Source: Spirochaetales bacterium (GTDB lineage Bacteria; Spirochaetota; Spirochaetia; DSM-2461). From it: DNA of 45,964 bases. Positions 1-45,964 of this stretch are shown one piece after another. A program made the translations under genes and the position numbers. Position 1 is the stretch's first letter. Each line of letters opens with the position of its first letter. The notes below the pieces were generated by a model that made no database searches, was not told the origin of the DNA, and saw nothing but the letters and a program-made list of their open reading frames with translations. The DNA is taken from positions 1-45,964 of the forward strand of contig JAFGXR010000067.1 in the NCBI GenBank assembly GCA_016936555.1, read 5' to 3'.

Positions 1-324
1 CTTCTGAGAAGAACGGCTGGAAAGGGACATCCCTGCATCAATTGCGGTCTTCTCGAGCTGGATGTCGATAAAGAGCTGGTTCGGCGCGACGGAGAGATTA
101 TCTCTCTCAGTCATTACCAGTTCCTCCTTCTCAAACTGTTTATGGAGCATCCGGGACAGGTCTTTTCCAGATTACAGCTGATGGAACAGGCGCTCGAGGG
201 ATCTCCCGAAATCTTTGATCGCTCGGTGGATGCCCATATTAAAAGGCTGAGAAAAATCATTCACAGCGAAACTTACAGGCCTATCGAGACTGTATACGGA
301 TCAGGATACAGGTTCCAATGCTGA
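1..324 (+). CDS. OmpR/PhoB-family response regulator, C-terminal part (5' end outside window)
   Basis: The first 107 codons visible are open from base 1 and form the winged-helix DNA-binding domain of an OmpR-type response regulator. The transactivation and recognition helices are visible as SHYQFLLLKLFMEHPGQ and RSVDAHIKRLRKII, and the hairpin wing ends with ETVYGSGYRFQ, the usual family C-terminus. The receiver domain with its phosphorylated Asp lies upstream of the window. The last codons overlap the start of the histidine kinase gene by 7 nt, so the two are almost certainly a co-translated two-component pair. The regulated genes cannot be told from this sequence. Confidence 0.9.
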   Translation, partial: LLRRTAGKGHPCINCGLLELDVDKELVRRDGEIISLSHYQFLLLKLFMEHPGQVFSRLQLMEQALEGSPEIFDRSVDAHIKRLRKIIHSETYRPIETVYGSGYRFQC

Positions 325-1679
325 AACGGAGAAACACTCTTCTTGTCAGAATCCTCTTTTCTTTTATTTTCATCATAATTCTCACCATGTCTGTAAGTAT
401 CATCACGGAGTATTTTTCCGCCGTAAACAAAATGCCGGACCTGCTTACGGAAATCCGTTCGAAAAGCGTCGCGCTTCAGATCTCCGATTCTTACAGCCGG
501 GAAAAAAACTGGGATTTCCTCAGCCGTGATTATTTCAGGGATACTTCCTCTAACAGGGGCGGCAATTCCGATAATCTTCTGCTCCGTTATATCGTAAGAG
601 ACGGTTCAGGGCATACGGTATACAACAGTTTCACCACGCTGACCGAGAGAATCGATGTCCCATTAAGAGAGGGGAAATCATCGGCTCTCAAAGACGGCGA
701 TACGGGGGAGAATATCGGTTCCCTGACCGTCTACATAAGCGCTCTCTATGTCGACGAAGAGGTGGAGGAGTACATACTGTCGGTTTTCAAAGACAGGATC
801 ACTCAATCCATATCCCTTCTTGTTATCGCCCTTATCATAGCTGCTTTTCTCTCGGCCAGGATAAGCAAACCGGTTCGCCAATTGACGGAAGGCGCGGAAA
901 AAATAGCCATGGGGAGGGAAAGCTCTCTTCTTCCCGCATCCTATTCCGGAGAACTGGGGCGGATGACCGATGCTTTCAATGCCATGATAGATTCTCTGGA
1001 CAAGCAGAAAGAGCTACGGAAGACCCTCATCCGCAATGTGTCCCACGACATAGCCACGCCTCTCAACATCATCAGACTCGAAGCAAAGGGTCTTATGGAC
1101 GGTCTATCCATCGCCGGGGAGGGGGCGCCCCTCATCATCGAGGAAGTGGATAAGCTGAAGAATTTTGTCAATGATCTGAACTGGCTGGCGGAAACCGATT
1201 CGGGAGAGTTCCGCATGAATAAAGAACTGAGCTCTCTGGGCGCTCTTGTCGGATCTGAAGTCTCCCGGTGGGGGAATCAGGCTGCCGCCAAGGGTGTCCG
1301 GCTCGAATACATCCTACCGGAAAAAGTACTGCCTCCTGTTTTGCTGGATCGTTTACGCATTTCCGAAGCGCTGGGTAATTTTATTGATAACAGCCTTAAA
1401 TATTGCGGTCCCGATGGGAAAGTTGAAGTTTCCCTTTATTCCGAGGGACGATACGCCGTCGTATCGGTCAGCGATGACGGTCCGGGTCTGGATGAAAGTG
1501 AGCGCTTATCCGTTTTCGACCGCTATTACAGGGGGCTCGGGGCGGAAAACGGCTCTGTGGAGGGGCGGGGGCTCGGCCTTTCTATCGTCCGGCAGATCGC
1601 CGTATCCCACGGCGGTAAAGTGGCGGTAACCAGTGAAAAGGGAAAGGGGAGCACTTTCTTCCTCTATCTTCCCCTATAA
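318..1679 (+). CDS. membrane sensor histidine kinase
   Basis: A 453-residue sensor kinase. A first membrane helix (about residues 9-30) and a second (about 164-183) bracket an extracytoplasmic sensor region of roughly 130 residues. HAMP follows (about 183-235), then HisKA with the phosphoacceptor His243 in NVSHDIATPLN. The HATPase domain has the N box NFIDNSLKYC (Asn358), G1 DDGPGLD, and G2 GRGLGLSIV. It autophosphorylates and passes the phosphate to the regulator encoded just upstream, which it overlaps by 7 nt. The sensor region has no motif I recognise, so the signal is unknown. No terminator is obvious after the stop. Confidence 0.92.
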   Translation: MLKRRNTLLVRILFSFIFIIILTMSVSIITEYFSAVNKMPDLLTEIRSKSVALQISDSYSREKNWDFLSRDYFRDTSSNRGGNSDNLLLRYIVRDGSGHTVYNSFTTLTERIDVPLREGKSSALKDGDTGENIGSLTVYISALYVDEEVEEYILSVFKDRITQSISLLVIALIIAAFLSARISKPVRQLTEGAEKIAMGRESSLLPASYSGELGRMTDAFNAMIDSLDKQKELRKTLIRNVSHDIATPLNIIRLEAKGLMDGLSIAGEGAPLIIEEVDKLKNFVNDLNWLAETDSGEFRMNKELSSLGALVGSEVSRWGNQAAAKGVRLEYILPEKVLPPVLLDRLRISEALGNFIDNSLKYCGPDGKVEVSLYSEGRYAVVSVSDDGPGLDESERLSVFDRYYRGLGAENGSVEGRGLGLSIVRQIAVSHGGKVAVTSEKGKGSTFFLYLPL

Positions 1680-1789
1680 CCTCTGTATACTTGCTTTCTC
1701 CTCTCTATATGAGTATGATAGTCATGAAAAATCAGGAATCTCCTTAGTGGCACGATTGTACCGGATCGCATCGTCTCGGAATTGAATCC

Positions 1790-1795
1790 TATAAT
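1790..1795 (+). promoter_or_regulatory. possible -10 element for def-fmt-PASTA operon
   Basis: A perfect TATAAT lies 52 nt before the chosen def ATG, inside the 168-nt gap after the histidine kinase gene. No good -35 hexamer is found 16-18 nt upstream, so this is a weak call based on the -10 alone. The rest of the gap holds nothing else I recognise. Confidence 0.35.
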
Positions 1796-1847
1796 GTTTC
1801 CGGTGTTCTGCCGTAAGGTCCTTGAGTATATTAAGAGGTTTGCGAAT

Positions 1848-2348
1848 ATGGATATATACAACGCGGGGGTAGAAGAGGAGCTGGCTGTTCTCCGGAAAAA
1901 AGCCGAACCGGTAACAGAGTTTGACGAAAAGCTGTCAGCTCTTATCGATGCCATGTGCGAGGCAATGTTCGAGAACAAGGGAATCGGCCTTGCGGGACCG
2001 CAGATCGGCGTGGAGAAGAGACTTTTCGTCTGTTCTGTCGACGGCTCAGACCCAGTCGCCTTTATCAATCCCGAAATCATCGAAACATCTCTGGAGACAG
2101 CTGTCTATGAAGAGGGGTGCCTCAGCCTTCCCGGTATCTACGCCGATGTGGAGCGTCCTGAAAGAGTGGTGATCCAGGCCTATAATAAAAAGGGACGTCC
2201 CTTTAAAGTCGAAGCGGAAGGACTGCTGGCGACATGTGTCCAGCATGAGCTCGATCATCTGAACGGCACGCTCTTTGTCGATTATCTCCCGGAGAAAAAG
2301 CGGGAAAAATTTCTGAAGAAGCTGGAAAAGGCGCAGAAGAAGAAATGA
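1848..2348 (+). CDS. def: peptide deformylase
   Basis: Removes the N-formyl group from nascent proteins using a bound metal ion. All three family motifs are present: GIGLAGPQIG (residues 45-54), EGCLSLP with the metal-ligand Cys, and QHELDHLNG with the HExxH metal ligands and catalytic Glu. I chose the ATG at 1848 because AAGAGG lies 9 nt upstream and the protein then begins at the usual family start; a TTG at 1782 would add 22 residues overlapping a probable -10 box. The result is 166 residues, normal for the family, with a short basic tail. It overlaps fmt by 4 nt, pairing deformylation with formylation as in many bacteria. Confidence 0.95.
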   Translation: MDIYNAGVEEELAVLRKKAEPVTEFDEKLSALIDAMCEAMFENKGIGLAGPQIGVEKRLFVCSVDGSDPVAFINPEIIETSLETAVYEEGCLSLPGIYADVERPERVVIQAYNKKGRPFKVEAEGLLATCVQHELDHLNGTLFVDYLPEKKREKFLKKLEKAQKKK

Positions 2349-3295
2349 GGATTCTTTTTGCCGGAACACCTGAAATCGCTGTACCTTCCTTAATAGCGCT
2401 TTCCCGGGAATTCGAGGTCTGCGCTGTTCTGACCAATCCAGACAGGGAAACCGGACGGGGGAGAAAAATTGTCAGTTCCCCTGTTTGTGAAGCAGCAAGG
2501 GAACTCGGTCTCAAAGTGCTTCAGCCGGAGAAGCTAGATGAAGAGTTTCTCGATGAAGTCAAAAAACTGAAGCCGGACCTTCTCGCGGTTATTGCTTTCG
2601 GCAGGATTTTCAGAAAAAATTTTCTCGATCTCTTTCCGCTCGGCGGAATTAATCTTCACCCTTCGCTGCTTCCCAGATACAGAGGTCCCTCTCCACTCAG
2701 CGAAGCCATCAGAAAGGGCGACGCTCTTACGGGCATCACCGTTCAGAGGGTCGCTTTGAAAATGGACAGCGGAGATATCATCCTCCAGCCGGAACTTAAA
2801 CTGGACGGAAGGGAAACCACAGGATCGCTGACCGAAAAAGTCGCCGCTCTGGGCGCACCGCTTATGGTTGAAGCTGTACAGATTCTCAAGAGAGATCCCG
2901 AAGCCGGCACGCCTCAGAACGATGGGGACGCCACTTTCTGCAGGCTTATAACAAAAGAGGACGGACTTATAAACTGGTCCGATTCCGCAGAGTCAATCGA
3001 AAGAAACATCCGGGCTTTCAGCCCCTGGCCGGGAGCGTTCAGCTGGTACGGCGATAAAAAAATAAATATACTGGAAGCGGAAGTTTTTAAAGGTGAAGTG
3101 CCTTCGGGAACGGCGGGAACAGTTTTGTCCTATAGTAAGAAAGACGGGATCCTCATAGCAGCGGGTTCCGGTATTCTTGCGGTCAGACGCCTGCAGCTGC
3201 AATCGAAAAAACCGATGGATTACATATCCTTCGTCAACGGCAATCGCGATTTTGTCGGATCAATATTACATAGCCCCTCAGGAGACAATGCATGA
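2345..3295 (+). CDS. fmt: methionyl-tRNA formyltransferase
   Basis: Transfers a formyl group from 10-formyl-tetrahydrofolate to initiator Met-tRNA. The N-terminal Rossmann-like domain begins MRILFAGTPEIAVPSL. The catalytic Asn103, His105 and Asp141 sit in GINLHPSLLPRYRG and KMDSGDI, matching the E. coli triad. The C-terminal OB-like tRNA-binding domain starts near residue 205. Its 316 residues are the normal length. It overlaps def by ATGA and the next gene by 4 nt, so the three genes should be translationally coupled. Confidence 0.95.
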   Translation: MRILFAGTPEIAVPSLIALSREFEVCAVLTNPDRETGRGRKIVSSPVCEAARELGLKVLQPEKLDEEFLDEVKKLKPDLLAVIAFGRIFRKNFLDLFPLGGINLHPSLLPRYRGPSPLSEAIRKGDALTGITVQRVALKMDSGDIILQPELKLDGRETTGSLTEKVAALGAPLMVEAVQILKRDPEAGTPQNDGDATFCRLITKEDGLINWSDSAESIERNIRAFSPWPGAFSWYGDKKINILEAEVFKGEVPSGTAGTVLSYSKKDGILIAAGSGILAVRRLQLQSKKPMDYISFVNGNRDFVGSILHSPSGDNA

Positions 3296-4347
3296 ATATC
3301 AAGTCGTTATTTAATCTAAAAGGGAAGGAGGCTCCCGGGGATTCTCTCAATGAAAAGTCGGAAGAGATTACAGATGAGGAATCTGTTTTTTTCAAAAGAG
3401 CGTTATATATCATCATCGCCGTTTTCGCGGTAATGTTTTTTTCATTTGCCATTACGTTTTTCCTTTCGATCCGGGGTGAAGAGAAAACAACCGTTCCCGA
3501 TGTCGAGGGGATGGAACTCGTCGAAGCGCTGATCGACCTGCAGGTCAAGGAGCTGTATCCCCGCGTTCAGGTTCGTTATTCCGATGACCCTATGACCAAG
3601 GGAACTATTATCAAACAGGATCCTCCCGCCGGCGCCATTGTTAAAGCGGGGCGCCGCGTTACTATTACGGTCAGCAAAGGGGCGGTCGTCGACAAGGTCG
3701 GTGATTATGTCGGAATGGACCTCAATGACGTCAAAGTGGATTTTCAGATACAGTTTACGACATACAAACCGAATCTGGTAATCAAAGAGCCGGTTATCTA
3801 CGAATATGATTCGACTCCTCCCGGGACCATTATCGCCCAGAGACCCGATCCCGGTACAGCCATTTCCGGTCTCACTGAAGTGGAATTTGTCGTCAGCAGA
3901 GGCGAGCCGGGAGAAGAGATGGTTGTCGGCGATTATATGGATATGTCCTGGAATGATGTTGTGAAAAGATTGACCCGTGCCAACATTCCCTTTGTCTTTA
4001 CTGTAAATCCCGAAGCAGAAGGGAACGGCAATGTCGTCGCGCAGGAACCTGCCGCAGGAGAATCTGTCAAAACAGGCTCGGTGCTCAGTTTTACCATCGC
4101 GCCGCCGGAGGAAACCGCAGAAGGTCTGGTTTTCGGACTGTTTGAGTATTCCGTTCCGGAATACCCCGTCTATGTAGATATGAAGTTCGAAGCGTTTACT
4201 CCTTCTTCGCGGGAGAGAAGAACTATTTTTGAAACAAAGCATCCCGGCGGAAAGATCGCCATTCCCTATAAGGTTGCAGTGGACACGGAACTGATCCTCT
4301 CTATTCTGGATAAGGAAGTCATCCGCTACAAAGTGACGAACCAGTAG
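3292..4347 (+). CDS. single-pass PASTA-domain protein
   Basis: 351 residues. About 37 charged cytoplasmic residues are followed by one membrane helix (about 36-60) and three PASTA repeats (roughly 66-130, 134-202, 209-273), each with a VPDVxGM-like start and a PxxGxxV-type end. PASTA domains bind peptidoglycan fragments or muropeptides in the periplasm. Unlike PknB-type receptors there is no kinase domain. The last 75 residues, rich in aromatic and Glu residues, form an extra domain I do not recognise. It is coupled to def-fmt by a 4-nt overlap and is the last gene before a strong terminator. Its function is probably cell-wall sensing or organisation, which is inference. Confidence 0.8.
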   Translation: MNIKSLFNLKGKEAPGDSLNEKSEEITDEESVFFKRALYIIIAVFAVMFFSFAITFFLSIRGEEKTTVPDVEGMELVEALIDLQVKELYPRVQVRYSDDPMTKGTIIKQDPPAGAIVKAGRRVTITVSKGAVVDKVGDYVGMDLNDVKVDFQIQFTTYKPNLVIKEPVIYEYDSTPPGTIIAQRPDPGTAISGLTEVEFVVSRGEPGEEMVVGDYMDMSWNDVVKRLTRANIPFVFTVNPEAEGNGNVVAQEPAAGESVKTGSVLSFTIAPPEETAEGLVFGLFEYSVPEYPVYVDMKFEAFTPSSRERRTIFETKHPGGKIAIPYKVAVDTELILSILDKEVIRYKVTNQ

Positions 4348-4382
4348 GTCAACTGCGGCAAGGCCGCATTCGTATCATTGAG

Positions 4383-4426
4383 AAGGGGCTGAGGCAATGG
4401 ACTTTTGCCGCAGCCCCTTTTTTATT
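4383..4426 (+). terminator. intrinsic terminator after def-fmt-PASTA operon
   Basis: GGGGCTG (4385-4391) pairs with CAGCCCC (4411-4417). An inner GGCAA/TTGCC pairing extends the stem, and six T residues follow at once. It lies 36 nt after the PASTA gene stop. A smaller perfect hairpin, TGCGGC-AAG-GCCGCA, precedes it at 4354-4368. Confidence 0.88.
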
Positions 4427-4455
4427 TGACTGAAGCAGCTCTGAAGTAAAATAAT
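4426..4455 (+). promoter_or_regulatory. sigma-70-type promoter for CheA-like kinase gene
   Basis: TTGACT (4426-4431) and AATAAT (4450-4455) are separated by 18 nt; each differs from consensus at one position. The -35 box abuts the T tract of the preceding terminator. A Shine-Dalgarno AAGGGAG follows at about 4460-4466, so the leader is very short. Confidence 0.5.
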
Positions 4456-4475
4456 TTATAAGGGAGTACCTGTTT

Positions 4476-6182
4476 ATGAAATCGCTTCAGTCAAGACTGA
4501 CTTTACTTATCATTCCTCTTCTGCTTATATCGGCTGTCGCCGGATTAACATTGTTTTTCCTCCGTCCCATATGGATCGGGGTGCCGGTTGCGCTTGTCCT
4601 TCTCCTTCTGTCTATAGGGATATTCCGAATAATCATCAGACTGACTGTTCTTCAGCCTCTGTTCCGCATGAAGGGGGAGGCTGACGGAGAAGCGGGAATA
4701 ACTGTAGAGGGGAAAAGCGAATTTGCAGAACTGGCCGATAGATTGAACAAAAGGATCGAATCCCTCCGGGAAAGAGAAGAAGCGTCCAGAGAAGAACTGA
4801 TCAGTCGTATCAAAACGGCTGAAAATGAAAAATACCTCCGGAATATCAACGAAGGGCTTCTTTTTATCGATTATGGGCAGATCATTTCACGATATCATTC
4901 AAGAGCTCTGGGAGAGATCTTTGACCGGGAGGAAATCGGAGGTCAGCATCTGTCGGATTTTCTCTACCCGAACCGCGAAGAAGCGAGGGAAAAGAGAAAG
5001 ATTCTGGAAAAATTTATCCTGGGGCTCTTCCATAACCAGAAACTGATAGAAACTATTGATGATGAAACCAACCCTCTGTTTAATATCTGGATTTCCCGGG
5101 ACGACGGGCGGAGAATCCTGGTCGACGGTTCTTTCAGAAAAGTGGAGGAAAACGGTGACCTTGTTCAGCTCATGATTATATTCCGGGACAGGACCGATGA
5201 GGGAATCCTTGAGAAGAAGCTGGATGAAAGCGATATGAGGTCCGATTTTGAACTGGATACGATCATAGCTATACTCAGAGCCGGTCCCGGTCCTTTTCTC
5301 CAGTTTATTGAAGAAAGTGACAGAAGGCTGGTCGGTTTCCGCGAAAATATCCTGAAAATTGAAGATAAGACAGTTCTGGAACAGTCTCTTCGCGATATCA
5401 GCTCCATGAAGTGTTCCGCTGCCTATTTCGATTTCCGGGCTGTGGAAAAACTCTGTAATAATCTGGAAGATATTCTGACCGAGTTCCGCAAAGGCAATTA
5501 CGCGAGAAAAGAGGCGCTCGATATTATCATCGATGATATCTATATGCAGTTCGACGGTGTCAAAGAGCTGATCTCCCGTTTCCGGGAATTCCTCTCTTCG
5601 GAACAGGGGCGGGCTTACGAAATCAGGAAAAATGAACAGGAACATTTTTTTGATACCCTGAAGATTATGATGAACCGCCATGCGGACGAACTGAAAAAAA
5701 ACGTGGATTTCAATTTTACAAGTGAATATGAAAACTATGAAAGAATCGGCGATGTGAAGGATCCGATTATTCATCTGCTCAGGAATGCGCTCGATTATGG
5801 AATAGAAAGTCCTCAGGACCGGATAGCCGGCGGGAAAGAGGAGAGGGGTAAAATCACACTATCCATTGTTCACAATCAAGGTGGTGGTGCCAGAATCATG
5901 GTGGAGGATGACGGCGCCGGTATCGATTTCGATAAGATCCGGGACATTGCCGTAGAAAAGGGCTTTATTAAAAAAGAGGAGTCTCCCGGTCAGGCCAATC
6001 TTGTCAGAGCCATGTTCAGCAGCGGATTCTCTTCCCGTTATGAAATGTCCGGGTTGTCGGGCCGTGGTGTCGGCCTTGCCGCCGTTAAAGAGATTGTCTC
6101 GGGACTGGGTGGAAAAATAGCTGTAAAAACCGAAAGACTTAAAGGTAGCCGATTCAGTGTAGATTTACCGCTGCGCGGCTGA
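4476..6182 (+). CDS. membrane PAS-type CheA-like histidine kinase with degenerate Hpt domain
   Basis: 568 residues. Two N-terminal membrane helices (about 7-29 and 33-58) are joined by a tiny loop. A charged coiled coil (80-120), a PAS-like domain (about 122-245), an Hpt-like helical bundle (about 262-372) and a CheA-type HATPase (about 428-566) follow. The ATPase has HLLRNALDYGIE, VEDDGAGID and GRGVGLAAV, closer to CheA than to ordinary sensor kinases. The Hpt signature normally reads HxxKG, but here it is SSMKC, so the phosphoacceptor His is replaced by Ser309 and the Gly by Cys313. There is no standard HisKA and no receiver domain. It may phosphorylate another Hpt protein or act as an ATP switch. 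The last 18 nt overlap the convergent VanY gene. Confidence 0.75.
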   Translation: MKSLQSRLTLLIIPLLLISAVAGLTLFFLRPIWIGVPVALVLLLLSIGIFRIIIRLTVLQPLFRMKGEADGEAGITVEGKSEFAELADRLNKRIESLREREEASREELISRIKTAENEKYLRNINEGLLFIDYGQIISRYHSRALGEIFDREEIGGQHLSDFLYPNREEAREKRKILEKFILGLFHNQKLIETIDDETNPLFNIWISRDDGRRILVDGSFRKVEENGDLVQLMIIFRDRTDEGILEKKLDESDMRSDFELDTIIAILRAGPGPFLQFIEESDRRLVGFRENILKIEDKTVLEQSLRDISSMKCSAAYFDFRAVEKLCNNLEDILTEFRKGNYARKEALDIIIDDIYMQFDGVKELISRFREFLSSEQGRAYEIRKNEQEHFFDTLKIMMNRHADELKKNVDFNFTSEYENYERIGDVKDPIIHLLRNALDYGIESPQDRIAGGKEERGKITLSIVHNQGGGARIMVEDDGAGIDFDKIRDIAVEKGFIKKEESPGQANLVRAMFSSGFSSRYEMSGLSGRGVGLAAVKEIVSGLGGKIAVKTERLKGSRFSVDLPLRG

Positions 6183-6953
6183 TAACTCTTCTTTATGGGT
6201 ATGCCAGAATTCCAACATATACTGCTGAACATCGAGAAAGAACTCTCTTTGCAGAGCTATGCCCTCTTTTGTGATATAGCGGTAATGCCAGCATTCCCAC
6301 ATATACCCCGTTACCTCTTCCATCCCTTTGGGATAGGAGAGAGAGAATCCGAAATCCCCCGCATGGGCTTCAAGCCATTTCCCCTCCGGGGTGAGAGCGT
6401 AGGAGTCGTCGATGGTTCCCAGGTCCACCGCTGTACCGAGCTGATGCTGTGAGGTTCCGGGCCGGGCTGAGAAACGGTCAGCCTCATCCTGTCCGTAATT
6501 GGCTACGTAGCGGTTGTAGAGCATTTCCTGGTAATCATAATCCCTGTATCCCGAGGCGAAGACAATCTCCAGATTGTCTTGTGCGGCAGCATAGACCAGC
6601 TCTTTCAGAGGTTCTATGATGAGCGAGCTGACCTCTCTTTCTCTTCTGGTGAAAGGGATGCCGAAATCGGAAGGCCGGACAGTTTCCTCAGGACCCTGAT
6701 CCCTTGTCAGGAAGTTGTTTTTATCGGCGAGATAAAACAGTTCTTCCGGCTGGCCGAGAATAAAATCCGCCAGGTCGAGAAACCTTTCGGGAGAAGCCAG
6801 AATGTTTTCCCGGATCTCATCGGGCTGATCCCCGATCATTATCGTCAACTGATCAAGATTGAGGTTAAAGGAGGAGTGAATCATGGCGTCGCCTCCGAAA
6901 CAGCCCGATGCCGTAAATCCGAGTAGTAAAAAAAAGAAAAATCTGAAACCCAT
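6165..6953 (-). CDS. VanY-family D-Ala-D-Ala carboxypeptidase, lipoprotein
   Basis: 262 residues of peptidase family M15B. Zinc ligands His170 and Asp177 are seen in SQHQLGTAVD, and catalytic Glu220 and ligand His223 in WECWHYRY, so the active site looks complete. A hydrophobic N-terminus ends in TASGC (Cys18), a lipobox, so the enzyme is probably an envelope lipoprotein trimming peptidoglycan stem peptides. The ATG has no Shine-Dalgarno site but a TAAAAT box ends 6 nt before it, suggesting a leaderless mRNA. Its end overlaps the convergent kinase gene by 18 nt. It could act in cell-wall remodelling rather than antibiotic resistance; no van regulators are nearby. Confidence 0.88.
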   Translation of the reverse strand: MGFRFFFFLLLGFTASGCFGGDAMIHSSFNLNLDQLTIMIGDQPDEIRENILASPERFLDLADFILGQPEELFYLADKNNFLTRDQGPEETVRPSDFGIPFTRREREVSSLIIEPLKELVYAAAQDNLEIVFASGYRDYDYQEMLYNRYVANYGQDEADRFSARPGTSQHQLGTAVDLGTIDDSYALTPEGKWLEAHAGDFGFSLSYPKGMEEVTGYMWECWHYRYITKEGIALQREFFLDVQQYMLEFWHTHKEELSAAQR

Positions 6954-6959
6954 GGGAGT

Positions 6960-6965
6960 ATTTTA
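6960..6965 (-). promoter_or_regulatory. -10 box for VanY gene (leaderless arrangement)
   Basis: On the minus strand TAAAAT ends 6 nt before the ATG at 6953, so the start of transcription falls on or next to the start codon. The -35 region is poor. The box lies inside a short inverted repeat, GGGA-N8-TCCC (6954-6969), which could be an operator. Confidence 0.4.
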
Positions 6966-7002
6966 TCCCATTGTGAATCTTCCGAAAAGAGGGTGCAGCC
7001 AC

Positions 7003-7031
7003 TTGACGGGAGCCGGCGGGGCGGGGAAAAT
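7003..7031 (+). promoter_or_regulatory. promoter for BNR/glycosidase-like gene (near-leaderless)
   Basis: TTGACG (7003-7008) and GAAAAT (7026-7031) are 17 nt apart, and the ATG follows 8 nt after the -10. The predicted transcript therefore starts one or two bases before the start codon. It is divergent from the VanY promoter in the 86-nt gap. Confidence 0.45.
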
Positions 7032-7039
7032 AGCAGAGC

Positions 7040-8929
7040 ATGAAAAAAGCAGTCTTTTTTTTGTTCTGTATAGTGACGGCAGTCGTTTCGGTAAACGCTG
7101 TCAGTAGAGATATAAACGACCGGCCTGACATCATCAAGGAAGTGGGGCCGAATCTTCATTACGGTGTTTCTCTCAGAAGCGGTTTTCTCAAATCGGTGGA
7201 TGGAGGACGGAGCTGGGTCGGCTATAACAACGGCCTGCCCGGACGCATGGTCTATCCATTTACGGAGAACGGTGTGAAAATGCTCACATCCGTCACCTTC
7301 GATGTGAATGACCCCGGACGAATTCTTGTTTCCTCGCCGAGAGAAATATTTCTCTCGGAAGACGGAGGAGAAATATGGTCGCAGATATCACTCAAATCAC
7401 CATTCAAATACTCCAATTACATCACATCGCTGGCCTTGAATCCCATGAACAGAGGTTCGATCGTTGTGGGAACATCTTTCAGCGGAATTTTCGAAACATC
7501 TGATTCGGGCCGTACATGGACGAGAATTTCCGATGCCATTCCGGAACTGTACAGAGGCGCCGGGTTTTACGAGGAGATTACGGCCATTGCTCTCTCTCCC
7601 TATGACGACGGGGTGCTCTATTATCTGAGCGGTCCGACAGGAGAGCTCTATTATTCGGACAGGGACCGACGGACATGGATCAATATCGAGCTCCCTTTCG
7701 GAAAAGAGGAGCGCGCCCTGTCGATGAATTTTGCACAAGCCGAAGATTCCGATTCTCCCGGATCCCCTGCGTTTATTCTCCAGGTCAATACCGATAGAGC
7801 CTCCTGGGTTTACAATCCCGAGAGAAGCTGGTGGTGGCGGAAAGATATGCCCCTCAGGGCTGAATACACCCCCGATCCGGGCAAGATGTTCAGGCTGGAA
7901 AAAGCCGCCGGTAAATACGGGATCTACATATCCTCCTGGCATGCATCGGGAGAAAGGCTGGATAACCATCTGCAGTTTGTCCTGGATAAAAAAATGAATT
8001 CCATTGTGGTCGATATGAAAGATGATGACGGTTACCTGACCTATGACAGCCGTTTCTCCCGGGCCTTGGAAATCGGTGCTGTCACGCCCCGGTTTTCTAT
8101 TGAAGAGCTCCTGCAGAAAGCTCATGAAAGAGGCATCTACGTCATCGCCCGTCTACCCGTTTTCAAGGATTCTGTTCTCTACAGGTATGATGGAGGGCGA
8201 TATGCTCTCAAGGATAAAAATACCGGGGGAACCTGGGGGAAACTCTTTAAAAATGAAAATGAAGAGACCGGTGAGGTTACCTACGATCAAAGGGAGTTCT
8301 GGGTCGATCCCTATTCGGAGTACGTATGGGAGTACAATGTGGGGATCGCCGAAGAGCTTCAGAGCCTGGGCGTCGATGAAATCCAGTTTGACTATATCCG
8401 GTTCCCCACCGACGGGGACCTCTCGGCCATAGAGTACGGCTATGCCAGGCCGGGCATGCTGAGGATAGAAGCTCTGGAATCATTTCTCGTTATGGCGCGG
8501 GAGAAAATCAGCATCCCTCTCAGTACAGATCTTTACGGATTCAACTCCTGGTACCGCATGGGCAATTGGAACGGACAGAATATCGAAATGGTGAGCCACT
8601 ATGTCGATGTCATCAGTCCCATGTACTACCCCTCTCATTTTCCCGGAGAATTCCTGAGCGAACTGCCCTATCTGGACAGGGCCGAGGAAATCTACAGGGA
8701 GGGAAGCCGGCGGTCGTCTCTCTTCGCCGGTCAGAGGAGTCTTATCCGGCCCTATGTGCAGGCCTTTCTGATGGGGCCGGAACTCAAAATGGATGATGAG
8801 GAGTACACAATGTACCTCAACCGCCAGATAAAGGGGACCGAGGAGTCTTCGACGTCGGGATTTTCCCTCTGGAATGCTTCCAACCGCTATTACATGGTCA
8901 GCGACAGTTTTTCCGAGTATTTCCGGTGA
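7040..8929 (+). CDS. secreted BNR/Asp-box propeller fused to a DUF4015-type putative glycoside hydrolase
   Basis: 629 residues with a Sec signal (residues 1 to about 20). The first 280 residues carry Asp-box motifs of the sialidase/Ycf48 beta-propeller kind: SVDGGRSW, SEDGGEIW, SDSGRTW and a decayed SDRDRRTW. From about residue 293 (YGIYISSWHAS) to the end is a TIM-barrel of the DUF4015 putative glycoside hydrolase family, with VVDMKDDDG, YVIARLPVF, DEIQFDYIRFP and ISPMYYPSHF. Acidic residues in these strands could be catalytic, but the family has no firmly known substrate to my knowledge. It is probably periplasmic or surface-bound and may act on envelope glycans. It is divergent from VanY, so the pair may both remodel the wall; this is inference. 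Confidence 0.75.
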   Translation: MKKAVFFLFCIVTAVVSVNAVSRDINDRPDIIKEVGPNLHYGVSLRSGFLKSVDGGRSWVGYNNGLPGRMVYPFTENGVKMLTSVTFDVNDPGRILVSSPREIFLSEDGGEIWSQISLKSPFKYSNYITSLALNPMNRGSIVVGTSFSGIFETSDSGRTWTRISDAIPELYRGAGFYEEITAIALSPYDDGVLYYLSGPTGELYYSDRDRRTWINIELPFGKEERALSMNFAQAEDSDSPGSPAFILQVNTDRASWVYNPERSWWWRKDMPLRAEYTPDPGKMFRLEKAAGKYGIYISSWHASGERLDNHLQFVLDKKMNSIVVDMKDDDGYLTYDSRFSRALEIGAVTPRFSIEELLQKAHERGIYVIARLPVFKDSVLYRYDGGRYALKDKNTGGTWGKLFKNENEETGEVTYDQREFWVDPYSEYVWEYNVGIAEELQSLGVDEIQFDYIRFPTDGDLSAIEYGYARPGMLRIEALESFLVMAREKISIPLSTDLYGFNSWYRMGNWNGQNIEMVSHYVDVISPMYYPSHFPGEFLSELPYLDRAEEIYREGSRRSSLFAGQRSLIRPYVQAFLMGPELKMDDEEYTMYLNRQIKGTEESSTSGFSLWNASNRYYMVSDSFSEYFR

Positions 8930-8950
8930 ACCCATTTAAAATTTAAATTA

Positions 8951-8979
8951 GTGACTTTCCCGGAAACATTCCCTATAAT
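8951..8979 (+). promoter_or_regulatory. promoter giving leaderless mRNA for TPR/HEPN-like gene
   Basis: GTGACT (8951-8956, four of six matches) and a perfect TATAAT (8974-8979) are 17 nt apart. The expected transcription start, 7 nt after the -10, is the A of the ATG at 8986. There is no usable Shine-Dalgarno site between them. This probably starts the transcription unit leading into the cfpA cluster. Confidence 0.6.
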
Positions 8980-8985
8980 GGGGCT

Positions 8986-10497
8986 ATGGGCAACCGGACA
9001 TTCAGAGAGAAACTCACGCAGGCCCGCGCGCTGGCTTCAGCGGGAAAATACAGAGATGCTCTTGTCTTGATCATCGACGAAGAGGTGTCCAGCGTAAGGG
9101 AGCTCTTCAATAAAATTGCCATTCTCATCGATGGGGGATTCGCCCTGCGCGATGAAAAAGTTCTCCGTTACGGCATATACCTTTTTGAAGAGCACCACAG
9201 CGAGATCATCGTTCTGGTTGATTACCGGGCGCTGGTTTATTACAATCTGGCTAATCAGTACGCCAATATGGCGACACTCAAATCCTTTGACAACGATTAT
9301 TACAACTCTTTTTCCAGAAGCGAGCTACAGAAAGCGAAACACTATTACTATCTGGCACTCGAGTCGGAAAAAATCGGTCACGAACTGAAAAGGGATATCT
9401 ATATCGGATTGGCTAACTGCTTCCGGACGCTGGGGCGCTTTGAAGAGGCTCTGGAGAATTATAATGCCGCGCTGGCCGTCGATCCCGCTTCTGTCACAGC
9501 CCTCGATAATAAAACCGAGCTTATGATCGGTCTGTCATCTCTTTACAGGGACAGGCGCGATGAAATCCTCAAAGAGAGCTGGGATCTGATCGAAACCGTT
9601 ATGGACAGGGAGGATGCGGTCATAAGGAGAGAACTTTTCGACAAAAGCCGCTCCCGGATAAAAAAGCTCATAAGCAGAAAGACCTATCTGGAAGAGATTC
9701 AGGAGCTTCCCAACTGGACTCTGGAGAGCTCCAGCGATCTGGAGCATTTTTATATCACCTGGTGCGTCAAACATAAGCTCTATCTCAATTTGTGCAATTT
9801 CTGCAGGAAATGCGACTACGCGGCGGGGGATTACGCCGTCATAAGAAAAGAGGATATTTCCATAGCCAGAGAAGACCGGGGACGCTTTCTGCGGCTCTCA
9901 TCAGCATACAATCAATTAAAAGTACAATATGTCGGTGCCAGATTCCTCCTCATAATGTCCCGTTATGATGATTTCGATATCGATTTTGTCAACACTATGG
10001 CACCGATGATTGAAATCCCCGGAAAAGAGGCTCTCCATATCAAGGATTCCCTTCTCGATCAGTCCTTTCTCTCTCTCTGGAGAATATGGGACGGTATCGC
10101 CGCATTTCTCAATGATTATGCGGGCCTCAATATTCAGGGGCATATCCGGATCAGGGATATCTGGCATCGCGACGGAGAGGTGAAAAAGGAAATTACAGAA
10201 AAAAAGGATCTTCTTCTCAATGCGGTGTATGATATCTATTGTGACATGTATCAGGGGCGTTTCGAAAAACTTCCCCTTTTATTTGAAATCCTCAGCGGAA
10301 ACCGTAATATTTTAACCAGGACCGGTTCGGCCGAGGATCTGGACAGAGAAGGGCTCACCATTGAATTGTTTCAGGTCGTCCGCCATGTCCTTATGATTCT
10401 GATGCAGATGCTGGATAGCGAGGAAAATGACGATTCGGAGTTCCGGATCAATTTCCCCTTGTATTCCTTTGAAATACCCGATGCTATATTATTATAA
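8986..10497 (+). CDS. TPR protein with LA2681-like HEPN domain, active-site His missing
   Basis: 503 residues, no signal or membrane helix, so cytoplasmic. The N-terminal 200 residues are TPR-like helices, clearest in CFRTLGRFEEALENYNAAL. The middle (about 255-450) resembles LA2681-type HEPN domains: WCVKHKLYLNLCNFC, then a helical pair AYNQLKVQYVGARFLLI and WDGIAAFLNDYAGL, then AVYDIYCDMY and RNILTR. Active HEPN RNases have RNxxTH; here Arg440 is kept but the His is Arg445, so nuclease activity is doubtful. A small Cys cluster (CNFCRKC) could bind metal. It lies 24 nt before the LysM-like membrane protein gene and upstream of cfpA, which suggests a scaffold role. The TPR call is firm; the HEPN call is from memory of the family. 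Confidence 0.6.
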   Translation: MGNRTFREKLTQARALASAGKYRDALVLIIDEEVSSVRELFNKIAILIDGGFALRDEKVLRYGIYLFEEHHSEIIVLVDYRALVYYNLANQYANMATLKSFDNDYYNSFSRSELQKAKHYYYLALESEKIGHELKRDIYIGLANCFRTLGRFEEALENYNAALAVDPASVTALDNKTELMIGLSSLYRDRRDEILKESWDLIETVMDREDAVIRRELFDKSRSRIKKLISRKTYLEEIQELPNWTLESSSDLEHFYITWCVKHKLYLNLCNFCRKCDYAAGDYAVIRKEDISIAREDRGRFLRLSSAYNQLKVQYVGARFLLIMSRYDDFDIDFVNTMAPMIEIPGKEALHIKDSLLDQSFLSLWRIWDGIAAFLNDYAGLNIQGHIRIRDIWHRDGEVKKEITEKKDLLLNAVYDIYCDMYQGRFEKLPLLFEILSGNRNILTRTGSAEDLDREGLTIELFQVVRHVLMILMQMLDSEENDDSEFRINFPLYSFEIPDAILL

Positions 10498-10521
10498 ACT
10501 TCGAGCGGGCAGGATAGAAAA

Positions 10522-13323
10522 ATGACAGCAGGTTTGAACATGAAGAGGAACTCGAGAATCTTTCACATCGCCAATGAGTGCTATATCATTTATCTCGGCA
10601 TTAAATCCGACGAGGAAAAACCCTTTCTCAGAGTCGGCAATACAGATACCATTGATGACAGAATTCTCGATGTCATATCCAATACGGTTGTTTCCGCCCG
10701 TTTTACGGGAAACCCTTTATATGAATTAAAACTCGACAGAAAACGGGAGATCAACTACATAGGGGATACCGCTGTCATTGAGCGTATGAAAACCTATCTG
10801 AACAGTTTCGAGCTATCCTCCGACGGAGCTCTGGATTATCATAAGATACAGGACCGGGAACAGAGAGATGTTGTTTATTTTTATAATAACGGCAATATTA
10901 AACTCAATTACAAGGAAGAGTCCATATTCGATCTTTACAAACGCTCCGAATCGGATTTTCATTTTGTCTATCAATGCGATGAAATCAAGAAAAGCTTTGC
11001 CAGGAACCCTTTGCGCTATACGAAACACGATTTCAGAGAAAGCGGATTTCTTCTCGCCGGAAAAAGTACGCTCCTGTTCAACGGGGGGAGATTCTTTGCC
11101 GCCGCCCTTGACCGGGAGTATTTCTCCAGTCTGGCCGCTGCGGGGGTCGACCCGGATCAGATCAGTGTGCATTACACTCAGATCAAGGGGGGCGATGAAA
11201 GCGATGACGCCTCCCATTCCCTGATTGAAATGCTCAAGCGCAGCAGCTACCGCAATACTCCCTTTACTGTTATGGCGGAAAATCCCGATTACGCCAGAAA
11301 AATATGCGCCCTTTTCCCGGGAGCCAATGTTATGGCTACATCCGAAAAATGGGTTTCCCCTTTTTACGGGATGAAAGTCCGGCAGCGCGGTCATGATCTG
11401 GAAGTCGAGAGCTCGGGATACCCCTTGCCTCTGCTTATCGGAGACAAGAGCGCATCGCCCGGTCAGATCAGTCTGAACAGCTATACGAAAACTATCACGG
11501 TCAACAGGAGCGGAGACGCTCTGGATATTCATGTACCCCAGGGTATACTGTGCAATCTGAAAGATGCTCCGGGAAATCTGAGCGATATGACCGATTTCTA
11601 CATATCGAGATTCGTTCCTCTCATCAAGGGCTTTTCGGCAGAAGATGATTATAAAGTATCTCTTGCCATTCAAAAGCTTTTGAAGATGCTTTCTTCCGTA
11701 GTCGACGGCACGGCGAAATCGGGACTCATTATGAGAAGTTCCGTATTCAATTTCTCCGATATGCTGAAACAACTCACTCTGAAAACCGATTCCATCCTCA
11801 CATTCTTTCTTGAAAACTCTCTGGGGATTCTGGATCTGGCTCTGGAGCGGGCAATCGATATGGAAGGGAAAATCCTGAAAAATATCCACTCTCTTCAAAG
11901 CGATATCAAAGGTATTCTCATCAAATCCGCCAAAGCCGACCCCCTTCTGCCCGTTGCGGCCGATATCTTTACTGCCGGTAAGCCGAGACTGTTTTACCGC
12001 TCCGTAAAGAGCACGGCTAAAAAAGCGGATTATGTTCTGGCCAGCCAGCTGGCTTCGGAAATACTTACGGATAAGGATCTCTCTCCCAGATATTATCAGG
12101 AAGAGAAAGAGAGGCTCTTAAAGCTGATCGGAATGCTGGAATCGGCCACAGACCTCGAAGTTGATAAAATTCTCGAAAAGCATAAACCGGCTCAGCCGAC
12201 CCGGTCCCGCGTTCAGGACATCCGGGATGACCGGGGAAAAGGTGCGGAGAAGCAGGCGGGCGACTCCGATGTTCCCGGTTCCGGCCGGAAGGGTTTGAAA
12301 TCCTCTTCGGGAAAAGGCCGGAAAGCCTGGCTTCTTCTTTTGCTTCTGCCCCTGATCGCCCTTGCTCTCTGGGCAGGCACGAAAGGCATTTTTCAGCTGC
12401 GGAACGGTGAGCCCGTGGTTGCTGTTGAAAAAGATTCAAAAACCGGACATGAGCCGGACGGTAACGAAGGTCCCGTCAGGTCGGGCGGGGGAGATGCCGA
12501 TTCCGCCGGCGGCAGTACTGAAGAGCCCGATCACAATTCGGCGAAGGGCGGTTCCGATGATGCGGCCGGTTCCGGGCATTCCGATGGCAATGCCGCAGCC
12601 CGGGAGGTTGTTGATTCGACAGATGAATCCCCTGTTGATATGGATCCGGTCTCAGGATCTGACTCCGGTGGCGACTCAAATCCCGAAACAGGAGACAACC
12701 GGACAGATCTTTCCGACGGACAGGAACAGCTGGATGGCGCAAATTCACAATCCCCACAATCCGGTATCGGAAGCGGGACTGACTCCGGTACGGAAGGAGT
12801 CTCCGGATCAGAAGAAAAAACAGAAATGTCAGAATCGGAATTAAAGCTTAAGGATTCTTCCGCCGAAACAGATGGAAGGGAAGTGCCGTCCCGTCAAATT
12901 GTGATGGAGACGGAAAGCCGTCCCGTCAATGCGGAAGAGGTAAAAGCGTACCTGAACGTCGGCGATTATCATATCTCACTGGTGGATATTCACCTCGTAT
13001 CCAACAGGATTGCCGTGGATAACAATTACAGAGACCTTGATTATGAGGTCTTTGACGGGGCTGATCCGGACTGGATTTATCCGGGCAATGAGATTGTTCT
13101 GCCCGATGGTTCGATCCATCTGGTCGTGCGGGGTGATGCTATCTGGTATATGGCTGCGCGGTATATAAGGACCACACTCGACAGGGATATCCCCCTGTTC
13201 GAAGCGAACAGAAAAAAGGCTCAGGAGGGAGTGCCTGAGGCAATTGCGATTCTGGAAGAGTTGAAGAGAAATACACCCTGTGAAGCTTTTAGTGAAAAAA
13301 TACATGAAGTTTTAAAAAATTAA
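10522..13323 (+). CDS. trans-envelope protein: cytoplasmic domain, one membrane helix, long acidic linker, LysM-like C-terminus
   Basis: 933 residues with no signal peptide. Residues 1-600 are a large soluble region I cannot assign. One strong membrane helix (about 602-624) follows a Lys/Arg-rich stretch, so by the positive-inside rule the N-terminus is cytoplasmic. Residues about 625-825 are low-complexity, rich in Gly, Ser, Asp and Glu, and likely disordered in the periplasm. The last 105 residues look like two LysM-type units: one ending DPDWIYPGNEIVLPDG (Asp850 onward), the next starting HLVVRGDAIWYMAARYI. LysM binds peptidoglycan. An alternative ATG at 10540 is possible; a weak AGGAT precedes 10522. 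It lies between the TPR/HEPN-like gene and cfpA, making it a candidate link between cytoplasmic filaments and the cell wall. Confidence 0.7.
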   Translation: MTAGLNMKRNSRIFHIANECYIIYLGIKSDEEKPFLRVGNTDTIDDRILDVISNTVVSARFTGNPLYELKLDRKREINYIGDTAVIERMKTYLNSFELSSDGALDYHKIQDREQRDVVYFYNNGNIKLNYKEESIFDLYKRSESDFHFVYQCDEIKKSFARNPLRYTKHDFRESGFLLAGKSTLLFNGGRFFAAALDREYFSSLAAAGVDPDQISVHYTQIKGGDESDDASHSLIEMLKRSSYRNTPFTVMAENPDYARKICALFPGANVMATSEKWVSPFYGMKVRQRGHDLEVESSGYPLPLLIGDKSASPGQISLNSYTKTITVNRSGDALDIHVPQGILCNLKDAPGNLSDMTDFYISRFVPLIKGFSAEDDYKVSLAIQKLLKMLSSVVDGTAKSGLIMRSSVFNFSDMLKQLTLKTDSILTFFLENSLGILDLALERAIDMEGKILKNIHSLQSDIKGILIKSAKADPLLPVAADIFTAGKPRLFYRSVKSTAKKADYVLASQLASEILTDKDLSPRYYQEEKERLLKLIGMLESATDLEVDKILEKHKPAQPTRSRVQDIRDDRGKGAEKQAGDSDVPGSGRKGLKSSSGKGRKAWLLLLLLPLIALALWAGTKGIFQLRNGEPVVAVEKDSKTGHEPDGNEGPVRSGGGDADSAGGSTEEPDHNSAKGGSDDAAGSGHSDGNAAAREVVDSTDESPVDMDPVSGSDSGGDSNPETGDNRTDLSDGQEQLDGANSQSPQSGIGSGTDSGTEGVSGSEEKTEMSESELKLKDSSAETDGREVPSRQIVMETESRPVNAEEVKAYLNVGDYHISLVDIHLVSNRIAVDNNYRDLDYEVFDGADPDWIYPGNEIVLPDGSIHLVVRGDAIWYMAARYIRTTLDRDIPLFEANRKKAQEGVPEAIAILEELKRNTPCEAFSEKIHEVLKN

Positions 13324-13357
13324 AGAAAAAAATACAAATATGGGGTATTTTGAAGGT

Positions 13358-13384
13358 TAAAAGTGGCAAATAGTAAAGCGATAA
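13358..13384 (+). promoter_or_regulatory. possible sigma-28-type promoter for cfpA
   Basis: TAAA (13358-13361) and AGCGATAA (13377-13384, six of eight matches to GCCGATAA) are separated by 15 nt, the FliA/SigD spacing. It lies 66 nt before the cfpA ATG in a 126-nt AT-rich gap. TATACT (13407-13412) in the same gap is an alternative sigma-70 -10 box without a clear -35. Confidence 0.35.
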
Positions 13385-13449
13385 ACTAAAATTCGTTTTT
13401 AGTGCTTATACTGTGTAATATATAAAAAATTTATATCGAGGAGAGTCAA

Positions 13450-15441
13450 ATGGCAGGAGATCTTCCTAGAAGTCCAAATGTATTTCACCCAACTAAACCT
13501 TCAGCTGTAGGTTCTAGAAACAGTCTTGCTCAGGAAGGACGTGAGCAAAATGAAGAATTCGATCGGTTAATATCCGAAGAATCTGAAAAAGTCCTCAAGG
13601 AAGTAACCACGAAGTTGCCTCCTGAAGTTCTGAAAGAACTGGACGTCATGGGTGGTTTGAAACAGAAAGTTTACAACTACTACAACCAGAACTACCAGAA
13701 CATGTTCAACCGTTACATCGTCACGACTGAAGACGAAATGGTTAAAAAGATCAGGAACTTCGTAGACAAAGAGGAAACGAAAGCTCTGGCGCGCTATACG
13801 CCGAAAGAGATTGCCGAACTCCTCGATCAGGTCGGTGGTGCTGATAAGTTCAATACCGGTGAAATCGAGAAATCGATGATTAACATGTATGGTCACCTCC
13901 AGGGACACATGCAGAGAGGTATGAATGATCTCGAGAATGAGACCAACTCCCTTCTCAGACAGAAAACCGATGTAGGGGCTTTTATCAGAGGTGAAAATGC
14001 ATACTCCATTGTAAAATGTGCATTTAAAGACAATCCTCTCAAACCCAAAACGATTACAGACGTAAAACTGTCTGTAAATATCCTGGATTCGGAGCTTATC
14101 TCTCCTATCTTCCAGTATCAGGCTTCCGTTGAGTACATCATCAAGGACCAGATTTCCAAAACGATCATCGATATGATTGATAAAGAAGTTGAAGTTTTCC
14201 AGGACCAGTTGGTCGATGAGGGAAAAGAAGAGCTGGCCGATTCCGAGCTCATGTTCGAAAGAATCAAGAGGGTGCCTGATTTCACAGATGACGAGAAAGA
14301 AAACGCTGATTCCAGAAGATATACTTTCATGGCCAAAGAGCTTGTTGACAAGATCGAAGGCCTGAGAGCGGAAATTCCCAAGGAAGAGTTCGATTCACAG
14401 AACATCAGAGAGAATATCAAGAAAATCGTTGATATCGAGAATATCAGAAACAGAGGATTCAATACCGCTGTTAACAACATCACGGCTATTCTCGACACCA
14501 GTAAAATGGGGTACCAGTATATCGAGAACCTGAAAAACGCCAGAGAGCTTATCATCAGAGAGTATGAAGATACCAACGGTGATGTTCTTCCCGACGAGCG
14601 CTATCAGATAACTCTGAAATACTACGACCACAGCCAGCTTGTTAAACTGAGAGAAAACTATGACAGACAGATGGAAGAGTTCAGAAAAGAAGTCGTTCAC
14701 ATCTGGGATGTCGCGGAAGTTGTTTATCAGGGCAAGAAGAAATGGGGTCAGATAACTGACTTTGATGACCTGGCTCTGAAAGTGAAACCGAAACTTTCAA
14801 AGGTTCTGAAAGATAAAGGTATTCACAATACCCATTCGGAGACTCTGTATGAAGAGGAAGTTAAGCTCTGGAATGAAATCCTGTTCCTGAAAGTGGAAGA
14901 TACGGAAGTTGAAAAACTCAACCAGACATATCTTCATGAAAAAGAGCTTCTCAAAAAGATGCTGAGAAAATCCAGAAGCAAAGTAAGTGAAACTTTCGGT
15001 TATGAGAACCCCAAAACAAGAGTTGTTATGGATCAGAGAATCGATTTCCTCGAGAATGAATTCGAGTCTTTCGATTACGCCATCAACCCTTATCACGTAC
15101 AGCCCGGTCTTGTTCTCGACGTGGATATCACCAGTATCAAGAGAAAGAAATTCACTCTTAATCTGATGGCGAACGTCCTGAACGAATTCCTGAACGGCGT
15201 TTCCAAAGGCTTCCAGGATGCAGCGTTCGCTTCCTTCAAGCGCAGAAGATCGACAGTCCGTGAAGATATCAATCAGAGTTTTGCAGCGGATCCCGGTGCA
15301 TCTGAAGTGGCTCAGAGCAGTTATGCCATGGAGCAGTTGAAATCAAAAAACGCTCCTGATGACGAAGCTCAGGGCAGAGCCGATGTGACACCGAAGAGAC
15401 GCAGTAAAAAAATCAATATGGATGAATTAAGCGAGCTTTAA
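13450..15441 (+). CDS. cfpA: cytoplasmic filament protein A
   Basis: 663 residues, almost wholly charged alpha-helix with heptad-like stretches, no signal and no membrane segment. Size and composition match CfpA (about 79 kDa), the subunit of the intracellular ribbon that runs beneath the inner membrane of treponemes and is known only in spirochaetes. A pyruvate phosphate dikinase-type gene two genes downstream matches my memory of the Treponema cfpA neighbourhood. The basic C-terminal tail (KRRSKK) follows a Ser/Ala-rich stretch. A strong Shine-Dalgarno GAGGAG lies 8 nt before the ATG. Codon use is more biased than in neighbours, with Arg mostly AGA, as expected of an abundant protein. It is the hub of the 8986-19041 cluster. 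Confidence 0.8.
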
Positions 15442-15444
15442 TTT

Positions 15445-16389
15445 ATGATAGAAGTAGACAGTGCTAATAAACTGAATCTACTTTCAAGCAGAGCGGGGTT
15501 TAACCTCGCTCTGCGTCACTTTAAAAGAGTTCTGGCGTTTTCTTCTGAAATCGATGAAGGCGAAAACCTGGCCGATCTTTTAAATGAGGCGCTGGATGAA
15601 AGTGAAATTCAGGAAAATCAGATTAGACCGATTATCAGTTCTCTGCTGATTCAGAAATTCAATTATCAGTTCAAATCACATAATCTGATCGAGTCGGTGA
15701 ATATTACAGAAAAGCTAATAGAGACATTGAAGCAGTGGACAGCCATAGAGCTGGTTTTGTTGTATTATAACCCCTCTTCAGAAATCTCCGTTATCAATCC
15801 CAAAAATATAAATAACCTTGAGAACGGATTGCGGCTCGTTAAGGACGAACTTGTTGTTGTTTATGCCGGTTCCACTGGAGATGAGGTTGCCGAAACTACT
15901 TTAAGAGCCGCTGCAGCGGATTTCTTCAAGCTCCTCTATGGGGAGGATGTTCCCGTGAGAGACGATTATAAAGGCAGCCATAGTGCTCCCGTTTCCGCAC
16001 CGGATCCCGAGCCTGCAAAAAAACCGAAAGCTCCCGCTCCCAAAACGGTTCCCGGTAAAAGACGTGTTACGACGAAGTACGGCGTGCAGGTAACCAATGA
16101 AGTTTTTCATAACGGAAACGTGGAAGCCTGGAAAAAAATCATAGAAAGTTATACAACATCCCACCCCGGTGCTGAAATCCTAGTGTGGTATGAAGATGAA
16201 AAGATAAATGATATCAATGCCCTGTTTAAATGGGGCAAGGTGAAGCACGGCTGTCCGATCATGTTCAGCGTGGCCGGAGAGGATATCAGAGATGTATCCA
16301 AACTCAAAAAATATCTTTTTGAAGGTGCGAGCCCTCGCTTTGAGGCTTTTCTGAGAGGCGCAGTGGGCAGTACTCTGGATCTATTCTGA
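15445..16389 (+). CDS. unknown protein coupled to cfpA
   Basis: 314 residues, cytoplasmic by sequence. I do not recognise the family. The N-terminal 175 residues look mainly helical. A Pro/Ala/Lys-rich linker (about 178-208, with PEPAKKPKAPAPK) separates them from a C-terminal alpha/beta-like domain of about 100 residues with EVFHNGNVEAWKKII, EILVWYEDEKI and FKWGKVKHGCPIMFSV. The ATG is only 3 nt after the cfpA stop and lacks a good Shine-Dalgarno site, so translation probably depends on ribosomes finishing cfpA. That tight coupling makes a filament accessory or assembly role the natural guess, but this is context only. Confidence 0.7.
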   Translation: MIEVDSANKLNLLSSRAGFNLALRHFKRVLAFSSEIDEGENLADLLNEALDESEIQENQIRPIISSLLIQKFNYQFKSHNLIESVNITEKLIETLKQWTAIELVLLYYNPSSEISVINPKNINNLENGLRLVKDELVVVYAGSTGDEVAETTLRAAAADFFKLLYGEDVPVRDDYKGSHSAPVSAPDPEPAKKPKAPAPKTVPGKRRVTTKYGVQVTNEVFHNGNVEAWKKIIESYTTSHPGAEILVWYEDEKINDINALFKWGKVKHGCPIMFSVAGEDIRDVSKLKKYLFEGASPRFEAFLRGAVGSTLDLF

Positions 16390-16404
16390 TAAAGGGAAGG
16401 GCAG

Positions 16405-19041
16405 ATGAACGAAATTTATTCTTTCAGTAGTGAAGAGTATACTAATGATCCCGATATGATCGAAACCATGGGTATTCGAGGAAAGCGGATAATGGATCTG
16501 GCCAGGCTGGGTGTTCCCACGCTTCCCGGTTTCATTCTCAGCAATGAATTCCTGGCGACGGAGGAAGATTCTCCCAAAGAACATGCGGCGAATATAAGAG
16601 AAGCGGTGAACAAAATGGGAAAACTGCTCGACAAAAAGTTTGGAGACCCCCAGAATCCTCTTCTCATAAAAATGGTCGTCAGTCCAATGCTGAACATGGT
16701 TTATACTGTATTCAGTCTGCACAACATCGGTCTTTGCGATACGACTATAGACGGGTTTTCCTCTTATGTCGGCGAAAGTTTCGCCTATCATGAATACAGA
16801 AATGTTATTTCGAGAATTATCGAACTCGATCTGAAAAGCACCACGGAAGATGACCGGAGGAAAACGCTTGAAACCCTTCTCGGCAAAGTTCAGAAAGCGA
16901 AGGTCGTCGCGAAAATCAAACAGATTATAGAAGAGGCGAAAGAATACTATCCTCTCGACATCTTCACCGATGCATGGAAGCAGAGTGAGTTTGTAGAAAA
17001 GCTGTACAAAAGATTTTTCGAAGGTAATGAAGCACTCAATGACTCGGCTCTGCTGGTACAGGCCATGACTTTCGGAAATTATGGTAAGGAGAGTTATTTC
17101 GGCAGTTATTACACGAGAAATATCGTTTCCGGTGAAAATGAACTATCCGGAGAATTCTTTGAAAACTCTTTTGATTCAAAGGGAAAGAACGGCAAGAAGA
17201 TCACTCTGATTAAAGCTCCTTATCTCGACGGGCTCAAACAGATCGCTTCCGAGCTGGAACGGGCATTCAAGGAGATCAGGAAGATTACTTTCACCATTGA
17301 GGATGGAAGTCTCTGGGTTATCGACCAGTTCGAAGCATCGGATAAATCGACTCAGGCAGAGATGAAAACGCTTCTCGATCTCCATACAGATGGAGTCATT
17401 GAGGATAATTACCTGATTCATGCCCTGAAGCCGGGACGTTTTGCTGAAATCCTCCATCCTGTACTGGATAAGGAGGCGGCTAAAGATGTTCCCTTCGTAC
17501 AGGGAGGTATCTCCGGTGCGATGGGTGCTGCCGTCGGTAAAGTCTATTTTTCCACCGATGAACTGCTCAAAGAGTACAAAATGGCTCAGCAGAGAAATCA
17601 GCCGCTCGATTTCATTCTTGTCATGCCTTCGACTTATGCCGAGGATGTAAAAGCTATCGAAGTGGCCAGAGGGGTACTGACTAAGGAAGGAGGGTATGCA
17701 TCCCATGCCCCTGTTGTCGCCAGAAGCCTCGGAAAAGTGGCCATGGTTTTTCCAGAGATGGAATTCAGGAAGGATCACATTCTGATCAACGGACAGAAAG
17801 TCAGGGAAGGGGATGAAATCTCTCTTGATGTTCCCTCTTATGATAAACCGAAAATTTATTTCAGTAAGCTGGCTCTGATCGAGCCGAGCATCGAGGATTG
17901 CGGAATTCTGGAGTTCCTGGAAATTATCCAGAAGCATATCTATGATTTCGATATACATGCCAATGCAGATCAGCCTAAAGACGCTGAACTGGCGAAGCTT
18001 TTCAAGGCGGACGGTATCGGTCTGTGCCGGACGGAACATATGTTTTTCAATGAAAAGCGTATTCCCATATTCCGGACCCTGATTATCGCCGATTCGAAAG
18101 AAGAGCGGCAGAAAGCCCTCGATCTGCTCAAGCCTATGCAGGTGGAAGACTTTTACAATCTCTTCAAGATTATGGAAGGACATCCCGTAACCATCAGGCT
18201 TCTCGACGCGCCGCTCCATGAATTCCTGCCCCACACAAGGCAGAGTATGCTCGATTTTATTGAGTTCGCCATAAAGCAGAACCTCAAGCTCACGGAAGAG
18301 GAAATCAGGCAGCGCTGTGACATGCTCGGCGAAGAAAACCCCATGCTAGGACATCGTGGAGTCCGTGTCGCCATCACCTATCCGGAAATCTACAATATGC
18401 AGGTCGCTGCGATATTTGAAGCGGCGTACAGATTGCAGAAGGAAGGCATAGAAGTTGTTCCCGAAATAATGATTCCCATCATTATGGATGCCAATGAAGT
18501 TCGTGCAGTCCGTTTCGGGAAAAAGATAGAAGGAACTGAGATTATCGGAATCAATGAAATCGAAAAGCAGGTCCGGGATAAACTCGGTGCCCGCGCTTTG
18601 GAATACCGGGTCGGTGTTATGATCGAATTGCCTGCAGCGGTCCTCAATGCCGACAAGATCGCCAAATATGCCGATTTCTTCAGTTTCGGAACCAATGACC
18701 TTACCCAGACGACCAACGGTCTTTCCCGGGATGACTTCAACTCTTTCTTTACAAACTACAACGAGTTTGACCTATTGGAGAAAAATCCCTTTAAAGTACT
18801 TGGGAAACAGGTTAAGGAAATGGTATCCATCGCGGCTGAAAGAGGACGACTCACCAGGCCTGATATCACAATGGGTATCTGCGGTGAACACGGAGCCGAA
18901 CCGGCAAACCTGCCCTTCATAAGGTCCTGCGGACTGAATTACGCATCCTGTTCTCCCTATGGAATTCCCATAGCGAAACTGGCTCTGGCCCAGATGAATG
19001 TTGATCCGGCGCCGGGTCAGCGAAGTGCCTTTAACGGTTAA
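16405..19041 (+). CDS. pyruvate, phosphate dikinase-like protein with degenerate ATP-grasp domain
   Basis: 878 residues, colinear with PPDK. The swivelling phosphohistidine domain is intact: GGYASHAPVVARSLG with His434. The PEP/pyruvate TIM barrel keeps GIGLCRTEHMFF (Arg542), IRLLDAPLHEF, VMIELP, FSFGTNDLTQ and the catalytic Cys849 in ASCSPYG. The N-terminal nucleotide-binding domain has lost its key residues. LLGGKG reads TMGIRGK, SVRSGARASMPG reads MVVSPMLNMVY (no Arg92 equivalent), DMEFTIE reads KITFTIE, and LQTRNG reads IDQFEA. ATP/AMP chemistry is therefore doubtful. It may use PEP phosphotransfer as a sensor or act on a partner protein. It is last in the cfpA run, 15 nt after the preceding gene, with a GGAAGGG Shine-Dalgarno site. 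Confidence 0.85.
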   Translation: MNEIYSFSSEEYTNDPDMIETMGIRGKRIMDLARLGVPTLPGFILSNEFLATEEDSPKEHAANIREAVNKMGKLLDKKFGDPQNPLLIKMVVSPMLNMVYTVFSLHNIGLCDTTIDGFSSYVGESFAYHEYRNVISRIIELDLKSTTEDDRRKTLETLLGKVQKAKVVAKIKQIIEEAKEYYPLDIFTDAWKQSEFVEKLYKRFFEGNEALNDSALLVQAMTFGNYGKESYFGSYYTRNIVSGENELSGEFFENSFDSKGKNGKKITLIKAPYLDGLKQIASELERAFKEIRKITFTIEDGSLWVIDQFEASDKSTQAEMKTLLDLHTDGVIEDNYLIHALKPGRFAEILHPVLDKEAAKDVPFVQGGISGAMGAAVGKVYFSTDELLKEYKMAQQRNQPLDFILVMPSTYAEDVKAIEVARGVLTKEGGYASHAPVVARSLGKVAMVFPEMEFRKDHILINGQKVREGDEISLDVPSYDKPKIYFSKLALIEPSIEDCGILEFLEIIQKHIYDFDIHANADQPKDAELAKLFKADGIGLCRTEHMFFNEKRIPIFRTLIIADSKEERQKALDLLKPMQVEDFYNLFKIMEGHPVTIRLLDAPLHEFLPHTRQSMLDFIEFAIKQNLKLTEEEIRQRCDMLGEENPMLGHRGVRVAITYPEIYNMQVAAIFEAAYRLQKEGIEVVPEIMIPIIMDANEVRAVRFGKKIEGTEIIGINEIEKQVRDKLGARALEYRVGVMIELPAAVLNADKIAKYADFFSFGTNDLTQTTNGLSRDDFNSFFTNYNEFDLLEKNPFKVLGKQVKEMVSIAAERGRLTRPDITMGICGEHGAEPANLPFIRSCGLNYASCSPYGIPIAKLALAQMNVDPAPGQRSAFNG

Positions 19042-19044
19042 TAC

Positions 19045-19070
19045 AAGCCTCCCGGAAGGGGGGCTTTTTT
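19045..19070 (+). terminator. intrinsic terminator ending the cfpA cluster
   Basis: AAGCCTCCC (19045-19053) pairs with GGGGGGCTT (19058-19066) with one G-T wobble and a GGAA loop, followed by a run of T residues to 19070. It begins 4 nt after the PPDK-like stop codon. Confidence 0.9.
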
Positions 19071-19139
19071 GGCTGGTGAAACCGGTGGAAACTTTTTCCG
19101 GTAGAATCAGCCTGCATACTACCAGACAATGAAATTCCT

Positions 19140-19979
19140 TTAATAAAAGGAAATGCGACCAGCTTCCTGAAGATCCACCAGATCCAGAAACGAGTAGAGG
19201 AGTTCTTTTTTGATTTCCGATTCCCTGAGGCAGATCGCATCGGAATAGTCTACAATAATTGTGTTCAATTCCGCTTCGGCAAGTTTAATGTTCTCGCTCA
19301 GTCGGCCTCTCCGGAAAGGTTCAACGAAATCGATGAACATGATTTCCTTAATAACTCTGTCAATTAATTCAGAGCCATGAGTTAAATGACGGAAGGCTTT
19401 TCGCTCATAGGCAGTACTGTCTGCAGGTCTGAGAGAGGAGATATGGATATTCTTGTAAAAATACCGGATAAAATTTACAGCAATCTCCAGTTCCTCTTCT
19501 TCTCCCTGCGTCATGGGTGAATCAGCCAGCGGCTTCAACAGCTCGAACCCTTTTTTTACTTTTCTGATAGACGAACTGTATCGGCTTCTTCTCGTCCCTT
19601 CGTGGCGAAGGGCAATTCTGTCGAGTCCGTATTGATAATAGGTCTCCATGGCAGCATAGATGTATTGAAGAGCCGTCTCAAAAGTCCGGCTGAAACCGGC
19701 TGTCCGTGTTTTGTTGTACCGGGTGAAACTTTCCTTCGGCTCAGGTTTTGTTGTTATTGAGGATTTGATGATTCTTTCGGCCAGTGGCCTGGAAAGATAG
19801 GAAAAAGCCGCATCATAAGCATCGTTCAGTTGGTGCATCTGACGGGTAGACCATTCCTCTCTACCCTGATTCAGATCGGGATGGTATCTTTTGACCAGTT
19901 TTCTGAAAACAGTTGAGAGATCCTGAAGTGTTGAGGTTTCCGAGAGTCCCAGAACTCTGAGTGATTCTTTCTGTTCCAT
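19140..19979 (-). CDS. J-domain protein with unknown C-terminal domain
   Basis: 279 residues. An N-terminal J domain (about 5-70) has the essential HPD at 33-35 in KRYHPDLNQG and a final helix with QMHQLNDAYDAAFSYL, so it should stimulate a DnaK-type Hsp70. It lacks the Gly/Phe region and zinc fingers of DnaJ. The remaining 200 residues are helical and unlike anything I recognise, with an aromatic cluster ALQYIYAAMETYYQYG. It is convergent with the cfpA cluster and divergent from the unknown gene at 20098. No Shine-Dalgarno site is clear. It may be a specialised co-chaperone; a link to filament assembly is only a guess from position. Confidence 0.8.
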   Translation of the reverse strand: MEQKESLRVLGLSETSTLQDLSTVFRKLVKRYHPDLNQGREEWSTRQMHQLNDAYDAAFSYLSRPLAERIIKSSITTKPEPKESFTRYNKTRTAGFSRTFETALQYIYAAMETYYQYGLDRIALRHEGTRRSRYSSSIRKVKKGFELLKPLADSPMTQGEEEELEIAVNFIRYFYKNIHISSLRPADSTAYERKAFRHLTHGSELIDRVIKEIMFIDFVEPFRRGRLSENIKLAEAELNTIIVDYSDAICLRESEIKKELLYSFLDLVDLQEAGRISFY

Positions 19980-20042
19980 AATAAGATGAACCCAATTCTA
20001 TAACTTAATAAGGGGCGGAACAAGCTAAAATCAATCAGAAAA

Positions 20043-20071
20043 TTGACAGGTCCTTTTTAGTATATTAAAAT
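20043..20071 (+). promoter_or_regulatory. sigma-70 promoter for the gene at 20098
   Basis: Perfect TTGACA (20043-20048), 17-nt spacer, TAAAAT (20066-20071, five of six matches). A GGAGG Shine-Dalgarno site follows 7 nt before the ATG. This is the best consensus promoter in the window. Confidence 0.75.
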
Positions 20072-20097
20072 TCAACTTAATTCCAACGGAGGAAAAA

Positions 20098-20655
20098 ATG
20101 GAACCGAAATTCAGAATAAAAGATTTGTTCAGTGCCTACAGCGATCAGGAACTGCCTATGGATGGCGGTTATATCATCTCATCATTTTTTGATCAAAATT
20201 CCAATTATACGAGATATGAAGTTATCGCATATAATAATGTAAAAGATATTTATGCCACCGATGAAGGTATTGTCTTTAAAGCCGATGGGAAGAAGATCTA
20301 TATTCTGGTCGAACCTGTCAGTTATACCCATAAGCAGATCGAACCCTGTTATCGCGATGACGCTCATAAAATCCCTTACCGTTTTAAAGAGCTCGATGAT
20401 TTCAGAACAAAAAGGCAGGATCGGATCTACATTGCCAAGGAACCGGTGGAGACTTATACGGCATTTACTGTACTAAATGAAACGGGAATGAACAACTCAT
20501 ACGTCTGTTATCCCGTTGAAGATATTGCAGACCTGATGGAAAAGTTTTTTCAGAAAGCTCTCAATCAGAACTCAAATGTACCACGGGCCGATGCAAAAAC
20601 CGTCAGTGTCACGATCAGGGAGCTCTTTAAAAAGCTTCAGATCCCCGTTTACTAG
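20098..20655 (+). CDS. conserved-looking protein of unknown function
   Basis: 185 residues, soluble, no signal peptide. I do not recognise the family. It reads as a mixed alpha/beta fold: strands such as YEVIAYNNVKDIYAT and GKKIYILVEPVSYT, then a C-terminal helical part DLMEKFFQKALNQ and TIRELFKKLQIPVY. It has a near-consensus promoter and a strong Shine-Dalgarno site, so it is surely expressed. Its last 4 nt overlap the convergent MinD-like gene (20652-20655). Confidence 0.75.
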   Translation: MEPKFRIKDLFSAYSDQELPMDGGYIISSFFDQNSNYTRYEVIAYNNVKDIYATDEGIVFKADGKKIYILVEPVSYTHKQIEPCYRDDAHKIPYRFKELDDFRTKRQDRIYIAKEPVETYTAFTVLNETGMNNSYVCYPVEDIADLMEKFFQKALNQNSNVPRADAKTVSVTIRELFKKLQIPVY

Positions 20656-21800
20656 AAATTAAATCCCGCGCCGCTTCCGGGGCTCGACAGCATACTGATC
20701 GTACCCTGGAGCTCGTGGATCATCTCTCTCTGCTTCCGGATCAGCTCCAGAAGTTTTTCCACATCGTAATCCTCTTTTGAATAACCCTGATTTTTCAGGA
20801 TTTCGAAATCATTTTCCGCTTCGATTTCCGTGATGTCGAAAGTGCTGTCGAAAGCTTCATGATCATAAGGCATTTCGGGGAAATTCTCGGAAAGCGCGAT
20901 TTTCTGGGCAATCCTGAAAATCTGTGATGCTGTTATGGATTCGCTGTTTTCTATCAGATGGGGAACTTTTTCTTTCAGCGATGTTTTGACATCTTTATCG
21001 TAAAAAATCATGCCGAGACATTCCAGCTGTACATTGAGATTCTTCTCGATAAGACTGCGCAGGGCGTGTATCATGTGAATGTCGTCCGGTTCCTCAGCCA
21101 TGTTTATAATAATTCCCGGTGCCAGTATGGAGAGGTAGTTTCTCGCTTTTTCCGCTGCGGCCCTGTCGAATCCGGCAATACCGGAAATAAGAGAGTCAAC
21201 GCTCTGGGGATCTCCGGGAATATTGTGTTTGACCACTTGCTTCAGGTATTTCATCACTTCGTTGTCCGATGAAAACAGACGCTGGAGAAAACGGAAAACC
21301 ATATTTCTGGTAAAGTTGTAGGTATTCATAATCGATGTCGTTTCGGGAGTGATCACCATAAATCCGGAATTGGATATGAGAAAGAAGTCTATAACATTGT
21401 GATTGCTTCCGGCTCCCAGATCGATAACGATATAATCGGCATCGAGCTGAAGTATGGCTTTCATGATTTTCTTTTTCTGGGCAAAACTGATATTGGCCAT
21501 ATCGAAGCGCATAACATCGCCGGGGATATACTGAAGATTATTGTAGGGTGTATCGACGACGAGATCGCTGAGCAGTGTTGTCTTATTGTTGAGAAATTCA
21601 CCTATTCCGGGATGTGAGTTTTTCAGTCCCAGCCAGGTATGGATATTCGATCCGCCCAGATCCAGATCGATGAGTATGACCTTCTTTCCCATTGTCGCCA
21701 GAGAGAGTGATATGCTTGTGCTGAGAAAGGATTTACCGACTCCGCCTTTCCCTCCGGCAACGGGAATTATTTTCCGCTCCACATTTTCGTTGATAACCAT
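20652..21800 (-). CDS. MinD/ParA-family P-loop ATPase
   Basis: 382 residues. A deviant Walker A, GGKGGVGKS (residues 16-24) with signature Lys18, marks the MinD/ParA/FlhG class, followed by LIDLDLGGSN and VIDLGAGSN (switch and Walker B). Such ATPases dimerise on ATP and position cell structures. An inserted helical region (about 160-225) and a C-terminal acidic and coiled tail (about 300-375) are not typical of MinD. No membrane-targeting amphipathic helix is evident at the end. I chose the ATG at 21800: the TTG at 21836 would coincide with the -35 box. A TATTAT box 6 nt before 21800 implies a leaderless transcript. No minC, flhF or parB lies nearby. Confidence 0.85.
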   Translation of the reverse strand: MVINENVERKIIPVAGGKGGVGKSFLSTSISLSLATMGKKVILIDLDLGGSNIHTWLGLKNSHPGIGEFLNNKTTLLSDLVVDTPYNNLQYIPGDVMRFDMANISFAQKKKIMKAILQLDADYIVIDLGAGSNHNVIDFFLISNSGFMVITPETTSIMNTYNFTRNMVFRFLQRLFSSDNEVMKYLKQVVKHNIPGDPQSVDSLISGIAGFDRAAAEKARNYLSILAPGIIINMAEEPDDIHMIHALRSLIEKNLNVQLECLGMIFYDKDVKTSLKEKVPHLIENSESITASQIFRIAQKIALSENFPEMPYDHEAFDSTFDITEIEAENDFEILKNQGYSKEDYDVEKLLELIRKQREMIHELQGTISMLSSPGSGAGFNF

Positions 21801-21806
21801 GTTCCC

Positions 21807-21836
21807 ATAATATCCGCAAAGGCCTGTAAATTGCAA
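21807..21836 (-). promoter_or_regulatory. promoter giving leaderless mRNA for MinD-like gene
   Basis: Minus strand: TTGCAA (21836-21831), 18-nt spacer, TATTAT (21812-21807), then 6 nt to the ATG at 21800. The expected start point is the A of ATG. There is no Shine-Dalgarno site. Confidence 0.55.
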
Positions 21837-21854
21837 ACATCCTTTTTCTTAAAG

Positions 21855-21883
21855 TAGACAACGAACAGCTCGTCGCTTATATT
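21855..21883 (+). promoter_or_regulatory. promoter giving near-leaderless mRNA for cyclase gene
   Basis: TAGACA (21855-21860), 17-nt spacer, TATATT (21878-21883), then 9 nt to the ATG at 21893. The predicted leader is about 3 nt, with no Shine-Dalgarno site. The two divergent promoters share a 92-nt gap. Confidence 0.55.
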
Positions 21884-21892
21884 TAAGATAGT

Positions 21893-23329
21893 ATGCAGTT
21901 AAATGATTCCCAAAGAAGTATTCTCGCATTGCAGAAAGAAATAGAAGAGTATTATCTCCCCAAACAGCTTATCGATGCCATTTCAGATATTGGAGCCATA
22001 CCGCGTAAATCAGAGGAGCGGATTATCGGAATAGGGTTTCTCGATATCTCCGACTATTCCTATCTGGCCAAATTCCTGAGTGCTCATGAAAACCAGACAA
22101 TTCTCAACGGGTTGTATTCCGCTTTCAACTGGGTTCTGAAAAAGCACGGCGGATATCTGAACAAGATCGAAGGTGACAGCCTCATGTTCCATTACGGAGG
22201 CCCTATCGATCCCAAAGCAAAGAACATGACAGAAGATGAGGAGCGCCATTATGTGGCCCGGGAGCTCTTTTATACCTCTGTGGAAATGCAGCGCGTCTGC
22301 ACTCTTTTCAATCACGCCAATGATAACTTTCTTCTCAACTCCTTTGACCAGAGCACGAGAACCGATATTGAGATGGCTTACAAACTGATAAAAGCCATGA
22401 GAAACAGCGGAGATCTATCCGCCACATTCAATGCCCTTTTTCAGATCCGCATCCGGATCGGCTGCAATGTGGGGAGTGTCATGATCGGGAATTTCGGTCC
22501 TGAGGGTGCCAAACACTGGGATGTTATCGGGCATCCGGTCATCGAAGCTAAAAGGATGGAATCCTCGGCGCCGGTCGGCGGTCTCCGTATTACCAGGCAG
22601 ATGTACGAAATTCTCAAGGATGAGGGTGTCACCAGGATTTACCTCGAGCGTTTTCGCCGCGAAGCCGGGGCTCTTTTCGGCGCCTATAAAAACATAACGG
22701 AGGATGAGCTTTTCAAAGAGAGCAAAGTCTATCTGAAAGATAAAAAGAATGTATCCTTCAATACCTACAGCGTTCAGGTCAATCCGGGGCTTCCTGAAGA
22801 TATTCACAATCAGATGCAGCTGCTTCTGCAGAAAGGGGAGGCCGGAGCCGACAGGATTATCGAGATGTTTACATACTACAGGGGGAACCGGTTTATCATC
22901 AACAAGGCGGAGGAACTTTTCGAAACCCTTCATGTTAATATCAGAAAGAATAACCTTCTGAGATTGCTGATTCCCGAAAAATTCAAAGCTTTTCTTTTGA
23001 ATTTGGGAGGCGATGAAGACGCTGCGGCGGAAAAAATCAACAGGGATTATTCTCTTTACCGCATATTTGAGGTTCTCGGAGCACTGCAGGATAAAATAAA
23101 AGAAAGGGAGATGAACGAAGAAAAGATGTTCATCTACAGTAATTACGATGAATATATCAAGAGCGAAAGAGAGTGGATCATATCCCATTTTAATAATAAA
23201 ATAGGATCGATTAAACAATCGACCTATTTTTATGATGTCATTTTCCCGCTTATCTTTAAAAATATCAAATCCAGTATCCTCGAATATCAACAGCGCATGG
23301 ATGATATTGAGGACATCGAGGAATTGTAG
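21893..23329 (+). CDS. class III adenylate/guanylate cyclase with altered active site
   Basis: 478 residues, soluble. Metal-binding Asp51 (GFLDISDYS) and Asp95 (KIEGDSLMF), and Lys91, fit the class III nucleotidyl cyclase pattern. The second half of the site is GNFG...WDVIGHPVIEAKRME: Asp210 at the purine-specificity position and the transition-state Arg221 are present, but the Asn of the usual VNxAxR is Ile217. About 80 residues (104-185) are inserted between the two halves. The C-terminal 240 residues form a helical domain I do not recognise. It may make cAMP with altered efficiency or be a regulatory pseudocyclase. It is divergent from the MinD-like gene. Confidence 0.8.
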   Translation: MQLNDSQRSILALQKEIEEYYLPKQLIDAISDIGAIPRKSEERIIGIGFLDISDYSYLAKFLSAHENQTILNGLYSAFNWVLKKHGGYLNKIEGDSLMFHYGGPIDPKAKNMTEDEERHYVARELFYTSVEMQRVCTLFNHANDNFLLNSFDQSTRTDIEMAYKLIKAMRNSGDLSATFNALFQIRIRIGCNVGSVMIGNFGPEGAKHWDVIGHPVIEAKRMESSAPVGGLRITRQMYEILKDEGVTRIYLERFRREAGALFGAYKNITEDELFKESKVYLKDKKNVSFNTYSVQVNPGLPEDIHNQMQLLLQKGEAGADRIIEMFTYYRGNRFIINKAEELFETLHVNIRKNNLLRLLIPEKFKAFLLNLGGDEDAAAEKINRDYSLYRIFEVLGALQDKIKEREMNEEKMFIYSNYDEYIKSEREWIISHFNNKIGSIKQSTYFYDVIFPLIFKNIKSSILEYQQRMDDIEDIEEL

Positions 23330-23330
23330 A

Positions 23331-23753
23331 TTAGACTGAACGGCCTACCACTTCAGCCCGTTTCACCGCCAATTTCATAAGCGACTGAAGATCAATGACT
23401 TTCCGCTCATTCAGACCGTGGGATATACTTCCGACTTCGTCATAGGCTTTGATAGCAACGAGAATCTTGTTTTTCTCGATCTGTTTCACTGTAGCTTCTA
23501 CAGTCACCATCATTCCGATAAGCGTCGGTTCCTCGTGGTTGATCTGGAGCATGGAGCCTATACTGACGACACCGTCTGGAAGTCCCTGATCTATGACCTG
23601 GGTGGCGGCATGAAGCATCATCGTCGAGAGGCTTCCCGTGGAGAATAGATCCCTCAGATTCCCGTCACCGTAGTTGGCCGGAGTGTCCTTGGACGTTAGT
23701 TTGTACTGGCGAAGATATTTATCTCCCACTTTAATATTGTGAAATTGTGCCAT
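23331..23753 (-). CDS. hotdog-fold thioesterase, fluoroacetyl-CoA thioesterase-like
   Basis: 140 residues of hotdog-fold type. The long helix STGSLSTMMLHAATQVIDQ and strands VSIGSMLQINHEEPTLIG and VTVEATVKQIEKNKILVAIKAYDEV follow the order seen in FlK-like acyl-CoA thioesterases, with a final HGLNERKVID strand. The substrate is unknown. I chose the ATG at 23753 because AAAGGAG lies just upstream; an ATG 21 nt earlier has no such site. It is convergent with the cyclase gene, with 1 nt between their stops. Confidence 0.7.
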   Translation of the reverse strand: MAQFHNIKVGDKYLRQYKLTSKDTPANYGDGNLRDLFSTGSLSTMMLHAATQVIDQGLPDGVVSIGSMLQINHEEPTLIGMMVTVEATVKQIEKNKILVAIKAYDEVGSISHGLNERKVIDLQSLMKLAVKRAEVVGRSV

Positions 23754-23864
23754 TTTATACTCCTTTTGATACATAGGCAGGCAGAAAATGAAGTTTTCGA
23801 CCAGCCTCTTTAAATTTTAATCATATTTTTGGAAAATTATCTACTAAATAAAAAAAACTGAAGT

Positions 23865-23892
23865 TTGAAACATAATGAAAATACTATATCCT
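23865..23892 (+). promoter_or_regulatory. promoter giving leaderless mRNA for the secreted repeat protein
   Basis: TTGAAA (23865-23870), 16-nt spacer, TATCCT (23887-23892), then 6 nt to the ATG at 23899. There is no Shine-Dalgarno site. An overlapping TATATC is an alternative -10 box. Confidence 0.4.
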
Positions 23893-23898
23893 TAGTTT

Positions 23899-24531
23899 AT
23901 GGTTTCGGTTAAAGGCAAAGTATTTATCATTGCAGTTTTCTTCTTTTCACTTCTTCTCTTTTCCCAGGAAGCGGTTATCATCAATAAGACAGGCTTTGAT
24001 CTGTACAATATTTATGTGAGTCCTTCAGGTATGGAGGAGTGGAGCGATGACCTTCAGCCCTATGATGTCATTGTCAAAGACGGTTATAGAATTCTCGATC
24101 TGCATTCATATGAAGGAGAATTTCTCTTTGATTTCCGTTTTATCGATGTCGATGGCGATGAATACATTAAAAAGAATGTCGATCTCAATCTGCACCGCAA
24201 AGTCGTAGTGACTCTCGATGAGCTGTCCTATATACTCGATGCGGAGCAGGTGAGCCGCGAGGATGAGTGGGTCGTTTCGGTCAGAAACAATACGGGCGGC
24301 ACTGTAATGGAACTCTATATTTCCCCGCACGCCTCCAACAGCTGGGGCGGGAATCTTATCGAGAACGATTACATGGAGAACAAATCGACCCGCCAGTTTT
24401 TCATGAGCGGCCGCGAGGAATTTATCGATTATGATATCCGGATGGACAGCCGGGATGGAAAATATGTCCGCGAGGAAGTCACTCTGAGCAATAATGCTAC
24501 GGTGGTCATAACATCCGCTGACAGGGAATGA
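23899..24531 (+). CDS. secreted protein with two homologous beta-type domains
   Basis: 210 residues with a Sec signal (to about residue 23, LLLFSQEA). The rest is an internal duplication: INKTGFDLYNIYVSPSGMEEW...DL in repeat 1 matches RNNTGGTVMELYISPHASNSW...NL in repeat 2. Both continue with a DxxxxxxY/FDIR strand, a DxDGxxY turn and a hydrophobic strand ending ...VVxT. I recognise the pattern from spirochaete proteins of unknown function, sometimes poorly named in databases. It is probably periplasmic or surface-located. It stands alone with its own likely leaderless promoter. Confidence 0.7.
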   Translation: MVSVKGKVFIIAVFFFSLLLFSQEAVIINKTGFDLYNIYVSPSGMEEWSDDLQPYDVIVKDGYRILDLHSYEGEFLFDFRFIDVDGDEYIKKNVDLNLHRKVVVTLDELSYILDAEQVSREDEWVVSVRNNTGGTVMELYISPHASNSWGGNLIENDYMENKSTRQFFMSGREEFIDYDIRMDSRDGKYVREEVTLSNNATVVITSADRE

Positions 24532-24613
24532 TAGGTATAATTAATTATCTGTTTATATTTCCGTGAATCTGTAACATTCCCGCCGGCTTTTTATTTCACC
24601 ATATAGAGGATAT

Positions 24614-26395
24614 ATGAGTTTTTTGCCAATTAATAGAAAAGATATGGAATCCCGCCGATGGGACCAATGTGATTTCATCCTGGTTTCAGGAGATGCTTAT
24701 GTGGATCATCCCTCCTGGGGCGGAGCCGTCATCTCCCGGGTTCTGGAAGCCGATGGTTTCCGTATCGGTGTCATCGCCCAGCCCGACTGGAAGAATACCG
24801 ATGCCTTCCGAATCCTGGGAGAGCCGCGTTTCGGTTTTCTCGTGACGGCGGGAAATATCGATTCCATGGTTAATCATTATTCGGTAAGCAAAAAAGCCCG
24901 GCGGGAAGACCTCTATTCTCCCGGCGGAAAAAGCGGGTGCCGTCCCGACAGGGCAACAATCGCCTATACGGGGCAGTGCAAAGCCGCCTATAAGGGAATA
25001 CCCGTAATCATCGGAGGGATTGAGGCATCTCTGCGCCGTCTGGCCCATTACGATTACTGGTCGAACAAAGTGCGGAGATCCATTCTTCTCGATTCCAAAG
25101 CGGATATGCTCATTTACGGAATGGGGGAAAAGCAGATCAGATCCATTGCTGAACTGATGAAGAAGGGGGTTCCGCTCAGCAATATGACCAATATCAGAGG
25201 GACCGTTTTCCGCACCTCGAACCTCGAGAAGATCAAGGAACACGAAATTCTTCCTTCTTTTGAAGAGATTTCAGAGAATAAGAAGCTCTATGCCCGCAGT
25301 TTTGCCGTTCAGTACGGCAATACGGACCCTCATTACGGCAAAATCCTTGTGGAAAAAACGGGGAATCAGTATGTGGTGCAGAATCCGCCGGAATTCCCAT
25401 TGACCACCGAAGAGTTCGACCGCGTCTACGAACTCCCGTATACCAAGGACGCTCATCCATCCTATGGAGAGGCGGGAGGAATTCCAGCCCTGAAAGAGAT
25501 CCGGTTTTCACTGATTCACAATCGGGGCTGCTTCGGAAACTGCAGTTTCTGCGCACTGACATTTCATCAGGGACGGATCGTCACGGGCAGAAGTAATGAC
25601 TCTGTTGTCCGGGAAGCGGAAAACCTCCGTCATCTCAAGGGGTTCAAGGGCAATATACATGATGTCGGCGGCCCAACCGCTGATTTCTCCGGCCCCTCCT
25701 GCAAGCGCCAGGAGAAAAGGGGATCCTGTCCCGACAGGCAGTGCCTTTATCCCGTGCCCTGTAAAAACCTCAATACCGATCACAGTTCCTATGTCGATCT
25801 TCTGAAGCGTTTGCGCAACCTCGATGGGATTAAAAAGGTCTTCATACGCTCCGGGGTCAGGTTTGACTACATCCTTGCTGAAAAAGACGATACCTTTTTC
25901 CGGGAGATGTGCCGCCATCACGTAAGCGGTCAGCTGAAGATAGCACCGGAACATGTTTCCCCTGAGGTCCTCAGACTGATGGGAAAACCGGAACATAAGG
26001 TTTTCGAGCAGTTTGTGGATAAATATAAACAGATAAATCAGAAGCTGGGAAAAGATCAGTACATCATTCCCTATTTCATCTCCTCCCATCCGGGGTCGGG
26101 ACTGAAGGAGGCTATCGAGCTGGCCGAATATCTCCGCGATCTGAAATTCACGCCCGATCAGGTCCAGGATTTTTACCCTACGCCGGGAACTCTTTCCACA
26201 GCCATGTATTATACGGGAATCCATCCTCTCACGGGAGAAAAGGTCTATGTACCCAGAGACCCCGAAGAAAAGATGATGCAGCGGGCTCTTCTTCAGTTCC
26301 GGAAGAAGGAAAACCGGAATCTTGTGCTCAAGGCGCTTCGCAAAGCAGGGCGGGGAGATCTGATCGGACGGGGACCGAAATGTCTGGTCAATTAG
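24614..26395 (+). CDS. YgiQ-family radical SAM protein
   Basis: 593 residues. The N-terminal UPF0313/YgiQ signature is clear: SFLPINRKDMESRRWDQCD, DAYVDHPSWGGAVISRVLE and VIAQPDW. The radical SAM cluster ligands are Cys306, Cys310 and Cys313 in NRGCFGNCSFCAL, which hold the 4Fe-4S centre that cleaves SAM. The C-terminal part has a Cys-rich segment (CKRQEKRGSCPDRQC) and APEHVSPEVL. The reaction of YgiQ proteins is not known to me. A Shine-Dalgarno AGAGGA lies 6 nt upstream. Length is normal for the short form. Confidence 0.9.
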   Translation: MSFLPINRKDMESRRWDQCDFILVSGDAYVDHPSWGGAVISRVLEADGFRIGVIAQPDWKNTDAFRILGEPRFGFLVTAGNIDSMVNHYSVSKKARREDLYSPGGKSGCRPDRATIAYTGQCKAAYKGIPVIIGGIEASLRRLAHYDYWSNKVRRSILLDSKADMLIYGMGEKQIRSIAELMKKGVPLSNMTNIRGTVFRTSNLEKIKEHEILPSFEEISENKKLYARSFAVQYGNTDPHYGKILVEKTGNQYVVQNPPEFPLTTEEFDRVYELPYTKDAHPSYGEAGGIPALKEIRFSLIHNRGCFGNCSFCALTFHQGRIVTGRSNDSVVREAENLRHLKGFKGNIHDVGGPTADFSGPSCKRQEKRGSCPDRQCLYPVPCKNLNTDHSSYVDLLKRLRNLDGIKKVFIRSGVRFDYILAEKDDTFFREMCRHHVSGQLKIAPEHVSPEVLRLMGKPEHKVFEQFVDKYKQINQKLGKDQYIIPYFISSHPGSGLKEAIELAEYLRDLKFTPDQVQDFYPTPGTLSTAMYYTGIHPLTGEKVYVPRDPEEKMMQRALLQFRKKENRNLVLKALRKAGRGDLIGRGPKCLVN

Positions 26396-26453
26396 TTTAT
26401 TCGTGGTTATTTTTTTACTTATATTCAGCGTATTGAATGGGAGATAGGGAAAA

Positions 26454-27314
26454 TTGTTTGCATTTGGCGGTTTTATAGGCGGTTTTGTCGGTTTTTTTCT
26501 GGGATCCTTTGTCGGAGGTCCTATATTCGGTATTATCGGAGCGATAATTGGAAGTTCTCTGGGACGGGGGCTTCATATTGTGGAGGACCGCGGGGGATTT
26601 AATTCACAGGCCGGTACGAGCGGCTCCGATAATATGTTTTTCGTATCGCTCTTTTCCATGCTCGGGAAAATGGCCAAGGCAGACGGTTCCGTCTCCGATT
26701 CCGAAATGAATACGGTCCGGCAGTTCATGGTCCGGGATCTCAATCTCGACGGACAGCTTCAGAACCAGGCCATGATGATCTTCAATAACGCGCTGAACTC
26801 TCCGGAAAGTTTCGAGCAGTATGCCCAGCAGTTTTATATTCGCTTCAGGGGGCGCCCTCAGTTTATCCAGCTTATGCTCGATGCTCTTTTGAGGGTTGCC
26901 TATGCCGACAATCAGATTCATCCGGCTGAGCAGCATCTACTCGATTCGGCTGTCCGGATTTTCAGGGTCCCCGCCTACACCTATGAAAGCCTGAAAAACC
27001 GCTACGCCTCGGGCGGTTCGTCGGGGTACAGCGGCGGTTCATCGTACCGCGGTAGCTCATCGGGCGGTTACTCGGGCAGTTCGTCCGGTTCCTCCTATTC
27101 CAGTGCTTCGAATCTCAACTACGCCGTTCTCGGATGTACGAGCAGCAGCACCGATGCGGAAATCAAAAAAGCCTATAGAAAGAAGGTCGCTGAGTTTCAT
27201 CCTGACAAAATCGCCGCCAAGGGGCTTCCCGCCGAGTTCACCAAATTCGCCAGCGATAAATTCAGGGAAATCCAGGAAGCCTATGAAGCAATCAAGAAGG
27301 CCAGGAATCTGTAG
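26454..27314 (+). CDS. membrane-associated TerB/J-domain protein (DjlA-like)
   Basis: 286 residues from a TTG start with GGGAGA and AGGGA upstream. Residues 1-35 are a Gly-rich hydrophobic segment (GGFIGGFVGFFLG...GGPIFGIIGAIIG) that can insert in the membrane. A TerB-like helical domain follows (about 60-170, MLGKMAKADGSVSDSEM), then a Ser/Gly/Tyr linker (about 183-222) and a C-terminal J domain with HPD at 249-251. This order matches DjlA, a membrane co-chaperone of DnaK. It begins the run that continues with YitT, flavin reductase, cmoA and cmoB, with the next ATG starting right after its stop. Confidence 0.82.
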   Translation: MFAFGGFIGGFVGFFLGSFVGGPIFGIIGAIIGSSLGRGLHIVEDRGGFNSQAGTSGSDNMFFVSLFSMLGKMAKADGSVSDSEMNTVRQFMVRDLNLDGQLQNQAMMIFNNALNSPESFEQYAQQFYIRFRGRPQFIQLMLDALLRVAYADNQIHPAEQHLLDSAVRIFRVPAYTYESLKNRYASGGSSGYSGGSSYRGSSSGGYSGSSSGSSYSSASNLNYAVLGCTSSSTDAEIKKAYRKKVAEFHPDKIAAKGLPAEFTKFASDKFREIQEAYEAIKKARNL

Positions 27315-28193
27315 ATGTCTTCCCGCAATGTAAAAAAGGCATTTCTCCGAGAGATAAAAGACTGGAAGAGCTATCTGGTCGTTCTCTCCGGATCGGTTAT
27401 TCTCTCATTGGGAGTCAACCTTTTTCTGGTGCCGAATAAAATCGCTGCGGGAGGCGTAACCGGCCTGGCCACTGTCGTTTTCTATCTGACCGGTCTGCCT
27501 GTCGGTATGGTCATGCTTCTTCTCAATATCCCCCTCTTTCTTATCGGGATTAGAGTTCTGGGTAGAAGTTTCGGTATAAAGACTTTGTTCGCTACTTTTT
27601 CTCTGTCTCTGGCTATTGATGCTCTGGCTCCTTTCCTTGTCTCTCTTACGGACGATCTCCTTCTCGCATCCATCTTCGGCGGGCTGCTGGTCGGCCTCGG
27701 TCTCGGCATCGTTCTCAAGCAGGATGCCAGCACGGGGGGCACCGATCTGGGCGCCAAGATTCTCCATAAACTCCTTCCCTACATGTCCGTCGGACAGCTT
27801 CTCCTTATGATTGACGCATTGATCGTTCTGACTGCAGCTCTGGTATTCGGAAATTACGAACTGGGATTGTATGCGACAATTACGCTCTTTATCACAGCCC
27901 GGGTTATCGACACGGTTATCGTCGGCGTCAATTATACAAAAGCCGTTCACATTATCTCCGATAAAGCCGGTGAAATAGCTCCGGTTCTCGTCCATGAAAT
28001 GAACCACGGCGTGACCGGTCTGAACGGAAAGGGGATGTATTCGGGGAAGGAGAAGAATGTGCTTCTCTGTATTCTGAGACGGCGCGATCTGCCCCATTTG
28101 AAAAGCACCGTCGCGTCTATCGATCCCCTTGCTTTTGTCTTTGTGACCGATGTGCGCGAGGTTCTGGGTGAAGGGTTTTCCCACCATGTCTAA
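27315..28193 (+). CDS. YitT-family membrane protein
   Basis: 292 residues. About five or six membrane helices (roughly 15-215) include the family signature LFLVPNKIAAGGVTGLATV and a QDASTGGTDLGAKILHK loop. The C-terminal soluble DUF2179 domain reads AVHIISDKAGEIAPVLV to VREVLGEGF. YitT proteins are inner-membrane proteins with no agreed transport substrate. The ATG follows directly on the DjlA-like stop; the last 8 nt overlap the flavin reductase gene. Confidence 0.88.
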   Translation: MSSRNVKKAFLREIKDWKSYLVVLSGSVILSLGVNLFLVPNKIAAGGVTGLATVVFYLTGLPVGMVMLLLNIPLFLIGIRVLGRSFGIKTLFATFSLSLAIDALAPFLVSLTDDLLLASIFGGLLVGLGLGIVLKQDASTGGTDLGAKILHKLLPYMSVGQLLLMIDALIVLTAALVFGNYELGLYATITLFITARVIDTVIVGVNYTKAVHIISDKAGEIAPVLVHEMNHGVTGLNGKGMYSGKEKNVLLCILRRRDLPHLKSTVASIDPLAFVFVTDVREVLGEGFSHHV

Positions 28194-28896
28194 AGTGCAG
28201 TGGAAGCCCGGCAATATGGTGTATCCCGTGCCGGCGGTTATGGTCAGCTGCGGGAATGCAGAGGAGGGATTCAATATCATAACGGTCGCCTGGACCGGTA
28301 CAATCTGTACCAATCCCCCCATGGTCTACATTTCCGTCAGGCCGGAACGTCACTCCTATGACATCATTCGAAGAAACGGCGATTTTGTCATCAATCTGAC
28401 GACAAGGGAACTGGCTGAGGCTACGGACTGGTGCGGAGTCCGTTCGGGCCGGGATTTTGATAAATTCAGGGAGATGAATCTCACAGCCCTTCCGGCGACT
28501 AAAGTCAAAGCGCCGCTCATTGAAGAGAGCCCTGTGAACATAGAGTGCCGGGTGACTGAAATCAGAGAGCTGGGCTCCCATCATATGTTCCTGGCTGAAG
28601 TGCTGGCCGTCAATGTCTCAGATGAATATCTGGACGGGAAAACGGGAACCTTTGATATGTCCGCCACTGGACTAATCTCCTACATCCATGGAAAATATTA
28701 TGGTTCGACCGCTCCCCTGGGAAAATTCGGTTTTTCCGTTCAGAAAACAGAAAAGGAGAGACCGAAGCCCCGAAGGGAGGCCGAAGAGGAAAATCCCGCC
28801 GGAGGGATCTCTGCATCGGCAGGCAGATCGAGAAAACCCCGGTGGACGGCTAAAGAGAAAAAAGGTACCGGAAGAAAGAAAAACAGAAAGTCATGA
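28186..28896 (+). CDS. flavin reductase-like FMN-binding protein with basic tail
   Basis: 236 residues. The first 180 match the flavin reductase-like split-barrel domain: YPVPAVMVSCG, FNIITVAWTGTICTNPPMVYISVRP, RRNGDFVINL and EIRELGSHHMFLAEVLAV. Such proteins bind FMN and may reduce it or accept electrons. The last 55 residues are unusually basic and low-complexity (KPRREAEEE, AGRSRKPRWTAKEKK, GRKKNRKS), unlike typical family members, and could bind nucleic acid or RNA. I chose the ATG at 28186, with GAAGGG 9 nt upstream, over an ATG 36 nt earlier inside yitT. It overlaps yitT by 8 nt and cmoA by 4 nt. Confidence 0.82.
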   Translation: MSKVQWKPGNMVYPVPAVMVSCGNAEEGFNIITVAWTGTICTNPPMVYISVRPERHSYDIIRRNGDFVINLTTRELAEATDWCGVRSGRDFDKFREMNLTALPATKVKAPLIEESPVNIECRVTEIRELGSHHMFLAEVLAVNVSDEYLDGKTGTFDMSATGLISYIHGKYYGSTAPLGKFGFSVQKTEKERPKPRREAEEENPAGGISASAGRSRKPRWTAKEKKGTGRKKNRKS

Positions 28897-29663
28897 GCGA
28901 AGTTAAAAAAGATAAAGTATTTGCACAGGAACTCACGAGTATCCGCCCCTTTGAATTCAATGAAAATGTGGCTCACGTCTTTGACGATATGGCTGAGAGA
29001 AGCATCCCTTTTTACAAGGAAGTACAGAAGATGGTGACGACTCTGGCTCTGACCTATTTTCAGGAGGGGAGCGTCATTTACGATCTGGGAAGTTCCACGG
29101 CGACGACTATCAGTCTGCTCAGCCAGGGAATGAAAGATCACGACATTGATGATTACAGAATCGTCGGTATCGATTCTTCCGCAGCCATGTGTCATGAAGC
29201 TGAAGCCAAACTGGATTCGGTTAAGGCGGATAAAAAGAAAATCGCAATCAAAGAGGGAGACCTCTTCGATCTGCCCATTGAAAACGCCTCTGTCGTTATC
29301 ATGAATTATACGCTGCAGTTTATCGATCCTCTGAAAAGGGAAAAGCTGATCAGGCATATTTATAAGGGACTCCGCCACAACGGGATTCTGCTGGTCAGTG
29401 ACAAAATGGTTCAATCCAACACCGATACGAGCCGGATTTTCGTGGAAAATTATTATGAAATGAAGAGATCAAACGGATACAGCGAACTGGAGATCAGCCA
29501 GAAGAGAGAAGCTCTCGAGAACGTATTGATTCCCTACAGCGTTAAAGAGGAAGTCGCTCTCTTCCGTAACTGCGGCTTTGAAGCGGTGGATATGTTTTTC
29601 ACCTGGTACAATTTCTCCTCTTTCATCTGCACCAAAAAAGATGATGAGGTAGGCGATTACTGA
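28893..29663 (+). CDS. cmoA: carboxy-S-adenosyl-L-methionine synthase
   Basis: 256 residues. CmoA converts SAM and prephenate to carboxy-SAM, used for the wobble-uridine modification cmo5U34. The class I methyltransferase fold has motif I VIYDLGSSTATTISLL (61-76), GIDSSAAMCHEAE, VVIMNYTLQFI and the family tail VDMFFTWYNFSSFI. The N-terminus FEFNENVAHVFDDMAERSIP is typical of CmoA. It is followed directly by cmoB with a 1-nt overlap, the usual pairing, which makes the assignment strong. Confidence 0.93.
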   Translation: MSEVKKDKVFAQELTSIRPFEFNENVAHVFDDMAERSIPFYKEVQKMVTTLALTYFQEGSVIYDLGSSTATTISLLSQGMKDHDIDDYRIVGIDSSAAMCHEAEAKLDSVKADKKKIAIKEGDLFDLPIENASVVIMNYTLQFIDPLKREKLIRHIYKGLRHNGILLVSDKMVQSNTDTSRIFVENYYEMKRSNGYSELEISQKREALENVLIPYSVKEEVALFRNCGFEAVDMFFTWYNFSSFICTKKDDEVGDY

Positions 29664-30649
29664 TGATCGAATATTCAGAGATTTACCTCGGGGATAATTT
29701 TTACCATAAGTGGAAGGACCAGCTGCCCCTTTATGAGGAGATACAGAAAGAGAGGGCGCAGATCGCTCCCGATCTGGACAGGCCGACGGTTGAGCCTTTC
29801 TACAGAACTCTGATCCAGCTTCCGGAATTCCGGAGCCGGCTCCGCGATTACAGCGGCGACGCGGTCAGAATCGGGGCCCGCGATGAGCTGACCGATGAGC
29901 AGTTCAAACTGGTCTATCAATGTCTGGAGGAGTTTATCCCCTGGCGCAAAGGTCCTTTCGAGATCTTCGGGACTCCTATCGATGCGGAATGGCGCAGCAA
30001 CCTGAAGTGGGACAGGGTCAGACCTATGCTTCCCGATCTGAAATACAAGCGGATCTGTGATGTGGGCTGCAATAATTCCTATTATATGTACCGCATGCTC
30101 GAACAGGAGCCCGAGTTCGTCCTGGGCATTGATCCCATGATAAAATACTACTTCAATTATCTCCTCCTCCAGCGGTTTTCCGCTGAGCCGAATATGCACT
30201 TCGATCTCCTGGGCGTGGAGCATATGCATCTTTTCGAAGGATTTTTCGATGTGGTCTTCTTTATGGGGATTATTTATCATAGAAGAAATCCCATACAGAC
30301 CCTTGTGGATATTCACAAATCGATGAAGAAGGGCGGGACTCTGATACTGGAAGTGAGCGGCATAGACGGCGATGAGCCTTATTGTCTCTTTCCCGAAGAC
30401 CGCTATATGAAAGCGCGGGGCTACTGGTTCCTTCCCACCTGGAAAGCCATGGAGAACATGCTGAAGAAGACAAATTTCATCGAGATTGAGACCTTCGATA
30501 AATTCCCCCTGGATTTTCACGAGCAGAGAAAGACCGACTGGTCGCGGTGGGAGTCTCTTGAGGATTTTCTCGATCCCGATGATCCTGCGAAAACCGTGGA
30601 AGGTTATCCGGCGCCTCATCGGATTTACATAAAGGCGATAAAAAAATAG
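29663..30649 (+). CDS. cmoB: tRNA U34 carboxymethyltransferase
   Basis: 328 residues, normal for CmoB. It moves the carboxymethyl group from carboxy-SAM to 5-hydroxyuridine at tRNA position 34, so one tRNA can read more codons. Visible features are KGPFEIFGTPIDAEWRSNLK, motif I RICDVGCNNSYYMYRML, LGVEHMHLF, VFFMGIIYHRRNPI and the C-terminal WLPTWK-like FLPTWKAMENML. Its stop codon lies inside the 5' arm of the terminator hairpin. Confidence 0.93.
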   Translation: MIEYSEIYLGDNFYHKWKDQLPLYEEIQKERAQIAPDLDRPTVEPFYRTLIQLPEFRSRLRDYSGDAVRIGARDELTDEQFKLVYQCLEEFIPWRKGPFEIFGTPIDAEWRSNLKWDRVRPMLPDLKYKRICDVGCNNSYYMYRMLEQEPEFVLGIDPMIKYYFNYLLLQRFSAEPNMHFDLLGVEHMHLFEGFFDVVFFMGIIYHRRNPIQTLVDIHKSMKKGGTLILEVSGIDGDEPYCLFPEDRYMKARGYWFLPTWKAMENMLKKTNFIEIETFDKFPLDFHEQRKTDWSRWESLEDFLDPDDPAKTVEGYPAPHRIYIKAIKK

Positions 30650-30670
30650 GGATACCGCTATTTTTTCATT
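30641..30670 (+). terminator. intrinsic terminator after cmoB
   Basis: AAAAAATAG (30641-30649) pairs with CTATTTTTT (30658-30666) around an 8-nt loop, and T-rich sequence follows. The cmoB TAG is part of the stem. The stem is AT-rich, so efficiency may be moderate. Confidence 0.6.
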
Positions 30671-30766
30671 TTTCCTCCTTGTTTATCGCTAATCAGACGG
30701 GAATGTAAAGTTATCGAGATAATTTTTCAGACAGTCACAGAATCGCAGATTCTACAGGTAGAAATT

Positions 30767-30782
30767 GGATATTTATATATCC
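30767..30782. promoter_or_regulatory. inverted repeat upstream of hppA, possible operator
   Basis: Perfect 6-bp arms, GGATAT-TTAT-ATATCC. A second perfect repeat, AGAATC-GCA-GATTCT, lies just upstream at about 30739-30753. Both precede a TATACT box (30809-30814), so a repressor or activator could bind there. No T tract follows, so they are not terminators. Confidence 0.35.
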
Positions 30783-30836
30783 TATATGCCGAAATTCCTA
30801 TCCTCGCTTATACTTTTATTTGTGGGGGGTATTGCT

Positions 30837-32909
30837 ATGATAATGGAATTTTCTCTACTGATAATACTTGCCGGCAGTCTTCTGGCCCTGATCTATTCCC
30901 TGGTCCGCAGCCGCTGGATTTACCGGCAGCCGGTAAATGACCGGAAGCTTGAAAAAATAGGCCGCGCCATATCCTCGGGGGCCATGGCCTTTCTCGCGAG
31001 GGAGTACAAAGTGCTCGTTCCCTTCGTTCTGGTGGCCGCGGCATTTCTGGCCATTGGCAATCAGGGCTTTCTCCGCTATCAGTCCCTCTCCTTTATTCTG
31101 GGCGCTTCCTTTTCTGCCTTAGCCGGCTATATCGGGATGAAAGTCGCTACGGCTTCCAACTCGAGGACTACCGAAGCGGCCCGGACCGGCATTAACGAGG
31201 CGTTGAAGATCGCTTTCTCCGGCGGCAGCGTCATGGGTATGACAGTCGTAGGACTGGCTCTCACCGGAGTGTTTATAATACTCGGAATCTCCCTGATCCT
31301 GACCGATGTTTCGGTTGCGAATTTACGATCCTTTATCCTTCCCATCCTGTCCGGTTTCAGTCTCGGAGCTTCATCCATGGCGCTTTTCGCACGCGTCGGC
31401 GGGGGGATATTTACCAAGGCGGCTGATGTGGGCGCCGACCTCGTAGGGAAAGTCGAGGCGGGAATCCCCGAAGACGATCACCGCAACCCCGCGACCATTG
31501 CCGATAACGTCGGCGACAATGTCGGCGACGTGGCCGGTATGGGAGCCGACCTTTTCGAATCTTATGTGGGATCTCTGATCGGCGCCATGATTCTCGGAGC
31601 GGCTGTGGAGAGTTCCCCATCGCTTCAGATGAAGCTCGTGACTTTTCCACTGCTTATCGCCGCGGCCGGCGTGCTGGCCTCCCTGATAGGTATACGCTTT
31701 GTAAAGGTCAGGAAGGGGCAGTCTCCCCAGAAGGCTCTCAATAAGGGCACATTCGGAGCAGCTGCACTGGCAGCACTGTTCGTGCTGGTTATGAGCGTTC
31801 TCTTTTTCAAAGGCGAGGCTTTTCCTGTTCCCATGAGCGCCGTCCGCATCTTTCTCTCGGCTCTGCTGGGGATGGCCGCCGGCGTCGCCATCGGGCTGTT
31901 TACAGAATACTTTACGGGAGTCGATACAAGGCCGGTCAATGCCATTGTCAAAGCCTGTGAGACCGGTTCGGCCACAACTCTCATTACGGGAATGGGAATG
32001 GGGATGCTCTCGGCTCTTCCTTCTGTTCTCATCATCGTAACCGCCATTCTGGCGGGGGAACAGCTCTCGGGGCTTTACGGCATCGCGATTGCCGCTCTGG
32101 GGATGTTGATGACACTGGGCATTCAGCTGGCCGTCGATGCCTACGGTCCCATCGCCGACAATGCGGGAGGTCTGGCGGAGATGGCCGAATTACCCCGGGC
32201 GGTGAGAGACATAACCGATGAACTCGATGCGGTCGGCAATACCACAGCCGCCATCGGAAAGGGGTTCGCCATCGGTTCGGCGGCCCTCACTTCGCTTATA
32301 CTCTTTACGGCTTTCCGGGAACAGCTCGGATTGAAAGTCATAGACCTTATGGATGTGAAGACCTTATCGGGAGTTCTTATCGGTGCTGTCATTCCCTATC
32401 TCTTTTCCTCTATGGCCATGAATGCCATAGGCGATGCGGCTTTTGCCATGATCGAAGAGGTGCGGAGACAATTCCGGGAAAAACCGGGTATACTGGATGA
32501 GACGGAGGAACCGGATTATGAACGCTGTGTCGATATCAGTACCTCCGCCGCTCTGAAAAAGATGATCCTTCCCGGATTGACGGCAGCTGTTACACCGGTT
32601 CTGGTCGGTTTTACCGGCGGGGTCTTCATGCTTTCCGGACTGCTTATCGGCGTAACTGTTTCCGGCGTGGTCCTGGCGATTTTTATGTCCAACGCCGGCG
32701 GAGCCTGGGATAACGCGAAGAAGATGATCGAGTCGGGAGCCGCCGGAGGAAAAGGTTCGGCCGCTCATAAAGCATCGGTAGTCGGAGATACGGTCGGGGA
32801 TCCCTTCAAGGATACGGCCGGTCCCTCTCTCAATATTCTCATTAAGCTGATGGCTGTTGTTTCACTGGTTATAGCGCCCATGCTAAAATCTTTCTGGAGG
32901 CTCTCATGA
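30837..32909 (+). CDS. hppA: membrane ion-translocating pyrophosphatase, K+-dependent type
   Basis: 690 residues with about 16 membrane helices. It couples pyrophosphate hydrolysis to H+ or Na+ export across the inner membrane. The catalytic loop [18 protein letters not shown] and [20 protein letters not shown] are intact, as is the C-terminal [17 protein letters not shown]. The stretch [10 protein letters not shown] has Ala and Gly where K+-independent enzymes have Lys and Thr, so K+ dependence is expected. Which ion is pumped I cannot tell. I chose the ATG at 30837, after a G6 tract acting as Shine-Dalgarno, over a TTG at 30765. It overlaps the next gene by 4 nt. Confidence 0.93.
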
Positions 32910-33691
32910 ATTATCCCGTTCATCTTTACAAAGTACTCTATCCCAACAACGCACTTATCGCTTCGCAATTGATGCCGGCTCAGTTTGCCGATCACTATAC
33001 CGTCGGATCGGACAAGCATTACAACGGCAAAGTCATCTTTGCCGAGCTCGACCCGACTTACCGCCACCCCTATTTTCCTATCGATGAGGCATTATCCCAT
33101 GTGAAGCCCCATCCCGACGGAAGGCCGAAAGCGACGAAATTTATCTCAAATTACCGAGTCCTCGAACATATTGAGTTAAGCGCCATCGAAAAACTTTACA
33201 TCGCAACCGCCCAGGGCTATCTCCAGGTTCTCGAGCCGGGTGAGATGCCTCCGGCTGCGGAATCGGACGGTCTGGCCATATACGCCGAAATTTCACCCAT
33301 GACAATGCTCATCCTTTCGGATTTGGATAACAGGGATTTCGGCCGGTTCATTACCGATCCCGGAAGTTTTCAGAGCGCTCCGGCCCAGTTCTACACCAAA
33401 CTGAATGTCGATATTCTGGGATTCATCGACTACTTCAAAAAGAATCCCTTTACCAATTCCCCGGTCAGCAGCATTCATCCCTCCGCCTTGCGCGATGCCG
33501 TTGAGGAACTGAAAAAATACAGGGACAAACACAACAAGGGACTCTGCCTGAACAGTTCCCTGTCGACTGTTTCCTATAAGCAGATCGACCGGGGGTTCAC
33601 TTTCGCCAGAGGAGAGGAGATGAAGTTCTTCGCCATGCCCCCCCTCGACGATATCGAACACAACAACTACAAGTTCTTCAGGAATATGTAA
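32906..33691 (+). CDS. unknown protein coupled to hppA
   Basis: 261 residues, soluble, no signal. I do not recognise the family. It starts with a short mixed region ([18 protein letters not shown]) and a possible beta-rich part ([21 protein letters not shown]). Later it has [24 protein letters not shown] and a C-terminal [21 protein letters not shown]. It overlaps hppA by ATGA, so its translation is coupled. A role related to pyrophosphate or ion balance is possible from context only. Confidence 0.75.
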
Positions 33692-33713
33692 ATCCCGTTT
33701 ATTCGCGGGATTT
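33690..33713 (+). terminator. possible weak terminator after the hppA unit
   Basis: AAATCCCG (33690-33697) pairs with CGGGATTT (33706-33713), 8 bp with an 8-nt loop. It starts inside the stop codon, but only three T residues end the stem and AAAA follows, so it may instead be an RNA-stabilising hairpin. The rest of the 132-nt gap to manC shows nothing. Confidence 0.4.
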
Positions 33714-33823
33714 AAAAGAAGGCGATCCTTTGAGCCGCCGTTCATTAAGGGGATAAACCGGTCCGAACATGAATCGCGAAGCTGCTAAACGATTCAGACT
33801 TGAGCCTTCGATAACCCGGTATC

Positions 33824-34885
33824 TCAACTTTTAATCTTCTCCGTAACTTCTTTTACCAGCTGCGATTCCCCTTTGCGGCAGATCAGGATTTTTCCGTTCT
33901 CCACAACGACGATCAGGTTGCTCACTCCGCAGAACGCCACCTGGAGACCTTCTCCATAGACGAAGTTATTCTCCGCCTGAACGGATACAATGTTTTTCCC
34001 GCTCTTATCGATTTCGGAAATAACATCCCAGCTTCCCACATCATTCCAGTCGAATTCCGCCTCGGCCATAGCTATCTTCCGGCTTTTTTCCATCAACGCA
34101 TAGTCAATGGATATTTTTACAACCGAATCATAGACGGGCGTAATCGAATCGATATTTTCCAGAAAAGTCAGATCATTCGAAGTCCTGAAATGGGAATCCT
34201 GAAAATCGATTTTATCGAAAGGTTCAACAACTTCAGGAGTGTGCTCATTCAGCTCATCAAGGAAGAGAGAAACCGGATAGACGAACATACCGGAATTCCA
34301 GTAGAAATTTCCAGCGGCGACAAACTGCACAGCCCTTTTCAGATCCGGTTTTTCTTTAAAGGAAAGGACTTCCAGCCCGGGGTTGAAAGGCTCGCCGGCT
34401 TCGATATAGCCATATCCGGTTTCAGCGCTCAGTGGGGGAACTCCGAAGGGAACCAGCCTTTTTTTTTCCGCCAGCTGCGAGGCTTTCTCAACAGAGGCTT
34501 TAAACCCTTCTGAATCGTTAATGATATGATCCGCCGCCAGAACGATGACCGAGGATTTTGCCTCTCCTTTCCATCTGAGCCAGGCCGCAGCCAGCATCAG
34601 AGCCGGCGCCGTGTTTCTGGCGAAGGGTTCGGGGAGGATGACAATCCTCTTTCTCATCTCCCGGGGCAGTGTCGAGCACTCTTCCAGTGCCGGTACCAGA
34701 TGGTCCTTGTGGGTGACGATAATGACATACCCCCTGTGATTCAGGGCGAAACCTCTTTTAATTGTGGAGATGATAAGCGAATCCTCTCCGCCGATTTTCA
34801 TAAACTGCTTCGGGCGGGTTTCGGTCGAAGCCGGCCAGAGTCTCGTTCCAGCGCCGCCGGCCATAATTATAACGTGATCTATCAT
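33824..34885 (-). CDS. manC: mannose-1-phosphate guanylyltransferase
   Basis: 353 residues. Makes GDP-mannose from mannose-1-phosphate and GTP for surface glycans. The nucleotidyltransferase signature GGAGTRLWPASTETRPKQF is at residues 10-28. Also seen are VLAADHII (metal-binding), the sugar-binding GYGYIEAGEPF, VLSFKEKPD, NSGMFVYP and EFDWNDVGSWD. It is the short form without the phosphomannose isomerase domain. A Shine-Dalgarno AGAGGA lies 5 nt before the ATG. It stands alone on the minus strand; upstream on the same strand lies a possible sRNA gene whose terminator could also act as an attenuator. Confidence 0.93.
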   Translation of the reverse strand: MIDHVIIMAGGAGTRLWPASTETRPKQFMKIGGEDSLIISTIKRGFALNHRGYVIIVTHKDHLVPALEECSTLPREMRKRIVILPEPFARNTAPALMLAAAWLRWKGEAKSSVIVLAADHIINDSEGFKASVEKASQLAEKKRLVPFGVPPLSAETGYGYIEAGEPFNPGLEVLSFKEKPDLKRAVQFVAAGNFYWNSGMFVYPVSLFLDELNEHTPEVVEPFDKIDFQDSHFRTSNDLTFLENIDSITPVYDSVVKISIDYALMEKSRKIAMAEAEFDWNDVGSWDVISEIDKSGKNIVSVQAENNFVYGEGLQVAFCGVSNLIVVVENGKILICRKGESQLVKEVTEKIKS

Positions 34886-34960
34886 TCATTCCTCTCAGAA
34901 TTTTTTCTATTGTGCTCGTCGCTGCGGATCTCGCGGCACATGTGGTCAAGCATATTTTTG

Positions 34961-34988
34961 AGTATAACAAATATCGGATCATTTTAAA
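34961..34988 (-). promoter_or_regulatory. extended -10 promoter for manC
   Basis: Minus strand: TTTAAA (34988-34983), 16-nt spacer, TGT-TATACT with the -10 at 34966-34961. The TGn extension compensates for the weak -35. The leader to manC would be about 70 nt. Confidence 0.45.
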
Positions 34989-35028
34989 GGTTAAATTCCC
35001 GGAGCGGGGAAGATCTCGCTCTCCTGTC

Positions 35029-35060
35029 AAAAAAAAAAGTTCCGGCGGGGACCGGAACTT
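35029..35060 (-). terminator. orphan intrinsic terminator on the minus strand
   Basis: Minus strand: AAGTTCCGG, loop TCCCCG, CCGGAACTT, then a run of T residues (+ strand A tract 35029-35038). The 9-bp perfect stem with long T tract is a textbook terminator. No minus-strand protein gene lies upstream of it, since the next gene at 35221 is on the plus strand. Confidence 0.85.
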
Positions 35061-35114
35061 CGTATGACAGCAGGGGGATATTCGATTGGGAGGGGAAGTC
35101 TCCGCCCCGCTACA
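35029..35114 (-). ncRNA. putative small RNA, about 86 nt, from a sigma-28-type promoter
   Basis: Bounded by the promoter at 35147-35121 and the terminator at 35060-35029, both on the minus strand. The predicted RNA opens with GGGG that can pair with CCCC (35108-35105 with 35095-35092). It then has C-rich stretches CCCCUCCC and CCCCC likely to be single-stranded, and ends in the terminator hairpin. There is no ATG, so it is unlikely to encode a peptide. C-rich loops of this kind bind Shine-Dalgarno sequences in known sRNAs. Alternatively it is an attenuated leader of manC. The 335-nt gap 34886-35220 otherwise holds the manC promoter and the leader of the peptidase gene. Confidence 0.45.
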
Positions 35115-35120
35115 ATATTA

Positions 35121-35147
35121 CTATCGGCAATGAAATTTTCCGGTTTA
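35121..35147 (-). promoter_or_regulatory. sigma-28-type promoter
   Basis: Minus strand: TAAA (35147-35144), exactly 15 nt, GCCGATAG (35128-35121). This matches the FliA/SigD consensus TAAA-N15-GCCGATAA at all but the last base. It points toward the orphan terminator 60 nt downstream. Confidence 0.5.
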
Positions 35148-35220
35148 GGAAAAAGTTGAATAAAGTGACAATCCGGTTTAACTTATAGTGGGAAATTTCC
35201 CCGAACAGAGGTAAAAAACT

Positions 35221-37005
35221 ATGACTATTCACGAAAGAATTTCAGCCCTCCGGATGAAAATGGAGGAGAAGGGGCTCCAGGCTTATATCATCCCCTCGGA
35301 AGATCCCCACGGATCGGAATATGTGGCCCCCTACTGGCAGTGCCGCAAGTGGATCTCCGGATTTACCGGGAGCGCCGCAACGGTTGTCGTCACCAAAGAT
35401 ACCGCCGGTTTGTGGACCGATTTCCGCTATTACATCCAGGCGGAGGACGAGCTGAAAGATTCGGGAATAGAATTATTCAAATACGGCATGCCCGGAGTCC
35501 CTTCCTATGAGCAGTGGCTCTCTGAAAATATCAGGAAAGGGGAGGCCGTCGGTCTTGATGGAAAAAACTATTCGGTTGAAGGAGCCGCGAAACTGGAAGC
35601 TCTTCTGGGGAAAGCGGGCATAAGGCTTGAAACGGAAGCTCCGCTGATCGACAGCATCTGGACCGAAAACCGCCCGGCTCTTCCCATGGGCAGGCTCTTT
35701 CTCCACGATGAGAAATACAACGGCAGAAGCCGGGCTGACAAGCTGAAAGCTCTGCGGGATGTCATGTCCCGATTCAACGCGACCCATCATGTGCTTTCCG
35801 CGCTGGAGGATATCTGCTGGCTCTTCAATATCCGGGGGCGGGATCTCGATACCATTCCCGTTGCCATTTCATACGCCATTATTACTATGGATAGCGCCGA
35901 GCTCTTTGTTCATGAGGAAAAAGCCGCGGATGTGAAAGAGGCTCTTAAAAAAGACCGTATATCAATCCGACCCTATGATGATATAGTAAAAGCTCTTTCC
36001 TCCATAGGTAAAGGATCTCTGGTTCTGGCCGATCGGGGCAAACTGAGTATCAGTCTTGTCAATTCTCTCGGGGCCGGCGCAGAAATCCGCTATGAAACGA
36101 ACCCGACGACAGCCATGAAAGCCCGGAAAAATGAAGTTGAAATCGAAAACCTGAGGAGAGTGATGGAGCGCGACGGCGCTGCCATGGTCCGCTTTATCAA
36201 ATGGATAGGTGAAAACAGCCTCAAAGGACAGACCGAGCTCTCTCTGGCTGCGAAACTGCTCTCCTTCAGAAAAAGGGGAGAGGACTTCGCCGGTGAAAGC
36301 TTTACGCCTATACCGGGCTACCGGGCCCACGGGGCTCTCTGTCATTACAGTGCCGATGAAGAAGGCCAGTTTTCGATTGATGAGATGGGGGGACTCTTTC
36401 TTATCGATTCGGGAGGACAGTACCCCGGCGGGACAACAGATATAACCAGGACCCTGACTCTGGGAAATCCGACAGCCCGGGAAATCCGCGACTACACGCT
36501 TGTTCTGAAAGGGCATATCGCCCTTTCGCTAGCCAGATTCCCCCAGGGAACGAGGGGCTATCAGCTCGATCTTCTGGCCAGAATGGATATGTGGCGGGAA
36601 GGCATCGACTACGGCCACGGAACCGGACACGGGGTCGGACATTATCTCAGCGTTCACGAGGGACCGATGCGGATCAGCACCCATCCCGTCGATGTGGCAC
36701 TGGAACCGGGAATGGTTATATCCAATGAACCGGGCATCTATCGGGAGGGCAGCCACGGAATCAGAATTGAAAATCTCATTCTGGTCCGGGAGGACCGGGA
36801 AACAGAGTTCGGCAAATTCTACGATTTTGAAACGCTGACGCTCTGTCCCTACGATCCGGAACTTATCGATCATTCTCTTCTGAATGATGATGAGCGCAGC
36901 TGGATAAACAAATATAATGAAGAAGTATACAACCGTGTCGCTCCCTATCTCGATGATGAGGAAAAGAGCTGGCTTAAAGGCAGGACGATTGAGTTCACAT
37001 TTTAA
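35221..37005 (+). CDS. Xaa-Pro aminopeptidase (long form, M24B)
   Basis: 594 residues. Releases N-terminal residues linked to proline, using two metal ions. Two creatinase-like N-terminal domains (about 1-300) precede the M24 pita-bread domain. Ligands are seen in LIDSGGQYPGGTTDITRT (two Asp), HGTGHGVGHYLSVHEG (His), NEPGIYREGSHG (Glu) and IRIENLI (Glu). The final 60 residues, including DDEERSW- and EKSWLKG-like stretches, match the long form similar to eukaryotic XPNPEP1, rather than the 440-residue E. coli PepP. No signal peptide, so cytoplasmic. A Shine-Dalgarno AGAGG lies 8 nt upstream. It overlaps the transporter gene by 17 nt. Confidence 0.92.
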   Translation: MTIHERISALRMKMEEKGLQAYIIPSEDPHGSEYVAPYWQCRKWISGFTGSAATVVVTKDTAGLWTDFRYYIQAEDELKDSGIELFKYGMPGVPSYEQWLSENIRKGEAVGLDGKNYSVEGAAKLEALLGKAGIRLETEAPLIDSIWTENRPALPMGRLFLHDEKYNGRSRADKLKALRDVMSRFNATHHVLSALEDICWLFNIRGRDLDTIPVAISYAIITMDSAELFVHEEKAADVKEALKKDRISIRPYDDIVKALSSIGKGSLVLADRGKLSISLVNSLGAGAEIRYETNPTTAMKARKNEVEIENLRRVMERDGAAMVRFIKWIGENSLKGQTELSLAAKLLSFRKRGEDFAGESFTPIPGYRAHGALCHYSADEEGQFSIDEMGGLFLIDSGGQYPGGTTDITRTLTLGNPTAREIRDYTLVLKGHIALSLARFPQGTRGYQLDLLARMDMWREGIDYGHGTGHGVGHYLSVHEGPMRISTHPVDVALEPGMVISNEPGIYREGSHGIRIENLILVREDRETEFGKFYDFETLTLCPYDPELIDHSLLNDDERSWINKYNEEVYNRVAPYLDDEEKSWLKGRTIEFTF

Positions 37006-37930
37006 ATCCTTTATCGACAGAGTCCCCGCCGCGCCTCTGGCTGTGGCGGCCTGTCTTCTCTGGGCGACGGCTTTCGCCGGCGTCAAGACGGGACTGCAGT
37101 ACACCGATCCTCTCTCCTTTGCGGGAATGCGCTTTTTTCTGGCAGGACTGATACTGCTCCCTTTTTGCGGTCCGCCTCTGCGGATCGTGAGAGAGATCGG
37201 AAAATACTGGAAGGTCATACTAACAGTTGCCTTCTTCCAGACAGTGCTTCTCTATTCCCTGTTTTTTCTCTCCATGGATATGGTTGAGGCATCGACGGGA
37301 GCCATTGTGAACGGAATCTCTCCCCTGGTCGGGGCTTTGCTGGCCCATTTTCTTCTCGCCGGCGAGGGCAACAGACTGACAGCGCGGAAAGTCCTCAGTT
37401 TCGTCATAGCCGTCGCGGGCATTGTCTTTATCGGCGCGGGGAAGGGAGATCTGTCCACTATCGGGGGCAGGAGGGAGATTCTGGGCATCTTTCTGATGCT
37501 TGCCGGCAGCATTTCCAGTGCCTTTGCCAGCATCTACATCGCCCGGAAAAAAAGCCCGATCAATCCGGTACTTCTCAATTCCCTTCAGATTTCAACGGGA
37601 GGAGTCGTTCTTTTTCTCCTGTCTCTAATTTCTGGCTCATTCCGGAGTGATATTTTTCTCAATCCCGGTTCCGGGTTTTTTCCGGCTCTCATCTATCTCG
37701 CTTTTCTCTCGGCAACAGCCTTTTCCATCTGGTTTTATCTGCTGAAAGACAGAGGAGTACCGGTGCCGACTTTAAGCATCTGGAAATTCATTATTCCCGT
37801 CACCGGCGCCATATTCAGCTGGATCGTCATTCCAGGCGAATCTCCCGATTACCTCTCTCTCTCCGGTATGGCGGCGATCGGCCTGTCGGTCCTGCTTTTC
37901 TTCAGCGGAAGGAAAGCTTCTTCGACGTAG
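36989..37930 (+). CDS. EamA-family (DMT) transporter
   Basis: 313 residues with about ten membrane helices in two EamA repeats. The first is AVAACLLWATAFAGVKTGL..PLSFAGMRFFLAGLILLPF, the second AGSISSAFASIYIARKK through FSIWFYLLKDRG and PVTGAIFSWIVIPGE. DMT exporters move metabolites or amino acids; the substrate is unknown. I chose TTG at 36989, with GGCAGGA 4 nt upstream, because it starts just before the first helix; the ATG at 36917 would add 24 residues inside the peptidase gene. The start is therefore uncertain. Co-transcribed with the peptidase. Confidence 0.8.
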   Translation: MSSHFKSFIDRVPAAPLAVAACLLWATAFAGVKTGLQYTDPLSFAGMRFFLAGLILLPFCGPPLRIVREIGKYWKVILTVAFFQTVLLYSLFFLSMDMVEASTGAIVNGISPLVGALLAHFLLAGEGNRLTARKVLSFVIAVAGIVFIGAGKGDLSTIGGRREILGIFLMLAGSISSAFASIYIARKKSPINPVLLNSLQISTGGVVLFLLSLISGSFRSDIFLNPGSGFFPALIYLAFLSATAFSIWFYLLKDRGVPVPTLSIWKFIIPVTGAIFSWIVIPGESPDYLSLSGMAAIGLSVLLFFSGRKASST

Positions 37931-37982
37931 AAACGCTTCGCTGTAACTGCTATCTCATCGTCTTTTTGAAAGATCATAATAC

Positions 37983-38011
37983 TTGTCTAATATAGAAAAT
38001 TTAAATATTAT
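37983..38011 (+). promoter_or_regulatory. sigma-70 promoter for ileS
   Basis: TTGTCT (37983-37988), 17-nt spacer, TATTAT (38006-38011). The predicted leader to the TTG start at 38052 is about 34 nt, too short for a T-box riboswitch. Confidence 0.55.
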
Positions 38012-38051
38012 ATGCGGATAGATTCAGAGATAATCATATTTGGAGGACAAC

Positions 38052-41000
38052 TTGTACAAACCAGTAGACCCGCGCGTAAGCTTTCCGGAGATGGAAGAAG
38101 CCATTCTCAAATTCTGGGAAGATAAGGGAATTTTCAAGCGGTCGATTGAACAGAGAGAAGGCGCTCCCGAATATGTATTCTACGACGGACCTCCATTCGC
38201 AACGGGACTGCCCCATTTCGGGCATTTCGTCCCCGGTACATTGAAAGATATCATTCCCCGTTACCAGACCATGAAAGGTAACAAGGTGGAACGCCGTTTC
38301 GGTTGGGACTGCCATGGACTTCCTGTAGAATACGAAATGGAGAAGGAACTCGGCATTTCCGGCAAAACTGAAATTGAGAAATTCGGCGTATCGGAGTTCA
38401 ATGAGCAGTGCCGCTCGATCGTACTGCGCTACACGAACGAATGGGAAACCGTTATTAACAGACTGGGCCGATGGGTCGATTTCGAAGACGACTACAAAAC
38501 CATGGATCCCGATTATATGGAATCCATCTGGTGGGTATTCAAACAGCTATGGGATAAAGGCCTCGTTTATGAAGGACACAAGATTCTTCCCTACTGCCCC
38601 CGCTGTTCCACTGTTCTGTCCAACCATGAGCTGAACCTCGGCGGATACCAGGATGTTCACGATCCGGCCATTACTGTCCGGTTTAAAGTTAAAGGTGAAG
38701 ACAATACATATCTTCTGGCCTGGACGACCACGCCCTGGACGCTTCCGTCCAACCTGGCTCTGGCTGCCGGTCCGGAAATCGAATATGTCAAAGTAAAAGA
38801 CGGAGACGAGTTCTATATACTCGGCGCCGAGAGACTTTCATCTTACTACAAGAATGAAGCTGACTACGAAATCGTCGCACGCTACAAGGGAAGTGAACTG
38901 GAAGGGATGGCTTACGAACCTCTTTTCGACTACTTCTCGGAAGAAGCGGATAACGGAGCTTTTAAAGTCTATCTGGCTGATTACGTTACCACTGAAGACG
39001 GTTCCGGATTGGTTCACACGGCTCCCGGCTTCGGTGAAGACGACTACAATACTCTCAAGAAAACAGAAATCAATGTAAAATGTCCCATTGACGACGAATG
39101 TCAGTTCACCGGCGAAATTCCCGAGTATAAAGGGCGCTTCGTAAAAGACTGCGACAAGGATATCATCGCCAGGCTGAAGGAAGAGGGAAAACTGATCAAG
39201 AGAGATCAGTATCTTCACTCCTATCCCCACTGCTGGAGATGTAAATCCCCCCTTATCTACAGAGCCGTAAGCTCCTGGTTTGTCGATGTCCCTTCTATCA
39301 AGCAGAAAATGCTTGATGCCAATGACACGATCAACTGGGTCCCCTCTCACCTTCAGAAAGGGCGGTTCGGGAAATGGCTGGAAGATGCCAGAGAATGGGC
39401 CATCTCACGGAACAGATACTGGGGTAACCCCATTCCCGTCTGGAAATGTCCCGACTGCGGCAAAACCGAATGTATCGGAAGCCGTCAGGAACTGAAGGAC
39501 AGATCAGGCCGGGACGTGACCGACCTTCACAAGCATTTCGTCGACGATATCACATTTAAATGCGACTGCGGCGGCGAAATGAAGAGAATCCCCGAAGTTC
39601 TGGACTGCTGGTTCGAATCGGGCTCCATGCCCTACGCTCAGAACCACTATCCCTTCGAGAACAAGGAGAAGTTCGAAGCCAACTTCCCCGCCGAGTTCAT
39701 CTCCGAAGGTCTGGACCAGACCAGAGGATGGTTCTATACGCTTACCATTCTCGCCGCGGCTCTCTTCGATAAGCCCGCCTTCCGCAACGTTATCGTCAAC
39801 GGACTGGTTCTGGCGGAAGACGGAAAGAAAATGTCCAAATCCGAGAGAAACTACACGGACCCCATGGTTGTTATCAGCAACTTCGGCGCCGATGCTCTCC
39901 GGCTTTTCCTTATGAACTCCGCCTGCGTAAGGGCCGAGAGTCTCAAATACTCGGACGACGGTGTCAAAGAAGTCCTGAAAAGCATTATCATTCCCTTCTG
40001 GAATGCCTACAGCTTTTATGTGACCTATGCCAACATCGATCAGGTGAAACCGGAAGGCAAGCCCGAGAATCCCGAGAATCCCCTCGACCAGTGGATCCTT
40101 TCGGAAACGGAAAAAATGGTGGCCGAAGTGACCGAACAGCTCGAAGCCTATGAAGTGCAGAAGGCTATCGGCCCGATTGTCTCTTTTATCGATCAGCTCA
40201 ACAACTGGTATATCAGACGGTCTAGAAGACGTTTCTGGAAGTCGGAAAATGATGGCGACAAATTCCAGGCTTACGGGACTCTGTACCATGCGCTGATGAC
40301 TGTTGTCAAAATCGCCGCACCCATCATCCCCTTCGTAACGGAAGAGATTTATCTCAACCTGAAAGCCGGCGATATGCCCGATTCAGTCCACCTCTGCGAC
40401 TATCCCCTGGCCGATGTTTCTGCCAGAAATGAAGAGCTGGAGCTGAAGATGGCATTGACTCAGCAGGCCGTATCCATGGGCCGGGCGCTCAGAAGCATGC
40501 ACAATCTGAAAACAAGACAGCCCCTCAAGGCCATGCATCTGGTTACCAGAGACAAAGATGAGAAAAAAGTGCTTTTCGAAATGGTCGATATCATCCGGGA
40601 GGAGCTCAATGTCAAAGAGGTCATCTTCCGGGAAAACGAGGAAGATCTGGTCGAATACACAGCCAAGGCTAACTTCCGGGTTCTCGGAAAAATCCTCGGT
40701 AAGGATATGAAGGCCGCCGCCTCGAGAATCGAGACTCTGACCATGGATGAGATCCAGACCGTTCTGGAAGGGTCGACGCTCAATATTGAATTCGAAGGCT
40801 CCGAGCATACAAACCTCGACATCACGGAAGAGCACCTGATGATTCAGAGACAGGAAAAAGAAAACCTGAAAGTTCTCAACGAAGGGTCTCTGACCATAGC
40901 GCTCGATCCCGAAATTACCGAGGAACTGAAAAACGAAGGTATCGTCAGAGATATCGTCCGTTCCGTACAGAATCTGAGAAAGGAGAGCAACCTGGACGTC

Positions 41001-41180
41001 ACGGACCGGATCAGCCTTTCCATCGATGGTTCCGAAGCGGTAAAAATCGCCGTGGAGGCCTTCGAAGAGCATCTGATGCAGGAGACCCTCACTTCGAAGT
41101 GGGCCTGGGAAAAAAAGGACAATGCGATCGAAGCCGCCTGCGGCGAAGAAACCTGTCTCATCTCACTTGTAAAAAATTGA
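38052..41180 (+). CDS. ileS: isoleucyl-tRNA synthetase, type 2
   Basis: 1042 residues. Charges tRNA-Ile. The class I signature is HFGH (55-58) in TGLPHFGHFVPGTLKDI and KMSKS at 593-597. The editing domain has LAWTTTPWTLPSN, and the specificity stretch is FGWDCHGLPVEYEMEKE. The HxGH context and the long C-terminus without the type 1 zinc finger put it in the eukaryote-like type 2 group, whose members often resist mupirocin. I chose TTG at 38052: GGAGG at 38042-38046 lies 5 nt upstream, whereas the in-frame TTG at 38040 would overlap that Shine-Dalgarno site. Codon use suggests high expression. It is followed by a terminator. Confidence 0.96.
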   Translation: MYKPVDPRVSFPEMEEAILKFWEDKGIFKRSIEQREGAPEYVFYDGPPFATGLPHFGHFVPGTLKDIIPRYQTMKGNKVERRFGWDCHGLPVEYEMEKELGISGKTEIEKFGVSEFNEQCRSIVLRYTNEWETVINRLGRWVDFEDDYKTMDPDYMESIWWVFKQLWDKGLVYEGHKILPYCPRCSTVLSNHELNLGGYQDVHDPAITVRFKVKGEDNTYLLAWTTTPWTLPSNLALAAGPEIEYVKVKDGDEFYILGAERLSSYYKNEADYEIVARYKGSELEGMAYEPLFDYFSEEADNGAFKVYLADYVTTEDGSGLVHTAPGFGEDDYNTLKKTEINVKCPIDDECQFTGEIPEYKGRFVKDCDKDIIARLKEEGKLIKRDQYLHSYPHCWRCKSPLIYRAVSSWFVDVPSIKQKMLDANDTINWVPSHLQKGRFGKWLEDAREWAISRNRYWGNPIPVWKCPDCGKTECIGSRQELKDRSGRDVTDLHKHFVDDITFKCDCGGEMKRIPEVLDCWFESGSMPYAQNHYPFENKEKFEANFPAEFISEGLDQTRGWFYTLTILAAALFDKPAFRNVIVNGLVLAEDGKKMSKSERNYTDPMVVISNFGADALRLFLMNSACVRAESLKYSDDGVKEVLKSIIIPFWNAYSFYVTYANIDQVKPEGKPENPENPLDQWILSETEKMVAEVTEQLEAYEVQKAIGPIVSFIDQLNNWYIRRSRRRFWKSENDGDKFQAYGTLYHALMTVVKIAAPIIPFVTEEIYLNLKAGDMPDSVHLCDYPLADVSARNEELELKMALTQQAVSMGRALRSMHNLKTRQPLKAMHLVTRDKDEKKVLFEMVDIIREELNVKEVIFRENEEDLVEYTAKANFRVLGKILGKDMKAAASRIETLTMDEIQTVLEGSTLNIEFEGSEHTNLDITEEHLMIQRQEKENLKVLNEGSLTIALDPEITEELKNEGIVRDIVRSVQNLRKESNLDVTDRISLSIDGSEAVKIAVEAFEEHLMQETLTSKWAWEKKDNAIEAACGEETCLISLVKN

Positions 41181-41184
41181 CTTG

Positions 41185-41214
41185 CAGCGGAGCCCGGCTC
41201 CGCTTTATTCTTTT
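41185..41214 (+). terminator. intrinsic terminator after ileS
   Basis: AGCGGAGC (41186-41193) pairs with GCTCCGCT (41197-41204), loop CCG, followed by TTATTCTTTT. It lies 4 nt after the ileS stop. Confidence 0.82.
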
Positions 41215-41241
41215 AAAGAACCGATTCTTAAGGGAGAGACT

Positions 41242-42147
41242 ATGAAAAAACTGAGCGGAATTATTCTACTGGCCATTGTGATCCTGACAGGGTGCAGGAG
41301 CGTACCCGCTCTGCTGCCGGCTGACAAGCGTATAACATGGCTGCCGGCCGACTCCAAAGTCTTTCTCAACGTCAATATCGACGGCAACAGAGAGCTGTTC
41401 AATCAGACCATTACCAAAATGGGAATTGATAACAAGGATCTCCAATCCATTATAGAAAGAAGCCATACGGTCTGTCTCGGACTGGAGAACCCCCTGGACC
41501 TGGCCGATCCCGGCGTGCACATGATTTCCGAAGGCGATTACAACAGCGGCATGCTGAAACTGGGGCTCCGGGTTACCCGGGAATGGGCCCAGACGGACAG
41601 GGAATCGGGAACCATAACCAACGTGGAAGCGGGAATTCAGATCGTCCCCGAGAAAGGGAAAATCCTTTTTTCAGAAGGGAAAATCGATGAGATCCTGACC
41701 AACCGCGTCGATCCGGTTCCCGTATACCTCCCCAGAGATGTCAGAGACCATTTTATCGAGTCCGACATCATCCTCTATTATCCTCAGCCCTCCAAAGAAG
41801 TTCTGACGGCTTTATCCCCCAATCTGGATAGCCTGGAAGTCGATCTCTTTTATATTTCCATGAATAAAGTTCAGCCCGTAGTGGAAGGCGAAGAACCGGA
41901 ATATGAAATTATGGGGCTTGTCAGGATGAAGGATGTAACCAAAGCCAAACCTTTTTCCACGGCGCTGAAATGGGTTATCCTGGGAGTCGTCGTCTCTTCC
42001 GAGAATCCCGACACCAAACAATTTCTCAAAAAGATCGAAATCGATACGCAGTGGAATGATGTGGAGATGTCCGGGCTCAACCTGTCACTGGAAAGAGCCA
42101 GCGATCTCATCTCCAATGTGATCAAGCTGGATATCTACCAGAAATAG
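41242..42147 (+). CDS. unknown lipoprotein
   Basis: 301 residues. The N-terminus MKKLSGIILLAIVILTGC is a lipoprotein signal with Cys18 as the lipidated residue. I do not recognise the mature part. It begins with ITWLPADSKVFLNVNIDGNRELFNQ, and reads as alternating strands and helices of a globular periplasmic or outer-membrane lipoprotein. The ATG at 41242 has GGGAGA 6 nt upstream; an earlier ATG at 41182 lies inside the ileS terminator and is rejected. Confidence 0.8.
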   Translation: MKKLSGIILLAIVILTGCRSVPALLPADKRITWLPADSKVFLNVNIDGNRELFNQTITKMGIDNKDLQSIIERSHTVCLGLENPLDLADPGVHMISEGDYNSGMLKLGLRVTREWAQTDRESGTITNVEAGIQIVPEKGKILFSEGKIDEILTNRVDPVPVYLPRDVRDHFIESDIILYYPQPSKEVLTALSPNLDSLEVDLFYISMNKVQPVVEGEEPEYEIMGLVRMKDVTKAKPFSTALKWVILGVVVSSENPDTKQFLKKIEIDTQWNDVEMSGLNLSLERASDLISNVIKLDIYQK

Positions 42148-42150
42148 AGT

Positions 42151-42182
42151 AAAAAATGCGGGTCTTTATTTCCTGGACCCGC
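42151..42182 (-). terminator. intrinsic terminator of the STAS-ATPase operon, partly inside the gene
   Basis: Minus strand: GCGGGTC (42182-42176) pairs with GACCCGC (42164-42158), followed by ATTTTTT. The 5' arm lies in the last codons of the ATPase gene, whose stop is in the loop. On the plus strand no T tract follows, so it does not serve the lipoprotein gene. Confidence 0.72.
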
Positions 42183-42696
42183 CCTGAAACCATCTCTGCA
42201 CACCGATCTTGTTACGGCCTTTGTTGTATATCATACCGCCGTTCCAGTATTCCAGTGCGGCTATCAGTGAATTCCCGCCATCATCTTCATCGCTGCCCGG
42301 TCCTCTGTAACTGGCCAATTCCAGAAATGCATCAAAATCATTGTTGTGAAGAGCTTCCTGTCTCTTCCTGTAGAAGCTGTTCCATCGCTCCAGTTCTCTG
42401 AATCCTTCACCTTCGTCTTCTACAATGAATCTCGCGCGGTTACGGAAGTCGTACCAGATTTTGATTTTTTTTGAAGAGTCTTTTTTGTTCCCGTGTTTAA
42501 TTCCATTCTTTATTAGTTCCGAAAGCTGCTGTTCAAGCAGGTTGTCCTCGAGAAATTCTTCGGGGCACTCTTTGAGGATATCAACGGCAAATTTCCGGAC
42601 TCTCGAATAATCTCCGGGATATTCAATGTATTTCATCCCCTGGTTATCGAACAGTTCGTTGTACTCATCGATCAGTAGTTTTCTGATTATCAGCAT
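42166..42696 (-). CDS. RsbW/SpoIIAB-like ATP-binding regulator
   Basis: 176 residues. A GHKL ATPase fold with N box ELIKNGIKHGN (Glu60, Asn64, His68), G1 VEDEGEGF and a Gly-rich G2 region DEDDGGNSLIAALEYWNGG. It has no phosphoacceptor domain, which fits a serine kinase/anti-sigma or switch protein of the RsbW type. Residues about 100-140 (NSFYRKRQEALHNNDFDAFLELASY) are an insertion unlike RsbW. It overlaps the STAS gene by 7 nt and has a GGGAGG Shine-Dalgarno site. No sigma factor lies in the window, so its target is unknown. Confidence 0.75.
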   Translation of the reverse strand: MLIIRKLLIDEYNELFDNQGMKYIEYPGDYSRVRKFAVDILKECPEEFLEDNLLEQQLSELIKNGIKHGNKKDSSKKIKIWYDFRNRARFIVEDEGEGFRELERWNSFYRKRQEALHNNDFDAFLELASYRGPGSDEDDGGNSLIAALEYWNGGMIYNKGRNKIGVQRWFQGGSRK

Positions 42697-43043
42697 TGCT
42701 GACCTCCCAGACTATCAGCCGCACTGGATTTATTCTCGCTTTCTTTTATAAGGGAGATAATGTTTGATAATCGGAAAACCTGTCTCGGTCCCCCCTGGAG
42801 ATGTATCACTCTGTGATCACCTCCTGCCTTTTTTAATTCCTGCAGAATCTTAATAAAGGCTCCGACGCCGGAGCTGTCTATATAAGTCATCCCCGACAAA
42901 TCAAAGAGAACTTTATTCGATGTATTGTTTATTCTGTCGATTACTCTTTTCCGGAAATCCGGCGCTCCGTACAGGTCAAGTTCTCCCTTGACTTCGATCA
43001 GGTAAACCGACTTGGACGGAATCATTTTTTCTTTTATTTCCAT
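42690..43043 (-). CDS. STAS-domain anti-sigma-factor antagonist
   Basis: 117 residues, a single STAS domain of the SpoIIAA/RsbV kind. The phosphorylation loop is VLFDLSGMTYIDSSGVGAF, with Asp56 and Ser58 at the same positions as in SpoIIAA. The unphosphorylated form should bind the ATPase encoded next; the PP2C phosphatase encoded divergently would dephosphorylate it. The ATG has no Shine-Dalgarno site; GCCTCC precedes it, and TAGATT ends 6 nt upstream, so it may be leaderless. The gap 43044-43124 (81 nt) must hold both divergent promoters. Confidence 0.85.
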   Translation of the reverse strand: MEIKEKMIPSKSVYLIEVKGELDLYGAPDFRKRVIDRINNTSNKVLFDLSGMTYIDSSGVGAFIKILQELKKAGGDHRVIHLQGGPRQVFRLSNIISLIKESENKSSAADSLGGQQC

Positions 43044-43124
43044 GGAGGCAATCTATGATAATCATGTTATGTTTTTATTAGATTCCTAATAAAGTACTAA
43101 TAATGACGGCATACTTTTTCTTTT

Positions 43125-44303
43125 ATGGATTATATGGAAAAAGAGGATTGTTTACAGAAAGTCGATCAGGCCAGAGCTTACGGATCATCAATAGTACGTA
43201 TTGCTTCCGGATTTCACTACACATTCATTGACGAATCTGTCGAAAAACTGTCGGCGGCTTTTCAGCAGAATCCCGACATTAAAGCCGTCGGCGTGCTCGA
43301 CAACGATGAAAACCCGGCCGGGATTGTTGTCAAAAACAAACTGATGACTCTACTGGGGCGGCCTTATGCAATTGAGCTTTTTAAAAGGAAAACCGTAAAA
43401 GAGATTCTGCAGTACACAGACAGCTACTACATTAACAGAAATATTCTTTCGGTGGCTGATGCCATAGATCATAAACTTCACGATGATGAAATCTCCTATT
43501 ATCTCCTGAAAAACAATGAAGGACGTTTTGCCGGGATTTTTTCCACCAGAGATATGATCAACTATCTCTCCAATATCTCCAAGCAGGACATCGAGATGGC
43601 GAGAAATCTCCAGGAACGTCTGGTTATCGAAGATCGTTTTTTTAGAGGTGACGGCATTGATATTCAAGGGTACAGCAGGCCGGCAAAAGGGCTGGGGGGA
43701 GATTTTTATTACGTAGATCGAATCGACGAAAAGCGCTGGATCATTTCTCTCTGCGATGTTTCGGGAAAAGGTGTGGCGGCAAGCCTTATCACAACAATGC
43801 TCTGGGGCATGATGAAAATTTATGACTGGAACCTGGGGCTGAAGAAATTCGTACAGCTTCTCAACGAGAATATTGTGCAGACCTTCCATCTGGAGAAATA
43901 TCTGACCGGCATATTCATTCTTTACGATGAGGAAAAAGGAAATTTCCAGTTTTGCGATATGGGTCATTCTCTTGTGTATCTGTTTCGGGGAGAGAAGATG
44001 GCTGAAATTAAATCTCCCGATAAAAATCTTCCCATCGGTATTGAAACCAGCATCGAACCGAACGTTAACCGCTTGAAGATTTCGAAAGGAGACCGGGTAC
44101 TCCTCTTTACAGACGGACTGATTGAACAGCAGGATATGAATCACCGCGAGTTCTCGCTGGACCGAATAGCAAAAATCATGAGAGACAACAAAAACGCAAC
44201 AATAAATGAGCTGAAAGATATAATGAGAGACCGTTTTCAAACCTTCAGAAAAGGCGTTTCTCAGGCAGATGACGTCTCCTTCCTGCTGATTGAAAAGCTG
44301 TAG
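43125..44303 (+). CDS. CBS-pair/PP2C (RsbU/SpoIIE-type) serine phosphatase
   Basis: 392 residues, cytoplasmic. The N-terminal 150 residues look like a CBS pair (FTFIDESVEKLSAAF..GVLDNDENPAGIVVKNKL and RNILSVADAID..LLKNNEGRFAGIFSTRDMINYL), a ligand-sensing module. A coiled linker (QDIEMARNLQERLVIED) leads to the PPM phosphatase domain. Metal ligands are Asp193 in GLGGDFYYVD and Asp211 in LCDVSGKGVAAS, with LLFTDGLIEQ and QADDVSFLL near the end. It should dephosphorylate the STAS protein encoded divergently. There is no Shine-Dalgarno site; TACTTT lies 7 nt before the ATG. Confidence 0.85.
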   Translation: MDYMEKEDCLQKVDQARAYGSSIVRIASGFHYTFIDESVEKLSAAFQQNPDIKAVGVLDNDENPAGIVVKNKLMTLLGRPYAIELFKRKTVKEILQYTDSYYINRNILSVADAIDHKLHDDEISYYLLKNNEGRFAGIFSTRDMINYLSNISKQDIEMARNLQERLVIEDRFFRGDGIDIQGYSRPAKGLGGDFYYVDRIDEKRWIISLCDVSGKGVAASLITTMLWGMMKIYDWNLGLKKFVQLLNENIVQTFHLEKYLTGIFILYDEEKGNFQFCDMGHSLVYLFRGEKMAEIKSPDKNLPIGIETSIEPNVNRLKISKGDRVLLFTDGLIEQQDMNHREFSLDRIAKIMRDNKNATINELKDIMRDRFQTFRKGVSQADDVSFLLIEKL

Positions 44304-44410
44304 AGCGCTTTACTGATTTTCTGTTTTATTGTACTTTTACGTAGAATCATAGATTCGGTGGCTGGTCTCAGACTTTGTCTGTTTCCCGCCCATGCAACAA
44401 GGAGACGTAT

Positions 44411-45013
44411 ATGATCGGAGTTGTCGATTACAAAGCTGGAAATCTTAAAAGCGTGGATTCGGCTTTATCCCATCTTCAGGGAGACTTCTTCATATCAGAC
44501 GATCCGGAAAAACTCCTCAAAAGCGATAAAATGATTTTCCCCGGAGTGGGGGAGGCTCTTTCCGCCATGACCGTGCTGAGATCCTCGGGGCTCGGCGACG
44601 CTGTCAGAGAATTTGCCGCATCGGGAAAACCGCTTCTCGGAATCTGCCTCGGAGCTCAGATCGTCTTCGATCACTCTGAAGAACGGGACACAGCCTGTCT
44701 GGGACTCATTCCCGGGAAGGTTAAGCGATTCGCTCCCGATATGGGATTGAAAGTGCCTCATATGGGCTGGAACACCATCGAGCATATCGATATTCCTCTT
44801 TTCAGAGGAATACCGCAGAATTCTTCATTCTATTTCGTCCATTCCTATTACATTGACGCCGAGTATGATGACAATAGGGCTGCCGTCTGTGAGTACGGTA
44901 TATCCTTTACGGCGGCAGCGGTTAAAAACAATATACTGGCCTGTCAGTTTCACCCGGAAAAAAGCGGTGAAGCGGGACTTCAGCTAATAAAGAATTTCAT
45001 AGAATTATATTGA
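44411..45013 (+). CDS. hisH: imidazole glycerol phosphate synthase, glutaminase subunit
   Basis: 200 residues. Releases ammonia from glutamine and passes it to HisF in histidine biosynthesis. The triad is Cys79 (LGICLGAQ), His181 and Glu183 (CQFHPEKS). MIGVVDYKAGNLKSV is the usual N-terminus. The ATG at 44411 has AAGGAG 8 nt upstream; an ATG 36 nt earlier lacks one. It sits 16 nt before hisF. Other his genes are not in the window. The 107-nt gap before it shows a few -10-like boxes (TAGAAT at about 44343) but no convincing promoter. Confidence 0.94.
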   Translation: MIGVVDYKAGNLKSVDSALSHLQGDFFISDDPEKLLKSDKMIFPGVGEALSAMTVLRSSGLGDAVREFAASGKPLLGICLGAQIVFDHSEERDTACLGLIPGKVKRFAPDMGLKVPHMGWNTIEHIDIPLFRGIPQNSSFYFVHSYYIDAEYDDNRAAVCEYGISFTAAAVKNNILACQFHPEKSGEAGLQLIKNFIELY

Positions 45014-45029
45014 GGCGGGGGAATTATAG

Positions 45030-45794
45030 ATGTTTCAGAAAAGAATCGTTGTCTGTCTCGATGTGAAAGAAGGCAGATGTACCAAGGGAATCAAATTTAA
45101 AGATAATATCGATGTGGGCGACCCGGTCGGGATGGCGGCCAAATACTACCGAGACGGCGCCGACGAACTGGTGTTTTACGATATAACCGCTTCCCATGAA
45201 AAAAGAGGCATCATGATCGATGTGGTCCGGAAAGTGGCGGAACAGATTTTCATTCCCTTTTGTGTCGGCGGAGGAATTTCCACTCTCGATGACATAAAAG
45301 ATGTCATTCTGGCGGGCGCCGAGAAAGTCAGTGTCAATTCTTCAGCGGTCCGCAACCCTTCCCTCATCGAAGAAGGGGCATCTCTATTCGGATCGCAATG
45401 CATTGTTTTAGGAATGGATGCCGCTGCTGATCCTGAAATGCCTTCGGGTTACAGGGTTTTTATCAATGGGGGACGGAAGGCTATGGATCTCGATGCTCTG
45501 GCCTGGGCGAAACAGGCGGAGAGTCTCGGAGCGGGGGAAATCGTCCTCAATTCCATAGATGCCGACGGTATGAAAACAGGTTATGAAATCAATCTGACGA
45601 AGATGATATCCGAATCGGTGGGAATTCCCGTCGTGGCGTCCGGTGGTGCGGGCAAACCGGAACATCTGGCGGAAGTCCTCAAAGCGGGTTCTGCCGATGC
45701 GGCTCTCATCGCCTCGATGGTTCACTTCGGCGATTATTCTGTTGGGGATATCAAAAAACACCTGATGTCTCAGAATATTCCCGTTCGCCTGTGA
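45030..45794 (+). CDS. hisF: imidazole glycerol phosphate synthase, cyclase subunit
   Basis: 254 residues, a (beta/alpha)8 barrel. It uses ammonia from HisH to make imidazole glycerol phosphate and AICAR. The catalytic Asp11 (VCLDVKEG) and Asp130 (VLGMDAA) are present, with phosphate-binding FCVGGGIS, NSIDADGMKTGYE and VASGGAGKPEH. The length is standard. It is paired with hisH at 16-nt spacing with a GGCGGGGG-like Shine-Dalgarno stretch. The stop overlaps an extended -10 box for the next gene. Confidence 0.95.
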   Translation: MFQKRIVVCLDVKEGRCTKGIKFKDNIDVGDPVGMAAKYYRDGADELVFYDITASHEKRGIMIDVVRKVAEQIFIPFCVGGGISTLDDIKDVILAGAEKVSVNSSAVRNPSLIEEGASLFGSQCIVLGMDAAADPEMPSGYRVFINGGRKAMDLDALAWAKQAESLGAGEIVLNSIDADGMKTGYEINLTKMISESVGIPVVASGGAGKPEHLAEVLKAGSADAALIASMVHFGDYSVGDIKKHLMSQNIPVRL

Positions 45795-45800
45795 TATAAT
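45792..45800 (+). promoter_or_regulatory. extended -10 promoter for Uma2-family gene
   Basis: TGATATAAT: a perfect TATAAT (45795-45800) with the TGn extension, starting at the hisF stop codon. The -35 region is poor. The transcript would start near 45807, just before a hairpin that covers the Shine-Dalgarno site. Confidence 0.45.
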
Positions 45801-45810
45801 TGAAGCAGCA

Positions 45811-45843
45811 GACCTCCCTATCCCGTTATACAACCAGGAGGTC
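45811..45843 (+). promoter_or_regulatory. hairpin hiding the Shine-Dalgarno site of the Uma2-family gene
   Basis: GACCTCC (45811-45817) is perfectly complementary to GGAGGTC (45837-45843), which contains most of the AGGAGG Shine-Dalgarno site (45836-45841) of the GTG at 45846. The loop is 19 nt. In the folded RNA the ribosome site would be closed. No T tract follows, so it is not a terminator. Confidence 0.5.
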
Positions 45844-45845
45844 CT

Positions 45846-45964
45846 GTGGGAGAACCCGAATTGAAACCGAAAGAAGGAAAATATTCCTATGCCGATTATC
45901 TGACCTGGCCCGATGAGGAGAGGTGGGAGATTATTAACGGCGAAGTCTGGGATATGAGTCCTGC
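45846..45964 (+). CDS. Uma2-family (DUF820) endonuclease-like protein, 5' part
   Basis: The first 39 codons from a GTG start. YSYADYLTWPDEERWEIING followed by EVWDMSP matches the Uma2/DUF820 N-terminus, usually YTYEDYLALPEDxRxELIDGELxxMSP. These are restriction-endonuclease-like fold proteins, common in cyanobacteria and spirochaetes, with no settled function. The catalytic Asp/Glu/Lys residues lie beyond the window. The gene has a strong AGGAGG site 4 nt before the GTG, enclosed in a hairpin. Confidence 0.75.
   Translation, partial: MGEPELKPKEGKYSYADYLTWPDEERWEIINGEVWDMSP

Follow-up and report, generated by a model that had tools for sequence, protein, structure and literature searches.

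A predicted sigma28-dependent small RNA family of Spirochaetota with a conserved loop complementary to the fliF and ftsZ ribosome-binding sites

Sequence comparison identifies a small RNA gene in the genome of a Spirochaetales bacterium as a genuine member of a previously unrecorded family found across motile spirochaetes; its expression is inferred. The gene lies in the window that we analyzed, a stretch of 45,964 nucleotides. The comparisons establish that the family exists, has a defined structure and promoter, is linked to FliA (sigma28), and shows a conserved complementarity between its loop and the starts of fliF and ftsZ. Our main reading is that a sigma28-induced RNA prevents the translation of fliF, of ftsZ, and, in the window's own genome, of fliO. 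We regard this as likely (probability of about 0.78), with expression, pairing in vivo, repression, and physiological purpose all inferred.

The gene is on the minus strand and stands alone between manC (33824 to 34885, minus strand) and a peptidase M24/aminopeptidase P gene (35221 to 37005, plus strand), so it lacks the origin from an untranslated region (UTR) that marks enteric sigma28-dependent small RNAs. Its sigma28-type promoter, read on the minus strand from 35147 to 35121, is TAAA-N15-GCCGATAG, with the −35 element TAAA at 35144 to 35147 and the −10 element at 35121 to 35128. The predicted RNA of ~86 nt (35029 to 35114, minus strand) has a 5′ end near 35114 that is inferred from promoter spacing. 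It comprises hairpin 1 (35067 to 35114, minus strand), a stem supported by folds and family covariation that presents a C-rich loop, and an intrinsic terminator (35061 to 35036, minus strand) with 11 pairs, a 4-nt loop, and a run of ten T at 35038 to 35029. The RNA contains no AUG or GUG, and its single UUG is followed directly by a stop codon, leaving no real open reading frame (ORF). On the basis of loop conservation and pairing, the apical-loop seed is UUCCCCUCCCA (35097 to 35087, minus strand), the complement of the fliF, ftsZ, and fliO ribosome-binding sites. Within it are CCCCUCCC and the invariant apical loop of the family, CCCCUCCCA (35095 to 35087, minus strand). A sigma70-like site is present at 34988 to 34961, between the terminator and manC. 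No Rfam 15 family reached its gathering cutoff in the window, and 20 family loci gave only tRNAs; matches at a relaxed threshold were chance only.

A preliminary description, made without database searches, had proposed a minus-strand TAAA-N15 promoter, a textbook terminator, and about 86 nt without an ORF between them, and each of these claims held. It had also named two C-rich stretches; both CCCCUCCC and CCCCC are present, but among the C-rich stretches conservation in the family is limited to CCCCUCCCA and does not extend to CCCCC or the terminator loop. Its argument that a chance match to the promoter pattern was unlikely failed: TAAA-N15-GCCGATA occurs 2 times in the 4.7-Mb genome versus 10 times for the reversed control pattern, and the promoter string alone was dropped as evidence. 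The locus rises above chance because promoter, core, and terminator are conserved together in a sister genome and because the family is phylum-wide. Its proposal of a new small RNA is supported by comparative evidence, which extends it to a phylum-wide family with the window RNA as one of two copies in the genome.

Within the genus, the window region matches genome G002 at 89% and genome G001 at 82%, in both cases at the same place upstream of manC. The sequence GGAGACTTCCCCTCCCAATCGAAT is identical in the window's own genome (G000), G001, and G002, and folds indicate that the surrounding stem varies yet stays paired in all three. The −10 sequence GCCGATA is kept in G001 and G002, and the −35 element is kept in G002 as CCTAAACCGG (the family form is TAAAG or TTAAG); in G001, a contig end just upstream leaves only the −10 element recognizable. 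The stretch from the terminator to manC is not conserved among the three genomes, and in G003 the window copy is missing or in a gap. The second match to the family model in the own genome (C64:49088-49180; L202:2089-2181) has the loop and stem of the common family form, was found in 4/4 genus genomes, and is downstream of a gene that, from reading of its translation, we take to encode a LysM/M23-like peptidase, with a similar neighbor at the copy (L203) in G099, a genome that we take to be Treponema pallidum, the syphilis bacterium. For these three reasons we interpret the window copy as a younger, genus-level duplicate and the copy beside the LysM/M23 peptidase gene as ancestral.

The covariance search for homologues suggested in the preliminary description was run in two stages. 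A first model (R1), built from three genus sequences, detected L102, a relative from another family that is preceded by a sigma28-like promoter of its own; the other weak matches of R1 were ordinary terminators. A near-match to the core in G009 showed neither hairpin nor promoter, and a BLAST match in G021 fell within a coding gene and was due to chance. When 393 Spirochaetota genomes were searched with a pattern that joined the −10 element, the core, and the T-run, 54 genomes matched, with few matches for the reversed control. Three genus sequences and 17 pattern matches were aligned with MAFFT (A5) to give a 20-sequence model (R2), which found the family in 139/393 genomes. In 1.2 Mb of sequence (the window plus the T. 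pallidum-like genome), R2 matched only the two expected places at an E value of <5, and its sole window match was at 35032 to 35120 (minus strand). The score of that match (60.9 bits; E value, 7e-11) is not independent evidence, the window sequence being among the 20 used for training.

Across 63 members, 94.6% of cells were paired, compared with 70.7% after shuffling, and in the terminator (helix 3 of the family model) 99.8% were. All 17 modeled pairs changed on both sides (17/17), and covariation was 0.676, compared with 0.220 after shuffling and at most 0.143 in slid controls. The 63-member alignment was fitted to the structure; the MAFFT-made A5 agrees with it. The sequence CCCCUCCC is intact in 62/63 members, and the next base is A in 61. 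Both members seen in genus g111 (L189 in G594 and L190 in G291) carry a shortened loop, UUCCCUCCC; a matching target change would read UGGGAGGGAA and would constitute a natural compensatory change. Outside the class, three members (L222 in G397, L223 in G401, and L230 in G413) have the same loop on longer or branched hairpins, and that in G397 has an extra hairpin inserted directly after the seed. Many members (e.g., L165, L167, L233, and L241) show an inverted repeat formed by the −10 sequence CCGATA and the first stem bases TATCGG or TGTCGG, with a spacing of ~7 to 9 nt; it is possible that this repeat is an operator, or it could be a by-product of the stem sequence. In the T. pallidum-like genome, the predicted RNA (C1:775184-775267, minus strand) is 2.3 kb from fliA; small RNAs are not discussed in a published transcriptome paper on T. 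pallidum. The open-licence papers surveyed for the loop motif contained no indication of a bacterial RNA of this kind, nor was any sigma28-dependent RNA described for spirochaetes in the open-licence literature searched.

Transcription by sigma28 is inferred, in the absence of expression data, from the agreement of promoter sequence and FliA presence. Because R2 excludes the promoter, the promoter could be tested on the 38 matches outside the training set: all 38 scored ≥8/10 for TAAR-N14-18-CCGATA, compared with 7.6% of control positions, and 87% scored ≥9/10, compared with 0.3%. FliA was sought as TIGR02479 in the same 393 genomes, with class tallies counted by hand, and is present in the window's own genome. 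Of the 215 genomes in the class, 142 match FliA strongly and 73 do not. The RNA was found in 125/142 FliA-positive genomes, and four more (G318, G330, G334, and G338) had the exact motif by pattern search; among the 73 others, two lone drafts had it (G382 and G580). In the R2 search, the RNA was found in 0/71 genomes of two FliA-less families, f9 (35 genomes) and f20 (36 genomes of 0.9 to 1.9 Mb), the latter of which we take to be most likely Borreliaceae, given the missing sigma28 (cf. PMC11607428). These are two family-level absences rather than 71 independent events, and the co-occurrence with FliA rests mainly on them.

The preliminary description had suggested that the C-rich stretches could pair with Shine-Dalgarno sites and that targets be predicted at ribosome sites. 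That prediction was run and supports the suggestion, revealing fliF and ftsZ sites complementary to the loop and narrowing the likely targets to fliF, ftsZ, and, in the own genome, fliO. Long imperfect complements of the loop showed no excess over the control in four genus genomes, and targets were therefore sought by the invariant core near start codons. The core complement UGGGAGGGG occurred 1 to 9 nt before ATG 50 times in six genomes, versus 10 for the reversed control, and nine times in the own genome, versus 0. The only own-genome gene starts carrying it were those of ftsZ, fliF, and carB; the sites kept within the genus and beyond were those of ftsZ and fliF, with FtsZ and FliF confirmed by Pfam.

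Start sites of ftsZ were read in 29 genomes, 25 with and 4 without FliA, and counted by hand. GGG[AG]GGGG lay just 5′ of the ftsZ start in 17/25 FliA-positive genomes, with 7/8 nt matching in seven and 6/8 in one, and the 8-nt site was found before ftsZ in 0/4 FliA-less genomes. For fliF, the perfect 8-mer was present in 16/20 FliA-positive genomes (7/8 in two and 6/8 in two), and a FliA-less genome that bears fliF (G044) has an ordinary AAGGAG before it. Other genes in the same regions had an 8-nt site in 8/312 cases (Fisher's test, 4e-18 for fliF and 6e-17 for ftsZ); the scoring of these controls was lenient and took in every early start codon. Since the target genomes are related, the Fisher values overstate independence. 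Several of the eight control genes with a site are flagellar or envelope genes: fliO, identified by Pfam, and genes that, from their translations, we take to be fliI-like and murF-like. Some lineages (G314, G049, G374, G083, and G365) have only partial sites, with pairing of ~8 bp or less. Part of the match is expected, because GGGAGGGG overlaps the normal Shine-Dalgarno core. GGGAGGGG replaces the usual AAGGAGG, and we read it as selected for pairing with the RNA because it is a worse match to the anti-Shine-Dalgarno end of the ribosome, a perfect match to the RNA, and absent from tested genomes where sigma28 is absent.

In the own genome, the ftsZ site is AAUGGGAGGGGAUAUG, and the loop has an 11-nt match at fliO, which starts with TTG. 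Predicted pairing of the window loop extends over 12 bp with both fliF and fliO (−23.7 kcal/mol) and over 10 bp with ftsZ (−22.0 kcal/mol), against shuffled-loop means near −13 kcal/mol. Some shuffled loops equal the ftsZ value, so energy alone is weak evidence and the argument rests on conservation. In the T. pallidum-like genome, which was read nearly in full, the start of ftsZ alone has the perfect 11-nt complement, UGGGAGGGGAA, as its Shine-Dalgarno site. Poly-G tracts that precede certain T. pallidum genes make a wobble match to GGGGGGGG, not the 11-nt site, and were not taken as targets. As separate observations, an in-frame ATG lies inside the predicted Shine-Dalgarno site of the own-genome ftsZ (ATGGGAGGGGATATG; L362:1840-1854), and automatic annotation may set the start four codons early and mask the site. 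Two genus genomes have UGGGAGGGGAA before the start of carB, which encodes the carbamoyl-phosphate synthase large chain (L363, G000 C64:36050, minus strand; L370, G002), and in G000 the distance between this gene and the ancestral copy of the RNA is 13 kb.

In the mechanism that we propose, RNA polymerase with sigma28 would transcribe the stand-alone gene, and the ~86-nt product would fold into one hairpin and the terminator. The apical loop UUCCCCUCCCA would then pair with UGGGAGGGGA at the Shine-Dalgarno sites of fliF, ftsZ, and, in the own genome, fliO, and so block ribosome entry on these mRNAs; with the loop of the window duplicate, the duplexes formed on fliF and fliO would grow to about 12 bp. 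FliF forms the M-ring, an early flagellar structure, FtsZ forms the division ring, and FliO belongs to the export apparatus. In model flagellar cascades, FliA becomes active after completion of the hook-basal body (PMC11607428). Active FliA would thus signal a complete hook-basal body, and the RNA may stop new basal bodies and delay division, so that late flagellar genes would feed back on early ones and flagellum building would be linked to division. A bolder reading, toward which we lean with some reserve, is that one sigma28-induced RNA, in much of Spirochaetota including Treponema, uses its invariant loop to shut the fliF and ftsZ sites together, so that a finished periplasmic flagellum would stop new basal bodies and delay division, and that lineages without sigma28 have lost both the RNA and the target sites.

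Four other explanations deserve consideration. The RNA could be real, sigma28 dependent, and paired at the fliF and ftsZ sites but activate or stabilize the mRNAs, as the sigma28-dependent MotR and UhpU of Escherichia coli raise target levels (PMC10578931). We think this unlikely, because those RNAs pair inside coding sequences, whereas the spirochaete site covers the Shine-Dalgarno core a few nucleotides before the start, where occlusion is expected, as for DinR and DicF on ftsZ (PMC10907235). Alternatively, the C-rich loop, which contains CCUCC, the core of the 16S anti-Shine-Dalgarno sequence, might mimic that sequence in a general way or bind a protein; a highly conserved loop on a variable stem is also compatible with a protein-binding site. 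The fliF and ftsZ matches would then be incidental. This too seems improbable: the match extends beyond the anti-Shine-Dalgarno core (GGGAGGGG, not AAGGAGG), fliF and ftsZ are enriched relative to the other genes, and none of the FliA-less genomes tested has the site. Still less plausible is a decaying duplicate in the window with only the ancestral copy working; the copy is confined to the genus and has hairpin mismatches that most family hairpins lack, but its core is identical and its stem still pairs in the three genus genomes, and its promoter and terminator are intact. A manC leader or attenuator, with the terminator deciding readthrough, is suggested by the upstream position and shared strand relative to manC in G000, G001, and G002 but is practically ruled out by the second own-genome copy and the G099 copy, which lie beside genes other than manC and leave no conserved association with the downstream gene, and by the unconserved sequence between terminator and manC.

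Translational block by a sigma28-induced RNA remains our preferred reading, and it addresses the open question of what determines how many periplasmic flagella a spirochaete makes and how flagellar growth is coordinated with division. If true, this would in our judgment be among the most deeply conserved small RNA-target pairs outside Proteobacteria and Firmicutes. It would provide a likely regulatory RNA and two targets for the apparent T. pallidum, an organism that is difficult to manipulate genetically and for which predictions from sequence are therefore of value, and the promoter, structure, seed, and two targets are each directly testable.

Known systems resemble parts of this arrangement. 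CJnc170 (FlmR) of Campylobacter jejuni is likewise a FliA-dependent RNA, and its overexpression lowers flagellar length and motility, but it belongs to another phylum, and fixed pairing at fliF or ftsZ starts is not described in the abstract (PMC11187230). MotR, FliX, UhpU, and FlgO of E. coli share a sigma28 promoter and feedback on flagellar genes; they are, however, UTR derived, and their pairing sites in fliC and the S10 operon lie mostly within coding regions (PMC10578931). The text of that paper does not mention fliF or ftsZ, and the spirochaete gene is intergenic with a ribosome-binding site as its pairing site. DicF of E. coli and DinR of Klebsiella pneumoniae (PMC10907235) occupy the ftsZ ribosome-binding site, with repression shown for DinR. 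The spirochaete RNA likewise has a complement over the ftsZ Shine-Dalgarno site, and its repression of ftsZ in vivo is inferred; unlike it, DicF and DinR are prophage or SOS controlled, processed, narrow in range, and without a tie to motility, in contrast to a sigma28-type promoter and phylum-wide distribution. RsaE/RoxS of Gram-positive bacteria have an unpaired C-rich motif aimed at Shine-Dalgarno sites; the regulon differs, and the spirochaete RNA has no Rfam match at the gathering cutoff. In our judgment, the spirochaete RNA resembles a cross between the FliA-dependent flagellar RNAs and the ftsZ-blocking RNAs and belongs to none of these families.
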